Shown here: piece by piece, positions 1 to 64,000 of the stretch
Layout: every line of letters starts with the position of its first letter
How positions within the stretch are numbered: the stretch's first letter is position 1
NCBI RefSeq assembly: GCF_026672425.1
Contig: NZ_JAPPRC010000003.1
Location: 1,718,501 to 1,782,500, forward strand
From: Pannonibacter sp. SL95
GTDB lineage: Bacteria > Pseudomonadota > Alphaproteobacteria > Rhizobiales > Stappiaceae
Length of the DNA: 64,000 nucleotides
Direction: 5' to 3'
Position numbers and translations under genes: made by a program
The notes under the pieces: generated by a model
Told to the model about the DNA's origin: nothing
The model's database searches: none
Seen by the model: the letters and a program-made list of their open reading frames with translations, nothing else

Positions 1-107
1 CATTTCCAGCTTGTCGATCATCTGGGCACCGGTTGTCTGGCCGTCAGGGACGGGAGAGGGGCCGATGATAGGTCACCGGTCCCTTCCAGATTGCTGATTC
101 CGTCAGC
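1..107. other. Left edge, no gene resolved
   Basis: This is the stretch downstream of the OFA transporter gene. On the minus strand a frame is open from about position 60 to the window edge with ATG codons near positions 21 and 3, so a further minus-strand gene may begin here. Too little is visible to name it, and no terminator is evident. Confidence 0.3.
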
Positions 108-1769
108 TTAGCCTTTGAAAAGCACTGCTGTCTTTTCCAGCGTGATCCAGACGCCCCAGAGGATCGGCACGCCGACCACGGCCCAGGCGATGGCGGCGGG
201 AAGGTCGAGCCCGCCCTTGCCGATGCCGAAGGAGCCATGGGTAATGCTGGCGTCGGCCGAACGGGCCTTGGCCTGCAGGCTGGCAACCTCTTCATTGGAC
301 ATGAACCACTTCTTGTCCAATGGCCGGACAAGCGCATTGGCGATCAGGCCAACCACCAGCATGCCGCACAGGATGTACATGGTGAAGTCATAGACCTGGG
401 CGCGGGGGATGCCGGCCGCGATCTGGGCTTCACGGATGTAGTTCACGACGACCGGTCCGAGGATGCCCGCAGTCGCCCAGGCGGTCAGCAGACGGCCGTG
501 GATCGCACCGACGAACTGGGTGCCGAAGATGTCGGCGAGATAGGCCGGGATCGTTGCGAAGCCGCCGCCGTACATCGACAGGATGATGCAGAAGATCGAC
601 ACGAACAGCAGCTGGCTGCCCATCTGCGCCGCCGTCGGGGCGAGGGCGTAGAGAACGATGCCGAGAATGAAGAACGTGAAGTAGGTGTTCTTGCGTCCGA
701 TCTTGTCCGAGAGCGAAGCCCAGAAGAACCGCCCCGCAATGTTGAACAGCGACAGGAGCCCGGTGAAGCCGGCTGCGATGGCCGCGATGGCTGCCTTCTG
801 CTCCGTCGACAGGTCGGTGAAGGTCAGCTCCGGCAGGCCGATGAGTTTGCCGGAGAAGATCTCCTGCAGCATCGGGGATGCCATGCCGATCACGCCGATG
901 CCGGCGGAGACGTTCATGCACAGGACGATCCAGATCATCCAGAACTGCGGCGTCTTGTGTGCGTCGCGCAGGTGGACGTGGTGCTGGGTGATCATGGACG
1001 TCGTCTTGTTCTGCGGCGGGGTCCAGCCCTCGGGACGCCAGCCGGCCGGCGGCAGGCGGTAGCCGAAGGCACCGGCCATCATGAAGACGAAATAGATCGC
1101 CGCCATGACCACGAAGGTTTCCCAAACGCCGACGCTTTCCGGCGTCGCGAATGTGCGCATCAGCCGGTCCGCCAGCGGCGCACCGATCATCGCGCCGCCG
1201 CCAAAGCCCATGATCGCCATGCCGGTTGCCATGCCGCGCCGGTCGGGGAACCACTTGATCAGCGTGGACACCGGCGAAATGTAGCCAAGGCCAAGACCGA
1301 CGCCACCGATGACGCCCGCGCCGAGCCACATCAGCCACAGCTGATGCGTCGCAACACCGATGGCAGCCAGCAGGATGCCGCCACACCAGCACAGGGCCGA
1401 GACGACACCGGCCTTGCGCGGGCCGGCCTTTTCCAGCCAGCCACCCCAGATCGCGGCCGAGCTGCCCAGAAGGACGAAGAACAGGGTGTAGATCCAGCCG
1501 AGGTCGGCCACGCGCCAGTCGCAGCTGGTGGTGAACAGGGCGCCCATCAGGCTCATGCCGTTGCAGCTGACGGACTTGTCGATGCCAATGGCACGGGTCA
1601 GCGGCAGCCAGAACACGCTGAAGCCGTAGGCCATGCCAATGCAAAGATGGATGGCAAGCGCCGCCGGCGGGACCAACCAGCGATTGAAGCCGGGTTTTGC
1701 GATGATGCGTTCGCGGTCGAGCAGCCCTGGCTCGCCAGCGCCGCTAAATGTATCTGCCGTTGTCGACAT
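108..1769 (-). CDS. OFA-family MFS transporter (oxalate/formate antiporter-like)
   Basis: 553-residue inner-membrane transporter with about 12 hydrophobic segments, of the oxalate:formate antiporter branch of the major facilitator superfamily. The segment with CDWRVADLGWIYT and the loop PDRRGMATG between helices 2-3 style repeats are typical of OFA members. The ATG at 1769 is chosen because GGGAGGAA lies just before it; the frame stays open further upstream but into the promoter. It is transcribed away from the two-component genes upstream and is preceded by a sigma-54 type promoter with two palindromic sites, so the adjacent NtrC-type regulator is the likely activator. The substrate is probably a small carboxylate, but which one cannot be read from sequence. 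Confidence 0.85.
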   Translation of the reverse strand: MSTTADTFSGAGEPGLLDRERIIAKPGFNRWLVPPAALAIHLCIGMAYGFSVFWLPLTRAIGIDKSVSCNGMSLMGALFTTSCDWRVADLGWIYTLFFVLLGSSAAIWGGWLEKAGPRKAGVVSALCWCGGILLAAIGVATHQLWLMWLGAGVIGGVGLGLGYISPVSTLIKWFPDRRGMATGMAIMGFGGGAMIGAPLADRLMRTFATPESVGVWETFVVMAAIYFVFMMAGAFGYRLPPAGWRPEGWTPPQNKTTSMITQHHVHLRDAHKTPQFWMIWIVLCMNVSAGIGVIGMASPMLQEIFSGKLIGLPELTFTDLSTEQKAAIAAIAAGFTGLLSLFNIAGRFFWASLSDKIGRKNTYFTFFILGIVLYALAPTAAQMGSQLLFVSIFCIILSMYGGGFATIPAYLADIFGTQFVGAIHGRLLTAWATAGILGPVVVNYIREAQIAAGIPRAQVYDFTMYILCGMLVVGLIANALVRPLDKKWFMSNEEVASLQAKARSADASITHGSFGIGKGGLDLPAAIAWAVVGVPILWGVWITLEKTAVLFKG

Positions 1770-1916
1770 GTGGTTCCTCCCGTGAGCCCCTGACGGGGTG
1801 AGTGGGCAGGAGTTCCGGTTCGCGCGCAGCCACGTCTTCGTCGTGCCATCCGGAGCCGCCCGTTTCCTCCCGGCGGGCTCCATCGGCGAACCTTGTCCTC
1901 TTCCCGGCAAAGCATT

Positions 1917-1932
1917 TGCGAGGATCGTGCCA
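1917..1932 (-). promoter_or_regulatory. Sigma-54 (RpoN) -24/-12 promoter of the OFA transporter
   Basis: Read on the minus strand the sequence is TGGCACGATCCTCGCA. It keeps the GG and GC dinucleotides 10 bases apart and matches the consensus TGGCAC-N5-TTGC at all but one position. Transcription would start near 1905, leaving a leader of about 135 bases before the transporter ATG. The gene directly upstream encodes a sigma-54-dependent activator, which strongly supports the call. Confidence 0.8.
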
Positions 1933-1986
1933 AGTCTAGGACACGTGACTTATCAATCATTTGGTAAGCATGTTCGCCCGCCGTCA

Positions 1987-2019
1987 GACAGTTTGTCCGT
2001 CTTGGTGCGACAAGTTGTC
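1987..2019. promoter_or_regulatory. Two tandem palindromes, probable upstream activator sites
   Basis: GACAGTTTGTC (1987-1997) and GACAAGTTGTC (2009-2019), each followed by CGT on the plus strand, have centres 22 bases apart, about two helical turns. They lie roughly 85 and 108 bases upstream of the predicted sigma-54 start, the usual place for NtrC/DctD-family binding. The likely binder is the response regulator encoded at 4072-5508. Confidence 0.65.
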
Positions 2020-2030
2020 CGTAAAAATGC

Positions 2031-4082
2031 TCATCTTGCTTCGGGCAAGAGGATCACGAACCTCGTTCCCGATGCATCGCTGCGATCCAGCCGGATGTTG
2101 CCACCTTGGCGGCCGAGGAGGGTCTGGCAGATCGACAGGCCGAGGCCTGTCCCCTTTGGCCGGTTGTCCGGCCCCTGGGCGGCGCGGGTGGTGAAGAAGG
2201 GATCGAAGATCCGCTCTCGTATGTCGTCCGGAATGCCCCCGCCGGTGTCCTGAACGGAAATCTCGACCTGTGGCTCGTCCTTTTCATCGGTATCGCGGCA
2301 GGCAAGGGTCAGCTTTCCGCCGTCCGGCATGGCATGCAGGGCGTTGACGATGAGGTTGATCAGCACCTGCTGCAGCTCTGTCCGGTTCATCAGCACTTGC
2401 CGCGTTGTCTGGCAGTCGATGACGACCTCGATCTCGGCCTTGCTGAGGAGGTGCTGTACCAGGGGCAGACAGTCATGGATGGCGTCTGCGGGATAGGTCC
2501 GCTCGGTCCAGCCGGCATATTCCTCCGGTCTGGCAAATTGCAGCAGGCGGGTGACGATCTGGTTGATCCGGTGCACCTGCTCGTCAAGCAGGCGGAATTC
2601 GGTCGCCGCATCGTCGGCGCGCGCGCCCATCACCTCGCGCAGGACATCAAGGTTTCCTTGGATCACCGCGACCGGATTGTTGATTTCATGCGCAACCCCC
2701 GCCGTGATTTCGCCGATGGCAGCGAGCTTTTCGGACAGGATCAGCTGCCGCGTCGTTGCCTCCAGCGCCCTGTTGGCGTCCTCAAGGTCCCGCGTGCGGT
2801 CGGCGACCCGCTGGTTCAGCTCGTCGTTCCAGCGCCTGAGATCGCGGTCGCGCTCCTGGACGAGGTCGAGCAGATGATCAAGGTGGCCGGCGACGCGGCC
2901 GATCTCGTCCTCGCTGGCGGTAACGCCCGTCCTTGCACCTAGATCGCCGGCTTCCACCTTGGCGATCGTGCCCGTCATCCGTTCCAGCGGCCGGAAGATC
3001 GCATGTGCCCAACGCAGGAAGACCGGAACAGAGATGGCCAGGATCAACCCGACGGCAACAAGGGCAAGGATCAGTGTGCTTTGCTTGGCCGCCGTGAAGG
3101 GCGCCTGCAGGAAACCGACATAGAGCATGCCGACGCGGGCGCCCCGGCTGTCAAGGATCGGCTCATAGGCGGAGATGTACCAGTCGTTGACCACGAAGGC
3201 GCTGGCCCGCCACACTTGCCCTTCACCCAGCACGGTGCGCTGAACCGCATCAGACACCCTTGTGCCAAGCGCCCGCCGCCCCTCGAACAGGCGCACATTG
3301 GTGCTGATGCGCACATCGCCGAGGAACAGGGTCGCGGTGCCTTCGCTGCCCTGCGGCAGGCTGCCCTCCTGGTAGACAAGATCGTTGATCGTGTCGATGA
3401 AGGGCAGGTTCTGGTTCAGCAACAACCCGCCAACAAGCGCGCCCTGCCGTCCACCGGGCAACAGCACCGGCGTCGCGCTCTGGATGACCATGCCGCGATC
3501 CTCGACCGTCCGCTCGCTTGGTGCGGCATTCGGGGTCGGTACGAGTTCGATCCTTGCCCGGGCGGCGAGCCCGTCGCCGAGTGCGGCAAGATCGTCTGCC
3601 CCCAATATGTCGATGGCTGTGCGCGGCAGGCCGTTGAGCGCCGTGCGCACAACGGGGGACCCGGTGGGCGGTGCTGCAAGATCCGGCGCGCTTGCGGCAA
3701 TGAGCGTCCCGAGATCGTCGATGACGTAGAGAAAATCGAGCCGCAGCTCGCCCTTGGCCCGGCTCAGCAGCGCGGGCAGGGTGCCGGTGCCGGCCTGGTC
3801 CTGAAAGCGTGCGGACTGGCCAAGAGCCGTCACCCGCTCGCCGGTGGTTTCCAGGATGCGGCCGAGATACTGCCGCGCCACGGTCAGGTCACTGCTGACC
3901 TTGGCGATCAGCAACTCGTCAAACTTGCCACTCCAGCGCAGCATGAGCGCGCCGGCCACCAGGGGCAGCAGCACCAGCGTCGGCAGCAGGGCAATGGCGA
4001 GCAGCCGGTAGCGGATCGACCGGCTCGGTCGAGGCGCAGATCCCTTTGGGGACGCAGCATCGGAGGTGGGGTCAGCTGACAT
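2031..4082 (-). CDS. DctB-like sensor histidine kinase
   Basis: 683-residue membrane sensor kinase. It has a transmembrane helix at about residues 23-48, a large periplasmic Cache-like sensing domain, a second helix at about 334-358, a HAMP linker, a short coiled coil, and a HisKA H-box (AGVAHEINNP, His about 465). The ATPase domain shows the N-box NALHAMPDGG, the G1 box DTGGGIP and the G2 box GTGLGLSICQ. The start at 4082 overlaps the end of the response regulator gene by 11 bases, so the pair is co-translated. Together they resemble DctB/DctD-type systems that sense an external small molecule, often a carboxylate, and switch on its transporter through sigma-54. An upstream in-frame start at 4160 would lie inside the regulator gene and is less likely. 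Confidence 0.88.
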   Translation of the reverse strand: MSADPTSDAASPKGSAPRPSRSIRYRLLAIALLPTLVLLPLVAGALMLRWSGKFDELLIAKVSSDLTVARQYLGRILETTGERVTALGQSARFQDQAGTGTLPALLSRAKGELRLDFLYVIDDLGTLIAASAPDLAAPPTGSPVVRTALNGLPRTAIDILGADDLAALGDGLAARARIELVPTPNAAPSERTVEDRGMVIQSATPVLLPGGRQGALVGGLLLNQNLPFIDTINDLVYQEGSLPQGSEGTATLFLGDVRISTNVRLFEGRRALGTRVSDAVQRTVLGEGQVWRASAFVVNDWYISAYEPILDSRGARVGMLYVGFLQAPFTAAKQSTLILALVAVGLILAISVPVFLRWAHAIFRPLERMTGTIAKVEAGDLGARTGVTASEDEIGRVAGHLDHLLDLVQERDRDLRRWNDELNQRVADRTRDLEDANRALEATTRQLILSEKLAAIGEITAGVAHEINNPVAVIQGNLDVLREVMGARADDAATEFRLLDEQVHRINQIVTRLLQFARPEEYAGWTERTYPADAIHDCLPLVQHLLSKAEIEVVIDCQTTRQVLMNRTELQQVLINLIVNALHAMPDGGKLTLACRDTDEKDEPQVEISVQDTGGGIPDDIRERIFDPFFTTRAAQGPDNRPKGTGLGLSICQTLLGRQGGNIRLDRSDASGTRFVILLPEAR

Positions 4083-5508
4083 GCCAGTCCTGACAGCGCC
4101 GGTCGATGGTCTTGCGCGAGATGCCAAGCTTCGCGGCGGCGGCATCCCGGTCGCCGCCACAGGCTGCCAGCGTCGACAGGATCAGGCGGCGTTCCATGCC
4201 GGCCAGGGTCTCGTCGTCGGCCGTGTCGGCCGCTGTGTTGGCGGCTGTGTTGGCGGATGATGCGCTGCTGGGCAGCCCCTGCGTCGCCTGTGCCAGAAAA
4301 TCCGGGGCGAAGCGACCCAGGATCAGGCTGCGCTCGATGAGATTGCGCAGCTCCCGCACATTGCCTGGCCAGGAATAGGCGGCAAGCGCGGCCCGCACCT
4401 CGGAGGTAATTGCAACGGGGGGCATGCCAAGCTGCTGCGACAGCTTTGCCATGAACAGGTCTGCGAGATCCTGTACATCCGTGCCACGATCCTTCAGCGG
4501 CGGCATGTGGATGGCGACGATGTTCAGCCGGTAGAACAGGTCGGCGCGGAAGCGTCCGTCCGCGACGGCCCGCGCCAGATCCACGTTGGTGGCAAAGACC
4601 AGCCGGATGTCGACCGGGATCTCGCGCTCCGTACCCAGCGGGCGGACCTTCCGGTCCTCCAGCACCCGCAGGAGCTTGCTTTGCGTGGCCAGTGGCAACT
4701 CGCCGATCTCGTCGAGAAACAGCGTTCCGCCGCGGGCATGCTGGAACAGACCTTCACGCGCGCCGGATGCGCCGGTGAAGGCGCCCTTGACGTGGCCGAA
4801 CAGTTCGCTCTCCACCATGTCGGCGGGGATCGCCGCGCAGTTCACCGGTACGAAGGGCTTGTCCGCCCGTTCCGACAGGTCATGCAGCATCCGTGCGGCG
4901 ACTTCCTTGCCGGTGCCGGATTCCCCCGTCAGCAGCACGGTCGAGGGTAGGGGAGCAACCCGGGCCAGCGTCGCCCGGACCTCGCGGATGGGAAGGGAGT
5001 TGCCGATCAGCTTGTCGCGCAACAGGATCAGGTCGGAACTTGCGCGCAGCTCATGCCGCAGGACCGTGTTTTCCCGCTGCAGTCGCGAGCGCTCGACGCA
5101 GCGCGCCACCGCATTGAGGATCTGGTTCGAGCGGAACGGTTTCAGCACGAAGTCGGCCGCGCCCGCCTGCAGTGCCTGGATCGCCGTCTCCAGATCTGCA
5201 TAAGCCGTGATCAGGATTGCAGCGGGAAAAAAGCCCGTGTCGTTCTGCTCCGCCAGCCAGTCGACGCCGCGCTTGCCCGACAGGATGTTGTCGAGGATCA
5301 CCACATCGAAATGCGCCCCTTCCAGCAGGGTGGCGGCCTCTTGCGTGTCTGAGGCCAGTTCCACCGAGCGGCAGCGCGGGCGCAAGGTCCGGTCCAGAAA
5401 GTGCCGCATGCCCGGTTCGTCGTCGACGACCAGAATGGAAGCTTCGCGCAGGATCCGGTCAAGATTGCTCAGGGGCTCCGCATCGGTGACGCGGCTGGCA
5501 GTGTGCAT
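4072..5508 (-). CDS. Sigma-54-dependent NtrC-family response regulator
   Basis: 478 residues. The receiver domain shows the acidic pair VVDDE and the phospho-acceptor Asp near residue 73 (VVILDN), with the conserved Thr and Lys in LITAYAD and LKPF. The AAA+ domain has Walker A GESGTGKE, the sigma-54 contact loop GAFTGA and Walker B GGTLFLDEIGE. A Fis-type helix-turn-helix closes the protein (AAAKLGISRKTIDRR). The start is preceded by GAGGGA; just before that a GGGCC-GAAA-GGCCC hairpin (5523-5536) sits in the leader. First gene of a two-gene operon with the kinase; its expected target is the sigma-54 promoter near 1920. Confidence 0.92.
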   Translation of the reverse strand: MHTASRVTDAEPLSNLDRILREASILVVDDEPGMRHFLDRTLRPRCRSVELASDTQEAATLLEGAHFDVVILDNILSGKRGVDWLAEQNDTGFFPAAILITAYADLETAIQALQAGAADFVLKPFRSNQILNAVARCVERSRLQRENTVLRHELRASSDLILLRDKLIGNSLPIREVRATLARVAPLPSTVLLTGESGTGKEVAARMLHDLSERADKPFVPVNCAAIPADMVESELFGHVKGAFTGASGAREGLFQHARGGTLFLDEIGELPLATQSKLLRVLEDRKVRPLGTEREIPVDIRLVFATNVDLARAVADGRFRADLFYRLNIVAIHMPPLKDRGTDVQDLADLFMAKLSQQLGMPPVAITSEVRAALAAYSWPGNVRELRNLIERSLILGRFAPDFLAQATQGLPSSASSANTAANTAADTADDETLAGMERRLILSTLAACGGDRDAAAAKLGISRKTIDRRCQDWHVS

Positions 5509-5595
5509 GTCTCATCCCTCCCGGGCCTTTCGGCCCCGCCGGCAGGGCTGTCTGTTGCAGCGTTAGTCGGCCAGGGGCCCCTGTGTCACAAACCG

Positions 5596-5613
5596 GCAAG
5601 GTTCCAGCCTTGC
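5596..5613 (-). terminator. Candidate terminator hairpin after the M24 peptidase operon
   Basis: GCAAGG (5596-5601) and CCTTGC (5608-5613) form a perfect 6-bp stem with a 6-base loop, 48 bases past the peptidase stop codon. The following U-tract is poor on the minus strand (CGGTTTG), so termination is plausible but not certain; it could equally be an operator for the regulator gene that starts at 5508. Confidence 0.4.
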
Positions 5614-5660
5614 AAACCTGACGCGCAAGAGCAAGGGCAACGCTCTGGTGTTCGGGAGGC

Positions 5661-6908
5661 TCACCGGCCGATTGTGATGAGATCTGTCGGCAGGCGGTTC
5701 ATGTTCTCCGCCCCGGTTTTGGTGATCAGATACTGGTTTTCGAGGATGAACCCGCCGAGACCGGTGAGATACCAGGGGCATTCGAAGGCGAGCACCATGC
5801 CTGGTTCGGCGATCACGTCGCTGTCGGCGGCAATGAACGGCCATTCCTCGCTGCCAAGGCTGGCACCCAGTCCATGACCGAAATGCCCACGGCTGAACTC
5901 GGGGAATCCGGCGGCATGGATTGCAGCGGTTGCGGCCCGGTGGATCTCTTTCAGCGGGGTGCCAGGCCGAAGCAGCGCTTCGCCGGCGGCAAAGCCTGCG
6001 GCCAGCGCTTCATGCGCACGCCGCGCATCATCCGATGGTGCGCCGAAGACAAAGGTGCGGCCAGTGTCGGACGTATAGCCGTTGATCAGGCACCCGACGT
6101 CGACCTTGACGATATCGCCTTCCGTCGCGGTTGCTTCGCCGCCCCACGGGTCCTTGCCCACGGAGACATAGTCCCAGGTGCCGGTGAGCGCTGCACCGGG
6201 GCTTGCTGCCTTGACCGCATCGATCCAGAGCGCTGCGATCTCCCGGCGGCTCATGCCGGTTCTCGCATTGTCGCGCATGGCCGAAATGCCACGTTCAGAG
6301 AGTTCGACCGCCTGCCGCAGCCAGCTGATTTCGTCGGGCGTCTTGATCATTTTCAGCCGCGCGGCGATGTCGCTGCCGTCTTCCAGACGGTAGTCCTTGA
6401 ACACAGCCTGAAGGTCGGGAAGGTCTCTGGCGGAAATGGCGGACAATTCGACCGAGATGCGGCTGCCCGGGCCGATGCCGCGTTCGGCCAGCGCGGCAAT
6501 GACGTGCTGGTAGCACAGACTGGCGTCAAACGTCGTCGGGCGGGTGAAGTGAGCACTGCGTCCTGCGATCCGGTTGGCGAATGCAACGCGGGCTGCAAGG
6601 TCTCCCTCGGCATCTGCATCAAGGTCCGTCGTCTCGACCCAGAGCGGGGTGGTTCTGAGATCGGCGATCGGGCTTGCTGCCCGGAAGGCCGGTGCAAACA
6701 GGTCGCTTGCCACCGCCATTTCGGGAATGGACGCATCGGCAGGAACGAGCACCGCCACCGCGCCAGCCCTGCGCCACATTGTGCCAACGCCGGCAGGAGC
6801 ACCTGTCGCATGGCGGAAGCTCTCTGGCGACAGCAGCAGCAGGGCATCAAAGCCTGCGTCAGCCATCAGGCGTTCGGCGCGAAGTCGGTCGAGGGCGGGC
6901 ATGGGCAT
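5661..6908 (-). CDS. M24-family metallopeptidase (Xaa-Pro peptidase-like)
   Basis: 415 residues: a creatinase-like N-terminal domain and a pita-bread M24 catalytic domain. The dinuclear metal ligands can be followed: two Asp in VDVGCLINGYTSDTGRTF, His in GHFGHGLG, Glu in LAFECPW and Glu in FILENQY. The size suits a cytoplasmic Xaa-Pro dipeptidase, though creatinase relatives share this fold. AAGGATC precedes the ATG at 6908; a second ATG two codons in is possible. It lies 75 bases after a sugar-type ABC permease and is probably the last gene of that operon, an unusual partner for a CUT1 transporter. Confidence 0.85.
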   Translation of the reverse strand: MPMPALDRLRAERLMADAGFDALLLLSPESFRHATGAPAGVGTMWRRAGAVAVLVPADASIPEMAVASDLFAPAFRAASPIADLRTTPLWVETTDLDADAEGDLAARVAFANRIAGRSAHFTRPTTFDASLCYQHVIAALAERGIGPGSRISVELSAISARDLPDLQAVFKDYRLEDGSDIAARLKMIKTPDEISWLRQAVELSERGISAMRDNARTGMSRREIAALWIDAVKAASPGAALTGTWDYVSVGKDPWGGEATATEGDIVKVDVGCLINGYTSDTGRTFVFGAPSDDARRAHEALAAGFAAGEALLRPGTPLKEIHRAATAAIHAAGFPEFSRGHFGHGLGASLGSEEWPFIAADSDVIAEPGMVLAFECPWYLTGLGGFILENQYLITKTGAENMNRLPTDLITIGR

Positions 6909-6983
6909 CTGATCCTTCAGAAAGACGCCTTCGGTGTTCTGAACCCTGGGCTCCGTGTCAATGACGCGGAGCCCTTTTCCCGG

Positions 6984-7847
6984 TCATTTCACCGCGCCGG
7001 CGGTCATGCCGTTGATGAACTGGCGCGACAGGATGATGTAGATGAGGATGATCGGGGCAGCCGACAGGGTCAGCCCGGCAAAGAGCACGCCCCAGTCGGT
7101 GGTGTATTCGCCCATGAAGGTGGTCAGCCCCTGCGGCAGGGTCTTCAGGTGATCCGACTGGATGAAGATCAGCGGGAAGAAGAAGTCATTCCAGATCGGC
7201 ACCACGTTCTGGATCCCGGCGATCACCATCGCTGGCCTGACCAAAGGCAGCATGATCGACCACATGATGCGGGCTTCGCTGGCCCCGTCCATGCGCGCGG
7301 CATCCTCCAGCTCGTTCGGCAGGGTGCGGATGAAGCCCGTCATGATGAAGACCGTCGTCGGCAGGCCCATGGCGACATAAATGATGACCAGTGCAGCCTG
7401 CGTGTTGAGCACGCCAAGGTCCCGCATCAGCACGAACAACGGAATGATCGCGAGTTTCAGCGGCAGGGTGAGCCCGGCGACGAAGAACATCAGCACGAAA
7501 CCGGAGCCTGTGAACTGGTAGCGCGCGATCGCATAGGCCGCCATCGTGCCGAGCGTCAGGATGAGCAGCAGCGACGTTCCGGTGACGATGGCCGAGTTGA
7601 TTAGGTAGCGCAGGAAGTTCGTTTCGGTCCAGATCTTGGCGATGTTCGACAGGTTCGTGAAATCGGGCAGGGCAAACGGCGTCTGGAAGATCTGCGGATT
7701 GGTCTTGAAGGCCGAAAAGATCATCAGGACGATCGGCGCCAGCATGATGAACGTGTTGGCGATCAGGATGATCTGGATCAGCCCGTCGCGGCCCAGACGT
7801 CCGACGAGACCGCTGCGGTCGCTATAGGCCATGGCAGAGGCGCTCAT
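6984..7847 (-). CDS. CUT1 sugar ABC transporter permease (MalG-type)
   Basis: 287-residue inner-membrane permease with six predicted helices. The EAA loop that docks on the ATPase reads NELEDAARMDGASEARIMW. Its start overlaps the stop of the upstream permease gene in an ATGA arrangement, so the two are translationally coupled. It should pair with the MalF-type subunit at 7844-8764 and with the ATPase at 10144-11214. Confidence 0.9.
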   Translation of the reverse strand: MSASAMAYSDRSGLVGRLGRDGLIQIILIANTFIMLAPIVLMIFSAFKTNPQIFQTPFALPDFTNLSNIAKIWTETNFLRYLINSAIVTGTSLLLILTLGTMAAYAIARYQFTGSGFVLMFFVAGLTLPLKLAIIPLFVLMRDLGVLNTQAALVIIYVAMGLPTTVFIMTGFIRTLPNELEDAARMDGASEARIMWSIMLPLVRPAMVIAGIQNVVPIWNDFFFPLIFIQSDHLKTLPQGLTTFMGEYTTDWGVLFAGLTLSAAPIILIYIILSRQFINGMTAGAVK

Positions 7848-8764
7848 AGCTGGATCTCCCGTTTGCGCAGATACATGGTGAGGAAGCCGGCCACCACGGC
7901 GATGAAGAGGAAGATGAGCACGGCAAGCGCGCTGCCGGTGCCGAAGTCCTGCGCGCCGCCGGACTGGTTGCCGAAGGCGGTGCGGTAGAAATAGAGGCCC
8001 AGCACATCCGTGGCGCCATGCGGCGAGCCATCAAGCCCGGCCATGACATAGGGCAGCTCGAACCAGTTGAAGGCGCCGACGAAGAGCAGGGTAAAGACCA
8101 CCGTGGCGCTGGGCGCGACCAGCGGCCAGACTATCTTCGACACCTTCACCCACTCGCTCTGGGTTTCCATCCGCACCGCATCGAGGATCTCGCCTGGAAT
8201 GCGCTGCATGCCGGCGAGGAACACGAGGGTGGGGAAACCGACCATGTGCCAGGCATTGGCGATGATCAGCGCCATCAGCGCGGTGGAATCATCGCCGAGC
8301 CAGGGCATGGCGAGCCCGCCGAGGCCGACGGCGCGCAGTGAAATGTTCACGACGCCGAAGAGCGGGTGCAGGAACAGCTTGAACAGGAAGCCGACGATGA
8401 TCGTCGACAGCACCACCGGCAGGAACACGGCGATGCGGTGAAACCGCGCGCCAGGCAGCTCGCGCCACAGGCAATAGGCCAGCACGAAGCCGATCCCGTT
8501 CTGCAGCACCATCAGCGCGAAGAACACGAAGACGTTGTGCAGGAAGGCGTTGATGGTCCAGGTGGCATAGGGCTCCTGGAACAGCACCTTGTGGAAGTTG
8601 GCGAACCAGACGAACTCGCCCCGCGCCAGCCCCTTCCATTCGAAGAACGCGTAGGCGAAGGCCGACAGGATCGGATAGACGACAAACAGGGCAACGAAGG
8701 CCAGAGGCGGCACGATCAGGGCGGCGATCCAGAGCCTGCGGCCGGTGAGCGGCGATCCGAACAT
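7844..8764 (-). CDS. CUT1 sugar ABC transporter permease (MalF-type)
   Basis: 306-residue permease with six predicted membrane helices and the EAA motif region PGEILDAVRMETQSEWVK. The frame is open back to an ATG at 8830, but between 8764 and the end of the binding-protein gene lies a perfect 11-bp hairpin that would be inside the coding region if the earlier start were used. The residues encoded there (Pro/Gly/Ala-rich) look non-coding, and most MalF-type proteins begin close to the first helix, so ATG 8764 (MFGSPLTGRR) is preferred. No strong ribosome-binding site was found for either start. Confidence 0.85.
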   Translation of the reverse strand: MFGSPLTGRRLWIAALIVPPLAFVALFVVYPILSAFAYAFFEWKGLARGEFVWFANFHKVLFQEPYATWTINAFLHNVFVFFALMVLQNGIGFVLAYCLWRELPGARFHRIAVFLPVVLSTIIVGFLFKLFLHPLFGVVNISLRAVGLGGLAMPWLGDDSTALMALIIANAWHMVGFPTLVFLAGMQRIPGEILDAVRMETQSEWVKVSKIVWPLVAPSATVVFTLLFVGAFNWFELPYVMAGLDGSPHGATDVLGLYFYRTAFGNQSGGAQDFGTGSALAVLIFLFIAVVAGFLTMYLRKREIQL

Positions 8765-8800
8765 CTTGAGGGTCTCGTGGGGAAGGGGTGCCGGAGAGGC

Positions 8801-8828
8801 GGCTCCGGGCGAAATGCCGCCCGGAGCC
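8801..8828 (-). promoter_or_regulatory. GC-rich hairpin between binding-protein and permease genes
   Basis: GGCTCCGGGCG (8801-8811) and CGCCCGGAGCC (8818-8828) form a perfect 11-bp stem with a 6-base loop, 8 bases past the binding-protein stop codon. It has no U-tract, so it fits a partial terminator or a 3'-end block to RNA decay that leaves the binding-protein message in excess, as known for malE-malF. Confidence 0.65.
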
Positions 8829-8836
8829 ATGACGGA

Positions 8837-10075
8837 TTACTTCTTGAACGGGGCGTACCAGTTGGCCAGACCCGTGGTCAGTGCCTTGCCGACCTCGTCC
8901 GGGGTCGCCTTGTCGGCGAGAAGCTTCTGCACTTCACCCTGCAGCAGCACCGAGCCGGACGGTTCGCCGAAGCGGAAATGCACCAGCATGATGTAGGGGA
9001 TCGCGTTCTTGTTGAGCTCTGCAACCTCGGCCAGCAGCGGGTCATCGAAGGTGACGCCCGGAACGGTCGAGATGTTGCGCAGGCCATTGGCGAAAGCCTG
9101 GCCATATTCCTTCGAGGCAACGTAGTTCAGGAACTTCAGTGCCGCTTCCGGATGCTTGGTCTTGGCATTGGCCGCGTAGCCGCCGTCAATGAACAGGCCG
9201 ACGAGCGCGTCATCCTCGACGGTCTTGCCCGGTGCGGCGAAGACGCCAAGCTTCAGGTTCGGGTTCTGCTTGGCGAAATTGGCCAGCTCGAACGAGCCAC
9301 CGGCAAACATGCCCGCCATGCCCGAGGTGAAGAGCTGCTGCGACGACGGGTAGTCGAGGCCGATGAAGCCGTCCGGGAAATAGGCCGACATTTCCTTGAG
9401 CTTCGCCAGCGCCTCGATATAGCGCGGATCGGTGAAGTCTGCCTTGCCGGCCATCAGGTCTTCATAGAAGCCCTTGCCCATGATCGAGGAGCCGAGCGCG
9501 GAGACGATCGTCTCGTTCTGCCAGGCCGTTGCTGTGCCGTTGGCGAAGGGCATCAGGCCTGCGGCCTTGAGCTTCTCGGCAGCAGCCTTCAGTTCGTCGT
9601 AGGTCTTGGGCTCGGCAATGCCGTTCTTGTCGAAGAGCTCCTTGTTGTAGATCACCAGCATGGTCTGGCTGGCAAAGGGCACGCCGTAGAGCGTCTTGTC
9701 GGAGCGCATCGTCTGGGCGTTCAGCGCCGCCGGCGTGAAGTTCGCCAGCGCCGGGATCTTCGTGGTGTCGAGCGCCATCAGGTGGCCGGCGCTTGCGACA
9801 GTCTCAAGGCCGCCATAGGCGCGCGACATGAACAGGTCCGGACCGGTCCCGCCGGCCAGCGCCGTCGACAGGATGGTGTTGTAGTTCGCCGCCTCGAAGG
9901 CTTCGAACTTGACGGTGATGCCCGGGTTCTGTGCTTCGAAGGTGTCGATGAACTTTTCGTACTGGGCCTTGTCTTCCTGGCGCCAGCTCCAGAACGTCAG
10001 TTCCTGAGCCATGACGGGCAGGGCCATCAGCAGGGCGCCGAGCGCGGCTGTGGTGCGGATGAATGTCTTTCTCAT
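8837..10075 (-). CDS. Sugar ABC transporter substrate-binding protein (CUT1)
   Basis: 412-residue periplasmic binding protein of the extracellular solute-binding family 1. A Sec signal peptide (MRKTFIRTTAALGALLMALP) probably ends at VMA before QELTFWSW. The ATG at 10075 has AGAGGAA in front of it. The family fold is supported by FWSWRQEDKAQYEKFIDTFE near the N-terminus and the motif FTSGMAGMFAGGSFEL. It follows the ATPase gene by 68 bases and precedes the two permease genes. The ligand is likely a sugar or oligosaccharide, not identifiable here. Confidence 0.9.
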   Translation of the reverse strand: MRKTFIRTTAALGALLMALPVMAQELTFWSWRQEDKAQYEKFIDTFEAQNPGITVKFEAFEAANYNTILSTALAGGTGPDLFMSRAYGGLETVASAGHLMALDTTKIPALANFTPAALNAQTMRSDKTLYGVPFASQTMLVIYNKELFDKNGIAEPKTYDELKAAAEKLKAAGLMPFANGTATAWQNETIVSALGSSIMGKGFYEDLMAGKADFTDPRYIEALAKLKEMSAYFPDGFIGLDYPSSQQLFTSGMAGMFAGGSFELANFAKQNPNLKLGVFAAPGKTVEDDALVGLFIDGGYAANAKTKHPEAALKFLNYVASKEYGQAFANGLRNISTVPGVTFDDPLLAEVAELNKNAIPYIMLVHFRFGEPSGSVLLQGEVQKLLADKATPDEVGKALTTGLANWYAPFKK

Positions 10076-10143
10076 CTGTTCCTCTCTTGCTTGCTTTGGT
10101 TCTTGGGGAGGCCGGCTCTCTGGCGTGCGAGCAGGCGTCAGGT

Positions 10144-11214
10144 TCAGGCGGGCAGGCGCTCGCCTGAGGTTCGGTTGAAGACATGCGCCTTGCCGGGGAC
10201 GAGATCGATGCGGACATCCTCCTCCGGGGCCGGACGCGTGTCGGGGCTGCAACGGATGCTCACCAGCGTGCCTTCGCTCAGGCGCGCGTAAACATAGGCG
10301 TTGTCGCCGAGATACTCGGTGTAGACGACCTTGGCTGCCAGGCCCGTGGCGGCATTGGCGGGACGCAGGATCAATCCGTCCGGCCGCACACCCAGCGTCA
10401 GCTCGCGCTCATCGCCAGCAATTTGCATGCCCGCGTCCACCGCGCCGGAGCCCGCAAGACCAAGCTGCGAGCCATCCCGCGTCACCGGCAGCAGCGCCAT
10501 GCGCGGCGAGCCGATGAAGGTGGCAACAAAGGTGTTGGCCGGGGTCTCGTAAAGCTCGCGCGGCGTGCCGAACTGTTCGATCCGCCCCTGGTTCATGACG
10601 ACGATGCGGTCAGCGAGGGTCATCGCCTCGACCTGATCATGCGTGACATAGATCGTGGTGCCGCCGATGTCGCGGTGCAGCTTGGCGATCTCGAGCCGCA
10701 CGTCGGAGCGCAGTGCCGCATCGAGGTTCGACAGGGGCTCGTCCAGCAGCAGCAACTCGGGTTTGCGCACCAGGGCCCGGCCAATGGCGACGCGCTGGCG
10801 CTGGCCACCGGAGAGTTCGCGCGGCTTGCGCTGCATCAAGGGTTCCAGCCGCAGCATGCGGGCGGCATCGGCAATGCGCGCTTCAACCTCGGCCTTGGTC
10901 AGGCCCATCAGCCGCGCGCCGAAGGCCATGTTCTCGTAGACATCCATGTGCGGATAGAGCGCATAGGACTGGAACACCATGGCGATGCCGCGCCGGGAGG
11001 GCGCCACATCATTCATGCGGCGGCCATTGAGCAGGAAGTCGCCGTCGCTGATCGGGTCAAGCCCGGCAATCAGCCGGAGCAGGGTCGACTTGCCGCAGCC
11101 CGAAGGCCCGACGAACACGATCAGTTCGCCGTGGCTGATTTCCAGATCAATGCCATGCAGCACCTCCAGTGCCTTGAACCGCTTCCTGATGCCCCTGAGG
11201 GAGAGTTGCGCCAT
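10144..11214 (-). CDS. CUT1 ABC transporter ATPase (MalK/UgpC-type)
   Basis: 356 residues. The nucleotide-binding domain shows Walker A GPSGCGKST, the Q-loop in VFQSYALYPHMDV, the signature LSGGQRQRVAIGRALV, Walker B LLLLDEPLSNLDA and the H-loop YVTHDQVEAMT. The C-terminal third is a TOBE/MalK-type regulatory domain with LGVRPDGL. It should power the permeases at 6984-8764 at the cytoplasmic membrane. In this operon the ATPase precedes the binding protein. Its start lies 42 bases after the HAD hydrolase gene. Confidence 0.92.
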   Translation of the reverse strand: MAQLSLRGIRKRFKALEVLHGIDLEISHGELIVFVGPSGCGKSTLLRLIAGLDPISDGDFLLNGRRMNDVAPSRRGIAMVFQSYALYPHMDVYENMAFGARLMGLTKAEVEARIADAARMLRLEPLMQRKPRELSGGQRQRVAIGRALVRKPELLLLDEPLSNLDAALRSDVRLEIAKLHRDIGGTTIYVTHDQVEAMTLADRIVVMNQGRIEQFGTPRELYETPANTFVATFIGSPRMALLPVTRDGSQLGLAGSGAVDAGMQIAGDERELTLGVRPDGLILRPANAATGLAAKVVYTEYLGDNAYVYARLSEGTLVSIRCSPDTRPAPEEDVRIDLVPGKAHVFNRTSGERLPA

Positions 11215-11256
11215 CTCGTCTTGCTCCGGCCAAGCGGCCCTTCATGTGTCGTTTGA

Positions 11257-11913
11257 TCAGTGGCGGGTGCCGGCGGCCGGCTCGTCGGCGGGGTCGGCCT
11301 CGTCCGGCAGGCCCAGCAGGTCGGCGACGGCAGCAATCGTGTCGCCGGGCGAGACATGCAGCAGTGAATCGGTCCAGCCCAGGTCCCGTGCCGCGTCGAT
11401 GTTTTCGGCAGTGTCGTCGATGAAGATGATCCGGCGGTCTTGAGCTGCTTCCGCCTCGACCAGGCTCCGGTAGATCGCCGGATCCGGCTTTTCCTGATGA
11501 AGTACATGCGACAGGTAATCCGCATGGAACAGGTCAGGTCCGAGCAATGTGTGCGACACCCGCCGCCAGTGGATGGCCTGCGTGTTCGACAGGCAGACAA
11601 CGCGGAAATGCCGTTTCAGAACGCGGACAAACCCGACCATTTCGGGATTGACGCCTGCGATGTAGGCGTCTTCGGCGGCCAGGATCGTTTGGGGTGAAAC
11701 CTCAAAGTGGGCCGACAGTGCCGCCAGATAGGCAGGCTCGTCGACCAGGCCGAGCCGGAAGTCGCGCATCAGGTCGCGGGGCAGGGAGGTGAAATCGGGA
11801 CGTCCCGCACCGGCCTTGCGACCGGCGACAAGGGCCGCGTCCCGCGCAGCCGGATCGAGCTCGATCAGCACGCCGCCGACATCGAACACGAACAGGACAT
11901 CAGCCTTGTTCAT
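11257..11913 (-). CDS. HAD-superfamily hydrolase
   Basis: 218 residues, first gene of the CUT1 operon. All four haloacid-dehalogenase motifs are visible: FDVGGVL (nucleophile Asp), CLSNTQ, the Lys in HQEKPDP, and the acidic pair in FIDDTAEN. The size and cap suit a small phosphatase of the YihX-like group acting on a sugar phosphate, which would fit its place in a sugar operon, but the substrate is not known. The ATG at 11913 follows GGGAGAAGCGGGAG; an ATG 11 codons earlier is less likely. Confidence 0.82.
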   Translation of the reverse strand: MNKADVLFVFDVGGVLIELDPAARDAALVAGRKAGAGRPDFTSLPRDLMRDFRLGLVDEPAYLAALSAHFEVSPQTILAAEDAYIAGVNPEMVGFVRVLKRHFRVVCLSNTQAIHWRRVSHTLLGPDLFHADYLSHVLHQEKPDPAIYRSLVEAEAAQDRRIIFIDDTAENIDAARDLGWTDSLLHVSPGDTIAAVADLLGLPDEADPADEPAAGTRH

Positions 11914-12025
11914 CTCCCGCTTCTCCCAACCCGGCTCCCCCGGCAACGCCAGTCAGGTCCATGCCTTTCCGGTCGTTGGTCTCAGGCTGGTTCGCGGCGG
12001 CAGGCCTGCCGTCCGTCGATCCAGT

Positions 12026-12061
12026 TTGGAATATTAAATTCCAACATTCCGGCGTTGTAAA
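12026..12061 (-). promoter_or_regulatory. Promoter with overlapping palindromic operator for the HAD/CUT1 operon
   Basis: On the minus strand TTTACA (12061-12056), 17 bases, then TTTAAT (12038-12033) form a sigma-70 type promoter. The -10 box sits inside a palindrome: TTGGAAT (12026-12032), ATTAA, ATTCCAA (12038-12044). A third ATTCC half-site lies at 12046-12050. The arrangement fits repression by a local dimer; no regulator gene is adjacent. Confidence 0.6.
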
Positions 12062-12096
12062 GAATTATTAATTATTTTTGTGCGGTCCGATGTGGT

Positions 12097-12127
12097 CTCC
12101 TGCGGCGGTCACGAAACACCGCAGGAG
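12097..12127 (-). terminator. Hairpin terminator of the amide/peptide ABC operon
   Basis: CTCCTGCGG (12097-12105) pairs perfectly with CCGCAGGAG (12119-12127), 28 bases past the last stop codon of the 20102-12155 operon. It also separates this operon from the promoter of the next. No immediate U-tract follows; A/T-rich sequence begins about 20 bases later. Confidence 0.55.
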
Positions 12128-12154
12128 TGGGGCAAACGGCCGGGCGACACGCGG

Positions 12155-13972
12155 TCACTCCCGGCTGGCCACCATGTGACCCGCGCCAATGTCCAGGAGC
12201 GCCAGCCGCTTCGGGCCTTGGCCGACCGGATAGACCGGGCTCGGAATTTCGCCTGCCAGACGCGGGAAAGCATGCCGTTTGGCGGCCGGATCGGGCTGCG
12301 GCACGGCGGCAATCAGGCGCTGGGTGTAGGGGTGATGCGGGCTTGAGAACACCTGGTCCCGGCTGCCGGTTTCCATCATCTGGCCGAGATACATCACGGC
12401 AAGGCGGTCCGAGATATTCTCCACAACAGCCATGTCATGGGAAATGAACAGATAGGACAGGTGGAACTCGTCCTGCAGATCCTTCAGCAGCTGCAGCACC
12501 TTGGCCTGGACCGAGACATCGAGGGCGGCAATGCTCTCGTCGGCAATGATCAGCTTCGGCTTCAGTGACAGAGCCCGCGCGATGCAGATGCGCTGGCGTT
12601 GGCCGCCAGAGAATTCATGCGGGTAGCGCTCCGCATGAGACGGGTCGAGGCCGACCCGCTCGAACAGATGCGTCACCATGTCCTGCCGCTCGCGCGCTGT
12701 GCCAATGCCGTGGATCAGCATCGGTTCGGCCACCAGGTCGCCCACGCGCATGCGCGGATCAAGCGAGGCATAGGGGTCCTGGAAGATCATCTGGATGTCG
12801 CGCTGTACGGCCTTTCGCGCCGCGCCGCTCAAGCCGTCGATGCGTTTGCCGTCCAGCGTGACCTTGCCCTCGAAGGGGACAAGCCCGGTCAGCGCCTTGG
12901 CAATCGTCGACTTGCCGCAGCCGGATTCGCCGACGAGGGAGAAGGTTTCGCCGCGCCGGATCGTGAAGCTGACGCCTTCCACCGCATGCACACGGTGGGT
13001 CTTGCGCCCCAGCAGGCCACCCTTCAGATCAAACCCGACCTTCAGGTCTTCCACGACCAGCAAAGGGGGCTGCGGTGCTGCAGGCTGAACCGGAAGGCCA
13101 GCGGCCGCTGCCGCCGCTTGCCCTGCGCCCATGCGCGGCACGGCGGCCAGCAACGCTCTCGTATAGTCGGCTTTTGGCGTGGCAAACAGGTCGGTCGTCG
13201 CACCGGTTTCAACCATCTTGCCACGCTGCATGACGATGACGCGGTCGGCCATTTCGGCAACGACGCCCATGTCATGGGTGATCAGGATGATGCTGGTGCC
13301 GAAGTCGCGTTTCAGATCGCGCAGGAGTTCGAGAATCTCGCCCTGCACGGTGACATCCAGCGCCGTTGTCGGCTCGTCGGCAATGAGAACATCGGGGCGC
13401 AGGGCCAGCGCCATGGCGATCATGACGCGCTGGCGCATGCCGCCGGACAATTCATGCGGATACTGGCTGAGGCGCCGCTCGGCCTGGGGAATGCGCACGG
13501 CAGACAGCGCCTCGACCGCCCGCGTCCGCGCCGCCCGGCGGGACAGGTCCGTGTGGGTCTCGATGGCTTCGGTCAGCTGCCGGCCGATGGTCAGGACCGG
13601 GTTGAGCGAGGTCATCGGCTCCTGGAAGATCATGGCGATCCGGTCGCCGCGCAGCCGCTCCATCACCCGTTCCGGTGCGGTGGCAAGATCGGTTGTCCCG
13701 AAAGCGATGGAACCTGCGGTGATCGACACGGCCGGTTTCGGCAGCAGGCCCATGATCGCCAGCGATGTCATCGACTTGCCGGACCCGGATTCCCCGGCGA
13801 TGCAAAGGGTTTCCCCGCGCGCAAGGTCAAAGCTCAGGTCGCTGACCAGCGGGAGCATTCCACCAGCACTGCGGGCGCTGATGGTCAGGTTGCGCAGGCT
13901 GAGCACCGGGACCGGGGATGCCTCTGGCGCCGGAGCGCCAGAGGATAGGCTGGAGGGAGCCGGAGCGGTCAT
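12155..13972 (-). CDS. Dual-ATPase peptide-type ABC transporter subunit
   Basis: 605 residues with two complete nucleotide-binding domains in one chain, as in GsiA-type proteins; it replaces separate DppD and DppF subunits. Domain 1 has Walker [11 protein letters not shown] and signature [15 protein letters not shown]; domain 2 has Walker [10 protein letters not shown] and signature [15 protein letters not shown]. Each ends in an oligopeptide-type HPY or related segment. The ATG at 13972 overlaps the stop of the acetamidase gene (ATGA), giving translational coupling; a GTG at 13984 is also in frame. Works with permeases at 16582-18407 and the binding protein at 14903-16549. Confidence 0.92.
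13921..13944 (-). repeat. Perfect inverted repeat inside the 5' end of the dual-ATPase gene
   Basis: CCTCTGGCGC (13921-13930) and GCGCCAGAGG (13935-13944) form a 10-bp stem with a 4-base loop about 30 bases into the coding sequence. It falls in the low-complexity Ala/Pro/Ser stretch before the first ATPase domain and could slow translation or transcription locally. Confidence 0.5.
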
Positions 13973-14913
13973 TCGAGCACGCACCGGGGGAAGTAGAACG
14001 ACACGACCCAGTTCGGCATGTCGACGATCTCGCTGATCCTGAGGTCGCCGCAGGTCGAGACCAGCATGTAGGCGTCGACCGGGTTCATGTTGTAGCGTGC
14101 GGACAGGAGGTCGATCATGTTCGACACGGCTGCCCTTGCGCCCTCCATGAGATCGGGACCGATGCCGGTCGTCACCTCGTAGCCCTTGGCATCGAGGTGG
14201 CGCGTGACCGGCCCCGGCGTCGTGAAGCGCGGCGTCTTGAGGTTGGCGCCTTTCACCAGATCGAGCTTCAGCACCACGTCCATCGGGCTTTCGATGGCGG
14301 TTCCGCAGACTTCGCCATCCCCCTGGGCTGCATGGGTGTCGCCGACGGAGAACAGCGCGCCGGCCACTTCGATCGGCAGATACAGCTCGGTACCGGCCGC
14401 CAGATCACGGATGTCGAGATTGCCGCCGACCCGGCGCGGTGGCACGACCGAGTGGAGGCCAGCTTCCGCCGGTGCGTTGCCGATGGTGCCGCAGAACGGC
14501 TTCAGCGGCACCCGGCCATGGTTGCCGAACAGCGCCGGTTCCAGCGTTTCCGGATTGTATTTCCAGATATGCAGCGCCGGGTCCTTGAACTGGTCCGCCA
14601 GCAGCCCGAAGCCCGGAATGTTTGCGGTCCAGCCGAAGCCGGAGGGCTTGAAGCTGTCGATGGTCACCTTCAGCGCATCGCCCGGTTCTGCCCCTTCAAC
14701 GTAGATGGGGCCGGAGACCGGGTTGATCTTGCCGAAGTCGAGGCGGCCGAGATCGTCAAGGGTGCTCGACGGGCCAAGCTGGCCCGCCGAACTGTCATGG
14801 CAGTGGAACAGGATCGTCGATCCCGGTTCGACGCGGGCGGCCGGGACAAGCGAGTTGTCCCAGCCAAAGTGATGCTGCGCGCCGTGGATGGTGTAATTGC
14901 ACTTATTGCACAT
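13969..14913 (-). CDS. Acetamidase/formamidase family amidohydrolase
   Basis: 314-residue cytoplasmic enzyme of the FmdA_AmdA family, which hydrolyses short amides to a carboxylate and ammonia. Diagnostic segments are LFHCHDSSAGQ and VGDTHAAQGDGEVCGTAIE, both rich in the conserved His/Asp/Glu residues. It sits between a peptide-type binding protein and the transporter ATPase in an operon headed by AmiC- and AmiR-like genes. That context supports a role in amide nitrogen use. Its start overlaps the binding-protein stop by 11 bases; no strong ribosome-binding site, so coupling is likely. Confidence 0.88.
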   Translation of the reverse strand: MCNKCNYTIHGAQHHFGWDNSLVPAARVEPGSTILFHCHDSSAGQLGPSSTLDDLGRLDFGKINPVSGPIYVEGAEPGDALKVTIDSFKPSGFGWTANIPGFGLLADQFKDPALHIWKYNPETLEPALFGNHGRVPLKPFCGTIGNAPAEAGLHSVVPPRRVGGNLDIRDLAAGTELYLPIEVAGALFSVGDTHAAQGDGEVCGTAIESPMDVVLKLDLVKGANLKTPRFTTPGPVTRHLDAKGYEVTTGIGPDLMEGARAAVSNMIDLLSARYNMNPVDAYMLVSTCGDLRISEIVDMPNWVVSFYFPRCVLE

Positions 14914-16549
14914 CGGTCACATACACATAGTCGTAGTTGACGGGGATCGAGACCGGGTCGACGTAGAGCGCATCCGCGCCGCCCATGCGCTCCGACTTCA
15001 TCGTGAAGCGCTGTTCGTTGAACACCGGAACCCAGGGGGCGTCGGCCATCACCTTGCCGTAGATCTGGCTCCACAGGGCGTTGCGCTCTGCGGCCTTGGC
15101 GGGATCGGCCATGGAATCTGCCTGTGCGGCCAGCTTGTCGAGATCCTCGTTGCAGTACCAGGACCAGTTCCAGCCGCCCTGGACCGCGCCGGCGCAGCCA
15201 AGGATCGGGCCGTAGAAGTTGGACGGATCCGGGAAGTCGGCGATCCAGGCCATGCCGCCGGACCAGATCATCGGTGCCTGATCCTTTTCGCCGCCGGCCG
15301 CGATCACGTTGGCCTGGGCGAGCGACTGGATCGAGGCCTTGATGCCGATGGCGGCCAGATCCTGCTGGATTGCCTGGGCGATGCGCGGGTTCGGGTCGGT
15401 GTTCATGACGAACAGCTCGGTCTCGAACCCGTCCTTCAGTCCGGCGCTGGCCAGAAGCTCCTTGGCCTTGGCCTGATCGAAGGCATAGCCCTCGTAGGAC
15501 TTGTCATAGCCCGGCATCGACGGCGGCAGCGGCTGGTTGGCCGGAACGGCGCGGTTGTTGATGATCTGGGTGATGCGCTTCTTGTTGATCGCCATGTTGA
15601 CCGCCTGGCGCACCTCGACCTTGTCGAACGGAGCGATGGTCACATTCATGGTGATGTAGCCGGTGTGCAGCTGACCGCCTTCGATGACGCGGGCCTTCTG
15701 GGCCGGATCGGCCATCACCTCGGCAAACTTGGCTGGCGGAATGCCGTCACCCGGCACATCGACTTCGCCCTTCTGCAGACGCAACAGGGCAACGATCGGC
15801 TCCTGGCCGATCTCGAAGGTGATCTGGTCTAGATAGGGCAGGCCCGGACGCCAGAAGTCCTTGTTGCGCTCGAACACGACACGCTGGCCAAGCGTCCATT
15901 CGGCAAGCTTGAACGCGCCCGTGCCCACCGGCTTGCGACCGAAGTCGGCCCCGGCGGCGTCGACGGCTTCCTTGGCCACGACGGAGGCAAAGTTCAGCGC
16001 CATGACATGCAGGAAGGTTGCATCCGGGCGGCTCAGCTCGATCTTCACCGTCTGCGGGTCGACAACCGTCACGCCCGCAAGTGTCTCGGCCGAGCCGGAC
16101 GAGATCGCGTCATAGCCCTTGATGGAGCCGAAGAAACCGGCACCCGGGCTCTGCGTCTTCGGGTTGGTGACGCGGTCGAGGGAATATTTGACGTCCTCGG
16201 CGGTCATCACGCGGCCATTGTGGAACTTCACGCCCTGGCGCAGCTTGAACACATAGGTCATGCCATCGGCTGAGGCTTCGTAGCTTTCCGCAAGGCCGGG
16301 GCGCAGGTTGGTGGTGCCCGGCTCATAGTCCATCAGGCCATCGAACAGGCTCTTGATCATCGACCAGTTCTGCCAGTCGTACCCGATGGCCGGATCGAGC
16401 GTTGCCACGTCGTCCTTGTAGGTGATGACGATGCCGCCGCCCTGCTTGGCGTTCGGGTCAAGGCCGGTCTCGGCGGCCACAACGGGCAGGCTCGACATCA
16501 GCGCGGCAAGTGCCACACCGGCGACGGTGGATTTCAGAAATCGCTTCAT
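14903..16549 (-). CDS. Peptide-type (family 5) ABC substrate-binding protein, amide operon
   Basis: 548-residue periplasmic protein of the SBP_bac_5 (OppA/DppA) family. The signal peptide MKRFLKSTVAGVALAALMSS probably ends at VVAAE. The family motif region appears as YVFKLRQGVKFHNGRVMTAE and ALNFASV. GGAG stands before the ATG at 16549; the frame opens 12 codons earlier without support. Given its neighbours, the natural ligand may be an amide or small amide-bearing compound instead of a plain peptide; this is inference. Confidence 0.88.
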   Translation of the reverse strand: MKRFLKSTVAGVALAALMSSLPVVAAETGLDPNAKQGGGIVITYKDDVATLDPAIGYDWQNWSMIKSLFDGLMDYEPGTTNLRPGLAESYEASADGMTYVFKLRQGVKFHNGRVMTAEDVKYSLDRVTNPKTQSPGAGFFGSIKGYDAISSGSAETLAGVTVVDPQTVKIELSRPDATFLHVMALNFASVVAKEAVDAAGADFGRKPVGTGAFKLAEWTLGQRVVFERNKDFWRPGLPYLDQITFEIGQEPIVALLRLQKGEVDVPGDGIPPAKFAEVMADPAQKARVIEGGQLHTGYITMNVTIAPFDKVEVRQAVNMAINKKRITQIINNRAVPANQPLPPSMPGYDKSYEGYAFDQAKAKELLASAGLKDGFETELFVMNTDPNPRIAQAIQQDLAAIGIKASIQSLAQANVIAAGGEKDQAPMIWSGGMAWIADFPDPSNFYGPILGCAGAVQGGWNWSWYCNEDLDKLAAQADSMADPAKAAERNALWSQIYGKVMADAPWVPVFNEQRFTMKSERMGGADALYVDPVSIPVNYDYVYVTDVQ

Positions 16550-16581
16550 TCCCTGTCTCCTCTGGTTTTGTTTGTCCCGGC

Positions 16582-17502
16582 TCAACGAAGCCGGATGCGG
16601 GGATCGATGAAGGGGGTGACGAGGTCCGCGAGCAGATTGCCGAGGACGATGGCGCAGGCCGAAACCAGCGTGACCCCCATGATGATCGGGATGTCGACGC
16701 GCTGGATCGCCTGCCAGGCGAGCTGGCCGATGCCGGGCCAGCCGAACACGCTTTCGATGACGACGATGCCCGACATGAACATGCCGATGTCGATGCCGAT
16801 CATGGCGATCACCGGCAGGATGGCGTTCGGCAAGGCATGGCGCATCAGCACCGTCAGGCGCGACAGGCCCTTGGCTCTTGCGGTGCGGATATAGTCCTGG
16901 CGCAGCACGTCGATCATCGAGGACCGCATCATGCGCGAGTACCAGCCGGCGCCGAGGATGCCGAGGGCGACCGAGGGCAGGACGAGATGCTGGAACGTGC
17001 CGTAGCCGCCGATGGGGAACCAGCCGAGCTGGACCGCAAAGAAGTACAGCAGCAGCAGGCCGACGACGAACTGCGGTGCCGACACGCCGACAAAGGACGC
17101 GATCATCAGCCCCTGGTCCAGCGCCGTGCCGCGCCGGACGGCGGCGATCAGGCCCATGGTAAGGCCGATCAGCAGTTCGCAGACGATGGCCCCGGCCATC
17201 AGCAGCAGGCTGGCGGGGAGGCGTGCGGCGATCAGCTCGCTGACCTCGGAGCGCTGCAGGTAGGACCGACCGAGATCTCCCTGAAGCAGGCCGGTGAGAT
17301 AGCGCCAGTACTGGACAAGGAAGGGCTGATCGAGCCCGAGCTGGCGGCGGATGTTCTCCACGGTTTCAGCCGTTGCGCTGCGGCCGGCGATCTGGCGCAC
17401 CGGGTCGGCGGGCAGCAGATAGAGCAGGGCGAAGGTGATGACCGAGACACCGAGCAGGATCAGCGCGGCCTGGATCAGGCGGCGGGCGAGATAGGTCAGC
17501 AT
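16582..17502 (-). CDS. Peptide-type ABC permease (DppB-like), amide operon
   Basis: 306-residue integral membrane protein starting LTYLARRLIQAALILLGVS-style after the initiator Met, the usual DppB N-terminus. It has about six helices, the VRQIAGRSATAETVENIRR loop after helix 1, and the coupling motif RTARAKGLSRLTVLMRHAL. The start shares one base with the stop of the upstream DppC-like gene. Confidence 0.9.
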   Translation of the reverse strand: MLTYLARRLIQAALILLGVSVITFALLYLLPADPVRQIAGRSATAETVENIRRQLGLDQPFLVQYWRYLTGLLQGDLGRSYLQRSEVSELIAARLPASLLLMAGAIVCELLIGLTMGLIAAVRRGTALDQGLMIASFVGVSAPQFVVGLLLLYFFAVQLGWFPIGGYGTFQHLVLPSVALGILGAGWYSRMMRSSMIDVLRQDYIRTARAKGLSRLTVLMRHALPNAILPVIAMIGIDIGMFMSGIVVIESVFGWPGIGQLAWQAIQRVDIPIIMGVTLVSACAIVLGNLLADLVTPFIDPRIRLR

Positions 17503-18407
17503 CAGTCACGCCCCCGCTGCGTCGGGTCGAGGATATCGCGCAGGGCATCGCCGACCAGGTTGAAGCCAAGGGCCAGCATCAGGATGGCTGCGCCGGGGAA
17601 GAACACCAGCCAGGGCGCCGTCTGGAAGTAGGTCTGGTTCTCGAAGATGATGTTGCCCCAGGACGGGGTTGGCGGCTGCACACCGATGCCGAGATAGCTG
17701 AGCGTTGCTTCCAGCAGCACCGTGGTGGAGATGCCGAGCGTGCCCCAGACGATGATCGTGGGCACCAGATGCGGCAGGATATGGCGAAACAGGATGCGGG
17801 CGGTCGAGGCACCAAGTGTGCGCTCGGCGTCGATGAGCTCACGCCGGGCCAGCGCACTGGTCTCGGTGTAGATGATGCGCGCGGTCTGCACCCAGTTCAC
17901 CAGTGCGATGACCAGTGCCACGATCCACAGGCTGGGCTGGAACACGGCGGCGAGACAGATGGCGAGCAGCAGGGCCGGAAAGGCCATCATCAGGTCGGTG
18001 AAGCGCATCAGCAGGCTGCCGATCCAGCCGCCAAAATAGCCGGCGGTGACGCCAACCAGTGTGCCGATGGTGAGCGCAATGCCATTGGCGACCAGCCCGA
18101 TCACCAGCGACGTGCGCGCGCCGTAGAGGATGCGCGTCAGCAGATCGCGCCCGAGCAGGTCCGTGCCAAGCCAGAAACGGGTGTCCGGTGGCAGCGGCGA
18201 GCCCTCCAGCGTCAGGCCGTCGAACATCTGCTCGTCGGGTGAGTAGGGCGTGGCATAGGGCGCAAGCACCGCGCCGAGCACGATCAGCACGACACAGGCA
18301 AGGCCTGCAACGGCAAGCGGGCGGCGGGCAAGGCGGGCCACCAAACCAGGACGGCGCGCCGGCGCTGCGGGAGCCGTCTCAGGTGAGGCGGTTGGACTGT
18401 GTGACAT
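17502..18407 (-). CDS. Peptide-type ABC permease (DppC-like), amide operon
   Basis: 301 residues, about six helices. The N-terminal cytoplasmic arm is followed by the typical LGTDLLGRDLLTRILYGARTS motif and later the coupling segment ERTLGASTARILFRHILPH. Gene order DppC before DppB is reversed from the usual arrangement. Its start lies 29 bases inside the end of the ANTAR regulator gene, binding sensor, regulator and transporter into one transcript. Confidence 0.9.
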   Translation of the reverse strand: MSHSPTASPETAPAAPARRPGLVARLARRPLAVAGLACVVLIVLGAVLAPYATPYSPDEQMFDGLTLEGSPLPPDTRFWLGTDLLGRDLLTRILYGARTSLVIGLVANGIALTIGTLVGVTAGYFGGWIGSLLMRFTDLMMAFPALLLAICLAAVFQPSLWIVALVIALVNWVQTARIIYTETSALARRELIDAERTLGASTARILFRHILPHLVPTIIVWGTLGISTTVLLEATLSYLGIGVQPPTPSWGNIIFENQTYFQTAPWLVFFPGAAILMLALGFNLVGDALRDILDPTQRGRD

Positions 18408-18984
18408 CTTCTTCTTCCGACCAGGAAACGATACGGGCAGCGGCGTCTTCCATGCTGACCTGCCAGGTCATCGCCAGATGGCGGAGCTGGTCATAGGCAC
18501 GGTCCTCGCTGGTGCCACGGGCGATGAGAATGCCGACGGCGCGCACGATGCTGCGGCGCTCGCCGACGCGCTGGCGCAGGTCAGCGACCTCGGCCGCCAG
18601 CGCCTTGCGTGCCTCGAAGGCGTTGCGCGCGATCAGCAGCGCGGAATAGACGCCGGCGTTGCCAACGGGCTTCAGCAGATGCGCGTCGGCATTCTGCGAC
18701 AGCGCCCATTCGACACGGCCGGGCGCTTCGGAGCCGATCAGCGCGATCAGGGGCATGGGCGATTGGCCGGCCGCCCATGGGAACTGCTCGTCGTGGCCAA
18801 GGTCGGCGTCAAAGAAGACAAAGTCAGCCGCTGTCGCAGCTGGCGGCAGGTCCGGCCAGGCCTCGATCGTGCGAATGCCGATCACCTTCAGCTGGCGCTC
18901 GATGGCAGCGACTGTCGGATGCGGCCGGTGCAGGATGTAGGCCTCGGCGCCGCCGAGATCGGGGATGCGGAAGCTGCGCCTCAT
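18379..18984 (-). CDS. AmiR-like antiterminator with ANTAR domain
   Basis: 201 residues. An N-terminal pseudo-receiver domain is followed by a coiled coil (FEARKALAAEVADLRQRVGE) and an ANTAR RNA-binding domain (SIVRAVGILIARG then LRHLAMTWQVSMEDAA). In Pseudomonas, AmiR lets RNA polymerase read through a leader terminator of the amidase operon when its partner AmiC binds an amide. Here the AmiC-like gene is immediately upstream with a 4-base overlap, and a strong intrinsic terminator stands in the operon leader at 20121-20166. This makes the same mechanism very likely. Confidence 0.88.
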   Translation of the reverse strand: MRRSFRIPDLGGAEAYILHRPHPTVAAIERQLKVIGIRTIEAWPDLPPAATAADFVFFDADLGHDEQFPWAAGQSPMPLIALIGSEAPGRVEWALSQNADAHLLKPVGNAGVYSALLIARNAFEARKALAAEVADLRQRVGERRSIVRAVGILIARGTSEDRAYDQLRHLAMTWQVSMEDAAARIVSWSEEEDVTQSNRLT

Positions 18985-20102
18985 GACATCACCACCTTCA
19001 GCGCGGGCCGCGGAAACGTCTGGGCCCGGTCATAGCGGGTGAGATAGGGATCCGGCAGGATGCGGCTCGTCACGTCGAGCGCCTCGACATCGCTGCCCTG
19101 CATGCGCCCGATGATGACCGGCAATGCGGTATGGCGGGTGACCGGATCGATCTCGACCATGCCGAAAGGCGAGGCAACGGGACGGCCGACAAAGGCGGAG
19201 GCGTCCGGATCGGCCCGGCCGGTGGCGCGGATGCCTTCGGCCAGCATGCGCACCGACATGTAGGTGGCCGCCTCGAACGAGGTCGCCGACCGGCTGGTTC
19301 CGGAGGCGGGCCAGCCGAGCCGTTCAGCCGGGCGGGCAAAATAGGGCCCGGCCGAAATCTGACCGTCGGCTGCCCCGTCCAGCCGCGATGTCTCGCATTC
19401 CGTCAGGTTGCAGGAAAGCACCGGGCAGACCTCCGGACGGAAGGCCGGATCGATCCGCCCCAGCTCGGCCATGGCCTTCAGGAAGGCATAGGATGAGGGG
19501 CCAATCAGGTTGTTGAGCACGAAGGAGGGCCGCAGCGCCTCGATCTCCTGAATCAGCCGGCTGACGTCCTCGTCGCCCAGGGCCAGGCAGCGTTCGCCGA
19601 GCGCCTCGCCGCCGGCATCGCGCAGCAGCTCGCGGGCGACGCGGTTCATCTCCCAGCCCCAGATGTAGTTGGAGCCGACCAGATAGCCGCGCGCGCCAAA
19701 CCGGGGCACAGCAAAACCAAGCAGGGGCACCAGATGCTGGTTGGGGCAGGCGTGGGTGTAGAAGACGTGGTCGCTCGCCTCATAGCCCTCATAGGGGCAG
19801 CCATACCAGAGCGTGGCGCCGTGCTTTTCAAGGACGGGAATCACCTCCTTGCGGCTCCAGGAGGTGACGCAGCCGACAACATGCCGTGCCGAGGACGAGC
19901 GGAAGATATCCTCGCACAGGGGGGCATAGCGGTCGGTGCTGCCGCCTGGATCGCGCTCGACGGGAACGAGTTCAATGCCGAAATCCGGGTCGGCGTTGAT
20001 GTCCGCAATGGCGGCCATGGCGCCAGCGCGGCAGGCGTCCGAAACGAGGACGTAGCCGCCGGAGCGTGAAAACAGGATGCCGATCTCGAAGCGCTGACGC
20101 AT
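18981..20102 (-). CDS. AmiC-like amide-sensing periplasmic-binding-fold protein
   Basis: 373 residues of the AmiC/urea-binding (Peripla_BP_5) fold. It begins MRQRFEIGILFSRSGGYVLV with no signal peptide, so it should stay in the cytoplasm, as AmiC does, and act as a sensor. Segments such as VGCVTSWSRKEVIPVLEKHG and YPCxYEG-like YGCPYEGYEASDHV match the family. In the known system the apo- or antagonist-bound form holds AmiR inactive and an amide releases it. First gene of a seven-gene operon. Its ribosome-binding site GAGGGG lies in the loop of a hairpin touching the ATG. Confidence 0.85.
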   Translation of the reverse strand: MRQRFEIGILFSRSGGYVLVSDACRAGAMAAIADINADPDFGIELVPVERDPGGSTDRYAPLCEDIFRSSSARHVVGCVTSWSRKEVIPVLEKHGATLWYGCPYEGYEASDHVFYTHACPNQHLVPLLGFAVPRFGARGYLVGSNYIWGWEMNRVARELLRDAGGEALGERCLALGDEDVSRLIQEIEALRPSFVLNNLIGPSSYAFLKAMAELGRIDPAFRPEVCPVLSCNLTECETSRLDGAADGQISAGPYFARPAERLGWPASGTSRSATSFEAATYMSVRMLAEGIRATGRADPDASAFVGRPVASPFGMVEIDPVTRHTALPVIIGRMQGSDVEALDVTSRILPDPYLTRYDRAQTFPRPALKVVMS

Positions 20103-20120
20103 CGTTTCCCCTCAGAAACG
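20103..20120 (-). promoter_or_regulatory. Hairpin presenting the ribosome-binding site of the AmiC-like gene
   Basis: On the minus strand CGTTTC, loop TGAGGG, GAAACG form a perfect 6-bp stem whose loop is the ribosome-binding site, ending directly before the ATG. It begins right after the U-tract of the leader terminator, so it forms only in read-through transcripts. Confidence 0.5.
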
Positions 20121-20166
20121 AAAAACGCCCCGGAACCAACACCAGTTCTGGTGAGGTTTCGGGGCG
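20121..20166 (-). terminator. Intrinsic terminator in the leader of the amide operon (attenuator)
   Basis: On the minus strand the stem CGCCCCG...CGGGGCG (20166-20160 with 20132-20126) is extended by AAACC/GGTTC pairing and an inner CACCAG/CTGGTG stem, followed by TTTTT (20125-20121). It lies upstream of the AmiC-like gene, so it would stop transcription of the whole operon unless prevented. An ANTAR-domain protein is encoded in the same operon, making this the probable antitermination target. Confidence 0.8.
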
Positions 20167-20200
20167 CAAATGCCATCCGGGTATACCGGTATTTGTTGCC

Positions 20201-20228
20201 AGCGTAATGATGCCCAGCTCGAAGTCAA
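20201..20228 (-). promoter_or_regulatory. Candidate sigma-70 promoter of the amide operon
   Basis: TTGACT (20228-20223), 16 bases, TACGCT (20206-20201) on the minus strand. Transcription would start near 20194, giving a leader of about 90 bases that contains the terminator. The -10 match is weak. Confidence 0.45.
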
Positions 20229-20320
20229 GCAACGAAATTAGGCAATGACAGTCAGGCAGGGTTCGAAAGTTGTGCGAATTCCTGACTGACTTACCGAAGA
20301 TTGTGTGGCCTGATCTTGCC

Positions 20321-21280
20321 TTACATGCGTGCGGCGCAGCCGGCGAGGGCGGCGAAGTCGTCATCGAGCAAATAAACCGGGATGGCGGATACCAATCCGG
20401 TCTGCCGGCCCTTGGCGCGGAAGGCGGCGAGGAACTCTGGCTCCGACAGGAACGGCTGCAGGCTGCGGGCAACGCCTCCGGTCAGATAGACGCCGCCCAG
20501 GGCCATGAACACAAGGGCGATGTCGCCAGCGACCCGGCCGAGGATGTCCATCCAGGCTCTCGCGGTGGCAACCGAGATCGGATCGGTTCCGGCCCGCGCG
20601 GCCGCAGCGATTTCGGCCGGCGACAGCGGACCCGGCGACTGTCCCGCCTCAAGGCAATGCCATTCGTAAACTTCGCGCAGACCCGAGCCTGACAGCGCAC
20701 GCTCCACCGACGCCCGGCCACGGCCACGGGCAAGGTAGTCGCGCAAGGACAGGTGCCGGGCCGTTTCGACCGGCATGGTCATGTGTCCGCATTCACCGGT
20801 TCCAACCGTGCCCCGACCGCCATCACGGGGCGGATAGAGCGCAGCTGCATTGAAGCCAGTTCCTGCGCCAACGACCACGCGGGTGCCATTGGCCGGGGGG
20901 CTCTCGGCCGGGATCTGCACCGGCACGAGCCGGCCCTCGTTGAGGTTTTCCAGCGAATGGGCGAGCGCCTCGAAATCGTTGAGGAACTCCACGCGGGCAT
21001 CACCGAGGAGGCGCGACAGCGAGGACGCTTCGAAGACCCAGCTGTGGTTGGTCATCTCGATGCGGGTGCCGGAAATCGGCGCGGCAATCGCCAGCACGGC
21101 CGAACCGCAGCGGGGGGTTCCGGTCTCTGACAGATAGGCACCGATGGCCGCTTCCGGCGTCTCGTAATCGGCGTTGCTGTAACGCACGATCGTGTCCTCG
21201 CGCACGCGGCCGTTTTCGACCAGCGCAAGACGCGTGTTGGTGCCGCCGATGTCGGCGGCCAGTCCGAGGGCGAGGCTCAT
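20321..21280 (-). CDS. glk: Glucokinase
   Basis: 319 residues, bacterial glucokinase (ATP:glucose 6-phosphotransferase, GlcK/Glk branch) of the cytoplasm. The phosphate-1 motif reads ADIGGTNTRLALV, the catalytic Asp lies in FLNDFEALAHSL, a glycine loop VVGAGTGFNAA follows, and GECGHM carries the sugar-contacting Glu/His. Last gene of the CUT1 operon; its start overlaps the ATPase stop by four bases. This suggests the transported sugar is glucose or a glucose-containing oligosaccharide such as maltose or trehalose, broken down after uptake. Confidence 0.92.
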   Translation of the reverse strand: MSLALGLAADIGGTNTRLALVENGRVREDTIVRYSNADYETPEAAIGAYLSETGTPRCGSAVLAIAAPISGTRIEMTNHSWVFEASSLSRLLGDARVEFLNDFEALAHSLENLNEGRLVPVQIPAESPPANGTRVVVGAGTGFNAAALYPPRDGGRGTVGTGECGHMTMPVETARHLSLRDYLARGRGRASVERALSGSGLREVYEWHCLEAGQSPGPLSPAEIAAAARAGTDPISVATARAWMDILGRVAGDIALVFMALGGVYLTGGVARSLQPFLSEPEFLAAFRAKGRQTGLVSAIPVYLLDDDFAALAGCAARM

Positions 21281-22392
21281 AGACGTTTTCCAGAGTGCGG
21301 GTCGAAGTAGGAGATCTTCGAGAGATTGAAGGAAAGGGGCACGATCTCGCCGGCGGTGACCGTGGCATCGCCCGACAGGCGCGCGATCGCTTCCGTTCCG
21401 CCCAGGGTAATCACGGCGTAGGTATCGGCACCGGCGGGCTCAACCACATCCAGCAGGCAGTCGGCGCGCTGGATCTGGCGGCCATCCGCCTGGTCGTTGT
21501 CGGTGATGGCCTCTGGGCGCAGGCCGACAATCAGGTCCGCAGGGTTCTCGGGCAAAAGCGTTGGTGCGTTGCCGTAATCGGTGAGCACCAGCGGCTGGCC
21601 GCCTGCCGTTGCGATCTCGATGCGGATCGCGCCGTCCTGCCGGCTGACCTTGGCCGGCATCAGGTTCATGGCCGGAGCGCCCATGAAGTCAGCGACGAAG
21701 GTGTTGACCGGCGTGTCGTAGATCTCCTTGGGCGTGCCGATCTGCTGCACTACGCCGTCCTTCATGACGACGATGCGGGTGGCGAGCGTCATCGCCTCGA
21801 TCTGGTCGTGAGTGACATAGATGATCGAGGCGCCGGTGGCCTGGTGCATGCGCTTGATCTCGGTGCGCATGGTGACACGCAGCTTGGCATCGAGATTGGA
21901 CAGCGGCTCGTCGAACAGGAACAGCTTCGGCTCGCGCACCAGCGCGCGTCCCATGGCAACACGCTGGCGCTGGCCGCCGGAGAGTTCCGCCGGCTTGCGC
22001 TCGAGGAGATGGCTGATCTTCAGCATCTCGGCAACCTCGCGCACCTTGGCGTCCCTTTCGCCGTCAGAGACCTTGCGCACCTCGAGGCCGAAGCCGATGT
22101 TGCGGCCGACCGTCATGTTCGGGAATAGGGCGTAGGACTGGAACACCATGGCGATGTCGCGGCTGGCCGGTTCCGCGTGGGTGCGGTCCTCGCCGGCGAT
22201 GCGGATGGTGCCGGAGGTGACGTCCGACAGGCCGGCGATGCAGCCAAGCAGGGTGGACTTGCCGCAGCCCGACGGGCCGACAAGGACGAGGAAGTCGCCC
22301 GGCTGCATGGCGACATTGATGTCCTTGAGGACATGCACGTCGCCGTAGCGCTTTTCGAGCCGTTCGACGGACAGGATGGAATGTGCCGACAT
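21277..22392 (-). CDS. CUT1 ABC transporter ATPase (MalK/UgpC-type), glk operon
   Basis: 371 residues. Walker A GPSGCGKST, Q-loop VFQSYALFPNM, signature LSGGQRQRVAMGRAL, Walker B FLFDEPLSNLDA and H-loop YVTHDQIEAMT are followed by a TOBE regulatory domain with GLRPEAI. The ATG at 22392 (MSAHSILSVERL) is preferred over an open frame reaching 22557, whose product is Ser/Arg/Pro-rich and overlaps the upstream permease gene. Energises the permeases at 22445-24174. Confidence 0.9.
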   Translation of the reverse strand: MSAHSILSVERLEKRYGDVHVLKDINVAMQPGDFLVLVGPSGCGKSTLLGCIAGLSDVTSGTIRIAGEDRTHAEPASRDIAMVFQSYALFPNMTVGRNIGFGLEVRKVSDGERDAKVREVAEMLKISHLLERKPAELSGGQRQRVAMGRALVREPKLFLFDEPLSNLDAKLRVTMRTEIKRMHQATGASIIYVTHDQIEAMTLATRIVVMKDGVVQQIGTPKEIYDTPVNTFVADFMGAPAMNLMPAKVSRQDGAIRIEIATAGGQPLVLTDYGNAPTLLPENPADLIVGLRPEAITDNDQADGRQIQRADCLLDVVEPAGADTYAVITLGGTEAIARLSGDATVTAGEIVPLSFNLSKISYFDPHSGKRL

Positions 22393-22444
22393 GGCAGTGT
22401 TTGACCTTTCGATCCGGAGCCCCGGTGCGCGAAGCGCTTGCCAC

Positions 22445-23284
22445 TCAGCCCTTGACGGAGCCGGCGACAAGTCCCGAGACGATGAACTTCTGGAAGCAGA
22501 TGGCGAGGAGGGCGGGGGGCAGCGTGGCCATGACCCCGACCGAGGCAATGACGCCATAGTCGGTGACGCGGCCGGCTGCGAAGTCGGCGATGGCCACCGG
22601 CAAGGTCTTTGCCGTCAGGTCGTTGGTGAAGATGAGGGCGTAGAAGAACTCATCCCAGGCGACGAGGAACGACAGCATGGCCGTCGCCGCAATGGCCGGC
22701 AGCGCCAGCGGCAGCACCACAACGCGCAGGGTGAAGCTTGTCGACGCCCCCTCCATGAAGGCCGCCTGTTCCACCTCAACCGGCAACACGTCGATGTTGG
22801 CCTTCATCAGCCAGATGGCGAAGGGCAGCAGCATGGCCGTGTAGACGATCACCAGCGTCACCTTGCTGTTCAGGAGCCCAAGCCCCGAAAAGGCGGTGTA
22901 GAGCGGCAGGACATAGGTGATCGGCGGCATCATGATCGTTGCCAGGAACGCAAAGAGCAGCACCATCGGCGCGCGGCGGCGCGAGAAGGAATAGGCCGCG
23001 GGTACGGCCAGCAGCAGGGCCAGCGCGGTTGCAGCCCCGGCCACGAGAACCGAGTTGCGCAAGGCGCTAAGGAAGCGTTCGCCCGCGCCGCTCTCCAGGT
23101 CGAACAGGGCCTGATAGCGGCTGAAGTCGACCTCGGAGGGGATCCAGCGCAAGGGCACTTCGGTCAGGTCCGCCGGGGCGCTGATGCTCATGAGGGCGAG
23201 CCAGATGAGCGGAGCGGTGGTGAACAGGGCGACCGCAAGGGCTGCGAGATAAAGAAGTACGGAGTGCAGGGGCTTGCGTCTCAT
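22445..23284 (-). CDS. CUT1 sugar ABC permease (MalG-type), glk operon
   Basis: 279 residues with six predicted helices. The EAA loop is VEVEQAAFMEGASTSFTLR. The start overlaps the MalF-type stop by four bases. The 52 bases between its stop and the ATPase start hold no clear signal other than the ATPase leader. Confidence 0.9.
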   Translation of the reverse strand: MRRKPLHSVLLYLAALAVALFTTAPLIWLALMSISAPADLTEVPLRWIPSEVDFSRYQALFDLESGAGERFLSALRNSVLVAGAATALALLLAVPAAYSFSRRRAPMVLLFAFLATIMMPPITYVLPLYTAFSGLGLLNSKVTLVIVYTAMLLPFAIWLMKANIDVLPVEVEQAAFMEGASTSFTLRVVVLPLALPAIAATAMLSFLVAWDEFFYALIFTNDLTAKTLPVAIADFAAGRVTDYGVIASVGVMATLPPALLAICFQKFIVSGLVAGSVKG

Positions 23285-24174
23285 GCCCGTCCTCCCTGGT
23301 CCTGGCGGCGGGCGGCGGCGTAATAGGCAAGGATGAGCACCGCGCTGATGCCGGCAATGAGCACGGCATAGGACGCGCCGCTGCCGCTGCGCAGGTAGTT
23401 GAAGTATTCCTGGTAGACGTAGAAGCTCGCGGTCTTGGTGCTGTCGGCAGGTCCCCCGCCCGTCATCGCATAGACGATGTCAAAGACGCGGAAGGCCTCG
23501 ATGGTGCGCAGCACGACCACCACCAGCAGCGGTCCGGCGATCCAGGGCAGGGTGATTGCGCAGAACCGCTTCCAGGGTCCGGCCCCCTCGATGGCCGCAG
23601 CCTTCAGGAGATCCCCCGGCACGGTCTGCAATGCGGCGAGCGCCACATAGACCACCAGCGGAAAATTCTTCCAGACGTCGGCGAGGATGACCATGTTGAG
23701 GGCAAGGGCCGGGCTGCCGATCCAGCTCTGGTAGCTCGAGATGAAGCCAAGCTGGAACAGGAGCGAGTTCAGCGCGCCATATTCGGGGTGGTAGATCAGC
23801 CGCCAGGCGACCGCATTGACGATCGTCGGCACCGCCCAGGGCAGGATGATCAGAGCCCGCAGCAGCGTGCGGCCGCGGAATTCCTGGTTCAAAAGCAGCG
23901 CGATGGCAATGCCGAGCGCCACCTCCAGCCCGACGGAGACCCCGGTAAAATACAGGGTGCGCCAAAGCGCATCCTGAAAATCCGTGTCCGTTAGGGCGTA
24001 GACGTAGTTTTCCAGTCCGATCAGGTTCACCGGCGTTGCAATCGCCGTGATCTTTGCATCGGTGAAACTGAGCCAGAGCGTGTTGACCAGCGGCGCCAGG
24101 GTAATCACCCCGAGCACCGCCATGGCCGGCACCAGCAACATCCATTTTTCACGTATCTGGCGCCGGCCAAACAT
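23281..24174 (-). CDS. CUT1 sugar ABC permease (MalF-type), glk operon
   Basis: 297-residue membrane protein beginning MFGRRQIREKWMLLVPAMAV, with six predicted helices and the EAA region PGDLLKAAAIEGAGPWKRF. It starts 30 bases after the binding-protein stop; unlike three other binding-protein genes here there is no hairpin in that gap. Confidence 0.9.
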   Translation of the reverse strand: MFGRRQIREKWMLLVPAMAVLGVITLAPLVNTLWLSFTDAKITAIATPVNLIGLENYVYALTDTDFQDALWRTLYFTGVSVGLEVALGIAIALLLNQEFRGRTLLRALIILPWAVPTIVNAVAWRLIYHPEYGALNSLLFQLGFISSYQSWIGSPALALNMVILADVWKNFPLVVYVALAALQTVPGDLLKAAAIEGAGPWKRFCAITLPWIAGPLLVVVVLRTIEAFRVFDIVYAMTGGGPADSTKTASFYVYQEYFNYLRSGSGASYAVLIAGISAVLILAYYAAARRQDQGGRA

Positions 24175-24204
24175 CTGTCAGTCTTCCCTTGGTCTACGGC
24201 ACAC

Positions 24205-25443
24205 TCAGCGGATGCGCTCGACGCGCTGCGCTGCTGCGGTCAGGGCGTCATCGACGCTCGTCTCGCCCAGAAGCACCTTGTGCAGGTTCTTCTGCAGGAT
24301 GTCGGAGACTTCCGTGTAAGCCGGCACGAGCGGGCGCGGATACATCACGGCAATCGACTGCTTGGCGGCAGCGATCAGGCCTTCCTGACCTTCGGCAACC
24401 TTCGGATTGTCATAGGAGGCCTTCCAGATCGGCAGGCTGAGCTTGGAGTAGCTCTCCTGCACCGACTGGTTGGTCAGGTGCGAGATGTACTTCCAGGCTT
24501 CGTCCGCATGCGGGCTGTTGGCCGGAATGCCGAGGCCCATCGAGCCATTGACGCCCGAGGCAACCGACTTGCCATCAACGCCCGGCGCGGAGGTGACCTT
24601 CACCTTGCCCGCGACCTTGCTCTCGGCCGGGTTGTTGGCGAGCGCGTTCATGTAGGTCCAGTTCAGGGCAAAGGCAGCTTCGCCGTTGGAGAAGACGCGG
24701 CGGACGTCTTCTTCCAGATACTCGCGCGAGGCCGGGTTGGTGAGGCCGTCGTCCAGCGTCTGCTTCATGTAGGAGAGCGCATCCTTGGCGCCACCTGCGG
24801 TGAATGCGGGCTTGCCCTCGACGAAGAACTTGCCGTCATTGGCGGCCGTCAGTGTGGTGAAGTCGCAGATCATGGCTTCGGCCTGCGACCAGCTCCAGAC
24901 CAGCGGATACTGGACAATACCCTTGTCCTTGATTGCCTTGGCCTGGGTGGCGAGTTCGGCCCAGGTCTTCGGCGGGTTGGCAATGCCGGCCTGCTTCAGC
25001 ATGTCTTCGTTGTAGAAGAGATACTTGGTGTCGAGGATCCATGGCATGCCATAGCGCTTGCCGGAGTATTCCACCGTGGTCCAGGCGCCGTCGAAGATCT
25101 TGGCGGTCGCGTCGGCCGGGATCTTGTCGGTCACATCCTTCAGGAAGCCGCGGGTGGCGAACTCGGCCGGCCAGATCACGTCGAACAGCACGACATCATA
25201 GCCATCTGCGCCGGCGCCGGCAGCTGCCACGATCTTGTCGTGCAGGGCTTCATAGGGAACGAACTCCATCGCCACCTTGATGCCCGGATTGGCCTTCTCG
25301 AACTCGGCCGTCATCGCCTTGATGTCGGCTTCGCTGTAGGCGGCCTGGCTCATGAACAGCGCGTTGAGCGTGGTCTCGGCAAAGGCCGCGGAATTCATCA
25401 GGAGCGCCGCCGCTGCGGTGCCAAGGATAAGCAGTCGTCTCAT
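24205..25443 (-). CDS. Sugar ABC substrate-binding protein (CUT1), glk operon
   Basis: 412-residue periplasmic binding protein (solute-binding family 1). The signal peptide MRRLLILGTAAAALLMNSAA ends at AFAE before TTLNALFMSQ. GGAGGG stands in front of the ATG at 25443. The body shows family features such as FEKANPGIKVAMEFVPYE and the region VNGSMGLGIPANSPHADEAW. First gene of the operon, divergent from the ROK repressor gene across a 240-base promoter region. Ligand probably a glucose-containing sugar because glk closes the operon. Confidence 0.9.
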   Translation of the reverse strand: MRRLLILGTAAAALLMNSAAFAETTLNALFMSQAAYSEADIKAMTAEFEKANPGIKVAMEFVPYEALHDKIVAAAGAGADGYDVVLFDVIWPAEFATRGFLKDVTDKIPADATAKIFDGAWTTVEYSGKRYGMPWILDTKYLFYNEDMLKQAGIANPPKTWAELATQAKAIKDKGIVQYPLVWSWSQAEAMICDFTTLTAANDGKFFVEGKPAFTAGGAKDALSYMKQTLDDGLTNPASREYLEEDVRRVFSNGEAAFALNWTYMNALANNPAESKVAGKVKVTSAPGVDGKSVASGVNGSMGLGIPANSPHADEAWKYISHLTNQSVQESYSKLSLPIWKASYDNPKVAEGQEGLIAAAKQSIAVMYPRPLVPAYTEVSDILQKNLHKVLLGETSVDDALTAAAQRVERIR

Positions 25444-25500
25444 TCTGGTTTGCCCTCCGGTTCTTAGCAAATGAGCAGGCGCATCCTAGCCGGCGTATTT

Positions 25501-25526
25501 TATTTGTCAAATTGTTTGAAAAAATA
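25501..25526. promoter_or_regulatory. Palindromic operator between the CUT1/glk operon and its ROK repressor
   Basis: TCAAA-TTG-TTTGA (25507-25519) is a perfect 5-3-5 palindrome flanked by TATTT on the left and AAATA on the right. It lies in an A/T-rich stretch 58-84 bases before the binding-protein ATG and fits the A/T-rich sites bound by NagC/Mlc-type ROK repressors. The remaining intergenic sequence to 25683 shows no further repeat. Confidence 0.6.
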
Positions 25527-25683
25527 AATGGGATAATCAACCCGCCTTTGCGCAACACCTGAAATGTCGTATCGATGGCTGCATGTCGTGATTTGCGGCC
25601 CGAAAGCCGCAATCCGTGCTGGCGCCTGCGGAAGGTGACGGCTAAACAGAACCAGAAATTGGAACCGAGCACTGGATCCAGGC

Positions 25684-26904
25684 ATGGCCACTTCCTTCCG
25701 CACGCGCGGAACCAATCTGACCCGTGCCAAGACGCACAATCATCGTGTCGTGCTGGAAATCATTCGCACGCGCGGACCCATCGGCCGGTCGGAAATCGCT
25801 GACATCACATCGCTTTCCCGCCAGACGGTACAGAATATCGTGGCGGAGCTTGATGCCGAGGGCATTGTCGAGATGCATGCCGGCAAGGCCTCCGGGCGCG
25901 GGCATCCCGGCATGAACGTGCAGATCCGCGCCAGCCACGCCTTCAGCCTCGGCTTTCATGTCGACCGGCTTGCGGTGACCGCGATTGCCTGTGACCTCAT
26001 GGGGCAGGTGGTCTGGTCAGGCACCGGGCATCTCGTTGCCCCGTCGACGAGTTCGGCCAATGCGCTGGTGCTCAAGCTGGCCGAAGACTTTCGCAAGGCG
26101 CATCCGGACGAGGCCAGCCGGCTGTTCGGCGTCGGCCTTGCCGCGCCCGGTCCCTTTGCCGCGGACGCGGACGAGCTGGCACATCTGTCGTCATCATCCG
26201 ATGCCACAACCTTCACCGAGTTCGGCCTGCCGGAAAACCTGAAGACGCTGTCACAGGAGCTGAACCTGCCGGTCGTGCTGCAGAACGATGCCTCGGCGGC
26301 AGCGCTCGGCGAGCATGTCTATGGCCTCGGCCGGGCCTATGGCAATTTCGCCTTCATCCAGTTCGGCATCGGTCTTGGGGCGGGCTTTGTGCTCAATGGC
26401 GCGATCTACCCGGGTCCAAGCAAGAACGCGGGCGAAATCGGCCATATCCAGGTGCAGCCGCGCGGCCTTGCCTGTTCCTGTGGCAGCCGGGGCTGTCTGG
26501 AACGCTATCTGTCCCTGCACGCCTTGTGCGAGCGTCTTGGCCTTGATCCGACGCTGGCGGCGTCCCTCATCCGGATCGATCAGCTGTTCGAGGCGCAGGA
26601 TCCGGCGCTGCTGGCCTGGATGGACGACGTCGCCCCTTATCTGCGGCAGGCCATCAACATCATCGAGATGATGCTCGATCCGGAGGCAATCATTCTGGGC
26701 GGCATCGTCCGCCCGGCCTTCATCGAGACGCTGCTGCAGCGGGCCGAGCCGCTACATCCCCGGCTTGCCCCGAGCGCACCGGGGGCACGGCGCATTCATG
26801 TAGGCACATCTGGAACCCGTGCGGTGGCTCTGGGGGCATCGGCCGCCGCCGTCGATGCCCTGTTTGCGCCGTCGGTATCCCATCTCGTGCTGCAGGCCGA
26901 ATAG
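25684..26904 (+). CDS. ROK-family transcriptional repressor (NagC/XylR type)
   Basis: 406 residues. An N-terminal winged helix-turn-helix (IGRSEIADITSLSRQTVQNI) precedes a sugar-kinase-like ROK domain. The latter has VLQNDASAAALGEHVYG, FGIGLGAGFVLNG and the zinc motif with His in AGEIGHI and cysteines in CSCGSRGCLE. It is divergent from the CUT1/glk operon and very likely represses it until a sugar or sugar phosphate binds. Converges with the LysE gene, with only 13 bases between the stops. Confidence 0.9.
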   Translation: MATSFRTRGTNLTRAKTHNHRVVLEIIRTRGPIGRSEIADITSLSRQTVQNIVAELDAEGIVEMHAGKASGRGHPGMNVQIRASHAFSLGFHVDRLAVTAIACDLMGQVVWSGTGHLVAPSTSSANALVLKLAEDFRKAHPDEASRLFGVGLAAPGPFAADADELAHLSSSSDATTFTEFGLPENLKTLSQELNLPVVLQNDASAAALGEHVYGLGRAYGNFAFIQFGIGLGAGFVLNGAIYPGPSKNAGEIGHIQVQPRGLACSCGSRGCLERYLSLHALCERLGLDPTLAASLIRIDQLFEAQDPALLAWMDDVAPYLRQAINIIEMMLDPEAIILGGIVRPAFIETLLQRAEPLHPRLAPSAPGARRIHVGTSGTRAVALGASAAAVDALFAPSVSHLVLQAE

Positions 26905-26910
26905 CGGGGC

Positions 26911-26928
26911 CTTCGCTCTAGAGCGAGC
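26911..26928. terminator. Short palindrome between convergent ROK and LysE genes
   Basis: TCGCTCTAGAGCGA (26913-26926) is a perfect 14-base palindrome that includes the TAG stop of the LysE gene on the minus strand. A small bidirectional hairpin terminator is possible, but the stem is short once a loop is allowed. Confidence 0.35.
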
Positions 26929-27529
26929 TGCCGGCCAGCTTTGCGCCAAGGCCGACGAAGGCCGCAGCGAAGCCGCGCCGCAGCCAGCGCATGATGCTTG
27001 GCTGCTGGACGAGTTTCTGGCGCAGGCTTGCGGCAAAGACACCGTAAATGGCGAAGATCACGAAGGTCATCGCCATGAACACACCCGAGAGCTGCAACAG
27101 CTGGCTCAGCGCGTCGGCACTGTCCGGTGCAATGAACTGCGGCAGGAAGGCAACGAAGAACAGCGGCAGTTTTGGATTGAGCAGGTTGAGTGCGACCGCA
27201 TTGACGATCAGCCGCAGTGCGCCCGGCGATCTTGCGTTTTCGTCGATCTGCAGCGGACCGTCGGCCTTCAGGCTGGTCCAGGCCATCCACAGGAGATAGG
27301 AAATCCCGGCGTATTTCACGATCTCGAACGCCAGTGGGCTCGTGTGCAACAGGGTGGCAAGACCCGTGATCGCGGCGATCATGTGCGGAATGATGCCGAG
27401 GGTGCATCCGAACGCCGCTGCCAGCGCTCCGCGCCAGCCGGACGACAGTCCAGCCGCCAGGGTGACAACCACGCCGGTTCCGGGGGAGGCGACAACGATC
27501 AGTGTGGTCAGAAGAAATTCCGGGGACAT
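26918..27529 (-). CDS. LysE/RhtB-family amino-acid exporter
   Basis: 203-residue inner-membrane protein with about six helices. The N-terminal signature SPGTGVVVTLAAGLSSGWRG matches the RhtB branch, which exports amino acids or their derivatives. Members next to AraC regulators are common. The AraC-type gene upstream on the same strand ends 115 bases before this start, and two direct repeats lie in that gap. Confidence 0.85.
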   Translation of the reverse strand: MSPEFLLTTLIVVASPGTGVVVTLAAGLSSGWRGALAAAFGCTLGIIPHMIAAITGLATLLHTSPLAFEIVKYAGISYLLWMAWTSLKADGPLQIDENARSPGALRLIVNAVALNLLNPKLPLFFVAFLPQFIAPDSADALSQLLQLSGVFMAMTFVIFAIYGVFAASLRQKLVQQPSIMRWLRRGFAAAFVGLGAKLAGSSL

Positions 27530-27568
27530 GGGTGCTCCTTCGAGGGGCAGATCAGCTTCAGCCAGTTA

Positions 27569-27618
27569 TGACCGTCTGGTCTGCTCGGATCTTGAACGAA
27601 ATTGCAGTGACTGTCTGG
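27569..27618. promoter_or_regulatory. Direct repeats upstream of the LysE gene, candidate AraC-type sites
   Basis: TGACCGTCTGG (27569-27579) and TGACTGTCTGG (27608-27618) differ by one base and start 39 bases apart, close to four helical turns. They lie 40-90 bases before the exporter ATG. AraC-family proteins bind direct repeats, so the neighbouring regulator is the natural candidate. Confidence 0.45.
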
Positions 27619-27644
27619 CGTCCAGGCTTGCAGCTGCAACAGAT

Positions 27645-28466
27645 TCAGCCGCCAAACGCAGTGGCCAAAGCACCGGGCGTGTAACCGAGCGTGCGGCGGA
27701 ACAGCCGGGTCATGTGGCTCTGGTCGGCAAATCCGGCACTGCTGGCGGCGGTTGCCAGCGGTTCGCCCGAGAGGATCAGCCTGCGGGCCAGCTGGATGCG
27801 CCGTTGCACCTGATAGGCATGCGGCGTCAGACCGGTCTGCCTGCAAAAGGCGCGCAGGAACTGAAACCGCGACAGGCCCGCCATCTGCGCCAGTTCGACA
27901 AGGCTGACCGGATCAGCAGGATCGCTGTCGATCCGCTCCACGGCTCGCATCAAGGTCGCCGGACCACTGGCTTGCACCGTCTTGGCTCGGCTGTCGACAA
28001 GCCGCGCCGCGAGCTGCAGCAAGGCGGCTTCGACCGCGAGGCGGTCTTGCCTTGCGGTTGATCCCGTCACCTTCGCAAACAGGGTGAGGAAAGTGCTGGC
28101 AACCCTCTGGTCCTGCAGCACCGGCAGGGTGAACTCCTGCCCCGTCCCGGAGCCGGCAACCCGGTCCTGCTGCAGATCGTCGGCAAGGTCCGCCACGAGA
28201 GCTGGCGCCAGATACAGCATGTGCCAGCGTCGCCCGGATTCGCTCAGCGGGATCCCGTCATGGATCTCGCCCGGGTTGACGGTGATGAGAGAGCCGGGGC
28301 CGGCTTCCACCGGTCCGCGTCCACTGGCGGACCGCTGTGCCCCCGACAGGATGACACCGATGCCGAACTCGTCATGCATGTGCCTTGGAAACGCCTGACA
28401 GCTGCTCGCCCGGACGGCACTCATGCCGGGCGTGTGACAGGCGAGGGCTACAAACTCTGCCGGCAT
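27645..28466 (-). CDS. AraC-family regulator with cupin-like sensing domain
   Basis: 273 residues: an AraC-type cupin sensor domain (HMHDEFGIGVILSGAQRS) and two C-terminal helix-turn-helix units (LVELAQMAGLSRFQFLRAFC and ATAASSAGFADQSHMTRLFR). The ATG at 28466 (MPAEFVALAC) is preferred because GGGAGG lies nine bases before it; the frame is open to 28520. It probably activates the LysE exporter gene that follows, a frequent pairing. Confidence 0.85.
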   Translation of the reverse strand: MPAEFVALACHTPGMSAVRASSCQAFPRHMHDEFGIGVILSGAQRSASGRGPVEAGPGSLITVNPGEIHDGIPLSESGRRWHMLYLAPALVADLADDLQQDRVAGSGTGQEFTLPVLQDQRVASTFLTLFAKVTGSTARQDRLAVEAALLQLAARLVDSRAKTVQASGPATLMRAVERIDSDPADPVSLVELAQMAGLSRFQFLRAFCRQTGLTPHAYQVQRRIQLARRLILSGEPLATAASSAGFADQSHMTRLFRRTLGYTPGALATAFGG

Positions 28467-28558
28467 TCCGTCTGGTCCTCCCGTGCGCACAGTCTGGCGC
28501 ATCGGGCAGGGCCCCGGCAACCGTTCCTTTGCGAAAGGGAAGTCACTGGTGCGAGATG

Positions 28559-29215
28559 TCAGGAGCCGCCTTGCTGTTTTGCCGAGCGGCCTGGACCTTT
28601 CTTCTGCGCTGCCGACCGTCCGCTGATCGTGGCCCGCGGCGGGCGTGAACTGACCCAGAGTTCGACCGATTCCTGGTCGCCGAGGACCTTGGAGAAATGC
28701 AGCGTGCGTGTGTCGTGGTGGATGCTGTCCCCAGGACCCATCAGATAGACCTGATCGCCGAGGTGATACTCCAGCTGTCCCTCCAGCAGGTACAGGAAGG
28801 CCTCACCCTCGTGGCACATCCGTTCCGAGACATGCCCGGGCACGCGGTGGATGATGCTGGGATAATTCAGCGCGCCATGAAATCCCGGGCCGAGCTTTTC
28901 GTAAAGCTTGCCAGCATCGCCAAGCCGGTAGGTCGAACGGCCATCCCTTGGCGAGAACTCGCAGAACGGCTCAGGCATGCTGAGCAAGTCTTCCATCGTC
29001 GTCTGCAGCGCCGAGGCGATGCGCATGAAGGACGAGAGCGAAGGGCTGCTGACCCCGCGCTCCACCTGAGACAGGAAGCCGATCGTCAGCTGTGTTTCCT
29101 GCGCTACCACTTCCAGGGTCTTGCCCAGCGCCTTGCGCCGCTTGCGGATCGCCTTGCCAAATTCCGGGCCGGCGCCGGGCTGCTGTGACGCTGTTGCTGC
29201 TGGGTCTGCAGGCAC
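28559..29215 (-). CDS. XRE-family regulator with C-terminal cupin
   Basis: 218 residues. The N-terminal XRE helix-turn-helix reads TLEVVAQETQLTIGFLSQVE followed by SSPSLSSFMRIA; the C-terminal half is a small-molecule-binding cupin (HEGEAFLYLLEGQLEYHLGD). It is divergent from the peptide transporter operon at 29501 and most likely controls it. The C-terminal 20 residues are Lys/Gly-rich and probably disordered. A second protein of the same build is encoded at 61369 beside another peptide-type transporter. Confidence 0.87.
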   Translation of the reverse strand: MPADPAATASQQPGAGPEFGKAIRKRRKALGKTLEVVAQETQLTIGFLSQVERGVSSPSLSSFMRIASALQTTMEDLLSMPEPFCEFSPRDGRSTYRLGDAGKLYEKLGPGFHGALNYPSIIHRVPGHVSERMCHEGEAFLYLLEGQLEYHLGDQVYLMGPGDSIHHDTRTLHFSKVLGDQESVELWVSSRPPRATISGRSAAQKKGPGRSAKQQGGS

Positions 29216-29308
29216 TGTCAGTGTTCCTCTCGCAAAGGCGCAGGCCGCGCATCCGGTTCACGACCGGTATAGGCCGATTGAAGCGCGGCTGCAAATGCCA
29301 ACGACATG

Positions 29309-29334
29309 GGTTTTGGCTCTTCTTTTCCAAAACC
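29309..29334. promoter_or_regulatory. Inverted repeat upstream of the XRE-cupin gene
   Basis: GGTTTTGG (29309-29316), 10 bases, CCAAAACC (29327-29334). The CCAAAA half-site recurs at 29400 and at 61326, beside the other XRE-cupin gene, so this may be an autoregulatory site. Confidence 0.4.
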
Positions 29335-29399
29335 ATATAAAAAACAGATATTTGCCCTTTGTCTAGAAGCGCTGTGGACGCAGCGCATAACGGTGAGAT

Positions 29400-29429
29400 C
29401 CAAAATTATGTTAGTGTGACTATAATTTT
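29400..29429. promoter_or_regulatory. Candidate XRE-cupin operator before the peptide transporter operon
   Basis: AAAATTAT (29402-29409), 12 bases, ATAATTTT (29422-29429) is a perfect 8-bp inverted repeat; with the two preceding bases the left arm reads CCAAAATTAT. The octamer CCAAAATT is shared with the operator-like repeat at 61326. Lies about 70-100 bases upstream of the binding-protein gene. Confidence 0.5.
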
Positions 29430-29468
29430 CACTTCAATTTTGCAGCGAGCTCGCCTAGTGTTCCCCTC

Positions 29469-29482
29469 GTCTCGAACGAGAC
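29469..29482. promoter_or_regulatory. Palindrome in the leader of the peptide-binding-protein gene
   Basis: GTCTCG-AA-CGAGAC is a perfect 6-2-6 palindrome ending a few bases before the ribosome-binding site GGGAGGAG of the gene at 29501. It may be an operator or a 5' hairpin near the translation start. Confidence 0.4.
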
Positions 29483-29500
29483 ACTCTGGGAGGAGAACAC

Positions 29501-31093
29501 ATGAAGAAAACTCTGTTTGCAGCTGCGGTTGCGGCAACGCTCGCGCTCGCCCTAACGGGACCGCTTGCGGCGCAAGAGCGTGGCGGCACTCTGAAGTTTG
29601 CGCGCTACGACGGCTCAAAGCTGGTCGATCCGATTTATGCCGAACGCAATCCGGACATCTGGATGGTCGGCAGCCTGTACAGCACGCTTTTGGAGCGCGC
29701 GCGGGACGGATCCGGCCTCACGGGTGCACTGGCGGCAAGCTTCAGCCAGTCCAGCGATGGCAAGACGATCGACATCACCTTGCGCGATGGCATTCGTTTT
29801 TCGGATGGAAGCCCGGTCACCGCTGCCGATGTGGTGTTCTCGCTGGATCGGGCCCGCAATCCTGACCTGTCGCCCTGGGCCGGGCTGCTCGGCGCGATCT
29901 CCGGCGTGACCGGGGAGGGGGCCAAGGTGACGATCACCCTGTCGCGGCCGGACCCGACCATCCTGTCGATGCTGGCCACCTTCAACACGGCCATCGTCTC
30001 ACGCGCAGCCTTTGAAAAGGCACCCGGCGCAACCGATCAGGAGAAGTCGGCGGCCCTGTTTGCAGCCGGCGGTCCGGGGGCGGGATCAGGTCCGTTCTAC
30101 CTCAGCGGTTTCGAGCAGGGCGCCTCGATGTCGTTCAAGGCCAATCCCTATTACTGGAAGTCCGGTGCGGACGGGAAGCCTTTGCCCTATCTTGAAGGCG
30201 TCGAGTTCCAGATCATCCCGGATGACGCCACCCGCATCCTCAAGCTTCAGGCCGGTGAAGTGGACATCGCGGAGTTCATCCCCTTTGCCCGCATTGCCGA
30301 GCTTGGCACCGATCCCAACCTGCAGATGGAGCTGTTCCCCTCCACCCGCATCATCTACTCGCCGATCAACACCCGTGCCACGCGGGCTGACGGGACGCCC
30401 AATCCGCTGGCCGACAAGCGGGTGCGGCAGGCACTGAATTATGCGACCAACAAGGAAGCGCTGGTCAGTCTCGTCTTGCATGGCGCAGGCGCGCCGATGA
30501 CGTCGCCGCTGATGTCCTCCTCAACCCCCATGGCCGTCAAGACCGACCCGCTCTACGGCTATGACCCGGTCAAGGCGATGGAACTGATGCAGGAGGGCGG
30601 CTTTGCCGCCGGCACCAAGATCAAGCTCACCACCCTGGCAGGCTCGGCGGATGATGCCACCGTGTTTGCCGCCCTGCAGCAGATGTGGACCGCCGTTGGC
30701 GTCGAGCTCGTTGCCGAACAGGTCGACAGCCCGACGCGCGGCGCCAAGAACCGCTCCGGCGAGTTCGACATCCACACCTACGGCTGGGTGGATGACATCG
30801 CCGACCCGAGCCAGGTCGTTGGCTGGCTTGGCCATACGCCCACGGCAAAGGCGGTCGGCACGGGCTGGGAAAACAAGGAGTTCAACGAACTCTATGACAC
30901 GGCAGCCGCCGAGATGGATCCCGAACGCCGCGCCGCCCACTTCCGCCGAATGCAGGAAATCTACGCGGAAGAGGCACCGCTCCTGTTCATGTACGAGACG
31001 CCCTTTGCCGTCGCCCTGTCGGCGAAAGTGACTGGCTACGTGCAGACGCCGCTCGGGGCCAATGTCTTCGAGGAAGCATCCCTGCAGCGCTGA
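29501..31093 (+). CDS. Peptide-type (family 5) ABC substrate-binding protein
   Basis: 530-residue periplasmic binding protein of the OppA/DppA family. The signal peptide MKKTLFAAAVAATLALALTG ends at LAAQE before RGGTLKFARYDG. Family segments include ITLRDGIRFSDGSPVTAAD and RVRQALNYATNKEALV. GGGAGGAG precedes the ATG. First gene of a six-gene operon ending in aminopeptidase P, which supports uptake of proline-containing or general peptides. Confidence 0.92.
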   Translation: MKKTLFAAAVAATLALALTGPLAAQERGGTLKFARYDGSKLVDPIYAERNPDIWMVGSLYSTLLERARDGSGLTGALAASFSQSSDGKTIDITLRDGIRFSDGSPVTAADVVFSLDRARNPDLSPWAGLLGAISGVTGEGAKVTITLSRPDPTILSMLATFNTAIVSRAAFEKAPGATDQEKSAALFAAGGPGAGSGPFYLSGFEQGASMSFKANPYYWKSGADGKPLPYLEGVEFQIIPDDATRILKLQAGEVDIAEFIPFARIAELGTDPNLQMELFPSTRIIYSPINTRATRADGTPNPLADKRVRQALNYATNKEALVSLVLHGAGAPMTSPLMSSSTPMAVKTDPLYGYDPVKAMELMQEGGFAAGTKIKLTTLAGSADDATVFAALQQMWTAVGVELVAEQVDSPTRGAKNRSGEFDIHTYGWVDDIADPSQVVGWLGHTPTAKAVGTGWENKEFNELYDTAAAEMDPERRAAHFRRMQEIYAEEAPLLFMYETPFAVALSAKVTGYVQTPLGANVFEEASLQR

Positions 31094-31103
31094 GGGTCAG
31101 CTT

Positions 31104-31143
31104 GCACCCGGCCGGTCCCGGTCCGCCGGACCCGGCCGGGTGC
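31104..31143 (+). promoter_or_regulatory. GC-rich hairpin between binding-protein and permease genes
   Basis: GCACCCGGCCG (31104-31114) pairs with CGGCCGGGTGC (31133-31143), with an inner GGTCC-GCC-GGACC stem (31120-31132) and a 5-base bulge on the left. It starts 11 bases after the binding-protein stop and lacks a U-tract. It is placed like the hairpins at 8801 and 63658 and probably protects or partly terminates the binding-protein message. Confidence 0.65.
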
Positions 31144-31173
31144 TCCTCGTCCGACCCCATCCATGGAACGTCA

Positions 31174-32115
31174 ATGGCTCCCCTTCGATATCTCCTGAAC
31201 CGGCTTCTGCTGCTGGTGCCCACCTTTCTTCTGGTCATGGTCATCATTTTCCTGCTGGTCCGGCTCTTGCCGGGCGATCCGGCAATTGCCCTGCTTGGCG
31301 ACAAGGCTTCCGATGCCGAGCTGGCAGCTTTCCGGGAACGGCTCGGCCTCAACGCGCCGCTGGCCACACAGTTCATGCTGTTCGTCAGCTCGGTTCTCAG
31401 CGGCAATCTCGGCACCTCCCTGATGCTGCGGGCTCCGGTCTGGGACGTGATCCTGTCGCGCCTTCCGGCAACGATCTTTCTCACGGTCTATTCCGTGTCG
31501 CTGGCCGTGCTGATTGCCGGACCGCTCGCCTTCGCCGCCGCCCTCAATCGTGGCCGCTGGCCAGACACCGTCATTCGCGCCGTGTTCCAGGTCGGGCTGT
31601 CGATGCCAGTGTTCTACATCGGCCTGTTGCTGCTGACGTTTCTGGCCGCACAGCTGCGGCTCTTTCCGGTCGGCGGTTATGGCAAGGGGCTGGCCGAAAA
31701 CCTTTATCACCTGTTCCTGCCAGCCATGACCGTGGCGCTCTACACCTCCGCCATCCTGATGCGGAACCTGCGCGCCGCCATCATCGAGGTGCTCGATGCG
31801 GAATATGTGCAGTTCGCTCGTGCCAAGGGCCTGCCGCTGCGTCTTGTCCTTGGGCGTCACGTGCTGCGCAATGCCCTCATCTCCACGATCACGCTGCTGG
31901 GCCTGTCCATCGGCAACCTGATGAGCGGAACGCTTGTCACCGAGACCGTCTTCGGCGTCCCGGGCGTCGGGCGGCTGATGCTCGATGCCATCTTTGGCCG
32001 CGACTATGCCCTGATCCAGGGCCTCACCCTTACCTTCGCCGTGCTGGTCACGCTGGTCTTCCTGATGACCGACCTGATCCAGAGCCGGCTTGATCCGAGA
32101 CTGCGCCTGTCATGA
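31174..32115 (+). CDS. Peptide ABC permease (DppB-like)
   Basis: 313 residues beginning MAPLRYLLNRLLLLVPTFLL, the usual DppB start with the first helix at once. It has about six helices and the coupling motif QFARAKGLPLRLVLGRHVL. The ATG at 31174 follows GGAAC; the frame is open to 31102 but that part covers the intergenic hairpin. Stop and next start overlap as ATGA. Confidence 0.9.
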   Translation: MAPLRYLLNRLLLLVPTFLLVMVIIFLLVRLLPGDPAIALLGDKASDAELAAFRERLGLNAPLATQFMLFVSSVLSGNLGTSLMLRAPVWDVILSRLPATIFLTVYSVSLAVLIAGPLAFAAALNRGRWPDTVIRAVFQVGLSMPVFYIGLLLLTFLAAQLRLFPVGGYGKGLAENLYHLFLPAMTVALYTSAILMRNLRAAIIEVLDAEYVQFARAKGLPLRLVLGRHVLRNALISTITLLGLSIGNLMSGTLVTETVFGVPGVGRLMLDAIFGRDYALIQGLTLTFAVLVTLVFLMTDLIQSRLDPRLRLS

Positions 32116-32990
32116 CACCGGCTTCCCCTGTTTCCGCTCCCGTTCCGCCGACACGATCAAGCCGCAGCCGCGAGCTTCTGCGCGCTGCCCTCACCAAACC
32201 CGGGCTGATGGTTGGTGTCGGCATCATTGCCCTTTCGACGCTGCTGGCCCTGTTCCCCGGCTTTTTTGCCCCGCATGATCCCAACGCGATAAATGTTGCG
32301 GCCATGCGCCAGCCGCCGAGCCTCCCGCATCCCTTCGGCACCGACATGCTTGGCCGTGATGCCTTCTCACGCGTCATCTGGGCCTATTCGGTCAACATGC
32401 AGATGGCAGTGCTCGCCACCGTCTTTGCCCTCGTCATCGGCGTCGTGGTCGGGGCGCTGGTCGGCTACTACCGCGGCCTGGCCGACATCATCTTCGGCCG
32501 GTTTGTCGATGCGATCATCACTTTACCGTTCCTCGTCCTTGTCATTGCCGTGGTCGCGGTGCTGGGGCCCGGCCTCGTCAACATGTATATCGCCATCACG
32601 CTGGTCGGCTGGGTCTACTATGCCCGGCTGATGCGGGCCGAGATCATCTCGCAGAAAACCAGCGACTACGCCGCAGCCGGCATCGTCATGGGCTATTCCG
32701 ACCTGCGCATCATCTTCCGCCACCTGCTTCCCAACGCGATCACCCCTGTCATCGTCTACTGGATGACCGACATGGCGCTCGCGATCCTGCTCGGCAGCTC
32801 CCTCGGCTATCTCGGTCTCGGTGCCCAGCCGCCACAGGCCGAATGGGGCGTGCTGATTGCCGAAGGGCGCAATTTCGTCACCACCGCCTGGTGGCTCAGC
32901 CTGATGCCGGGCATTGCCATCGTGCTGACAGGCTTCGGCTTTTCCCTCATCGGCGATGGACTTGCCGATCTTCTGCGGCCGCGGGGATGA
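32112..32990 (+). CDS. Peptide ABC permease (DppC-like)
   Basis: 292 residues, about six helices, with the DppC hallmark FGTDMLGRDAFSRVIWAYSV and the coupling segment GIVMGYSDLRIIFRHLLPNA. It overlaps both neighbours by four bases in ATGA style, so the four transporter genes after the binding protein are coupled. Confidence 0.9.
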   Translation: MTPASPVSAPVPPTRSSRSRELLRAALTKPGLMVGVGIIALSTLLALFPGFFAPHDPNAINVAAMRQPPSLPHPFGTDMLGRDAFSRVIWAYSVNMQMAVLATVFALVIGVVVGALVGYYRGLADIIFGRFVDAIITLPFLVLVIAVVAVLGPGLVNMYIAITLVGWVYYARLMRAEIISQKTSDYAAAGIVMGYSDLRIIFRHLLPNAITPVIVYWMTDMALAILLGSSLGYLGLGAQPPQAEWGVLIAEGRNFVTTAWWLSLMPGIAIVLTGFGFSLIGDGLADLLRPRG

Positions 32991-33994
32991 TCATGACACA
33001 CGATGCAACACTCCGGCTCGAGGTCTCCAACCTCTCGGTCACGTTCCCGGTCGGGGCCGCCACGCTGCCCGCCGTGCGCGATGTCAGCTTCACGGTTGCT
33101 CCCGGCGAAGTGCTCGGTCTGGTCGGCGAAAGCGGCTCCGGCAAGAGCGTGACGCTGCGCTCGATCCTGGGTCTCACCCGCCGCTACGGCCAGATCGAGG
33201 GGGCGGTCCGCTGGAAGGGACAGGATCTTCTCGCGCTCAATGAACCTGCCTTGCGCCGCGTGCGGGGCAGGGAGATCGCCATGATCTTCCAGGAGCCGAT
33301 GACCGCGCTCAACCCGCTGCTGCCGGTCGGCCTGCAGATCACGGAAAGCCTCAAGGCCCATACGTCCCTGTCGCGCAGCGAGCGCAAGGCGCGGGCCATC
33401 GAGATGCTGGACATGGTCGGCATCCCGGCGGCGGCGTCCCGCCTCGACAATTACCCGCATCAGTTTTCCGGCGGCATGCGGCAGCGGGTGATGATCGCGA
33501 TTGCCCTTGCCGTGCGGCCCCGCCTGCTTCTCGCCGACGAGCCGACAACCGCGCTTGATGTCACGATTCAGGCCCAGATTCTCGACCTCATTCTGGCGCT
33601 CGCCCGTGACTTCGACATGGGCGTCATTCTGGTCACCCATGATCTTGGCGTGGTGGCGCAGACCTGCGACCGGGTCGCGGTCATGTATGCTGGCCGGGTG
33701 GTGGAAGAGGGCAGCGTGCGCGATGTGCTGCGGGCACCGCTCCATCCCTATACCATTGGCCTGATGCGCTCCGTGCCACAGGATGTTGCGCCGCGCAGCC
33801 GGCTCTACACGATCCCGGGAACCCCGCCCGGCCTGCTGCACCTGCCGCCCGGCTGTGCCTTCGAGCCGCGTTGCCCGGTCAGCGACGTGTCCTGCGCCGT
33901 CAGCCGCCCTGATCTTGCCAGCTTCGGCGATGGCCGCAGGGCGGCCTGTTTCCGCTGTGAAATCCGTCCGGCCGAGGGAGCGACTGCGGCATGA
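32987..33994 (+). CDS. Peptide ABC ATPase (DppD-like)
   Basis: 335 residues. Walker [12 protein letters not shown]-loop [13 protein letters not shown], signature [15 protein letters not shown], Walker [14 protein letters not shown]-loop [11 protein letters not shown], then the oligopeptide-type C-terminal domain with [13 protein letters not shown] and cysteines in [17 protein letters not shown] that may hold an iron-sulfur cluster as in DppD. The start at 32987 overlaps the previous stop; an ATG two codons later (32993) is an alternative. Confidence 0.92.
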
Positions 33995-34992
33995 GTGATC
34001 CCGTGCTTGAAATCCGCGACCTGCGCCTGTCCTTCCCCGTCGCACGCAGCCTTGTCGATCTCATCCGGCGTGCGCCTGTCCGTCAGGTCAACGCCCTCAA
34101 CGGCGTCACACTGGCCCTGCGGCGCGGGGAAACGCTTGGCGTCGTGGGCGAATCCGGGTGTGGCAAGTCGACACTGGCGCGCTGCATCGTCCGGCTCAAC
34201 GCGCCGACCGGCGGCTCGATCCACTTTCACGGCCAGGACATCTTCGCTCCGGACCAGCGTCATGACCGGCGCTTCAACCGCCGTGTCCAGATGATGTTCC
34301 AGGACCCGTATTCGTCCCTGAACCCGCGCATGACCACCGGCGAGATCCTGGCCGAAGCGCTCAGGGTGCACCGGATCTGCCCGGCCGGCGATATTCCCGC
34401 CCGTGTGGCCGAGCTTCTCGATCTCGTCCGCCTACCGAAGGATGCCGCCCAAAAGCTGCCGCACGCGTTTTCTGGTGGCCAGCGCCAGCGGATCGCCATT
34501 GCTCGCGCCCTTGCCGTCGAACCCGAGATCCTGATCGCCGACGAACTCGTCTCGGCACTGGATGTCTCGGTCCAGGCGCAGATCGTCAACCTGCTTCTGG
34601 ACCTGCAGGCGCGGCTCGATCTGACGATCCTGTTCGTGGCGCATGACCTGCGTCTGGTGCGCCATATCTCGCACCGGGTGGCGGTGATCTATCTCGGCCG
34701 GATCGTCGAGATTGGCGACAGCGAGACGCTGTTCAAGGATCCGGTGCATCCATACTCCCGCGCGCTGCTGTCGGCGGCTCCGTCGCTCGATCCCGCCGAG
34801 CGCGGCAACCGCACCCACCTGGAAGGGGAGCTCCCTTCGCCGCTGGACGTGCCCGGCGGCTGTGCCTTCCACGTCCGCTGCCCGCACCGCTCGCCCCGTT
34901 GTTCGGCCGAAGTGCCGGCGCTGCGACCGCTTGCCACCGGCGGTGCGGCCGCCTGTCATCACATCGAAGAGATTGCAAATGAACGTCTTTGA
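33991..34992 (+). CDS. Peptide ABC ATPase (DppF-like)
   Basis: 333 residues. Walker [11 protein letters not shown]-loop MMFQDPYSSLNPR, signature [15 protein letters not shown], Walker B LIADELVSALDV, H-loop FVAHDLRLVRH, then HPYSRALLSAAPSLDP and the Cys motif GCAFHVRCPHRSPRC. The Walker B glutamate is followed by L where most have P, a small change. Four-base overlap with the DppD-like gene and 14-base overlap with the next. Confidence 0.92.
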   Translation: MSDPVLEIRDLRLSFPVARSLVDLIRRAPVRQVNALNGVTLALRRGETLGVVGESGCGKSTLARCIVRLNAPTGGSIHFHGQDIFAPDQRHDRRFNRRVQMMFQDPYSSLNPRMTTGEILAEALRVHRICPAGDIPARVAELLDLVRLPKDAAQKLPHAFSGGQRQRIAIARALAVEPEILIADELVSALDVSVQAQIVNLLLDLQARLDLTILFVAHDLRLVRHISHRVAVIYLGRIVEIGDSETLFKDPVHPYSRALLSAAPSLDPAERGNRTHLEGELPSPLDVPGGCAFHVRCPHRSPRCSAEVPALRPLATGGAAACHHIEEIANERL

Positions 34993-36787
34993 CTTGCCCT
35001 CCATTGCCGCCCGCCTTGCCGCCCTGCGCCAGGAGATGAACAATTGCGGGCTCGATGCCTTGATCGTGCCCCGCTTCGATGCGCACCAGGGCGAATACAT
35101 CGCCCCGCATGACGAGCGGCTGGCCTACCTGACCGGGTTTACCGGATCGGCGGGCGTTGCCATCGTGACACAGGACCGGACCGCCCTGTTTGTCGATGGT
35201 CGCTACACCGTGCAGGCCGCGCGGCAGTGCGGCGGCCATGGCATCGAGCGGCTGCACCTGCACACCCAGCCACCAGAACACTGGCTGGCGGATTTCGCAT
35301 CGCCCGGCTGGCGCGTCGGCTATGACGCAATGCTGCTGCCACCCGCCTGGCTGGCCCGCTATGAAACCGCGCTGACACACGTCGCCGTCCGGATGGTCGT
35401 GACCGAGGGCAATCTCGTCGACAAGATCTGGACCAACCAGCCAGCACCGCCGCAGGGCCGCATTTCGAGCTTTCCGCTGCAGTTCGCCGGCCGCTCACCG
35501 CTGGAAAAGCGCGACTGGCTGCTGGGCGAAATGGCCCGGTTCGGAGCCAGTCATCACGTTGAAACCCAGCCGGACAACATTGCCTGGTTCCTCAATGTCC
35601 GCGGTGACGATGTTCGCTTCAATCCCATGCCACAGTCCTTCCTGACCCTTGGCCGGGACGGCAAGGCCAACTGGTTCGTTGATCGGACGAAGTTCGAGGA
35701 AGGTCTTGCCGATAGTCTTCCGGACTGGCTCCATGTGCATCCGATGCCGGCGTTTTTGCCGCTCCTGCGCGAGCGCCTTAGCCCCGCAGACCGGATTGCC
35801 ATCGATCCGGACTTCTCGCCGGTCGCCGTCTCGCTCCTGATCAAGGAGGCCGGCGCAAGCGTGATCGCACGGCCCAGCGCCGTGACCCTGGAAAAGGCCG
35901 TCAAGAACCAGACCGAACTGGAAGGCCTGCGCGATTGTCACGTCGCCGATGGGGCGGCCTGGGCCGAGTTCGGCGCCTGGCTGGCCCGGATGGTGCCGGA
36001 GCGGGCAAAGGCGGGTCATCCGATCACGGAACTGGAGGCAGAAGACGCCATCCTCGCCTTCCGTCAGCAACAACCGGGATTTCTCTCCGAGAGCTTCCGC
36101 ACGATTTCCGCCGCAGGCAGCAATGCCGCCATGTGCCACTATTCCGCCGATCCAGCCAGTCAGGGACGCATCGCGCCGGAGGGGACGTACCTGCTTGATA
36201 GCGGCGGCCAGTATCTGACCGGAACGACCGACGCCACCCGCAGCTATGCCTTCGGCCCGGTCTCGCCCCAGTACCGCCGCGCCTATACCGCCGTGTTCCG
36301 GGCGTTTCATGCGCTCGCCACGGCCCGCTTTCCCAAGGGCACGCAGGGGCATCACCTCGACGCGATCTGCCGCCGGCCGCTCTGGGACCTCGGTCTCGAC
36401 TATGACCACGGCACCGGCCACGGCATAGGCCACCGCCTGTCCGTGCATGAACAGCCGCAGCGCATCGGCCGGCCCTTCAACCCGGTCGACCTGCAGCCCG
36501 GCATGGTCCTGTCCATCGAGCCGGGGCACTACGTGGCAGGCGACTACGGCATCCGCATCGAGAACCTGTTCGAGATCCGCGAGGCCGAAGACGGCTTCCT
36601 CGAGTTCCAGACCCTGACCCTCGCGCCGATCCAGACCGACATGCTCGATCTCGCCAGCCTGACCAGCGCGGAGATCGACTGGCTCGACACCTATCATGCC
36701 AGGGTCTGGTCAACCCTCGAAGCGCGGGTCAGCAAGGAAGCACGCGACTGGTTGTTGGCAGCCTGTGGCGCGGTATCCTTGCGTTGA
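34979..36787 (+). CDS. Aminopeptidase P family metallopeptidase (M24)
   Basis: 602 residues, the length of the large three-domain aminopeptidase P (two creatinase-like domains, then M24). Metal ligands: Asp pair in LLDSGGQYLTGTTDATRSY, His in GTGHGIGHRLSVHE, Glu in LSIEPGHYV and Glu in GIRIENLFEI. It removes N-terminal residues before proline in the cytoplasm. Translationally joined to the peptide ABC operon (14-base overlap, ribosome site GAAGAG inside the DppF gene), so it probably digests the peptides this transporter brings in. Confidence 0.92.
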   Translation: MNVFDLPSIAARLAALRQEMNNCGLDALIVPRFDAHQGEYIAPHDERLAYLTGFTGSAGVAIVTQDRTALFVDGRYTVQAARQCGGHGIERLHLHTQPPEHWLADFASPGWRVGYDAMLLPPAWLARYETALTHVAVRMVVTEGNLVDKIWTNQPAPPQGRISSFPLQFAGRSPLEKRDWLLGEMARFGASHHVETQPDNIAWFLNVRGDDVRFNPMPQSFLTLGRDGKANWFVDRTKFEEGLADSLPDWLHVHPMPAFLPLLRERLSPADRIAIDPDFSPVAVSLLIKEAGASVIARPSAVTLEKAVKNQTELEGLRDCHVADGAAWAEFGAWLARMVPERAKAGHPITELEAEDAILAFRQQQPGFLSESFRTISAAGSNAAMCHYSADPASQGRIAPEGTYLLDSGGQYLTGTTDATRSYAFGPVSPQYRRAYTAVFRAFHALATARFPKGTQGHHLDAICRRPLWDLGLDYDHGTGHGIGHRLSVHEQPQRIGRPFNPVDLQPGMVLSIEPGHYVAGDYGIRIENLFEIREAEDGFLEFQTLTLAPIQTDMLDLASLTSAEIDWLDTYHARVWSTLEARVSKEARDWLLAACGAVSLR

Positions 36788-36950
36788 TGTTTCAAGAGTG
36801 AAGGCTAAGGCTAACGGCCTTGGAGTGTGAACCACCGCCGAACGTGTTGTGCGTTTGCGATGCACTCAAAATTTAGTAAGAGTGAGGTGTCTCGGTCGCT
36901 TGCTTCGGCACGCGACCTGTTGTTCGACGGTAGACGTGGAGATAGGTCAA

Positions 36951-37478
36951 TTGGAAAACAAAATACCAACTGGCCATCTTGATCGAAGTGAAGCTGTTTG
37001 CTCCATATTACGGGCCGAATATCGCGCCTATCAATACAGGTTTGTCGAGTTTTTCGTCGAACACCTTTCCGATATCAGCCGCAGCTTTCGCGGTGATCTG
37101 CAGGCGATGATCATCATCGCCGTTGTCGGCCAGATGCACATGCAAGCGCTGCGTACGGCCCAGGAAGTCGGGCTAGACCCGGCGTCTGTTCCCGATGAGC
37201 GAAAGAGCATCGGTGCTTCGCGTCTGGCCGACATCACCGGAATTCCACGCGAGACGGTCAGGCGAAAACTTGCGCAACTTGAAGGCAAGGGGTGGATCAA
37301 ACGGAACGTAGACGGGTCCTGGAAGCTCGCTGTCACGGGCGGGGTTGCAGCCGCGCGGAATGAACTGTCCGAACTCGACAACCGCGCACTTGAGCGGGTC
37401 GCCCGACTTTACTGTGACCTGGATGCAATCGTTTCCAACGGTGCCCAAAATGGGCAGGTCCTCCCTTCCGGAGATTGA
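36951..37478 (+). CDS. Putative winged-helix regulator
   Basis: About 175 residues. The C-terminal half has a clear helix-turn-helix (SRLADITGIPRETVRRKLAQ followed by LEGKGWIKR, a winged-helix wing); the N-terminal part has a helix rich in aromatic residues with no recognised domain. The start is uncertain: TTG at 36951 is favoured because GGAGATAGG lies upstream; GTG 36936 and an open frame to 36849 also exist. It is 45 bases upstream of the hdhA-like gene and may regulate it. Family not identified beyond the helix-turn-helix. Confidence 0.65.
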   Translation: MENKIPTGHLDRSEAVCSILRAEYRAYQYRFVEFFVEHLSDISRSFRGDLQAMIIIAVVGQMHMQALRTAQEVGLDPASVPDERKSIGASRLADITGIPRETVRRKLAQLEGKGWIKRNVDGSWKLAVTGGVAAARNELSELDNRALERVARLYCDLDAIVSNGAQNGQVLPSGD

Positions 37479-37523
37479 TGTCGAGGCTGTAACATCCGCC
37501 CACACTCGCAGGTGGAGGCGGAA

Positions 37524-38291
37524 ATGTTTGATCCGACTAAGTTTTCTCTTGAGGGCCAGACGGCTCTTGTGACCGGAGCCGGCGCAGGTATCGGGCGCGG
37601 CATTGCCGAATTGTTCGCCGCAGCAGGCGCTGCAGTCGTTGTCAGCGACCTCAACCAGGAGACGGCAGACGCCGTCGCCAGCGCGATTACCGCCAGCGGC
37701 GGTCGGGCAGTCGGTGTAGCCTGCAATGTGACGCAGGAGGCTGATCTCGAGGCGGCGGTCAAGACGGCTGTCGACACCTTCGGCGGGCTGACGATCCTGG
37801 TCAACAATGCCGGCGGGGGCGGACCGAAGCCCTTCGACATGCCGATGAGGGACTTTCATTGGGCCTATGAACTCAACGTGTTTGCTCCCTTCCGCCTGAC
37901 GCAGCTGGCTGTTCCGCATATGGAGGCCGCAGGCGGTGGCTCGGTGCTCAACATTTCGTCGATGTCGGCCGAGAACAAGAACCAGCGCATGGCATCCTAT
38001 GCCTCGTCGAAGGCGGCGATCAGCCATCTGACCCGCAACATTGCCTTTGACCTCGGCCCGAAAGGCATCCGCTGCAACGGCATTGCACCGGGCGCGATCC
38101 GAACGGATGCGCTCGCAACGGTTCTGACGCCCGACATCGAAAAGGCGATGCTCAAGCACACGCCGCTGAAGCGCCTCGGCGAGCCGTCCGACATCGCCTA
38201 TGCAGCACTGTTTCTCTGCTCGCCCGCGTCGGCCTGGATCAGTGGACAGATCCTGACTGTATCCGGTGGCGGTGTGCAGGAGCTGGACTGA
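37524..38291 (+). CDS. hdhA: 7-alpha-hydroxysteroid dehydrogenase-like short-chain dehydrogenase
   Basis: 255-residue NAD(P)-dependent short-chain dehydrogenase. Cofactor motif TGAGAGIGRG, NNAGGGG, catalytic Ser in ISSMSAENKN and Tyr-x3-Lys in SYASSKAA. From memory of the family, the run NNAGGGGPKPFDMPM, the AENKN segment and the C-terminus LTVSGGGVQEL are close to Escherichia coli HdhA, which oxidises the 7-alpha hydroxyl of bile acids. True substrate here is unproven; related enzymes act on other alcohols. Ribosome site GGAGG before ATG 37524. Confidence 0.75.
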   Translation: MFDPTKFSLEGQTALVTGAGAGIGRGIAELFAAAGAAVVVSDLNQETADAVASAITASGGRAVGVACNVTQEADLEAAVKTAVDTFGGLTILVNNAGGGGPKPFDMPMRDFHWAYELNVFAPFRLTQLAVPHMEAAGGGSVLNISSMSAENKNQRMASYASSKAAISHLTRNIAFDLGPKGIRCNGIAPGAIRTDALATVLTPDIEKAMLKHTPLKRLGEPSDIAYAALFLCSPASAWISGQILTVSGGGVQELD

Positions 38292-38328
38292 TCGGCGTGA
38301 GTTTTTCGTTTATCTGTGAGGACATGTC

Positions 38329-39123
38329 ATGAGCTTTGATCCGTTTGCAGAATTTCGCATGGACGGCCACACGGTCATTATCACCGGCGGGGCCCAGAAC
38401 ATTGGTGCCGGGATTGCCCGGACTTTGTGCGCAGCCGGGGCCAAGGTCATGATCGCCGACCTGAATGGCGAGCTCGCCGCAGAGACCGCAGCAGGAATTG
38501 CCAGGGAAACCGGTCAGGTCTGCCGTGGCATGGCATGCGACGTGACCGACAAGGACGCAATTGACGCGGTGGTCGCGGCGACGGTGAAGGAGTTCGGCGG
38601 CATCTCGACGCTGGTCAACAATGTTGGCTGGGGCGGCCGCCAGGATGATCCGGCCGCGATCCCGGAGGACGAATTCGTTCGCTCCTACAAGCTGAACACG
38701 ATCAGCGCCTATCGCATGAGCATGGCTTGCCTGCCGTATCTGGAAAAGGCCCAGAACGCGTCGATCACCAACTCCGGGTCGTTCTCGTCCGCTGTCCCGG
38801 CCTATGACATCCTGCCCTACGCCACGGCCAAGGCGGCACTGAACCAGATGATGGTGTCGCTGGCGCACTTGTTGAACAAGAAGGTCCGTGTCAATTCGAT
38901 CCTGATCGGAACGGTGATCACCGCCGGCTATGCAGACGCCGGTATCACGCCCGAGATGCAGGAACGGATGATGCATCCCGACAATCTGATCGGCCATCCG
39001 GGGCGTCCGCAGGATATCGCCAATGCGATGCTCTGGCTGTGTTCTCCGGCCGCCCAGTGGGTCAGCGGCCAGACGATCAACGTGCACGGCGGCGGCAGTG
39101 TCGTCCGTCTTTTTGGCCGTTGA
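38329..39123 (+). CDS. Short-chain dehydrogenase/reductase, substrate unknown
   Basis: 264 residues. Cofactor motif TGGAQNIGAG, NNVGWGG, catalytic Ser in NSGSFSS and Tyr-x3-Lys in LPYATAKAAL; the C-terminus INVHGGGSVVRLFG is family-typical. It follows the hdhA-like gene by 37 bases (ribosome site GAGGACA) and is probably cotranscribed. Two dehydrogenases in a row suggest epimerisation or two-step oxidation of a hydroxyl group on one substrate; this is inference. Confidence 0.82.
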   Translation: MSFDPFAEFRMDGHTVIITGGAQNIGAGIARTLCAAGAKVMIADLNGELAAETAAGIARETGQVCRGMACDVTDKDAIDAVVAATVKEFGGISTLVNNVGWGGRQDDPAAIPEDEFVRSYKLNTISAYRMSMACLPYLEKAQNASITNSGSFSSAVPAYDILPYATAKAALNQMMVSLAHLLNKKVRVNSILIGTVITAGYADAGITPEMQERMMHPDNLIGHPGRPQDIANAMLWLCSPAAQWVSGQTINVHGGGSVVRLFGR

Positions 39124-39257
39124 GCCGGCGACGTGCCGCCACCTCGACAGCAACGCATGAGGGCGGATTGCGCCGGATCCAAACTGGCGCACTCCACAAT
39201 CATCGGCTCGGGCAGGGGGCTGCTGTCCGCTGAACTGCCAGTCAGGAGAACTAAGCA

Positions 39258-39944
39258 ATGCGACGCATGAAACGCGCACTCGCTGTGGCGGCAGTGCTGG
39301 GCGGATGGATCAGCTTGTCCTTGCCGGCACAGGCGGACACCCCGCTGACCAACGAACAGCTTGCGGTCATGATGTTTGTCGATCAGGGCCGCTCCTACGG
39401 CTACCAGACCATGATGGCCCGGATCCAGGTCGAGACCGTGCAGGCGGAACTGGAGCGCGATCAGGCGATCCTTCAGCAGACGGAAGACCTCTTCCGCAAG
39501 AACGCGGTGCCGCTCATCGACTTCGAGATCGCCCAGCTCAAGGATGCCTGGAACCGCAAGCAGCTGATCGTGGCGCAGAAGAGCCTCGAATATGTCAGCG
39601 CCGAATACGCAGCAATGACCCTGATGGCGGAGCATTTTGCCGGTGTGCCGGTCACGGTCGAACAGCTCTATGCAACGTTCCGCAAGGGATGGGATGCGGG
39701 CTGCGAGAAGGGACCTGACGAGGTCGAGGCAATGAAGGCCTGGGCCGCCTATGCCGAAAAATCACTGGAACGCGCCGGGCAGCTTAACGCCCGTGGCCAT
39801 GTGTCCGACAGCGAGCTGCAGGATCGCCAGGCGCGCGTCAAGATCGCCCGTGCCAACTATCTGCAGCGCGAGGCGGGTCTCGACCGCTGCCGCACGGTTT
39901 TGTTCCCGACGCTTGAGCAGGTCATGGCGATCGGCCGCAAGTGA
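39258..39944 (+). CDS. Exported alpha-helical protein of unknown function
   Basis: 228 residues. A signal peptide (MRRMKRALAVAAVLGGWISL) ends at AQA before DTPLTNEQ. The rest is almost all charged amphipathic helix. Two segments, TEDLFRKNAVPLIDFEIAQ and LNARGHVSDSELQDRQARVK, resemble the helical-hairpin repeat of HlyD-type adaptor or TolC-like proteins, but the lipoyl and barrel domains are absent. Two cysteines (in DAGCEKG and LDRCRTV) could form a disulfide in the periplasm. AGGAG precedes the ATG. Function not recognised. Confidence 0.7.
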   Translation: MRRMKRALAVAAVLGGWISLSLPAQADTPLTNEQLAVMMFVDQGRSYGYQTMMARIQVETVQAELERDQAILQQTEDLFRKNAVPLIDFEIAQLKDAWNRKQLIVAQKSLEYVSAEYAAMTLMAEHFAGVPVTVEQLYATFRKGWDAGCEKGPDEVEAMKAWAAYAEKSLERAGQLNARGHVSDSELQDRQARVKIARANYLQREAGLDRCRTVLFPTLEQVMAIGRK

Positions 39945-39973
39945 TCAAGGATCTGTCCTGGATGGAGACCGGA

Positions 39974-40441
39974 ATGACATCTGTTGCGCAGGCGGCTCAT
40001 GGCCACGCCGCCATCCTCAAGGGGGCACTTCTGTCTGGCGCCATCAACGCCGTGATCAATGGCGCAATCCAGTGGTATCTCTTGTCCGGTCAGGGCCCTC
40101 TGGCCTTGACTGTCGACGCGATCACCAATGACGAGCACACGGTGTTCGGGTCGGCCGTTCCGCTGGCGGTCAGTCTCGCGATGATCCTGACGGCGGTGGC
40201 TTACTCCACGGTCAAGGGTTCCAAGCCGCCATTCTATCCGACCTTCCTCTGGATGACCGTCAAGAACGGGTTCTTCGCGCTGGGTGTCCTCATCACTTTC
40301 GCGGTGCTCTGGCAGCGCCTCCTTGGCACGATCGTTGTCTCGCTGCCCGTAGGGGTGATCATTCTGGGTCTGGTCGCCGGGGCTGTATCTGCGATCGTCA
40401 ATTACATGACGATCCGGGCGGCGACGGCATCTGCAGCCTGA
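39974..40441 (+). CDS. Four-helix membrane protein of unknown function
   Basis: 155 residues with about four hydrophobic segments (for example VPLAVSLAMILTAVAYSTV and VVSLPVGVIILGLVAGAVSA). ATG 39974 is chosen because GGAGACC lies before it; a GTG overlapping the stop of the previous gene (39941) is also open. It is immediately downstream of the exported helical protein, so the two probably act together in the envelope. No family recognised. Confidence 0.6.
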   Translation: MTSVAQAAHGHAAILKGALLSGAINAVINGAIQWYLLSGQGPLALTVDAITNDEHTVFGSAVPLAVSLAMILTAVAYSTVKGSKPPFYPTFLWMTVKNGFFALGVLITFAVLWQRLLGTIVVSLPVGVIILGLVAGAVSAIVNYMTIRAATASAA

Positions 40442-40858
40442 TGGACTGGGGCGTGCGGCTTGCCCATCCCTGCCAAACCGGTAAAGCCGACCGTCTCGCA
40501 ATACTGACGCTTTCGTCAGGGCGCTGGCTGCCCACCTTCCGCTGGATGGGCAGGCTCGGCCCGAGCGACGTCGTGTCGTTGACAGATCTTGCACCTCACG
40601 AAGGTCCGATACCGTCATTCGTGACCCGTATCCGCAGCAAGAGGTTGCCTGCACCGTTGGAGAGGTCAGGGCTGAGATGTCCCCTTCTTCAAACCTTTTG
40701 GCTGATAGCCGGCCTGGTGACCCGCTGCCTTGAGACCGGTAAAGCAGGCATCTGCTTGTCCGTAATTACAACTATAGTATGCAAAAATGCGAAGCCTCGC
40801 TTGCGGTGGGGCCGAATCGGAGATCTAACTGAGGCATGCAAACCTCTGATTGAGACGC
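40442..40858. promoter_or_regulatory. Intergenic region upstream of the cas operon
   Basis: No convincing gene. It holds an inverted repeat AAGCAG-GCAT-CTGCTT (40742-40757) and an A/T-rich stretch with TATAGT at 40774 about 80 bases before cas3, the likely promoter, though no good -35 box is spaced from it. ATGCAAAAAT at 40779-40788 recurs in the CRISPR leader at 47789-47798. A 150-codon frame running through here (40441-40893) has no coding features. Confidence 0.4.
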
Positions 40859-43177
40859 ATGCCTTACTACGCCCATTCAGCGCCAGATGCTGACGAAGCA
40901 CTCTGGCAGACGCTTCCCGATCATTCCGTGCAGACTGCGGGGCTGGCATCGAAGTTCGCGGCGGACTTTGGCGGCGAGAGGCCAGCTTATCTGGCCGGCC
41001 TGCTGCATGACCTTGGCAAGTATAATCCCGAGTTTCTCGCCTATATCCGGGAGCCGCTGCGGCGCGGGGGCAAGGGGCCGGACCATTCGACGGATGGCGC
41101 CGGTGTCCTCCTGCGGGCGGCTCCAAGCGCAGCCGTTTGGGTTGACCGCGTCGCGCTGGAATTGCTCGCCCACGCGGTCGCAGGACACCATGCGGGACTT
41201 CCCGACCGGACGCGCAGTGTGCAGGAAACAAGTTCTGGTGCACTTCAGGAACGGCTGGAGCGGTGGGATGACACCCGGCTCGATCCGGTCTGGCAAGACG
41301 AACTCAGCGCTGATTTCAGCGCTCTGTTTCCGCCGGGGTTCCGCATGGACCCCAGAAAGGCAAGCACCAACCCGGCCGCCGCCGCGGCCTTCCAGATCGC
41401 GTTTATGGGCCGGATGCTGTTCTCCTGCCTCGTCGATGCGGATTTCAAGGACACGGAGACCTATTACAACCAGCTGAAGGGGCTCACTGCCGACCGGAAC
41501 TGGCCGGCCCTGCAAGATGTGCTGCCAGAGCTGCGGGCGCGGTTTGACCGGGAAATGGCCTCGAAAGCCGCCGCATCCGGCAAGCTGACGTCCTTACGCG
41601 GCGAGATCCTCGCCCATGTGCGCGGGCGGGCAGCCGAGCCAGCCGGTGTCTTCACGCTCAATGTTCCGACCGGCGGCGGCAAGACGCTGGCCTCGCTCGG
41701 CTTCGCGCTGGATCACGCTGCGCAGCATGACCACCGGCGCATCATTTATGCCATCCCCTTTACCTCGATCATCGACCAGACGGCGGCGATCTTCCGCCGT
41801 GTGCTGGGCGACGAGATGATCCTCGAGCATCACTCGGCCATCGAGGAGGAGGGCCTCAAGGCGCTTGGCCAGCGCGACAAGCTGAAACTGGCCATGGAGG
41901 ACTGGGCCGCGCCGGTGGTGGTGACCACCAACGTGCAGCTGTTTGAAAGCCTCTTTGCCAACCGGCCGGGGCGTTGCCGCAAGCTGCACAACATCGCCCG
42001 CAGCATCATCATCCTTGACGAGGCGCAGACCCTGCCGCTGCCTTACCTGAAGCCATCCGTCCTGGCGCTAGACGAGCTGGCGCGCAATTACGGCTGCACC
42101 ATCGTGCTCTGCACGGCAACACAGCCCGCGCTGGACCGGCACGACTTTCCGGCGGGCAGCCTGATGGGGCTGGAGCTGGACAACCGGGAACTCGCCCCTG
42201 ATCCTGCCCGGCTGGCGCGGGAGCTCAGGCGCACGATCATCCGGCGGGCAGGCGTTCTGAGCGACGACGATCTTGTGCGGGATCTCGCGGACCATTCCAG
42301 GGCCCTCGTCATCGTCAACAGCCGCAAGCATGCACTTGAGCTGTTCTCTTCCGCAAGGGCGGCTGGGCTGGAGGGGCTCGTTCACCTGTCGACCCGCCAA
42401 TGCGCGGCCCACCGGCAGGCGCTGCTTGCGCGTGTTCGGGAAAAGCTGCAAGGCGACGGCCCTTGCCGCGTGGTCGCCACGAGCCTGATCGAAGCCGGGG
42501 TCGATGTCGATTTTCCGCGTGTCTATCGCGCCGAAGCGGGGCTGGATCAGGTGCTGCAGGCCGCCGGCCGCTGCAACCGCGAAGGCTCGCGGGCGCCGGA
42601 CGACAGCCATGTTCTCATCTTCAAGCCAGAGGTCGCGCAGCCGCCCGAGGAACTGGCGCAATTCGCGGCGGCCTTTGCCAGTATCGAGCGCAGGCACACC
42701 GATCTCTTCAGCCCGGAGGCGATCCGGGACTACTTCCAGGAAGTCTACTGGCAGCGCGGTGCCAATGAAGGCAAGAGCGGTCTTGATGCCAAGGGCATCC
42801 TGGCGATGGCACGGATGGACAAGTCCGGCACCAACATCGCCTATCGCACGATTGCGAAGGAGTTTCGGATGATCGATAGCGGCATGCTGCCGGTGATCAT
42901 CCCTTACGACGATCACGCCCGCCACTGGATCGGCCAGCTGGACGTCGAGTCCGTACCCTCCGGCCAGATTGCCCGCGAGCTGCAGCGTTATCTGGTGCAG
43001 GTGCTCCCGAAGGTGCGGACGGACCTGATCGCCAACGGCGCCGCCTCCGTCCGCGCCGCTCACCTCAGGGCGGACCAGTTCGTCGTGCTGACGGAAGCGA
43101 GCAGGCTCTACACGCCGGAGGTGGGGCTGTGGTGGGAAGAAATAGGCAAGCTCGGCGTTGCCGACAGCATCATTTAG
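40859..43177 (+). CDS. cas3: CRISPR-associated nuclease-helicase Cas3 (type I-C)
   Basis: 772 residues, the effector that unwinds and degrades DNA marked by the Cascade complex. The N-terminal HD nuclease shows LLHDLGKYNPEF and HAVAGHHAGL. The superfamily 2 helicase has Walker A PTGGGKTLASLGFALDHA, the DEAQ box IILDEAQTLPL, CTATQPAL and SLIEAGVDVDF with the downstream QAAGRCNREG motif. All catalytic motifs appear intact. ATG 40859 is preferred over a TTG three codons earlier. First gene of the cas operon. Confidence 0.95.
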   Translation: MPYYAHSAPDADEALWQTLPDHSVQTAGLASKFAADFGGERPAYLAGLLHDLGKYNPEFLAYIREPLRRGGKGPDHSTDGAGVLLRAAPSAAVWVDRVALELLAHAVAGHHAGLPDRTRSVQETSSGALQERLERWDDTRLDPVWQDELSADFSALFPPGFRMDPRKASTNPAAAAAFQIAFMGRMLFSCLVDADFKDTETYYNQLKGLTADRNWPALQDVLPELRARFDREMASKAAASGKLTSLRGEILAHVRGRAAEPAGVFTLNVPTGGGKTLASLGFALDHAAQHDHRRIIYAIPFTSIIDQTAAIFRRVLGDEMILEHHSAIEEEGLKALGQRDKLKLAMEDWAAPVVVTTNVQLFESLFANRPGRCRKLHNIARSIIILDEAQTLPLPYLKPSVLALDELARNYGCTIVLCTATQPALDRHDFPAGSLMGLELDNRELAPDPARLARELRRTIIRRAGVLSDDDLVRDLADHSRALVIVNSRKHALELFSSARAAGLEGLVHLSTRQCAAHRQALLARVREKLQGDGPCRVVATSLIEAGVDVDFPRVYRAEAGLDQVLQAAGRCNREGSRAPDDSHVLIFKPEVAQPPEELAQFAAAFASIERRHTDLFSPEAIRDYFQEVYWQRGANEGKSGLDAKGILAMARMDKSGTNIAYRTIAKEFRMIDSGMLPVIIPYDDHARHWIGQLDVESVPSGQIARELQRYLVQVLPKVRTDLIANGAASVRAAHLRADQFVVLTEASRLYTPEVGLWWEEIGKLGVADSII

Positions 43178-43192
43178 GGAGGTCGTCTATCC

Positions 43193-43861
43193 ATGCCCTA
43201 CGGCGTGAAACTGTTGGTCTCAGGCCCGCGCGCCTGCTTCACGAGGCCCGAGATGAAGGCCGAGCGCGTATCTTACGATACGCTGACACCCTCGGCGGCG
43301 CGCGGCATCCTGGAGGCAATCCACTGGAAGCCGGCGATCCGCTGGGTCATTGACCGCATCCATGTGCTGCAGCCGATCCGCTTCCAGTCGATCCGCCGCA
43401 ACGAGGTCGGCAGCAAGGCTCCGGCCGGCAAGATCAAGACGGCGATGAACCGGGGCAGTCTCGAGGATCTGGCACTCCTGGTCGATGAGGACAGGCAGCA
43501 GCGCGCCTCCACGGTTCTGGTCGATGTCGCCTATGTCATCGAGGCGCATTTCGAGCGCACGGCGCGCGCCGGGACCGATGACACCGAAGGCAAGCATATC
43601 GAGATGTTCAACCGTCGTGCCGAACGCGGCCAGTGCTTCCACCAGCCGTGCCTCGGCACCCGCGAGTTTGCCGCCGATTTCCGGCTGATCAGTGACGGCG
43701 AGCCTCTTCCCAAGGCTATCGCCGAGACCCGCGACCTCGGCTTCATGCTGTGGGATATCGACCACTCCCGGCCCGACCGTCCGTCCCTGTTCTTCCGCGC
43801 CATGCTGGAGAATGGCGTGATCGTGGTGCCACAGCCGGGCTCACTGGAGATCCGCCGATGA
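43193..43861 (+). CDS. cas5: Cas5c (Cas5d), crRNA-processing Cascade subunit
   Basis: 222 residues. In type I-C systems Cas5 takes the place of Cas6 and cuts the repeat RNA; the relevant region EGKHIEMFNRRAERGQCFHQ contains the Lys-His pair expected of the active site, with Tyr in VSYDTLTPSAARGILEAI. It stays bound to the 5' handle of the crRNA. 15 bases after cas3; its stop overlaps the cas8c start (ATGA). Confidence 0.93.
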   Translation: MPYGVKLLVSGPRACFTRPEMKAERVSYDTLTPSAARGILEAIHWKPAIRWVIDRIHVLQPIRFQSIRRNEVGSKAPAGKIKTAMNRGSLEDLALLVDEDRQQRASTVLVDVAYVIEAHFERTARAGTDDTEGKHIEMFNRRAERGQCFHQPCLGTREFAADFRLISDGEPLPKAIAETRDLGFMLWDIDHSRPDRPSLFFRAMLENGVIVVPQPGSLEIRR

Positions 43862-45639
43862 CCATTCTTCAGGCCCTCAGCCGTCTGGGCGAGCGCATGG
43901 AGGCGGACGGCCACCTGCCGCCGCTTGGCTACTCGCCGGAAAAAATCTCTTATGTCATCTCGCTCAACGATGATGGAACTCCTGTCGACGTCCACGACCT
44001 TCGCGATGTGACAGGCAAGAAGCCGCTGCCGCGCACGGTCGCCGTTCCTCAGGCAATTAAGCGGACCTCCGGTGTCGCGCCCAACTTTCTCTGGGACAAG
44101 ACGGCCTATGTGCTTGGCGTGACAGCGGGTGAGGGCAAGCGCCTTGCAGAGGAACACGCAGCCTTTGTCGAGCGGCACTTGACCGAACTGAAGGATGCCG
44201 ACGACGCAGGGCTTGTCGCCTTGCGCCTGTTCCTAGAGCGCTGGACACCTGCGGACTTCGTCGCTCGGCGCTGGCAAGAGGCGATGAAGGACCAGAATGT
44301 GGTCTTCGCGCTGGAAAGCGAGCGCCGCAGCCGTTACCTGCATGACCGCCCGGCCGCCAAGGCCTTGTGGGCCCGGATGAATGCGGCGGCGGATGCAACG
44401 CTCGGCATCTGCCTCGTCTCCGGCGAGACGGCACCGATTGCGGTTCTGCATCCCTCGATCAAGGGCGTCTGGGGCGCCCAGTCATCCGGGGCGTCGCTGG
44501 TGTCCTTCAACCAGGCCTCGTTTGAATCCTACGGCCACGAACAGGGGCTCAACGCGCCGATGTCCGTGGCCGCCGCCGCCCGCTATGGCGGTGCTCTCAA
44601 TGAGCTCTTGCGCCGGGACAGCGGCCACTCCGTCCAGATTGGCGACGCCTCCACCGTGTTCTGGTCGGAGGCCGTCGATCCGGATCTCAGTGCCGACGAC
44701 ATGGCCATCGTCGATGCCGTAAGCCAGGAATGGTTCGCCGACATCCCGGAGGTCGATCTCACCAAGCAGTCTGCCGAGGTTGGCGCCGCCTTGAGCCGCC
44801 TCCGGTCGGGCGAGCCGATTGCGCTGGTCCGGCCGCAACTCGCCAAGGGCGTCCGCTTCTACGTTCTCGGCCTCTCGCCGAATGCAGCACGGCTATCGGT
44901 GCGCTTCTATCTGGAAGATGATTTTGGCGCGGTGGCTGAGCGCTACGCCATGTTTGCATCCGAAATGCAGATCGATCCGCCCCCGCGGACAACCAGTCTC
45001 GCCTTGTGGCGGTATCTGCTGGAAGTGGCCGTTCTGGGAAAGCGCGAGAATGTGCCGCCGACGCTCGCCGGGGAGTGGATGCGTTCCATCCTCGCCGGCA
45101 CGCCCTATCCCCAGACGCTTCTGTCATCCGTCCTGGTGCGGCTGCGCGCGGACGGCGATGTCAATGCCATGCGCGTTGCCATTTTGCGTGCCTTGGTCAT
45201 TCGCAATTTCAGGCTTCACCCAGAGAAGGAGGCCCCTGTGGCATTCGATCCGGAAAACACGAACAAAGGCTATCTGTTGGGGCGTCTGTTCGCTGTCTAT
45301 GAACAGATCCAGCAGGCCGCGCTTGGCAACGTCAACGCCAGCATCAAGGACAAGTTCTACGGCGCTGCCGCCGCCCAGCCACAGAAGGTGTTTGCCCTTC
45401 TCGACAAGGGATCGGCACCCCATCTCTCCAAGCTTGCCAAGCAGAAGCCGGGCTACAAGGTCGTGCTTGAGAAGCACGTCAGCTCGATCATGGAGTTGAT
45501 GCAGCCCGGTGCTGATCCATTCCCGATTGCCCTGGCACCGCAGGAACAGGCCCTCTTCGGCCTCGGCTACTACCACCAGCGCAATGAATTCTTCAAGTCG
45601 ACCAAGGACGTCGCTGCTCAGGAAGAGGTTGCCCAATGA
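43858..45639 (+). CDS. cas8c: Cas8c (Csd1), large Cascade subunit
   Basis: 593 residues, the usual length. It begins MTILQALSRLGERMEADGHL with LPPLGYSPEKISYVISL nearby, a classic Csd1 N-terminus. It recognises the protospacer-adjacent motif and target DNA. The C-terminal third, after an internal ribosome site, matches the position of the separately translated Cas11c in other I-C systems. ATGA overlaps at both ends with cas5 and cas7. Confidence 0.95.
   Translation: MTILQALSRLGERMEADGHLPPLGYSPEKISYVISLNDDGTPVDVHDLRDVTGKKPLPRTVAVPQAIKRTSGVAPNFLWDKTAYVLGVTAGEGKRLAEEHAAFVERHLTELKDADDAGLVALRLFLERWTPADFVARRWQEAMKDQNVVFALESERRSRYLHDRPAAKALWARMNAAADATLGICLVSGETAPIAVLHPSIKGVWGAQSSGASLVSFNQASFESYGHEQGLNAPMSVAAAARYGGALNELLRRDSGHSVQIGDASTVFWSEAVDPDLSADDMAIVDAVSQEWFADIPEVDLTKQSAEVGAALSRLRSGEPIALVRPQLAKGVRFYVLGLSPNAARLSVRFYLEDDFGAVAERYAMFASEMQIDPPPRTTSLALWRYLLEVAVLGKRENVPPTLAGEWMRSILAGTPYPQTLLSSVLVRLRADGDVNAMRVAILRALVIRNFRLHPEKEAPVAFDPENTNKGYLLGRLFAVYEQIQQAALGNVNASIKDKFYGAAAAQPQKVFALLDKGSAPHLSKLAKQKPGYKVVLEKHVSSIMELMQPGADPFPIALAPQEQALFGLGYYHQRNEFFKSTKDVAAQEEVAQ
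45238..45639 (+). CDS. cas11c: Predicted internal gene for Cas11c small subunit
   Basis: A perfect ribosome-binding site AAGGAGG (45226-45232) stands five bases before an in-frame GTG at 45238 inside cas8c. Translation from there gives 133 residues starting AFDPENTNKGYLLGRLFAVY, a compact helical protein. In characterised type I-C systems the small subunit Cas11c is made exactly this way from the 3' end of cas8c and is needed for full Cascade assembly. The site has no other role in the reading frame. No protein evidence is available here. Confidence 0.65.
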   Translation: MAFDPENTNKGYLLGRLFAVYEQIQQAALGNVNASIKDKFYGAAAAQPQKVFALLDKGSAPHLSKLAKQKPGYKVVLEKHVSSIMELMQPGADPFPIALAPQEQALFGLGYYHQRNEFFKSTKDVAAQEEVAQ

Positions 45640-46592
45640 CCACGCTTGCCAATCGCTATGATTTTGTCCTCCTGTTCGAAGTCGTCAACGGCAACCCGAA
45701 CGGTGATCCGGATGCCGGCAACCTGCCGCGGATGGACCCGGAAACGAACTTCGGTCTTGTTTCCGACGTCAGCTTGAAGCGCAAGATCCGCAACTACGTG
45801 TCCTTCGCCAAGGGCGACGAGCCACCGGCAACAGACAAGCCGCTTGAGGACCTTGGCCAGCGTTACGAGATCTTCGTAACGGAACGCGCGATCCTTGACC
45901 AGAAGCAGCGCCGGGCGTGGACGGCCAATGCCGTTCAGCCGGACAAGAAGGACGGCTACAGCCGCCTGCCCAAGGAGGATGCGGAAGCGCGCAAGCTCAG
46001 CGACTGGATGTGCGCCAACTTCTTCGATGTGCGGACCTTCGGTGCGGTGATGTCGACCAAGGGGGCAAACTGCGGCCAGGTGCGCGGGCCGGTCCAACTC
46101 ACCTTCGCCTCGTCCGTCGAACAGATCATGCCGGCGGAAATCACCATCACCCGCATGGCGGCCACCACCGAAGACGAAACCAAGGGGGATATCCGCACCA
46201 TGGGCCGCAAGCACATCGTGCCTTATGGCCTGTACCGTGCGCACGGCTTCATCTCCGCAAAGCTCGCCGAGCGGACAGGCTTTTCCGAGGCCGACAAGGA
46301 GCTTCTGTTCGAAGCGCTGGAGACCATGTTCGAGCATGATCGCTCGGCAGCCCGCGGCGAGATGGCAACCCGCAAGCTTATCGTCTTCAAGCACGACTGC
46401 GCGCTCGGCAAGGCCCCGGCCCATGCCTTGTTTGACCGCGTCCGGATCGGGCGCAATGTCGACGGCGAGTTCCGAGCTGTCGATGACCAGCGGCTTGGCA
46501 ACATCCCGCCGGCCCGCCACTTCTCCGACTACATCGTCACCATCGACCGCGACAACCTGCCGGCCGGTGTGGAACTGATCGAACGGCTGTAA
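45636..46592 (+). CDS. cas7: Cas7c (Csd2), Cascade backbone subunit
   Basis: 318 residues beginning MTTLANRYDFVLLFEVVNGN with PNGDPDAGNLPRMDPET, the hallmark of Csd2. Several copies line the crRNA in the Cascade. FASSVEQIMPAEITITRMA and the RTMGRKHIVPYGLYRAHGF region are typical. Coupled to cas8c by ATGA; cas4 remnant starts three bases after the stop. Confidence 0.95.
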   Translation: MTTLANRYDFVLLFEVVNGNPNGDPDAGNLPRMDPETNFGLVSDVSLKRKIRNYVSFAKGDEPPATDKPLEDLGQRYEIFVTERAILDQKQRRAWTANAVQPDKKDGYSRLPKEDAEARKLSDWMCANFFDVRTFGAVMSTKGANCGQVRGPVQLTFASSVEQIMPAEITITRMAATTEDETKGDIRTMGRKHIVPYGLYRAHGFISAKLAERTGFSEADKELLFEALETMFEHDRSAARGEMATRKLIVFKHDCALGKAPAHALFDRVRIGRNVDGEFRAVDDQRLGNIPPARHFSDYIVTIDRDNLPAGVELIERL

Positions 46593-46595
46593 CCC

Positions 46596-47021
46596 ATGAC
46601 AGGCGGGGAGGGGAGTGAGCTGCCACAGGACGGCGAGCCCATCCCGCTCTCCGCCCTGCAGCATGCCGTCTATTGCCTGAGGCAGGCGGCCTTGATCCAT
46701 CTCGAGCGGCTGTGGGCGGACAACCGTTTCACCGCCGAGGGTCATGTGCTGCATGCGGTGGCCGACAAGCCTGGCAGCCGGTTTTCGCGCGGCGTGCGCC
46801 GGGTGTCGGCACTGGCCATCGCCAGCCGGCGGCTGAACATCGCCGGCGTTGCCGATGTGGTGGAGTTCCGCGCCTCGCCGCAAGGCGAGACCGCCTATCC
46901 AGTCGAATACAAGCGCGGCAAGGCCAAGCTGCACCGGGCCGACGAGGTGCAGCTCTGTGCGCAGGCCTTATGTCTTGAGGAAATGACCGCCCGGGCCGCC
47001 CGAGCCTGGCCCTCGATCTGA
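46596..47021 (+). pseudogene. cas4: Truncated cas4 (C-terminus lost by deletion)
   Basis: The frame gives 141 residues. Residues to about 131 are Cas4: LSALQHAVYCLRQAALIHLE with the first cluster cysteine, GVADVVEF and PVEYKRGK with the nuclease acidic and lysine residues, and [16 protein letters not shown]. The last ten residues ([10 protein letters not shown]) are cas1 DNA read in the wrong frame. A full type I-C Cas4 has about 200-220 residues and three more cysteines for its iron-sulfur cluster; these are missing. The N-terminal motif also reads CLRQA where many relatives have CPRQC. Probably inactive in spacer trimming. Confidence 0.9.
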
Positions 47022-47311
47022 TGGAGGAGCTGCGCCCCGTGCTGGCGGACCGGCTGGCCCTGTCGCTGTTCAACCGGCGTCAGTTGAGGGCAAAGGACTT
47101 TGAACCGCGCGACGGTGGCGCAGTGCTTCTCACAGATGACGCGCGCAAGCTCGTTCTCACCGCGTGGCAGGAGCGCAAGCGCGAGGAGCGTCAGCATCCC
47201 TTCCTGGACGAAAAGGCGCCACTCGGGCTCGTGCCCTATCTGCAAGCGCAACTCCTGTCCCGGCACCTGCGCGGCGATCTTGAGGCCTATCCCCCCTGGT
47301 TCTGGAAGTGA
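46985..47311 (+). pseudogene. cas1: cas1 remnant (C-terminal third only)
   Basis: From about 46985 the frame reads [18 protein letters not shown] and continues through LFNRRQL and [20 protein letters not shown] to a stop at 47311, the C-terminal 108 residues of a type I-C Cas1 (full length about 340). The N-terminal domain, the first metal-binding Glu and the His that precedes DRPG in relatives are gone. It is out of frame with the cas4 part, so no fusion is made; at most a 96-residue fragment could start at ATG 47021. The integrase cannot be functional. Confidence 0.92.
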
Positions 47312-47315
47312 GCCG

Positions 47316-47606
47316 ATGCTTGTTCTCGTGACCTATGATGTCAGCACCTCCAGCCCGGGCGGCGCCGGCCGCCTGCGCCGTGTGGCCAGGGCCTGCCAGG
47401 ACTTCGGCCAGCGTGTGCAGTTTTCGGTCTTTGAAATCGAGGTCGACCCAGCCCAGTGGACACAGCTGAAGGCCCGCCTGGAAGGGATCATCGCGCTGGA
47501 AACCGACAGCCTGCGCTATTACTATCTGGGTTCGAACTGGCAACGCCGGGTCGAGCATGTGGGCGCCAAGCCAGCGGTCGATCTCAATGGACCGCTGATT
47601 GTTTAG
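47316..47606 (+). CDS. cas2: Cas2
   Basis: 96 residues, ferredoxin-like Cas2. It begins [20 protein letters not shown], with the conserved Asp in TYDV, and has [15 protein letters not shown] and [15 protein letters not shown] as in type I-C Cas2. Intact and in frame. It normally holds two Cas1 dimers for spacer integration; with Cas1 broken it has no partner encoded here. Four bases after the cas1 stop. Confidence 0.93.
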
Positions 47607-47903
47607 GACAGGTCCGATAAAAGCAGGTCGGCCTTGCCTCAAGTGTTGCACACCGGCAAGGCGCGCAGGGTCTGCGGCCCCCATATGCCGCACAGGCCGT
47701 CTCAGTCGTAACCGGGGCGCATTCGCGCGAACCTGAAGCGTGCCTGAAACCCCGCTCCGGTTCGCGCTTGCGCCAGCTCTTTGAAAACATGCAAAAATTC
47801 CCGGCCGGTACGCTCATTCCGCCGGCAACGCCCCAGATCTGCATGACGCCTCGCGCTCGAGAGCCGATTTTCATTTGCCCAGCAAGCTGTTACGACCATA
47901 TCC
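47607..47903 (+). promoter_or_regulatory. CRISPR leader
   Basis: 297 bases between cas2 and the first repeat, without a supported gene. It is the expected leader because type I-C arrays lie downstream of cas2 in this orientation. A/T-richer patches occur near 47781-47800 (TTGAAAACATGCAAAAATTC) and 47870-47900. No confident -10/-35 pair was found. Confidence 0.6.
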
Positions 47904-48908
47904 GTCGCTCCCTCACGGGAGCGCGGATCGAAACGCCTCTTTCGTTCCCGGCACCTGTGACTGGCGGGGTCGCTCCCTCACGGGAGCGCGGATCGAAACT
48001 TGCACCCGATCAGCGGCTTCGAAGAGGACCGGATGTCGCTCCCTCACGGGAGCGCGGATCGAAACTGCCGAAAGATCACCAAGCGATCCGTCATGGTCGT
48101 CGCTCCCTCACGGGAGCGCGGATCGAAACCAATCGCCTTCGCCTTTGATCAGGTTGCGCAGGGTCGCTCCCTCACGGGAGCGCGGATCGAAACATGACCT
48201 TGATCTTCGAGACTAGGGTGCGGCGCGTCGCTCCCTCACGGGAGCGCGGATCGAAACGACGAGGCCTGCCGCCAGTTCTGCCGTCGAGGACGTCGCTCCC
48301 TCACGGGAGCGCGGATCGAAACTTGCGTCGTCCGTCGTCGAGCGACAGCTTGATATGTCGCTCCCTCACGGGAGCGCGGATCGAAACAGTTCAGGCGTGC
48401 GACGCGCAGCGCCTCAATCGGTCGCTCCCTCACGGGAGCGCGGATCGAAACCGCGCCGCAGGCAACAAGCCCATGGAAGATTACAGTCGCTCCCTCACGG
48501 GAGCGCGGATCGAAACTGGCAGGGCAGGCTAACCGACGTAATCACCGCGGCGGTCGCTCCCTCACGGGAGCGCGGATCGAAACAAGCATCGTCGTCTGGC
48601 CTCCGGTTGTGGCCGCGTCGCTCCCTCACGGGAGCGCGGATCGAAACCGCCGTCGTGCTTGTATCCTTCGCTCAAAGGATGGTCGCTCCCTCACGGGAGC
48701 GCGGATCGAAACGGCCCAAGCGCGGCGGACGAGTTGGGGCAGGGGCTGTCGCTCCCTCACGGGAGCGCGGATCGAAACGCTGCGCCTTGAGAACGTGAGG
48801 CAGACGCGTGAGGTCGCTCCCTCACGGGAGCGCGGATCGAAACCACCCGGACGCCCGGGTTTCGGCGGTGATGGAAGGTCGCTCCCTCACGGGAGCGCGG
48901 ATCGAAAC
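47904..48908 (+). CRISPR. Type I-C CRISPR array, 16 repeats and 15 spacers
   Basis: Repeat length 31: GTCGCTCCCTCACGGGAGCG followed by CGGATCGAAAC. The repeat RNA folds as CGCTCCC-TCAC-GGGAGCG and leaves the 3' part GGATCGAAAC as the crRNA handle. Repeats start at 47904, 47969, 48035, 48099, 48163, 48227, 48292, 48357, 48421, 48486, 48553, 48617, 48682, 48748, 48813 and 48878. All 16 read identically, including the leader-distal one. Spacers are 33-36 bases and all different. No spacer was seen to match the rest of this window by eye; targets are unknown. Confidence 0.98.
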
Positions 48909-49020
48909 AACGCTCGCCGATGGGGACTGCGATTGCATGGATTCCGGAGGCAGCTAATTCATCCACAGGCACCAGAAAGCCCTTGATCTGCGGGAGCATG
49001 CCGCGTAAACGGAAGCCGTC

Positions 49021-49111
49021 GGAGAGGTGGCCGAGTGGTCGAAGGCGCTCCCCTGCTAAGGGAGTAGGCGTCAAAAGCGTCTCGTGGGTTCGAATCCCAT
49101 CCTCTCCGCCA
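49021..49111 (+). tRNA. tRNA-Ser(GCT)
   Basis: The acceptor stem GGAGAGG (49021-49027) pairs with CCTCTCC (49101-49107), discriminator G, CCA encoded to 49111. The anticodon loop CTGCTAA carries GCT at 49055-49057 between CTCCC and GGGAG. The long variable arm and the T arm GTGGGTTCGAATCCCAT complete a class II serine tRNA. It lies 112 bases after the last CRISPR repeat. Confidence 0.97.
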
Positions 49112-49725
49112 TCAACCTTCCTTGCAAATTGTTGTTTTTAAACGGATCTCGAGATTTTCTCGGGTTCGGTGTCCACTGTTTTTGCCGCGATGGGTCGCAT
49201 TGCGGGGCCGATCAATGGTGACATCGCAGCGGATCTCGACTGCCCGCTTCATCGGGGCGTTAGACCCGAGACCGCTTGTGCTAGTCCCCACATCCCCGCT
49301 CCGATTCTGCCCTCGCTGAGCCGACGTTTTCTCAAAGCCTCGGCACGGTTGCCGCGCTGGGCGCGGGCGACATCGCTGCTCGGTCGGCCGGCAAAACGCC
49401 TATCGCGTAGGGCGTGGAGCTTGTGGATTGGGTGGTGTCGCAGGGACAATGCCGCTGAAGGGCGCAGGGCACTGGCGGCGCGTGAGCCTTTGCTCAGGTG
49501 AGGCCCATCATGAGATGGGGCGATGCCTTGGCGAATCCGGGCGTTGCGTTTGCGGAAAACAGGGCTGATTGCAATATCGCCCAACAAATGTGGCCGCGCT
49601 CTCGGGCAGGCCTGAACGTCTTGAAAAATGCTGCCGGCGGATCGTCTTGGATCAGGTGCGCGCCGGCAGCGGGGTGGATCGGGCCGCGGACATCTCGCCT
49701 CTGAAGGCGTGGTCAGCGCGGGCGA
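49112..49725. other. 614 bases without a supported gene
   Basis: Frames of up to about 110 codons exist on both strands, but their products are Arg/Ala-rich without family features and none has a good start context. No repeat of the tRNA 3' end that would mark an integrated element was found. It may hold decayed sequence next to the tRNA gene. Confidence 0.5.
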
Positions 49726-49995
49726 TCAATGCAGCTTCAGCCATTCGCGGGCAGAGCGCTGAGCTTCAGCAATGTCAGCGGCCGACATTTCGCCGGAGAT
49801 TTCCTTGCGGTAGCGCGCCGCTTCCATGTTGCCCTTCATGGCAGCCAGGTTGAACCACTTGTGCGCCGAGATCAGGTCGGTCTTGCCGGAGCGGCCGCAG
49901 GCGCTGTCGAGGCCCATCTGGAACAGGATGTCGGCGGTGGCAGGAGCCTCGCCCATGATGGCCATGTCGGCCGAGTGCATTTCAAAACGAGCCAT
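49726..49995 (-). CDS. Small SEL1-like repeat protein
   Basis: 89 residues with one SEL1/TPR-like helical repeat (DLISAHKWFNLAAMKGNMEA then ARYRKEISGEMSAADIAEAQ). Short proteins of this build are widespread in Alphaproteobacteria. No signal peptide. The start at 49995 follows GGGGAGAGC. The 5' leader has two overlapping hairpins (50018-50047). Role unknown; SEL1 repeats usually bind other proteins. Confidence 0.8.
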   Translation of the reverse strand: MARFEMHSADMAIMGEAPATADILFQMGLDSACGRSGKTDLISAHKWFNLAAMKGNMEAARYRKEISGEMSAADIAEAQRSAREWLKLH

Positions 49996-50017
49996 GTCAG
50001 CTCTCCCCGTTTGACTT

Positions 50018-50047
50018 GCAGGTCCCTACAACCTGCTTCCCGGAAGC
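50018..50047 (-). promoter_or_regulatory. Two overlapping hairpins in the leader of the SEL1-repeat gene
   Basis: GCAGGT (50018-50023) pairs with ACCTGC (50031-50036) around a 7-base loop, and GCTTCC (50035-50040) pairs with GGAAGC (50042-50047). They share two bases and so compete. A third arm GAAGCGC (50043-50049) can pair with GCGCTTC (50068-50074). Confidence 0.4.
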
Positions 50048-50489
50048 GCTTTTGATTAAGTTGTTCCGCGCTTCTTGAGGAAATACTCGCCTGACTGGTT
50101 GAAAAGCTCGTTAAAAGTCTAACTTAATGCAATTCAAACAAGACTTTAATCCTTGCTTAAATTGAGGCTTTGGTAAGCAAGTCCGGGCGAAATCACCTTG
50201 TTGCTCAAGGGCGGATCATTCAATTCCAAACAACTGCGGTGATGATTTTCTAACCATGTTCCAAGGCAGCCGCTTTTTTCCCGGGAATTTTGCCGTCTCC
50301 AGCAGCTTTCGGAAGCCCGCCCAGGCAACTTCATGACGGCACTTGGGGCCGCGTTGCCATTGGCGCTACCGGGGTGCCTTGGACAAAAGCGCTGAAATGC
50401 GGACGTATCACGCCCTGAAAACGCTCAAACGCCGCACGGGCTTGACCAACTCTCGATGAAACAAGCTCGCCGATAGTTGGTCTCAGGTG
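50048..50489. other. Intergenic region, A/T-richer, no supported gene
   Basis: About 440 bases separate the SEL1-repeat gene from allA. The part from 50050 to 50300 is clearly A/T-richer than the rest of the window and should contain the promoter of the SEL1 gene. A 62-codon minus-strand frame (50146-50334) has no supporting features. Confidence 0.4.
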
Positions 50490-50981
50490 TCAGGGCGCGC
50501 CGACAACGGTCCAGGGCGTCTCGAACCAGTGTTCCTGCAGGTTGGGTGTCGATCCGATCCGGTCCACCACCGCAAACAGCCCCGGCGCCTCCAGTGGGGT
50601 GAGCACGCCGTGCCAGGTGCCCCGGTGCAGGTTGATGCCCTGGCCGGGCTCGGTCAGGAACGCGCGCGGCGCTCCCGGGCGCCCGTCGTCGTCCGGCGCC
50701 ACGATCACCAGAAAGGACGTCAGGCTCATCGGGATGAAGGCCTGGCTGCCGTCCGGGTGGCGCTCGACAAGGTCGAGCTGGTAGGGCAGCGCGCGCGGTT
50801 CTGCCTTGAACAGCGAGAGGCCGGCGCGGCCGTCAGGGCCGAAATCAAGCCGGGCGCGGTCGTGGTAGCGGCCGCACAGGCCCTGGTTGATGATCCGGTC
50901 AGGATCGCCCAATGCCTCCAGCACATCACCGAACGGGGCGAAGGCGGCGGCCGTCAATGGCTCGGTGTGGATCAGGCGCAT
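50490..50981 (-). CDS. allA: Ureidoglycolate lyase
   Basis: 163 residues of the AllA cupin-like family, which splits ureidoglycolate into glyoxylate and urea in purine breakdown. It begins IHTEPLTAAAFAPFGDVLEA after the first residues, and has INLHRGTWHGVLTPLEAPGL with the conserved His and the ending FAVVDRIGSTPNLQEHW. Three bases after the allE stop, so the two form one operon. Confidence 0.92.
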   Translation of the reverse strand: MRLIHTEPLTAAAFAPFGDVLEALGDPDRIINQGLCGRYHDRARLDFGPDGRAGLSLFKAEPRALPYQLDLVERHPDGSQAFIPMSLTSFLVIVAPDDDGRPGAPRAFLTEPGQGINLHRGTWHGVLTPLEAPGLFAVVDRIGSTPNLQEHWFETPWTVVGAP

Positions 50982-50984
50982 GGC

Positions 50985-51815
50985 TCAGCGGCCCAGAACG
51001 CCGCCGAGGCGGACATGGCGGTTGACGTCCTTGTAGAGCAGATAGCGGAACGGCGAGGGGCCGCCAGCGTAGCAGGCTTGCGGGCAATAGGCGCGCAGCC
51101 ACATGAAGTCGCCCGCTTCCACTTCCACCCAGTCCCGGTTCAGCCGGTACACGGCCTTGCCTTCCAGCACGTAGAGCCCGTGCTCCATGATGTGCGTTTC
51201 CTCAAACGGGATCAGCCCGCCGGGCTGGAAGGTGACGATGTTGACATGCATGTCATGGCGCAGGTCCGACGGGTCGACGAAGCGGGTTGTCGCCCAGGCG
51301 CCGTTGGTGTCAGGCATCGCGGTTGGCGCGATATCCTTTTCATTGGTCACGAAAGCGGTCGGGTGGTCGATGCCGGGCGCTGCCTCGTAACGCTTGCGCA
51401 CCCAGTGGAACCGCGCCGGAGCCTCACCCTCATTGCTGGCAGTCCAGGGGCAGCCGGCCGGCAGATAGGCATAGCCGCCGGGGGCCAGCACATGCCGTGT
51501 GCCGGCAATGGTCAGGGTCAAGGTGCCATGGGTGAGGAACAGGACGCCTTCGGCCAGCGGGTCCGGCTCCGGGCTGTCCGAACCGCCACCCGGCAGCAGC
51601 TCCACCACATACTGGCTGAAGGTTTCCGAAAAACCGGTCATCGGCCGGGCGATGATCCAGCAGCGCAGACCCGCCCAGCCGGGCAGGTAGGAGGTGACGA
51701 TATCCGAGAACACGCCGCGCGGGATCACCGCATAGCTTTCGGTGAAGACGGCACGGCCGGTGTGGAGGGCGGTCTGGGGCGGCAGGCCGCCTGTGGGAGC
51801 GAAATAGTCGGTCAT
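50985..51815 (-). CDS. allE: (S)-ureidoglycine aminohydrolase
   Basis: 276-residue bicupin of the AllE/YlbA family, which releases ammonia from ureidoglycine to give ureidoglycolate, the substrate of AllA. N-terminal TESYAVIPRGVFSDIVTSYL and C-terminal HDMHVNIVTFQPGGLIPFEE with the metal-binding His/Glu and HIMEHGLYVLEGKAVYRLN are diagnostic. ATG 51815 (MTDYFAPTGG) is the family start; the frame is open to 51992 in non-coding-like sequence. Confidence 0.93.
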   Translation of the reverse strand: MTDYFAPTGGLPPQTALHTGRAVFTESYAVIPRGVFSDIVTSYLPGWAGLRCWIIARPMTGFSETFSQYVVELLPGGGSDSPEPDPLAEGVLFLTHGTLTLTIAGTRHVLAPGGYAYLPAGCPWTASNEGEAPARFHWVRKRYEAAPGIDHPTAFVTNEKDIAPTAMPDTNGAWATTRFVDPSDLRHDMHVNIVTFQPGGLIPFEETHIMEHGLYVLEGKAVYRLNRDWVEVEAGDFMWLRAYCPQACYAGGPSPFRYLLYKDVNRHVRLGGVLGR

Positions 51816-52218
51816 CGCGGTCTGGTTGGTTTCCTGAAGAGGACAAGGCCGGGTCAGAGCGTGGGGCCGGACCCGGCAGCAGAGGGTGAGATTACCTGCT
51901 TTTGCGGCGCTGTCGGCAAGGAAAGCAGCAGGCTCCACATGCCTGTGAACGGCGCTGATGTCTGCTCCGGCATGGCGGCCGGTCGCGGTCATGCGGGGCT
52001 CTGCCGCAGGCTTTCAGGACGCTGCCGGACTTCGGTCACAGATCTTTCAGTTCCTTGATATTTTTCTCGCGTTCACGTCATGATTCCGACACCGCCGGGA
52101 GGCAATTTCCACCGCAGTCTGTTAGGAATGGGCAGGGAGCGGCTGAGCGCCGGCTCCCGGACGAGACAACACGTGCCAGCATCGGCGCCACGCAAGGCGC
52201 CAGTTTCAGGGGCCATGG
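51816..52218. other. Divergent promoter region between allE and the AI-2E family gene
   Basis: 403 bases without a supported gene. It must contain the promoters of both divergent units. No clear palindrome or consensus pair was found; the A/T-richest part is 52040-52080. Confidence 0.4.
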
Positions 52219-53340
52219 ATGGAACAGAAGGTCACGGAAAGCACCGTTGAAGTCGAGGTCGTGGCGGTTCGCCCCCGGCGTCCGCTGATCACGGATCATG
52301 CTGCCGCGCGCTGGTTGCTGCTGATCATCCTGGCTGCCTCGGTCTGGTTCTTCCACGGTTTCATCGTGCCGGTTCTCGCCGCCACGATCATTGCCTTTGC
52401 CAGCTGGCCGCTGCTGGTCCGCGTCGAGCGCGTGCTGCCCGTCGGGCGGATCGGGGTTGCCTCGCTGATGGTGGCGCTGATCATCGGCTTCATCGTTCTG
52501 CCGATCATGTACGCGATGCTCTATGCCTTCGCCGAGCTGCAGATCTGGATCGACTGGGCCTTCGCCACCAACCAGAATGGCGCACCGGTGCCGGCCTGGA
52601 TCGCCGGCCTGCCGCGGGTGGGCGAGTGGCTGACGGCGCAGTGGGACAAGCACATCGGCCATCCCGGCGCGATCAGCGAGCTGGTGCAGATCATTTCCGG
52701 CGCCAATTTCGGCTCCATCTACCGTGGCATCCTGACCGCCGGCACGCTGGTGTTCCATCTGGCGCTGACGCTGATCTTCATGCTCATCGCGCTTTTCATT
52801 TTCTACCGTGACGGCGAGAAGATCGCGGCCCAGATCGACCGCGTCGGCCAGCGCATCCTGCCGGAGCGCTGGGACCGGCTGTCGCGCGTGGTGCCGACCA
52901 CGATCAGTTCCACGGTCACCGGCATGACCCTGATTGCCATTGGTGAAGGCATCATTCTTGGTGTTGCCTATGCCATTGCCGGCGTGCCGTCTCCGGTCAC
53001 GCTCGGTGTCATCACCGGGTTCATGGCGCTTATTCCGGGCGGTGCGCCGCTCTGCTTCACCCTGGTGTCGATCTATCTGGTTGCCAGTGGATCCGCTTTT
53101 GCCGGTATTGCGTTGTTCCTCTGGGGCACGATCGAGCTCTTCATTGTCGACAAGACGGTCCGTCCGCTCCTCGTCGGCGGGCCGGTGAAGCTGCCGTTCC
53201 TGCCGACGTTCTTTGGCCTCATCGGCGGCGTGAAGACGATGGGCATCGTCGGCCTCTTCGTCGGGCCGGTGCTGATGGCGCTGGTGGTGGCCATGTGGCG
53301 CGAATGGCAGCGGGAAATCGAGGCCGCCAAACTGCGCTGA
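52219..53340 (+). CDS. AI-2E family transporter (PerM/YdiK-like)
   Basis: 373 residues, inner-membrane protein with about eight hydrophobic segments arranged as in the AI-2E transporter/PerM family: an N-terminal pair, a hydrophilic middle (ASWPLLVRVERVLPVGRIG to the amphipathic part) and a C-terminal group with LTLIFMLIALFIFYRDG, VTLGVITGFMALIPGGAP and DKTVRPLLVGGPVKLPFLPT. The substrate of such proteins is usually unknown. Ends at a strong terminator. Confidence 0.85.
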   Translation: MEQKVTESTVEVEVVAVRPRRPLITDHAAARWLLLIILAASVWFFHGFIVPVLAATIIAFASWPLLVRVERVLPVGRIGVASLMVALIIGFIVLPIMYAMLYAFAELQIWIDWAFATNQNGAPVPAWIAGLPRVGEWLTAQWDKHIGHPGAISELVQIISGANFGSIYRGILTAGTLVFHLALTLIFMLIALFIFYRDGEKIAAQIDRVGQRILPERWDRLSRVVPTTISSTVTGMTLIAIGEGIILGVAYAIAGVPSPVTLGVITGFMALIPGGAPLCFTLVSIYLVASGSAFAGIALFLWGTIELFIVDKTVRPLLVGGPVKLPFLPTFFGLIGGVKTMGIVGLFVGPVLMALVVAMWREWQREIEAAKLR

Positions 53341-53351
53341 CCTCGCAACAG

Positions 53352-53380
53352 GCCTGTCCGCAGGGACACTGCGGACAGGC
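53352..53380. terminator. Bidirectional terminator
   Basis: GCCTGTCCGCA (53352-53362) and TGCGGACAGGC (53370-53380) form a perfect 11-bp stem with a 7-base loop, followed by TTTC on the plus strand. It separates the convergent AI-2E family gene and ThDP-enzyme gene. Confidence 0.8.
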
Positions 53381-53419
53381 TTTCAGTCTCTCAAGCGGCA
53401 GGGGCGCTGCTGATCCGCC

Positions 53420-55159
53420 TTATGGGCGGACGCGAACATCCAGCAGCGCCATCGTCCCGGTGCTCTCCATGTGATCCAGCGCCGCGCGGATCGCCGGCTC
53501 AAGATCGGCGGCATGTTCGACCTTGCGGGCAAACGCCCGGCTCGCCTCGGCGACCTTGACGAAATCCGGTACCGGTGACAGCTGTGTCAGCGGCATCCGG
53601 TTGGACCGCGCCGCATGACCGCCCGGATAAAGCCCCAGCACCGACTGGCGCACCGCCCCCCATTCCGCATTGTTGACGATCAGCACCAGCACCGGCAGCT
53701 CCAGCGCTTCGGCGATCTGATGACAGGCGACCGGATTGGCGAAGATGTAGGAGCCATCGCCCATGGTCGCGACGACGGTCCGGTCGCTGTTGCCGAGTTT
53801 CATGCCGAGAGCTGCCGGAAAACTCCAGCCAAGCCCGCCGGAATGCGGCTCTTGGTACCAGGCCTTGGGATGATCCAGCGACATGGGCGCCAGCGGGCAC
53901 CCCAGTTCCGACAGGACCGCAGCGTCCCGCCCGGCCAGTGCCCGTGACAACGTCAGGCTGACAAACTCCTTGGTCATCGGGTCCTGCCCACCGGCCTCGG
54001 CACGGGCGATGACGGCGCGGCGCTGCTCGCCATTGCGGCGGCTCCAGCGGTCGAAACGGGCCTCAGCCTCGGGCTTGTGGCCCTCAAGCCGGTCTGCCAG
54101 CCTGGCTTCCAGCGCCAGAAGACCCGGCTCCACATCACAGGCCAGCGCCAGATCGCACGGGAAGTTGCGCACCGGGAAGCGGCTGTAGAGCGGATCCTGA
54201 CCGAGCTGGATCACCTTGGCACCCGGCTTCAGCTTGTGAATGTCCGGCGACCAGGGCGCCAGGCTGTCGAGGACAAGGATCACATCCGCCTCGGCCAGCA
54301 GCGGGGCGGGATCGGCACCGGCCGCCATCGGATGGTCCAGCGACAGGGCCAGGCGCACGGCCCAGTATTGGCAGACCGGAATGCCCCAGTCTGTCGCAAG
54401 CCGGGCAAGCGCCTGATAGCCCGCAACCCCGCCGGTGCCGCGCTGTGCGAAGATCACCGGGTTCTTGGCATTGGCAATCAGCCCGGCGGCCGCGTCAAGG
54501 GCGGCGGCGTCGATGCCCTGCGCCGGCGCGCGCATCAGGGCCGGGGCTTCCAGGCCGGCACGGTCGCAGGGCTCGCACAGGATCTCGCGCGGCAGGCTGA
54601 TGTAGACCGGGCCGCGCGGGGCTGTCTCGGCAATCGCCTTGGCCCGGTCGACGATCTCGCTCACCTGTTCGGGGAAGCGCAGTTCGTAGTCCCATTTGCA
54701 GGCCTCGCGCACCAGTGCCGTCTGGTCGTGCATTTCCTGGCCCCAGCCAATCGGCACGGTGCGGGCGCCGAAGCGGCCTTTTTCGGTGGTCGGCGTGCGG
54801 CCGGAAAACAGCAGCACGGGAATGTGCTCGGCGGCGGCATTGATCGCACCGATGGCGCAGTTGGCAAGGCCCACATTGGTGTGCGCCATCACCGCCTGGG
54901 TGCGGCCGGTCGCCAGATAATAGCCGTGTGCCATGGCCATGGCTGCGGCTTCATGCGGGATCACAAGGCCCTGCGGCAGGTCGATTTCCTTGGCCTCGGC
55001 TTCCGCCAGGCCCTCGATGATCGGCGGAAAGTCGGTGCCCGAGTTGGCGAAGATATAGTCGACGCCCAGTGCCTTCAGCCGCACCAGCAAGGCCCCGCCT
55101 GCCGTCAGGCTTTCGCCGCTGTCCTCGGTCCCGTTCTGCGCGTTCTTGCTCGTCAGCAT
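53420..55159 (-). CDS. Thiamine-diphosphate-dependent enzyme (acetolactate synthase-like)
   Basis: 579 residues with the three-domain layout of the acetolactate synthase/benzoylformate decarboxylase family. The catalytic Glu lies in VIPHEAAAMAMAHGYYLATG, and the ThDP-Mg site is GDGSYIFANPVACHQ to NNAEWGAVRQ. Probably a decarboxylase or lyase of a 2-oxo acid; true AHAS is less likely since no small subunit or ilv gene is near. ATG 55159 is chosen; 55174 is also possible. Divergent from an IclR-type regulator. Confidence 0.82.
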   Translation of the reverse strand: MLTSKNAQNGTEDSGESLTAGGALLVRLKALGVDYIFANSGTDFPPIIEGLAEAEAKEIDLPQGLVIPHEAAAMAMAHGYYLATGRTQAVMAHTNVGLANCAIGAINAAAEHIPVLLFSGRTPTTEKGRFGARTVPIGWGQEMHDQTALVREACKWDYELRFPEQVSEIVDRAKAIAETAPRGPVYISLPREILCEPCDRAGLEAPALMRAPAQGIDAAALDAAAGLIANAKNPVIFAQRGTGGVAGYQALARLATDWGIPVCQYWAVRLALSLDHPMAAGADPAPLLAEADVILVLDSLAPWSPDIHKLKPGAKVIQLGQDPLYSRFPVRNFPCDLALACDVEPGLLALEARLADRLEGHKPEAEARFDRWSRRNGEQRRAVIARAEAGGQDPMTKEFVSLTLSRALAGRDAAVLSELGCPLAPMSLDHPKAWYQEPHSGGLGWSFPAALGMKLGNSDRTVVATMGDGSYIFANPVACHQIAEALELPVLVLIVNNAEWGAVRQSVLGLYPGGHAARSNRMPLTQLSPVPDFVKVAEASRAFARKVEHAADLEPAIRAALDHMESTGTMALLDVRVRP

Positions 55160-55186
55160 CTTGCGATCTCGCATCTATTGCTATAT

Positions 55187-55198
55187 TTGAAATTTCAA
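55187..55198. promoter_or_regulatory. Palindromic site between the ThDP enzyme and IclR-type regulator
   Basis: TTGAAATTTCAA is a perfect 12-base palindrome, nearly extended by flanking ATA/TAT. TGAAA/TTTCA half-sites are known for several IclR-family proteins such as KdgR. It lies 28 bases from the ThDP-enzyme start and about 70 from the regulator start. Confidence 0.55.
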
Positions 55199-55268
55199 TA
55201 TCTATTATTGAATACTCGACCTGTGCAGGTCAATCGGCTCCCGAACTTTGCAGGATTGGACAGCGCTC

Positions 55269-56042
55269 ATGGCACCTCAGATCAACGGTTCGGTCGTGAA
55301 GGCCTTCGAGATCCTGCATCTGTTTTCGCCCGAACGGCCGGTGATCACGGCGGCGGATCTGGCGCGGGATTTGGATCTGAACGGCGTCACCGCGCACCGG
55401 TTCCTGCGCACGCTGGAACAGGTCGGCGCGCTCGTTGCCGAAAGCCGGGGGCATTACCGATTGAGTTTCCTGTTTGCCGATCTGGGTGACCGGGTCCGCG
55501 ACGCGCAGATGCTGGCGCGTCTGGCGCAGCCCCTGCTGAACGGTCTGACCGACCGTCTGGGGGAGGGCTCCATGGCAACCAGCTTCAACGGGGCGAAAGT
55601 CACCTGCATCGCCAAGGCGCAGCCGCGCCGGGCGCTGGCGGTCGATGTCCGGGTCGGGGTGGAGCTGGAGGCCTGGTGCACTGCCCATGGCAAGCTCTGG
55701 CTTGCCCATCTCGGCGAGACGGAGCTTGACCGGTATCTCGCCGGCCACGCCCGTCAGCGCTTTACCGCAGCGACGGTCACCGATGAACAGCGCCTGCGGC
55801 AGGAAATCGCTGTCATCCGCAAGCAGGGCTTTGCGCTCAATCGCGGCGAGCGCGAGGAGGGGCTGTTCGCCCTCGCAGTCCCAGTCCGCAGCCGCAGCGG
55901 CCGCATGGTCACGGGCCTCTCCATCTTCGGCCCATCCGGACGCCTCGGCGGCGCACAGGCCGAAATCCTTGGCGCGCTCCGGCAAGCCGCAGCCGAGCTT
56001 GAGGCCGCGCTCTACGGGCCGCCCGCGCCAGTACAGGCGTAG
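55269..56042 (+). CDS. IclR-family transcriptional regulator
   Basis: 257 residues. N-terminal winged helix (VKAFEILHLFSPERPVITAA, LNGVTAHRFLRTLEQVGALV) and C-terminal effector domain (VDVRVGVELEAWCTAHGKLW, LALAVPVRSRSGRMVTGLSI). Divergent from the ThDP enzyme and probably its regulator. ATG 55269 (MAPQINGS) is the family-like start; a TTG seven codons earlier is in frame. Confidence 0.88.
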   Translation: MAPQINGSVVKAFEILHLFSPERPVITAADLARDLDLNGVTAHRFLRTLEQVGALVAESRGHYRLSFLFADLGDRVRDAQMLARLAQPLLNGLTDRLGEGSMATSFNGAKVTCIAKAQPRRALAVDVRVGVELEAWCTAHGKLWLAHLGETELDRYLAGHARQRFTAATVTDEQRLRQEIAVIRKQGFALNRGEREEGLFALAVPVRSRSGRMVTGLSIFGPSGRLGGAQAEILGALRQAAAELEAALYGPPAPVQA

Positions 56043-56066
56043 CATTGGCGCAGGCGTGAGGCTTGT

Positions 56067-56495
56067 TCAGTCCTTGCTGCCAGCGAGCGCGCCGGGTTCC
56101 ATGCCCTCGGACAGCGCGAAGCCTTCGTCGAGCCAGCCGGTCACACCGCCGATCATTTCCTTCACCGGCCGACCCAACCGCGCCAGCGCAAGGGCGGCCT
56201 TAGTCGAGCCGTTGCAATGGGGACCCGCGCAGTAGACGACAAACAGGGTCTCCGGCGGATACTCGGCCATCCGCCGCGCGGTGATCTTGCCATGCGGCAG
56301 ATGCAGCGCGCCCGGAATATGCCCCGCCGCGTAGAGCGCAGGACCGCGCACATCCAGCAGCACGAAATCGGCCGTGCCGGTCGAAAGAGCGTGATGCGTG
56401 TCCCAGCAGTCGGTCTCGAAGCCAAGCTTGGCGGAAAAATGGGCGATGGCGGCGTCGGAGGCGGCGGCTGGCGTGGCGCTGACAGAGCTGGACAT
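56067..56495 (-). CDS. Rhodanese-like sulfurtransferase
   Basis: 142-residue single rhodanese domain. ADFVLLDVRGPALYAAGHIP and the active loop YCAGPHCNGSTKAAL, where the first Cys is the likely persulfide carrier, are clear. GAGGAG precedes ATG 56495. Divergent from the FtrA-like regulator, a pairing seen in many bacteria, which suggests that regulator controls it. Confidence 0.87.
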   Translation of the reverse strand: MSSSVSATPAAASDAAIAHFSAKLGFETDCWDTHHALSTGTADFVLLDVRGPALYAAGHIPGALHLPHGKITARRMAEYPPETLFVVYCAGPHCNGSTKAALALARLGRPVKEMIGGVTGWLDEGFALSEGMEPGALAGSKD

Positions 56496-56615
56496 CTGGA
56501 ACTCCTCTGGATCGGATCGTCGATGCAGGCAAGGTGCCGCATGGATGGCAATCGGGCCATTGGCCGGAATGCCAAGATGCAGTAGGATCGTGCCAACCTG
56601 TCCGGGAGCCTCGCC

Positions 56616-57743
56616 ATGACTGATCACACGCCTGTCGCTCCAGTCGCCCCTGTCGTGCCAGCCGGCACGGCTCAGGTTTCGGCTGAGGTTTCGGCCCCGG
56701 TCGCGGGCCTCGCTGGGGCTGGCGGTGCGGGAGCACTTGCGGGGGCCGGATCGCTGCCGCCGCTGGCCGTCGCGCTCGTCTACGAAGGCCTCAGCCTGTT
56801 CGAGTTCTCCATCTGCACCGAGATCTTCGCTGCAAAGAAGCCGGAGATCGACGGCCCCTGGTACCGGTTTGCCGCGGTTGCGGTCGAACTGGACACCGTG
56901 TCGGCGAGCGGCGGCGTCAGCGTCCGGGCGACGGCTCCGGCGAGCCTTCTTGACGACGCGGACATCATCCTCGTGCCGGGCTGGCCGGGGCGCGATCACC
57001 GCCTGCCGGCCGGGCTGAAGCGCCAGCTGCAGCGGGCGCAGGTGCGGGGCACGCGCCTCGTCACATTCTGCAGCGGCGCGTTCCTTCTGGCAGCAGCCGG
57101 TCTTCTCGACGGGCGCCGGGCGACGACCCACTGGCACTACATCGCGGATCTTCGCGCCCTCGCACCGGCCTCCGAGATTGTCGAGGATGTGCTCTATGTC
57201 GAGGATGGCAACGTGTTGACGGCTGCGGGATCGGCCGCCGGCATCGACCTGTCGCTGGCCCTGGTGCGGCGCGATTTCGGCTGGCAGGCGGCCAATGCCC
57301 TGGCGCGCAGCCTGGTGGTGCCGGCACAGCGCGAGGGCGGGCAGGCCCAGTTCGTGCCGCGTCCCGTCGCCCGTCATCCGCAGGGCTCGCTGGCCCCGCT
57401 GCTCGAACGGATCGAGCGGGAGATTGATCAGGACTGGGATCTGGCGCGGCTGGCGGAGGCCGCCTGCTGCAGCCTGCGCACCCTCAACCGCCGCTTCCGC
57501 GATGCCACGGGCCTTGCGCCGCAGGACTGGCTGATCCGGGCGCGGGTGCGCCGCGCCTGCAGCCTGCTGGAGACCAGCGGCGAGGGCATCGACGCCATTG
57601 CGGCGGCCTGCGGCTTCAAGGCCCCGGAAACGTTCCGCCTGCATTTCCGCAGGATCATGACGGTCACGCCGTCCCGTTACCGCTCCGAGTTTCAGGCCGC
57701 CGCCAATGCGGCGCCGGCCCGGCAGGCAGCCCGGAAAGCCTGA
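56616..57743 (+). CDS. ftrA: GlxA/FtrA-like AraC-family regulator with DJ-1/PfpI domain
   Basis: 375 residues. After an Ala/Pro/Val-rich N-terminal stretch of about 45 residues come a DJ-1/PfpI-like domain (VALVYEGLSLFEFSICTEIF, LVTFCSGAFLLAAAG) and a C-terminal AraC double helix-turn-helix (LARLAEAACCSLRTLNRRFR, IDAIAAACGFKAPETFRLHF). This build plus the neighbouring rhodanese gene matches FtrA. The low-complexity start could mean that the true start lies later. Stop codon lies in the terminator hairpin at 57740. Confidence 0.82.
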   Translation: MTDHTPVAPVAPVVPAGTAQVSAEVSAPVAGLAGAGGAGALAGAGSLPPLAVALVYEGLSLFEFSICTEIFAAKKPEIDGPWYRFAAVAVELDTVSASGGVSVRATAPASLLDDADIILVPGWPGRDHRLPAGLKRQLQRAQVRGTRLVTFCSGAFLLAAAGLLDGRRATTHWHYIADLRALAPASEIVEDVLYVEDGNVLTAAGSAAGIDLSLALVRRDFGWQAANALARSLVVPAQREGGQAQFVPRPVARHPQGSLAPLLERIEREIDQDWDLARLAEAACCSLRTLNRRFRDATGLAPQDWLIRARVRRACSLLETSGEGIDAIAAACGFKAPETFRLHFRRIMTVTPSRYRSEFQAAANAAPARQAARKA

Positions 57744-57760
57744 TCAGGAAACCTGATCAG
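57740..57760. terminator. Compact bidirectional hairpin containing both stop codons
   Basis: CTGATCAGG (57740-57748), loop AAA, CCTGATCAG (57752-57760) is a perfect 9-bp stem. The TGA of the FtrA-like gene (57741-57743) and the TGA of the convergent ABC ATPase (57759-57757 on the minus strand) are both inside it. On the minus strand GCTTTCC follows. Confidence 0.6.
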
Positions 57761-58485
57761 AAAACCTGACTGCGTTCCACCAGCTCGCGGCCGTAGTCGC
57801 TTGTCAGCGCACCAGCCTTCAGCGCCGAGACCGGGGCGACTTCTTCCAACTTGCCATGCCGCAGCACGCCGAGCCGGTCGCAGAGGAACGAGACAACCGG
57901 CAGGTCATGGGTGACGAGCAGATAGGTGAGGCCTCGCTCCTCGCGGAGCGACTTCAGCAGGTTCAGGATCTCCGCCTGCACCGACACGTCGAGCGCCGAG
58001 GTCGGCTCGTCGAGCAGCAGCAGTTCCGGCTCGAGCATCAGCGCACGCGCGATGGCAACGCGCTGGCGCTGGCCACCGGAGAGCTGGTGCGGCAGGCGGA
58101 AGCGGAACTTGCGCGCCAGACCCACCGCATCAAGCATCGACAGGACGCGTTCGTCCTTTGCGCCGATCCCATGGATGGCAAGTGGTTCGGTCAGGGCGTC
58201 ATCGACGGTCTTGCGCGGATGCAGCGAGCCATAGTGGTCCTGGAACACCATCTGCACGTGGCGCATCATCGCCTTGGTGCGCTTGTGGCCGAGCGGCATG
58301 TTGCCAAGCGCGATGCTGCCGGACCAGCTGTCCACCTGACCGGCCAGGGCCTTCAGGATGGTGGACTTGCCCGAACCGGATTCGCCGACGAGCGCGAAGC
58401 TCTCGCCAGTGGCCACGGAGAAGCTCACGTCCTTGACGACGGCGGTCGAGCCATAAAAGACGTTGAGGCTGTCGACGTCGATCAT
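57757..58485 (-). CDS. Peptide/nickel-type ABC ATPase (second, short)
   Basis: 242 residues: Walker [11 protein letters not shown]-loop MVFQDHYGSLHPR, signature LSGGQRQRVAIARAL, Walker B LLLLDEPTSALDV, H-loop LVTHDLPVVSF. It ends soon after the ATPase core, without the HPY and cysteine-rich C-terminal domain seen in the DppF-like protein at 33991. ATG 58485 overlaps the previous stop (ATGA); the frame is open to 58659 inside the neighbour gene. Confidence 0.9.
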   Translation of the reverse strand: MIDVDSLNVFYGSTAVVKDVSFSVATGESFALVGESGSGKSTILKALAGQVDSWSGSIALGNMPLGHKRTKAMMRHVQMVFQDHYGSLHPRKTVDDALTEPLAIHGIGAKDERVLSMLDAVGLARKFRFRLPHQLSGGQRQRVAIARALMLEPELLLLDEPTSALDVSVQAEILNLLKSLREERGLTYLLVTHDLPVVSFLCDRLGVLRHGKLEEVAPVSALKAGALTSDYGRELVERSQVF

Positions 58486-59318
58486 GCCAGTTTCTCCAGC
58501 GCGGCGCGGTCGAGCACCGGCAGGCGCTCGCGGGTCTCGTTGAGGCGGGGCAGGGAGGCAACCAGCCCCTGCGTATAGGGATGTTTTGCCTCGTGCAGCT
58601 TGCCGGCGGCGCATTCCTCGACGATCTGGCCGTTGAACATGACGAGGATCCGGTCGCACCAGTGCGAGACCATGTTGAGGTCGTGGCTGATCAGCATCAG
58701 GCCCATGCCGCGCCGGCGGACGAGGTCATCCATGATTTCCAGCACCTGCGCCCGGACAGAAACATCCAGCGCCGAGGTTGGCTCATCGGCGATCATCAGG
58801 TCTGGCTCGAGAAACACCATCATGGCGATCATCACGCGCTGGCCCATGCCGCCGGAGACTTCATGCGGATAGAGATTGTAGACGCGCTCGGGATCGTTGA
58901 TGCGCACGGCTTCCAGCGCTTCCAGCACCTTGGCCTTGCGGGCCTTTGCGCTCATGCGGGCGTGGAAGGCGAGGGCCTCGCCGATCTGCTCACCGATGCG
59001 CATCACCGGGTTCAGCGAGAACTTCGGATCCTGCATCACCATCGACATGCGCGCCCCGCGCAGGCGCCGGTAGCCGGCCTCGTCGGTTCTGGTGAGGTCA
59101 ATGCCGTCAAACATCATCCGGTCGGCGGTGACCCGTCCAGGCTTGCCGATCAGGCCCATGACGGAGCGTCCGGTCATGGACTTGCCGGAGCCGGATTCAC
59201 CCACGATGCCGAGACGTTCGCGGCCGAGCGAGAAGCTGATGCCCTTGACCACCTCGACCTCGCCCCGTTCGGTCGGGAAGCGGACCTTGAGGTTCTGCAC
59301 CTCGAGAAGCGTGCTCAT
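58482..59318 (-). CDS. Peptide/nickel-type ABC ATPase (first)
   Basis: 278 residues: Walker [12 protein letters not shown]-loop MVMQDPKFSLNPV, signature VSGGMGQRVMIAMMV, Walker B MIADEPTSALDV, H-loop LISHDLNMVSH, then HPYTQGLVASLPRL. It lacks the cysteine-rich tail of DppD. GAGGGACC precedes ATG 59318. The Q-loop and signature differ slightly from the commonest forms, as in nickel or opine subfamilies. Confidence 0.9.
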   Translation of the reverse strand: MSTLLEVQNLKVRFPTERGEVEVVKGISFSLGRERLGIVGESGSGKSMTGRSVMGLIGKPGRVTADRMMFDGIDLTRTDEAGYRRLRGARMSMVMQDPKFSLNPVMRIGEQIGEALAFHARMSAKARKAKVLEALEAVRINDPERVYNLYPHEVSGGMGQRVMIAMMVFLEPDLMIADEPTSALDVSVRAQVLEIMDDLVRRRGMGLMLISHDLNMVSHWCDRILVMFNGQIVEECAAGKLHEAKHPYTQGLVASLPRLNETRERLPVLDRAALEKLA

Positions 59319-59328
59319 GACTGGTCCC

Positions 59329-60231
59329 TCACTTCGACCGCTGACGCGGATCAAGCACGTCGCGCAGGCCATCGCCGAAGAGGCAGAAGCCGAGGCTGAC
59401 GATGACGATGGCAAAGCCCGGCATGGTGGCGACCCACCACTGGTCCAGGATGAAGGCGCGGCCGCGCGAGATCATCGCGCCCCATTCGGGCAGCGGCGGC
59501 TGCGCGCCAAGACCCAGGAAGCCGAGGCCTGCTGCAGTCAGGATGATGCCGGCCATGTCCAGCGTGACGCGGACGATGGTGGAGGACATGCACAGCGGCA
59601 GGATGTGGCGCAGGATGATGCGGCCATGGCTGGCGCCCTGCATCCGCACGGCGGCGATGAACTCGGCCTTGCGCACGGTCAGCGTTTCGGCACGAGCAAG
59701 GCGGGCATAGACCGGCCAGGCGGTGATGGCGATGGCGATGACGGCGTTCTCGATGCCCGGTCCAAGCGCGGCGACAAAGGCAAGCGCCAGGATCAGGCGG
59801 GGCATCGACAGGAAGATGTCGGTAATGCCCATCATGATCCGGTCGACCGCGCCACCGAAGTAGCCAGAGATCGCGCCGATCACCAGCCCGAGCGGGGCGG
59901 AGATGACGGCCACCAGCAGCACGATGAACAGCGTGATACGCGCGCCGTAGATGACCCGGCTGAAGATGTCGCGGCCGAGTTCGTCGGTGCCCATCCAGTG
60001 CTCGGCCGACGGCGGCAGCAGACGCGCGGTCAGCTGGCCCTCGATCGGATTGTAGGGCGCGATCCAGGGGGCAAAGGCAGCTGTCAGCAGCAGGGCGATG
60101 ATGATCACCAGGCCAACCACGGTGAGCGGATTGCGCAGCAGGGCGCGCAGGGTGCGGTAGCCCTGGCCCAGCTGGGCCTGCAGGCGGGTGGCTGGCGTTT
60201 CGTCCAGCAGCCAGTCGCGGGTCGAGCTCAT
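59329..60231 (-). CDS. Peptide/nickel-type ABC permease (DppC-like)
   Basis: 300 residues, about six helices, MGTDELGRDIFSRVIYGARI hallmark and coupling motif VRMQGASHGRIILRHILPL. Ten bases before the ATPase start; its start overlaps the DppB-like stop by four bases. Confidence 0.9.
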   Translation of the reverse strand: MSSTRDWLLDETPATRLQAQLGQGYRTLRALLRNPLTVVGLVIIIALLLTAAFAPWIAPYNPIEGQLTARLLPPSAEHWMGTDELGRDIFSRVIYGARITLFIVLLVAVISAPLGLVIGAISGYFGGAVDRIMMGITDIFLSMPRLILALAFVAALGPGIENAVIAIAITAWPVYARLARAETLTVRKAEFIAAVRMQGASHGRIILRHILPLCMSSTIVRVTLDMAGIILTAAGLGFLGLGAQPPLPEWGAMISRGRAFILDQWWVATMPGFAIVIVSLGFCLFGDGLRDVLDPRQRSK

Positions 60232-61289
60232 GCGCGGGCCCTCGGATCCAGGAGAAGATACAGCGCATCAGACAGCTTGTTGATGCAGATGAAGACGGCA
60301 CCGATCACCAGCGTTGCGCCCAGCACCGCGTTCATGTCGGCGTTGAGCAGCGCGTTGGTGAGGTAGTTGCCGATGCCGGGCCAGGAGAACACGGTCTCGA
60401 TCATCACCGAGCCTTCAAGAAGACCGGCATACGACAGGCCAATCACGGTGATGAGCTGCACACGGATCGGCCGGAAGGCATGGCGCCAGATCACGACCCA
60501 TTCCGGTGCGCCCTTGACCCGGGCGGTGGTGATGAATTCCTGCCCCAGCTGCTCCAGCATGAAGGAGCGGGTCATGCGGGCAATATAGGCCAGCGCGAAG
60601 AAGCCAAGGATCGTCGACGGCAGGATGATATGGGCAAAGGCGCTCTTGAAGCTGTCCATGTCGCCGTCGATCAGGCTGTCGACCAGCAGCAGGCCGGTAT
60701 GCGGCGTGACGAGGCCGTCGAGGAAGATGTCGATGCGTCCCGGTCCGCCGACCCACTGCAGCTGGGCATAGAACAGCACCAAGCCGACCAGGCCGAGCCA
60801 GAACGCCGGGATGGCATAGCCGGCCAGGCCGATCACGCGGATGATCTGGTCAATGACACTGCCCTGGCGGGCGGCAGCACAGACACCGAGCGGCACACCG
60901 ATCACGACACCGATGATGATGCCAAGGGTTGCCATTTCAAGGGTCGCGGGAAAGACGCGGGCCAGATCCTGGACCACCGGATTGGAGGTCATGACCGCCT
61001 TGCCGAGGTTGCCCTGGACGACATCGCCGACATAGCGGGCAAACTGGACGATCAGCGGATCATCGAGCCCCATCTTCAGCCGCGCCGCGTCATAGACTTC
61101 CTTCGGCGCACGGTCACCGACCACGGCCAGAACCGGATCGATCGGCACCACGCGGCCGATGACAAAGGTGATGGCGAGCAGGCCCAGGAACGTCAGGGCA
61201 ATCGTCACGAAGAACCAGACTATGGGCTTCAGGCGGGCCAGAAGGGCGGCCGCTGCGCCCCGGCTGCCGGTCAGGGTGGCGTTGCTCAC
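60228..61289 (-). CDS. Peptide/nickel-type ABC permease (DppB-like)
   Basis: 353 residues, longer than most DppB because of an N-terminal extension of about 25 residues before the first helix (KPIVWFFVTIALTFLGLLAI) and a periplasmic insertion around GGPGRIDIFLDGLVTPHTGL. Coupling motif ITTARVKGAPEWVVIWRHAF. First gene of a four-gene operon divergent from the XRE-cupin regulator and the binding protein. Confidence 0.9.
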   Translation of the reverse strand: MSNATLTGSRGAAAALLARLKPIVWFFVTIALTFLGLLAITFVIGRVVPIDPVLAVVGDRAPKEVYDAARLKMGLDDPLIVQFARYVGDVVQGNLGKAVMTSNPVVQDLARVFPATLEMATLGIIIGVVIGVPLGVCAAARQGSVIDQIIRVIGLAGYAIPAFWLGLVGLVLFYAQLQWVGGPGRIDIFLDGLVTPHTGLLLVDSLIDGDMDSFKSAFAHIILPSTILGFFALAYIARMTRSFMLEQLGQEFITTARVKGAPEWVVIWRHAFRPIRVQLITVIGLSYAGLLEGSVMIETVFSWPGIGNYLTNALLNADMNAVLGATLVIGAVFICINKLSDALYLLLDPRARA

Positions 61290-61317
61290 GGAGTTTTCCT
61301 TGCCAGTTAAACTTCTT

Positions 61318-61360
61318 TTGACTTACCAAAATTTTTTTACTAGCGTCAAAGAAATTTTGG
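61318..61360. promoter_or_regulatory. Operator-like inverted repeat and promoter before the second XRE-cupin gene
   Basis: CCAAAATTT (61326-61334), 17 bases, AAATTTTGG (61352-61360) is a perfect 9-bp inverted repeat. The right arm ends in the ribosome-binding site of the XRE gene (TTGGAGG). On the plus strand TTGACT (61318-61323), 17 bases, TAGCGT (61341-61346) could be the promoter. A TTTGAC on the minus strand (61350-61345) suggests a divergent promoter for the permease operon, so one bound regulator could control both. Confidence 0.6.
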
Positions 61361-61368
61361 AGGTCGCC

Positions 61369-62157
61369 ATGAGCAGAGCCCTGAAGGATGCCGAGGAGAT
61401 CCAGACCGGTTTGCCGGTCGGGACACCGCCGCATTTCGGCGGCCGGATTCGCGATCTGCGCCGCAAGGGGGATCTCACCTTGCAGCAGCTGGCCGATCGC
61501 GCCGGGATCTCTGTCGGTTTCCTGTCTCAGGTCGAACGCGGCAAGGCTACTCCCTCTCTCGGGACGCTGGCATCGATCGCCGATGCGCTCGGGGTCGAGA
61601 TCGACTGGTTCGTCGCCACGCCCAAGCCAGCTGATAGTGTCACAAGGGCAGGCGAAAGGGAGCTTTTCTCTCTCGCTGACGCGTCTTTGTCCTATGAGCG
61701 CCTCAACACGGTGCTGCCGGGCGGTACGCTGTCGTCCGTCATCGTGCATATTCCGGTCGGTTATGCCTCCGAGCTGACGGCGCATACCGGCGAGGAGCTG
61801 ATCGTCGTCCTCGAAGGCACCCTGCGCCAGACGCTCGGCGAGGCGATGTTCACGCTCAACGCGGGCGACAGTTTCCACTTCATGGGCGATACGCCCCACT
61901 CATTCGCCAATGTCGGTGACAAGCCGGTCCGTCTTCTGTGGACAGGCAACACGCCCCCGCCTCATTGGCCGAACCCCCGACCAGCCGTAGCGGGGAAAAC
62001 CTGCGGCCAAGAAACCTGCCTTCTTTCAGGAGAGGACCATGAAGCTTTTCAGAACCGCGCTCGCCGCTGGTCTGTTGTCCCTGACAGCCCTGACCGCGCT
62101 TCCGGCCCAGGCCGCAACGCCGGCCACCGCGCTCGTCGTGGCACAGAACATCGATGA
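61369..62157 (+). CDS. XRE-family regulator with cupin domain and overlapping C-terminal tail
   Basis: 262 residues. Helix-turn-helix LTLQQLADRAGISVGFLSQV then KATPSLGTLASIADAL; cupin YASELTAHTGEELIVVLEGT ending near LLWTGNTPPPHWP at about residue 200. A normal family member would stop there. Here the frame runs on for about 55 residues and overlaps the downstream binding-protein gene by 119 bases; the tail (Arg/Gly/Pro-rich) looks like read-through of another frame. It may be a lost stop codon. Probably controls both divergent units. Confidence 0.85.
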   Translation: MSRALKDAEEIQTGLPVGTPPHFGGRIRDLRRKGDLTLQQLADRAGISVGFLSQVERGKATPSLGTLASIADALGVEIDWFVATPKPADSVTRAGERELFSLADASLSYERLNTVLPGGTLSSVIVHIPVGYASELTAHTGEELIVVLEGTLRQTLGEAMFTLNAGDSFHFMGDTPHSFANVGDKPVRLLWTGNTPPPHWPNPRPAVAGKTCGQETCLLSGEDHEAFQNRARRWSVVPDSPDRASGPGRNAGHRARRGTEHR

Positions 62158-63634
62158 CATCGTCACCATCGACCCGGCGACCGCTTACGAGTTCTCCTCG
62201 GGCGAATATGTCGTCAACGTCTACAACCAGCTCGTCCATTACGACGCCGCCGACACCACCCAGCTGATGCCGGGTCTGGCCAGCGACTGGGTCATCGACG
62301 CTGACAACAAGACCATCACCTTCACCCTGCGTGACGGTGTCAAGTTCCACTCCGGCAATCCGCTGCGCGGTGCTGACGTGGTTGGATCCTGGAAGCGCGT
62401 CCTTGTCCTGAACAAGGCTCCGGCCTTCATCCTGGCGAACCTCGGCTGGACCCCGGACAACATCGAGCAGATGGTGACCGTGGACGGCAACAAGATCAGC
62501 GTGCGCTATGCCGGCGACTTCTCGCCGCTCTTCGTGCTGAACGTCCTTGCTGCCCGCGTCGCTTCCGTGGTCGACATGGAAACGGTCATGGCGAACCAGG
62601 AGAACGGCGACCTTGGCAACGCCTGGCTGAACAAGAACTCTGCCGGCACCGGCCCGTTCAAGCTGCGCGCCTACAAGCCGTCCGAGATGCTGTCGCTGGA
62701 AGCGAACCCGGATTACTGGGACGGCGCACCGGCCATGAAGCAGGTCGTCATCCGCCACGTTGCTGAAGCTGCGACCCAGCGCCTCCTGCTGGAATCGGGT
62801 GATGCCGACATGGCCAAGAACCTGACCCCGGACCAGGTGTCCGGTCTTGCTGAAAAGCAGGGCGTCAAGGTCGAGACCTATCCGCAGGCTGCCGTGCACT
62901 GGTTCTCGTTCAACCAGAAGACCGAAGCCCTGACCAACAAGGCCCTGTGGGAAGCATCCCGCTATCTCGTCGACTATGACGGCATGGCCGGCACGTTCCT
63001 GAAGGGTCAGATGAAGGTGCACCAGGCCTTCTGGCCGGAAGGGTTCCCGGGCGCTCTGACCGAGAAGCCGTTCAAGTACGACCTTGAAAAGGCGAAGAAG
63101 ATCCTGGCCGACGGCGGCGTCAAGCTTCCGCTGACGATCCAGCTCGACGTGATCAACTCGAGCCCGTTCACGGACATCGCGCAGGCCCTGCAGGCGTCCT
63201 TCGCGCCGGCCGGCATCAACTTCGAGATCATCCCGGGCACTGGCGCCCAGGTGATCACCAAGTACCGCGCCCGTACCCACCAGGGCATGCTGCTCTACTG
63301 GGGTCCGGACTTCATGGATCCGCATTCCAACGCCAAGGCCTTCGCCTACAACGCCAACAATGCGGACGACAAGTACGCCTCCACGACGACCTGGCGCAAT
63401 GCGTTCATGCCGCCGAAGGAAATCAACGAAAAGACGATGGCCGCTCTGACCGAGAAGTCGCCGGAACAGCGTCTGCTCATGTATGTCGAGCTGCAGCAGG
63501 CCATGCAGGCCGAAGCCCCGTTCGTCATCATGTTCCAGGCGGTCAAGCAAGTCGCCATGAGCGAAAAGGTTCAGGGTTACGTCAACGGCGCGACTTCTGA
63601 CTTCGTTTACTACCGTCTCGTCACCAAAAACTAA
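62039..63634 (+). CDS. Peptide-type (family 5) ABC substrate-binding protein
   Basis: 531-residue periplasmic protein. The signal peptide MKLFRTALAAGLLSLTALTA ends at AQA before ATPATALVVAQ. It contains ITFTLRDGVKFHSGNPLRGA and DFMDPHSNAKAFAYNANNAD. AGGAGAGG precedes the ATG. It should serve the permeases and ATPases of the divergent operon at 57757-61289. The codon usage is notably even and strong, fitting high expression. Confidence 0.92.
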   Translation: MKLFRTALAAGLLSLTALTALPAQAATPATALVVAQNIDDIVTIDPATAYEFSSGEYVVNVYNQLVHYDAADTTQLMPGLASDWVIDADNKTITFTLRDGVKFHSGNPLRGADVVGSWKRVLVLNKAPAFILANLGWTPDNIEQMVTVDGNKISVRYAGDFSPLFVLNVLAARVASVVDMETVMANQENGDLGNAWLNKNSAGTGPFKLRAYKPSEMLSLEANPDYWDGAPAMKQVVIRHVAEAATQRLLLESGDADMAKNLTPDQVSGLAEKQGVKVETYPQAAVHWFSFNQKTEALTNKALWEASRYLVDYDGMAGTFLKGQMKVHQAFWPEGFPGALTEKPFKYDLEKAKKILADGGVKLPLTIQLDVINSSPFTDIAQALQASFAPAGINFEIIPGTGAQVITKYRARTHQGMLLYWGPDFMDPHSNAKAFAYNANNADDKYASTTTWRNAFMPPKEINEKTMAALTEKSPEQRLLMYVELQQAMQAEAPFVIMFQAVKQVAMSEKVQGYVNGATSDFVYYRLVTKN

Positions 63635-63657
63635 GCACAGCCCCATGACGAGACCAC

Positions 63658-63684
63658 CCGGAGGGCGGCCCTGCTGCCCTCCGG
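63658..63684 (+). promoter_or_regulatory. GC-rich hairpin after the binding-protein gene
   Basis: CCGGAGGGCGGC (63658-63669), loop CCT, GCTGCCCTCCGG (63673-63684): 11 Watson-Crick pairs plus one G-U. TCCTTTCCT follows, so it may terminate, partly or fully, or protect the message. It is 24 bases after the stop. Confidence 0.65.
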
Positions 63685-63718
63685 TCCTTTCCTGCCCCCA
63701 ACGCCCCGGAATTCGAAC

Positions 63719-64000
63719 ATGATCACGTCCCCCGATACCGTCTTTGCAGCCTTGCACGAGGCTGCGCGCACCGCCGTGGGCGCCCGCCTGTTCACCGTCA
63801 CCGTTCTGGACCGCAAGGCCGGCCTCAGCCGCCGTGCCTACACGTCCCACCCGGCCGACTATCCGACCTCCGGCACCAAGCCGATGCGGTCAGACGGCTG
63901 GACTGAGATCGTGATCGACGGAGCAAGGAGCTTCGTCGCCAACACGACGCCGGAATTCGCGATCTATTTCTTCGATCACGCCCTCATCAATCAGCTCGGT
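63719..64000 (+). CDS. GAF-domain protein, N-terminal part (cut by window edge)
   Basis: 94 codons from ATG 63719 (a of CGAACATG) to the window end with no stop. The product begins MITSPDTVFAALHEAARTAV, then ARLFTVTVLDRKAGLSRRAY, then FVANTTPEFAIYFFDHALIN, the pattern of a GAF domain such as those of small cytosolic sensor proteins. No good ribosome-binding site. It follows the binding-protein gene by 84 bases and may belong to the same transcript. Confidence 0.7.
   Translation, partial: MITSPDTVFAALHEAARTAVGARLFTVTVLDRKAGLSRRAYTSHPADYPTSGTKPMRSDGWTEIVIDGARSFVANTTPEFAIYFFDHALINQLG

Follow-up and report, generated by a model that had tools for sequence, protein, structure and literature searches.

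The best explanation for the gene cluster described here, to which we give a probability of roughly 70%, is a formate-responsive sigma-54 two-component switch for formate uptake. The cluster lies in a stretch of 64,000 nucleotides from Pannonibacter sp. SL95 (the window, to which coordinates refer unless a contig or locus is named). The membrane-proximal periplasmic Cache module of a sensor kinase would bind formate and the kinase would phosphorylate an NtrC-type regulator, whose binding sites would be 11-bp palindromes, at least two in number and separated by two (or four) turns of the helix. With IHF bending the spacer, the regulator would meet sigma-54 polymerase at a -24/-12 promoter, and transcription would start on the gene of a predicted formate transporter, beside a LysR gene and fdsGBA-fdhD. 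Transcription may read through into the fds genes, and transport is presumed to be inward.

Organisation of the locus

The regulator, sensor kinase and transporter genes follow one another in that order on the minus strand of the window (Table 1). Pfam matches (Response_reg, Sigma54_activat and HTH_8 in the regulator, whose translation contains GAFTGA; sCache, HAMP, HisKA and HATPase in the kinase) bear out the original prediction, made from the DNA alone, that the operon adjacent to the transporter gene encodes a sigma-54 activator and a Cache-type sensor kinase. RpoN is also encoded in the genome (437 bits, cut-off 277).

The same prediction described a complete self-contained circuit. This does not apply here, as the cluster extends beyond the left edge of the window: LysR, 86 bases from the transporter gene, comes next on the same strand, then fdsG, fdsB, fdsA and fdhD. 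At 17 of the 35 pair-bearing loci described below, though, the flanks yielded no formate dehydrogenase genes. FdsG (246.8 bits, cut-off 198), FdsA (962.3, cut-off 666.25) and FdhD (187.7, cut-off 140.9) all score above threshold for an fds NAD-dependent formate dehydrogenase; FdsB gave only a NuoF-like match, below the NuoF-like cut-off. The fdsA gene is found in two overlapping frames (L097 near 9000, i.e. C3 near 1715000, outside the window) and is one open frame in a congener. Both parts are 96-97% identical to the congener's, and either an assembly error or a real frameshift is responsible.

On the 5' side of the regulator gene lie an M24-type peptidase gene (5661-6908) and ABC-transporter genes (6984-10252). 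The peptidase is absent from all 80 transporter loci described below at E 1e-20, so the boundary of the cassette is probably at about 5510.

Table 1 Features of the proposed switch and its surroundings
Feature	Position	Strand	Remarks
LysR, fdsG, fdsB, fdsA, fdhD	genome C3 1711703-1718521	-	outside window
LysR gene, first codons	1..21	-	remainder beyond left edge of window
MFS transporter, OFA/SfMCT kind	108..1769	-	553 aa, C-terminal tail domain; predicted formate transporter
Sigma-54 (-24/-12) promoter TGGCACGATCCTCGCA	1917..1932	-	11/12 consensus positions
IHF-type site TATCAATCATTTG	1951..1963	+	between promoter and palindromes; presumed consensus
Proximal activator palindrome GACAGTTTGTC (predicted)	1987..1997	-	centre 85 bases upstream of expected start
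Distal activator palindrome GACAAGTTGTC (predicted)	2009..2019	-	22 bases from proximal
Sensor histidine kinase	2031..4082	-	683 aa from ATG at 4082 (chosen start); periplasmic double-Cache, R258, T261, T274
NtrC-family sigma-54 response regulator	4072..5508	-	478 aa; receiver, AAA+, Fis-type HTH

Promoter architecture

Between the kinase and transporter genes, a near-consensus sigma-54 site (11/12) with GG and GC ten bases apart is preceded by two GACA-N3-TGTC palindromes 22 bases apart, the sequence and coordinates of which had been predicted correctly. The transcription start would lie near 1907, about 12 bases past the GC. From there the palindrome centres are 85 and 107 bases upstream, in agreement with the predicted 85 and 108. 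The site TATCAATCATTTG in the spacer is one that we take to be of IHF type; the pattern WATCAANNNNTTR has a single match in the window (0.34 expected), which is this site.

The GG-N10-GC spacing, which had been offered as evidence, carries no meaning alone because it has 1321 matches on the two strands of the window, and it was rejected as evidence by itself. The palindromes are more informative. Single copies number three in the window against 0.95 expected, the third being a lone palindrome at 56892-56902, and the pair never arose when the 261-base intergenic stretch was dinucleotide-shuffled 20000 times or the window shuffled 300 times. The pair pattern has a single match in the whole 5.04-Mb genome (reversed control 0), and a larger regulon in this genome was rejected on that ground. 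When the pattern was relaxed to one palindrome followed after 50-79 bases by TGGC-N9-GC, five places in the genome matched, the known one included, and one matched the reversed control.

Conservation and distribution

The promoter was compared across 81 close loci, made up of 80 from a scan for the transporter and the window. The regulator-kinase pair lies directly upstream, in the same direction, in 34 of them, window included. None of these 34 lacks an exact palindrome, 32 carry two, and the sigma-54 site scores 10/12 or better in every one. Among the remaining 47, palindromes were found only at L055, where the pair is convergent and downstream and no sigma-54 site of 9/12 is present; a sigma-54-like site scoring 9/12 or more is present in five of the 47. 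A locus was called pairless when its fetched flanks, of up to 7 kb, gave no match at E 1e-20, and the call is weak at L072 because only 187 upstream bases are available there.

Mapped on the transporter tree (81 sequences), the distribution of the pair requires 11 changes, compared with 26 for shuffled labels, and the palindromes follow the pair in all seven independent contrasts on well-supported branches (p 0.016; L055 was counted as pair-bearing in both analyses). Nine Bradyrhizobium loci have moeA, regulator, kinase, transporter and fds, with palindromes; in eleven further loci, one of them titled only Bradyrhizobiaceae, the transporter lies between moeA on its upstream side and fds on its downstream side, with neither pair nor palindromes. 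From these comparisons the switch appears to be gained and lost as a unit. One pairless locus (L063, 5198-8653) carries two tandem transporter copies, 74% and 55% identical to that of the window.

The geometry of the promoters was measured in 57 regions, of which L183, lacking an exact palindrome, yielded nothing. The 56 that were counted are not independent, because many are from close relatives. Loci L055, L118, L168, L169, L175, L184-L187, L136, L138, L142 and L143 were left out of the set, as were a palindrome pair before the regulator gene of L116 and a single site in L117. In 50 of the 56 promoters, 63-67 bases separate the start of the proximal palindrome from the -24 box; the distance is 79, 86-90 (four promoters) and 109 bases in the other six, five of which are displaced by close to one or two steps of 22 bp. 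The spacing between palindromes is 19-24 bases in 44 promoters and 42-45 in ten. An IHF-type site with at most one mismatch is present in 36 of the 56 spacers (1.0 in shuffles), always 29-31 bases before the -24 box. On sequence grounds the layout is that of a classic enhancer, bend and promoter on one helix face. Departures were also seen: in two species of the same genus the sites are about 250 bases further upstream, and L184-L187 carry a single exact palindrome, with no sigma-54 site in the position seen elsewhere.

The original prediction that a sigma-54 promoter and paired activator sites tie the pair to the transporter is thus upheld by co-variation in 81 loci, by fixed geometry and by the presence of RpoN, and it is very likely that the pair controls the transporter through sigma-54. 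The palindromes could instead serve another regulator or be a chance match. This might be argued from palindrome pairs or composite promoters with no regulator-kinase pair found in the fetched DNA (L118, L120-L123, L219 and L220) and from the four of eight remoter pair loci without palindromes that are described below. It is opposed by the 20000 shuffles without a pair of palindromes, by sites and regulator-kinase pair changing together in the 81 close loci and by reversed-pattern controls that gave nothing in 297 and in 295 genomes; this explanation is very improbable.

Within the organism's own family the sensor module is found in 22 of 87 genomes and the transporter in 34, the 22 all being among the 34; by coordinates, sensor and transporter lie within about 4 kb on one contig in the 22 genomes. 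Loci were fetched from 20 of the 22 (all but G679 and G000). Formate dehydrogenase genes adjoin the transporter in 15 of these 20, the stretch of L183 reaching only 1.8 kb past it, and such linkage persists at transporter identities as low as 39-43% by tblastn (54-55% in the alignment).

Across the class, 11 of 385 genomes gave matches to the sensor module, 12 in all, of which three are distant sensors. Eight further genomes have a clear pair. G035, G333, G561 and G633 have palindromes, promoter and transporter in a row, and one class-wide locus (L140) repeats the full order of pair, palindromes, promoter, transporter, LysR and fdsGBA. No palindrome pair was found near the regulator-kinase pair in the other four loci (L136, L138, L142 and L143), so the site code is not universal for the family. 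L138 has LysR-fds and no adjoining transporter, and at L142 the pair is divergent from transporter-fds. In L143 a single palindrome lies 78 bases before a 9/12 sigma-54 site (17570-17658), about 7 kb from a pair that has no transporter.

The palindrome pair itself was found in 18 of 297 genomes (reversed-pattern control 0/297). The surroundings were read in 14 of the 18 (all but G039, G096, G118 and G207). In nine of them the regulator-kinase pair, or the kinase, adjoins (the window's own genome, G035, G087, G143, G171, G194, G216, G253 and G289); five showed no query genes in the fetched stretch (G029, G061, G084, G233 and G273). At L118 and L120-L123 a palindrome pair stands with no query genes nearby, and four of these five lack an adjoining sigma-54 site.

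Proposed sensing and transport of formate

It is likely that formate is both signal and cargo. Of 46 pairless loci, 44 have formate dehydrogenase or fdhD genes close to the transporter: 43 encode FdsA, FdsB or FdhD in their flanks (one on a weak match of 26%) and one more an NAD-formate dehydrogenase. Such genes are found in 17 of the 35 pair-bearing loci, or 18 once the window's genome is read; in the other 17 none was found in the flanks, which counts against formate. The neighbours of 16 of those 17 were read by eye and nothing common to them was seen.

The periplasmic region of the kinase was modelled as a double Cache (pLDDT 82) with DctB, LuxQ and others as structural neighbours, DctB sensor domains being among the best matches. 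In the alignment, which covers 27 of the 34 loci with the pair upstream, the distal Cache module is variable and the proximal one nearly invariant; the sCache_3_3 match scores 101.6 bits (gathering threshold 28.8). R258, T261 and T274 are present in all 27 aligned sensors, and the same residues in all 76 distinct sensor stretches that were matched, three distant sensors included; these are distinct strings, though a few may come from one and the same protein, as some of the loci overlap.

The spacing of the three residues (+3, +13) is that of R142, T145 and T158 in the chemotaxis receptor PacF, which affect formate binding as cited in PMC12501870. The binding module in PacF, by the same source, is the distal one, whereas here the proximal module would bind. 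A gut sCache_3_3 receptor with the formate residues also binds formate (PMC12415202). With Atu0526, a chemotaxis receptor of the sCache_3_2 kind, formic acid was the only one of nine organic acids to give a significant thermal shift (Kd 172 μM), and an R115A variant bound formate more tightly (22.9 vs 172 μM) and lost signalling (PMC8698456). These receptors share a Cache_3-type domain with the kinase and PacF shares the R-x2-T-x12-T spacing; the present protein differs in being a histidine kinase, with transcription as its presumed output. Two solved domains, 8py0 and 8py1, match weakly (E 0.003 and 0.006), with the same R-x2-T-x12-T spacing by eye and no ligand named; they are not among the best 50 structural matches, which does not speak against them. 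As the three distant sensors (33-44% identity) share the residues, the latter may be a signature of the Cache family rather than of the ligand.

The pair had been called DctB/DctD-like. This holds for the architecture and the double-Cache fold only; the conserved sensor module is an sCache_3_3 match with formate-type residues. The best NCBIfam matches are AtoC (378.1 bits, cut-off 714) and AtoS (181.4, cut-off 646). The best 25 of 101 and of 88 such matches are all below cut-off and include no DctB/DctD model.

The closest solved relatives of the transporter, by sequence and fold, are SfMCT and OxlT, and the best 11 Foldseek matches are of the OxlT/SfMCT-type fold (TM to target 0.84-0.89). SfMCT gives the best family match at 314.3 bits, below its cut-off of 320, and the OFA models are also below theirs (TIGR00890 157 of 374.85 bits, TIGR04259 126.3 of 335). 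The original description as an OFA-family transporter holds for the OxlT-like fold and the retained Arg272; by the TIGR00890 and TIGR04259 cut-offs the protein is an OFA relative and not a member. In the alignment R347 corresponds to OxlT Arg272 and W431 to OxlT Lys355, and both are invariant in 95 of 95 sequences. Lys355 holds the second carboxylate of oxalate (PMC10070484). A monocarboxylate fits better, since this lysine is replaced by Trp; oxalate was rejected as first-choice substrate on the same ground, the substitution also departing from the OxlT antiporter, and formate is favoured over it. The protein differs further from OxlT and SfMCT in its length and extra C-terminal tail helix. 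Residues 525-552 form this fused tail, which NCBIfam names 'MFS transporter small subunit' and which appears in the model as an extra helix.

Other possible targets of the switch

A composite pattern (two palindromes, 51-57 bases and TGG-N10-GC) was searched for more widely. It occurs in 20 of the 295 genomes of the G216 family (25 places) and in one of the five of the G087 family (two places), and reversed controls were 0 throughout, the 295 genomes included. The next gene at these 27 places is the transporter discussed here at 13, DnaK at four (once after an Hsp20-like ORF), ClpB at three, an AMP-ligase at two (one scanned, one by eye), and bestrophin and superoxide dismutase at one each; at one place DUF2171 genes are followed by an NAD-formate dehydrogenase (650 bits, cut-off 329) and at another GrpE lies about 750 bases on, which leaves one place without an assigned gene. 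The Hsp20 label was given by eye, a Pfam scan of that ORF having returned no family.

In L115, L116, L117, L215, L216, L221, L222 and L223 the pair, paired palindromes and sigma-54 sites lie in chaperone islands that hold DnaK, DnaJ, ClpB, bestrophin, a molybdopterin oxidoreductase and cytochrome bd. The oxidoreductase is present in four of five islands and cytochrome bd genes in two, in fetched stretches of unequal extent. The pairs in these islands are 51-66% identical to that of the window and keep the Arg, Thr and Thr. In L219 (10596-10697) and L220 (4005-4105) two divergent composite promoters stand before superoxide dismutase, with GrpE further off, and no pair was found in the fetched DNA. 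Composite promoters also precede an acyl-CoA ligase gene in L217 (4748-4850) and L218 (4506-4608), with the pair just upstream, and in L118 (7229-7332), without it; formate does not explain these targets.

One tentative reading, which we hold to be possible and somewhat short of an even chance, is that kinase, regulator and palindrome-IHF-sigma-54 promoter on a 22-bp grid make up a portable formate-sensing module. Alphaproteobacteria would place it before genes of formate uptake and oxidation or in chaperone and respiratory islands, formate outside the cell being read as food and also as a sign of acid and protein damage to come. DnaK, DnaJ, ClpB, the Hsp20-like ORF, bestrophin, cytochrome bd and once NAD-formate dehydrogenase would then be the island targets.

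Alternative explanations

Several observations count against formate uptake as the function: the 17 of 35 loci without formate dehydrogenase genes, the four of eight remoter pairs without palindromes, the L-lactate cargo of the nearest solved transporter, the shared residues of the distant sensors, the behaviour of Atu0526 R115A, the shifted or missing sites, the five genomes in which a palindrome pair had no query genes nearby and the acyl-CoA ligase promoters. The same circuit could have another ligand and cargo, a C2-C3 monocarboxylate (lactate, pyruvate or glycolate) or oxalate, with the formate dehydrogenase genes adjoining for another reason. The SfMCT match, to an L-lactate transporter, and the 17 pair-bearing loci speak for this, and it is unlikely given the formate dehydrogenase or fdhD genes at 44 of 46 pairless loci and the formate-type residues in all 76 sensor stretches, to which is added, for oxalate, the Trp at the position of Lys355 in all 95 transporters.

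The transporter might also export or exchange formate, the switch then serving formic-acid detoxification and not feeding. OxlT releases formate in exchange for oxalate (PMC10070484), and related pairs are found in chaperone and cytochrome bd islands. The neighbour here, though, is an NAD-linked formate dehydrogenase, a user of internal formate, and the lysine that serves oxalate is absent, which makes export or exchange improbable. A switch for formate uptake is still the explanation that we prefer.

Conclusions

Among the closest known parallels is the DctB/DctD-dctA system of C4-dicarboxylate sensing and uptake, which likewise has a double-Cache kinase, an NtrC-type sigma-54 regulator, paired upstream sites and a nearby transporter under control. 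The conserved ligand module here is instead the proximal one, with formate-type residues, and the transporter is an MFS protein and not DctA. YpdAB-YhjX of E. coli is also a two-component control of an OFA-type transporter gene, with a LytTR-type regulator, a pyruvate signal and no sigma-54. FhlA, again from E. coli, is a formate-responsive sigma-54 activator that binds formate itself in the cytoplasm, whereas here a membrane kinase would sense formate outside. Sigma-54 two-component control of an acid carrier is a known arrangement, from which this locus is set apart by its formate-type kinase, its carrier and its site code. No description of the pair, its sites or a sigma-54 formate kinase was found among the entries listed from an open-licence library, which is not proof that none exists.

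Formate is a key one-carbon feedstock and a plant-associated metabolite. If the proposed switch is real, it would supply a formate-inducible promoter for immediate use, and whether formate is linked, unexpectedly, to the induction of chaperones could be tested. A membrane kinase for outside formate, together with its site code, would explain how formate use is tuned in many rhizobia and their relatives.
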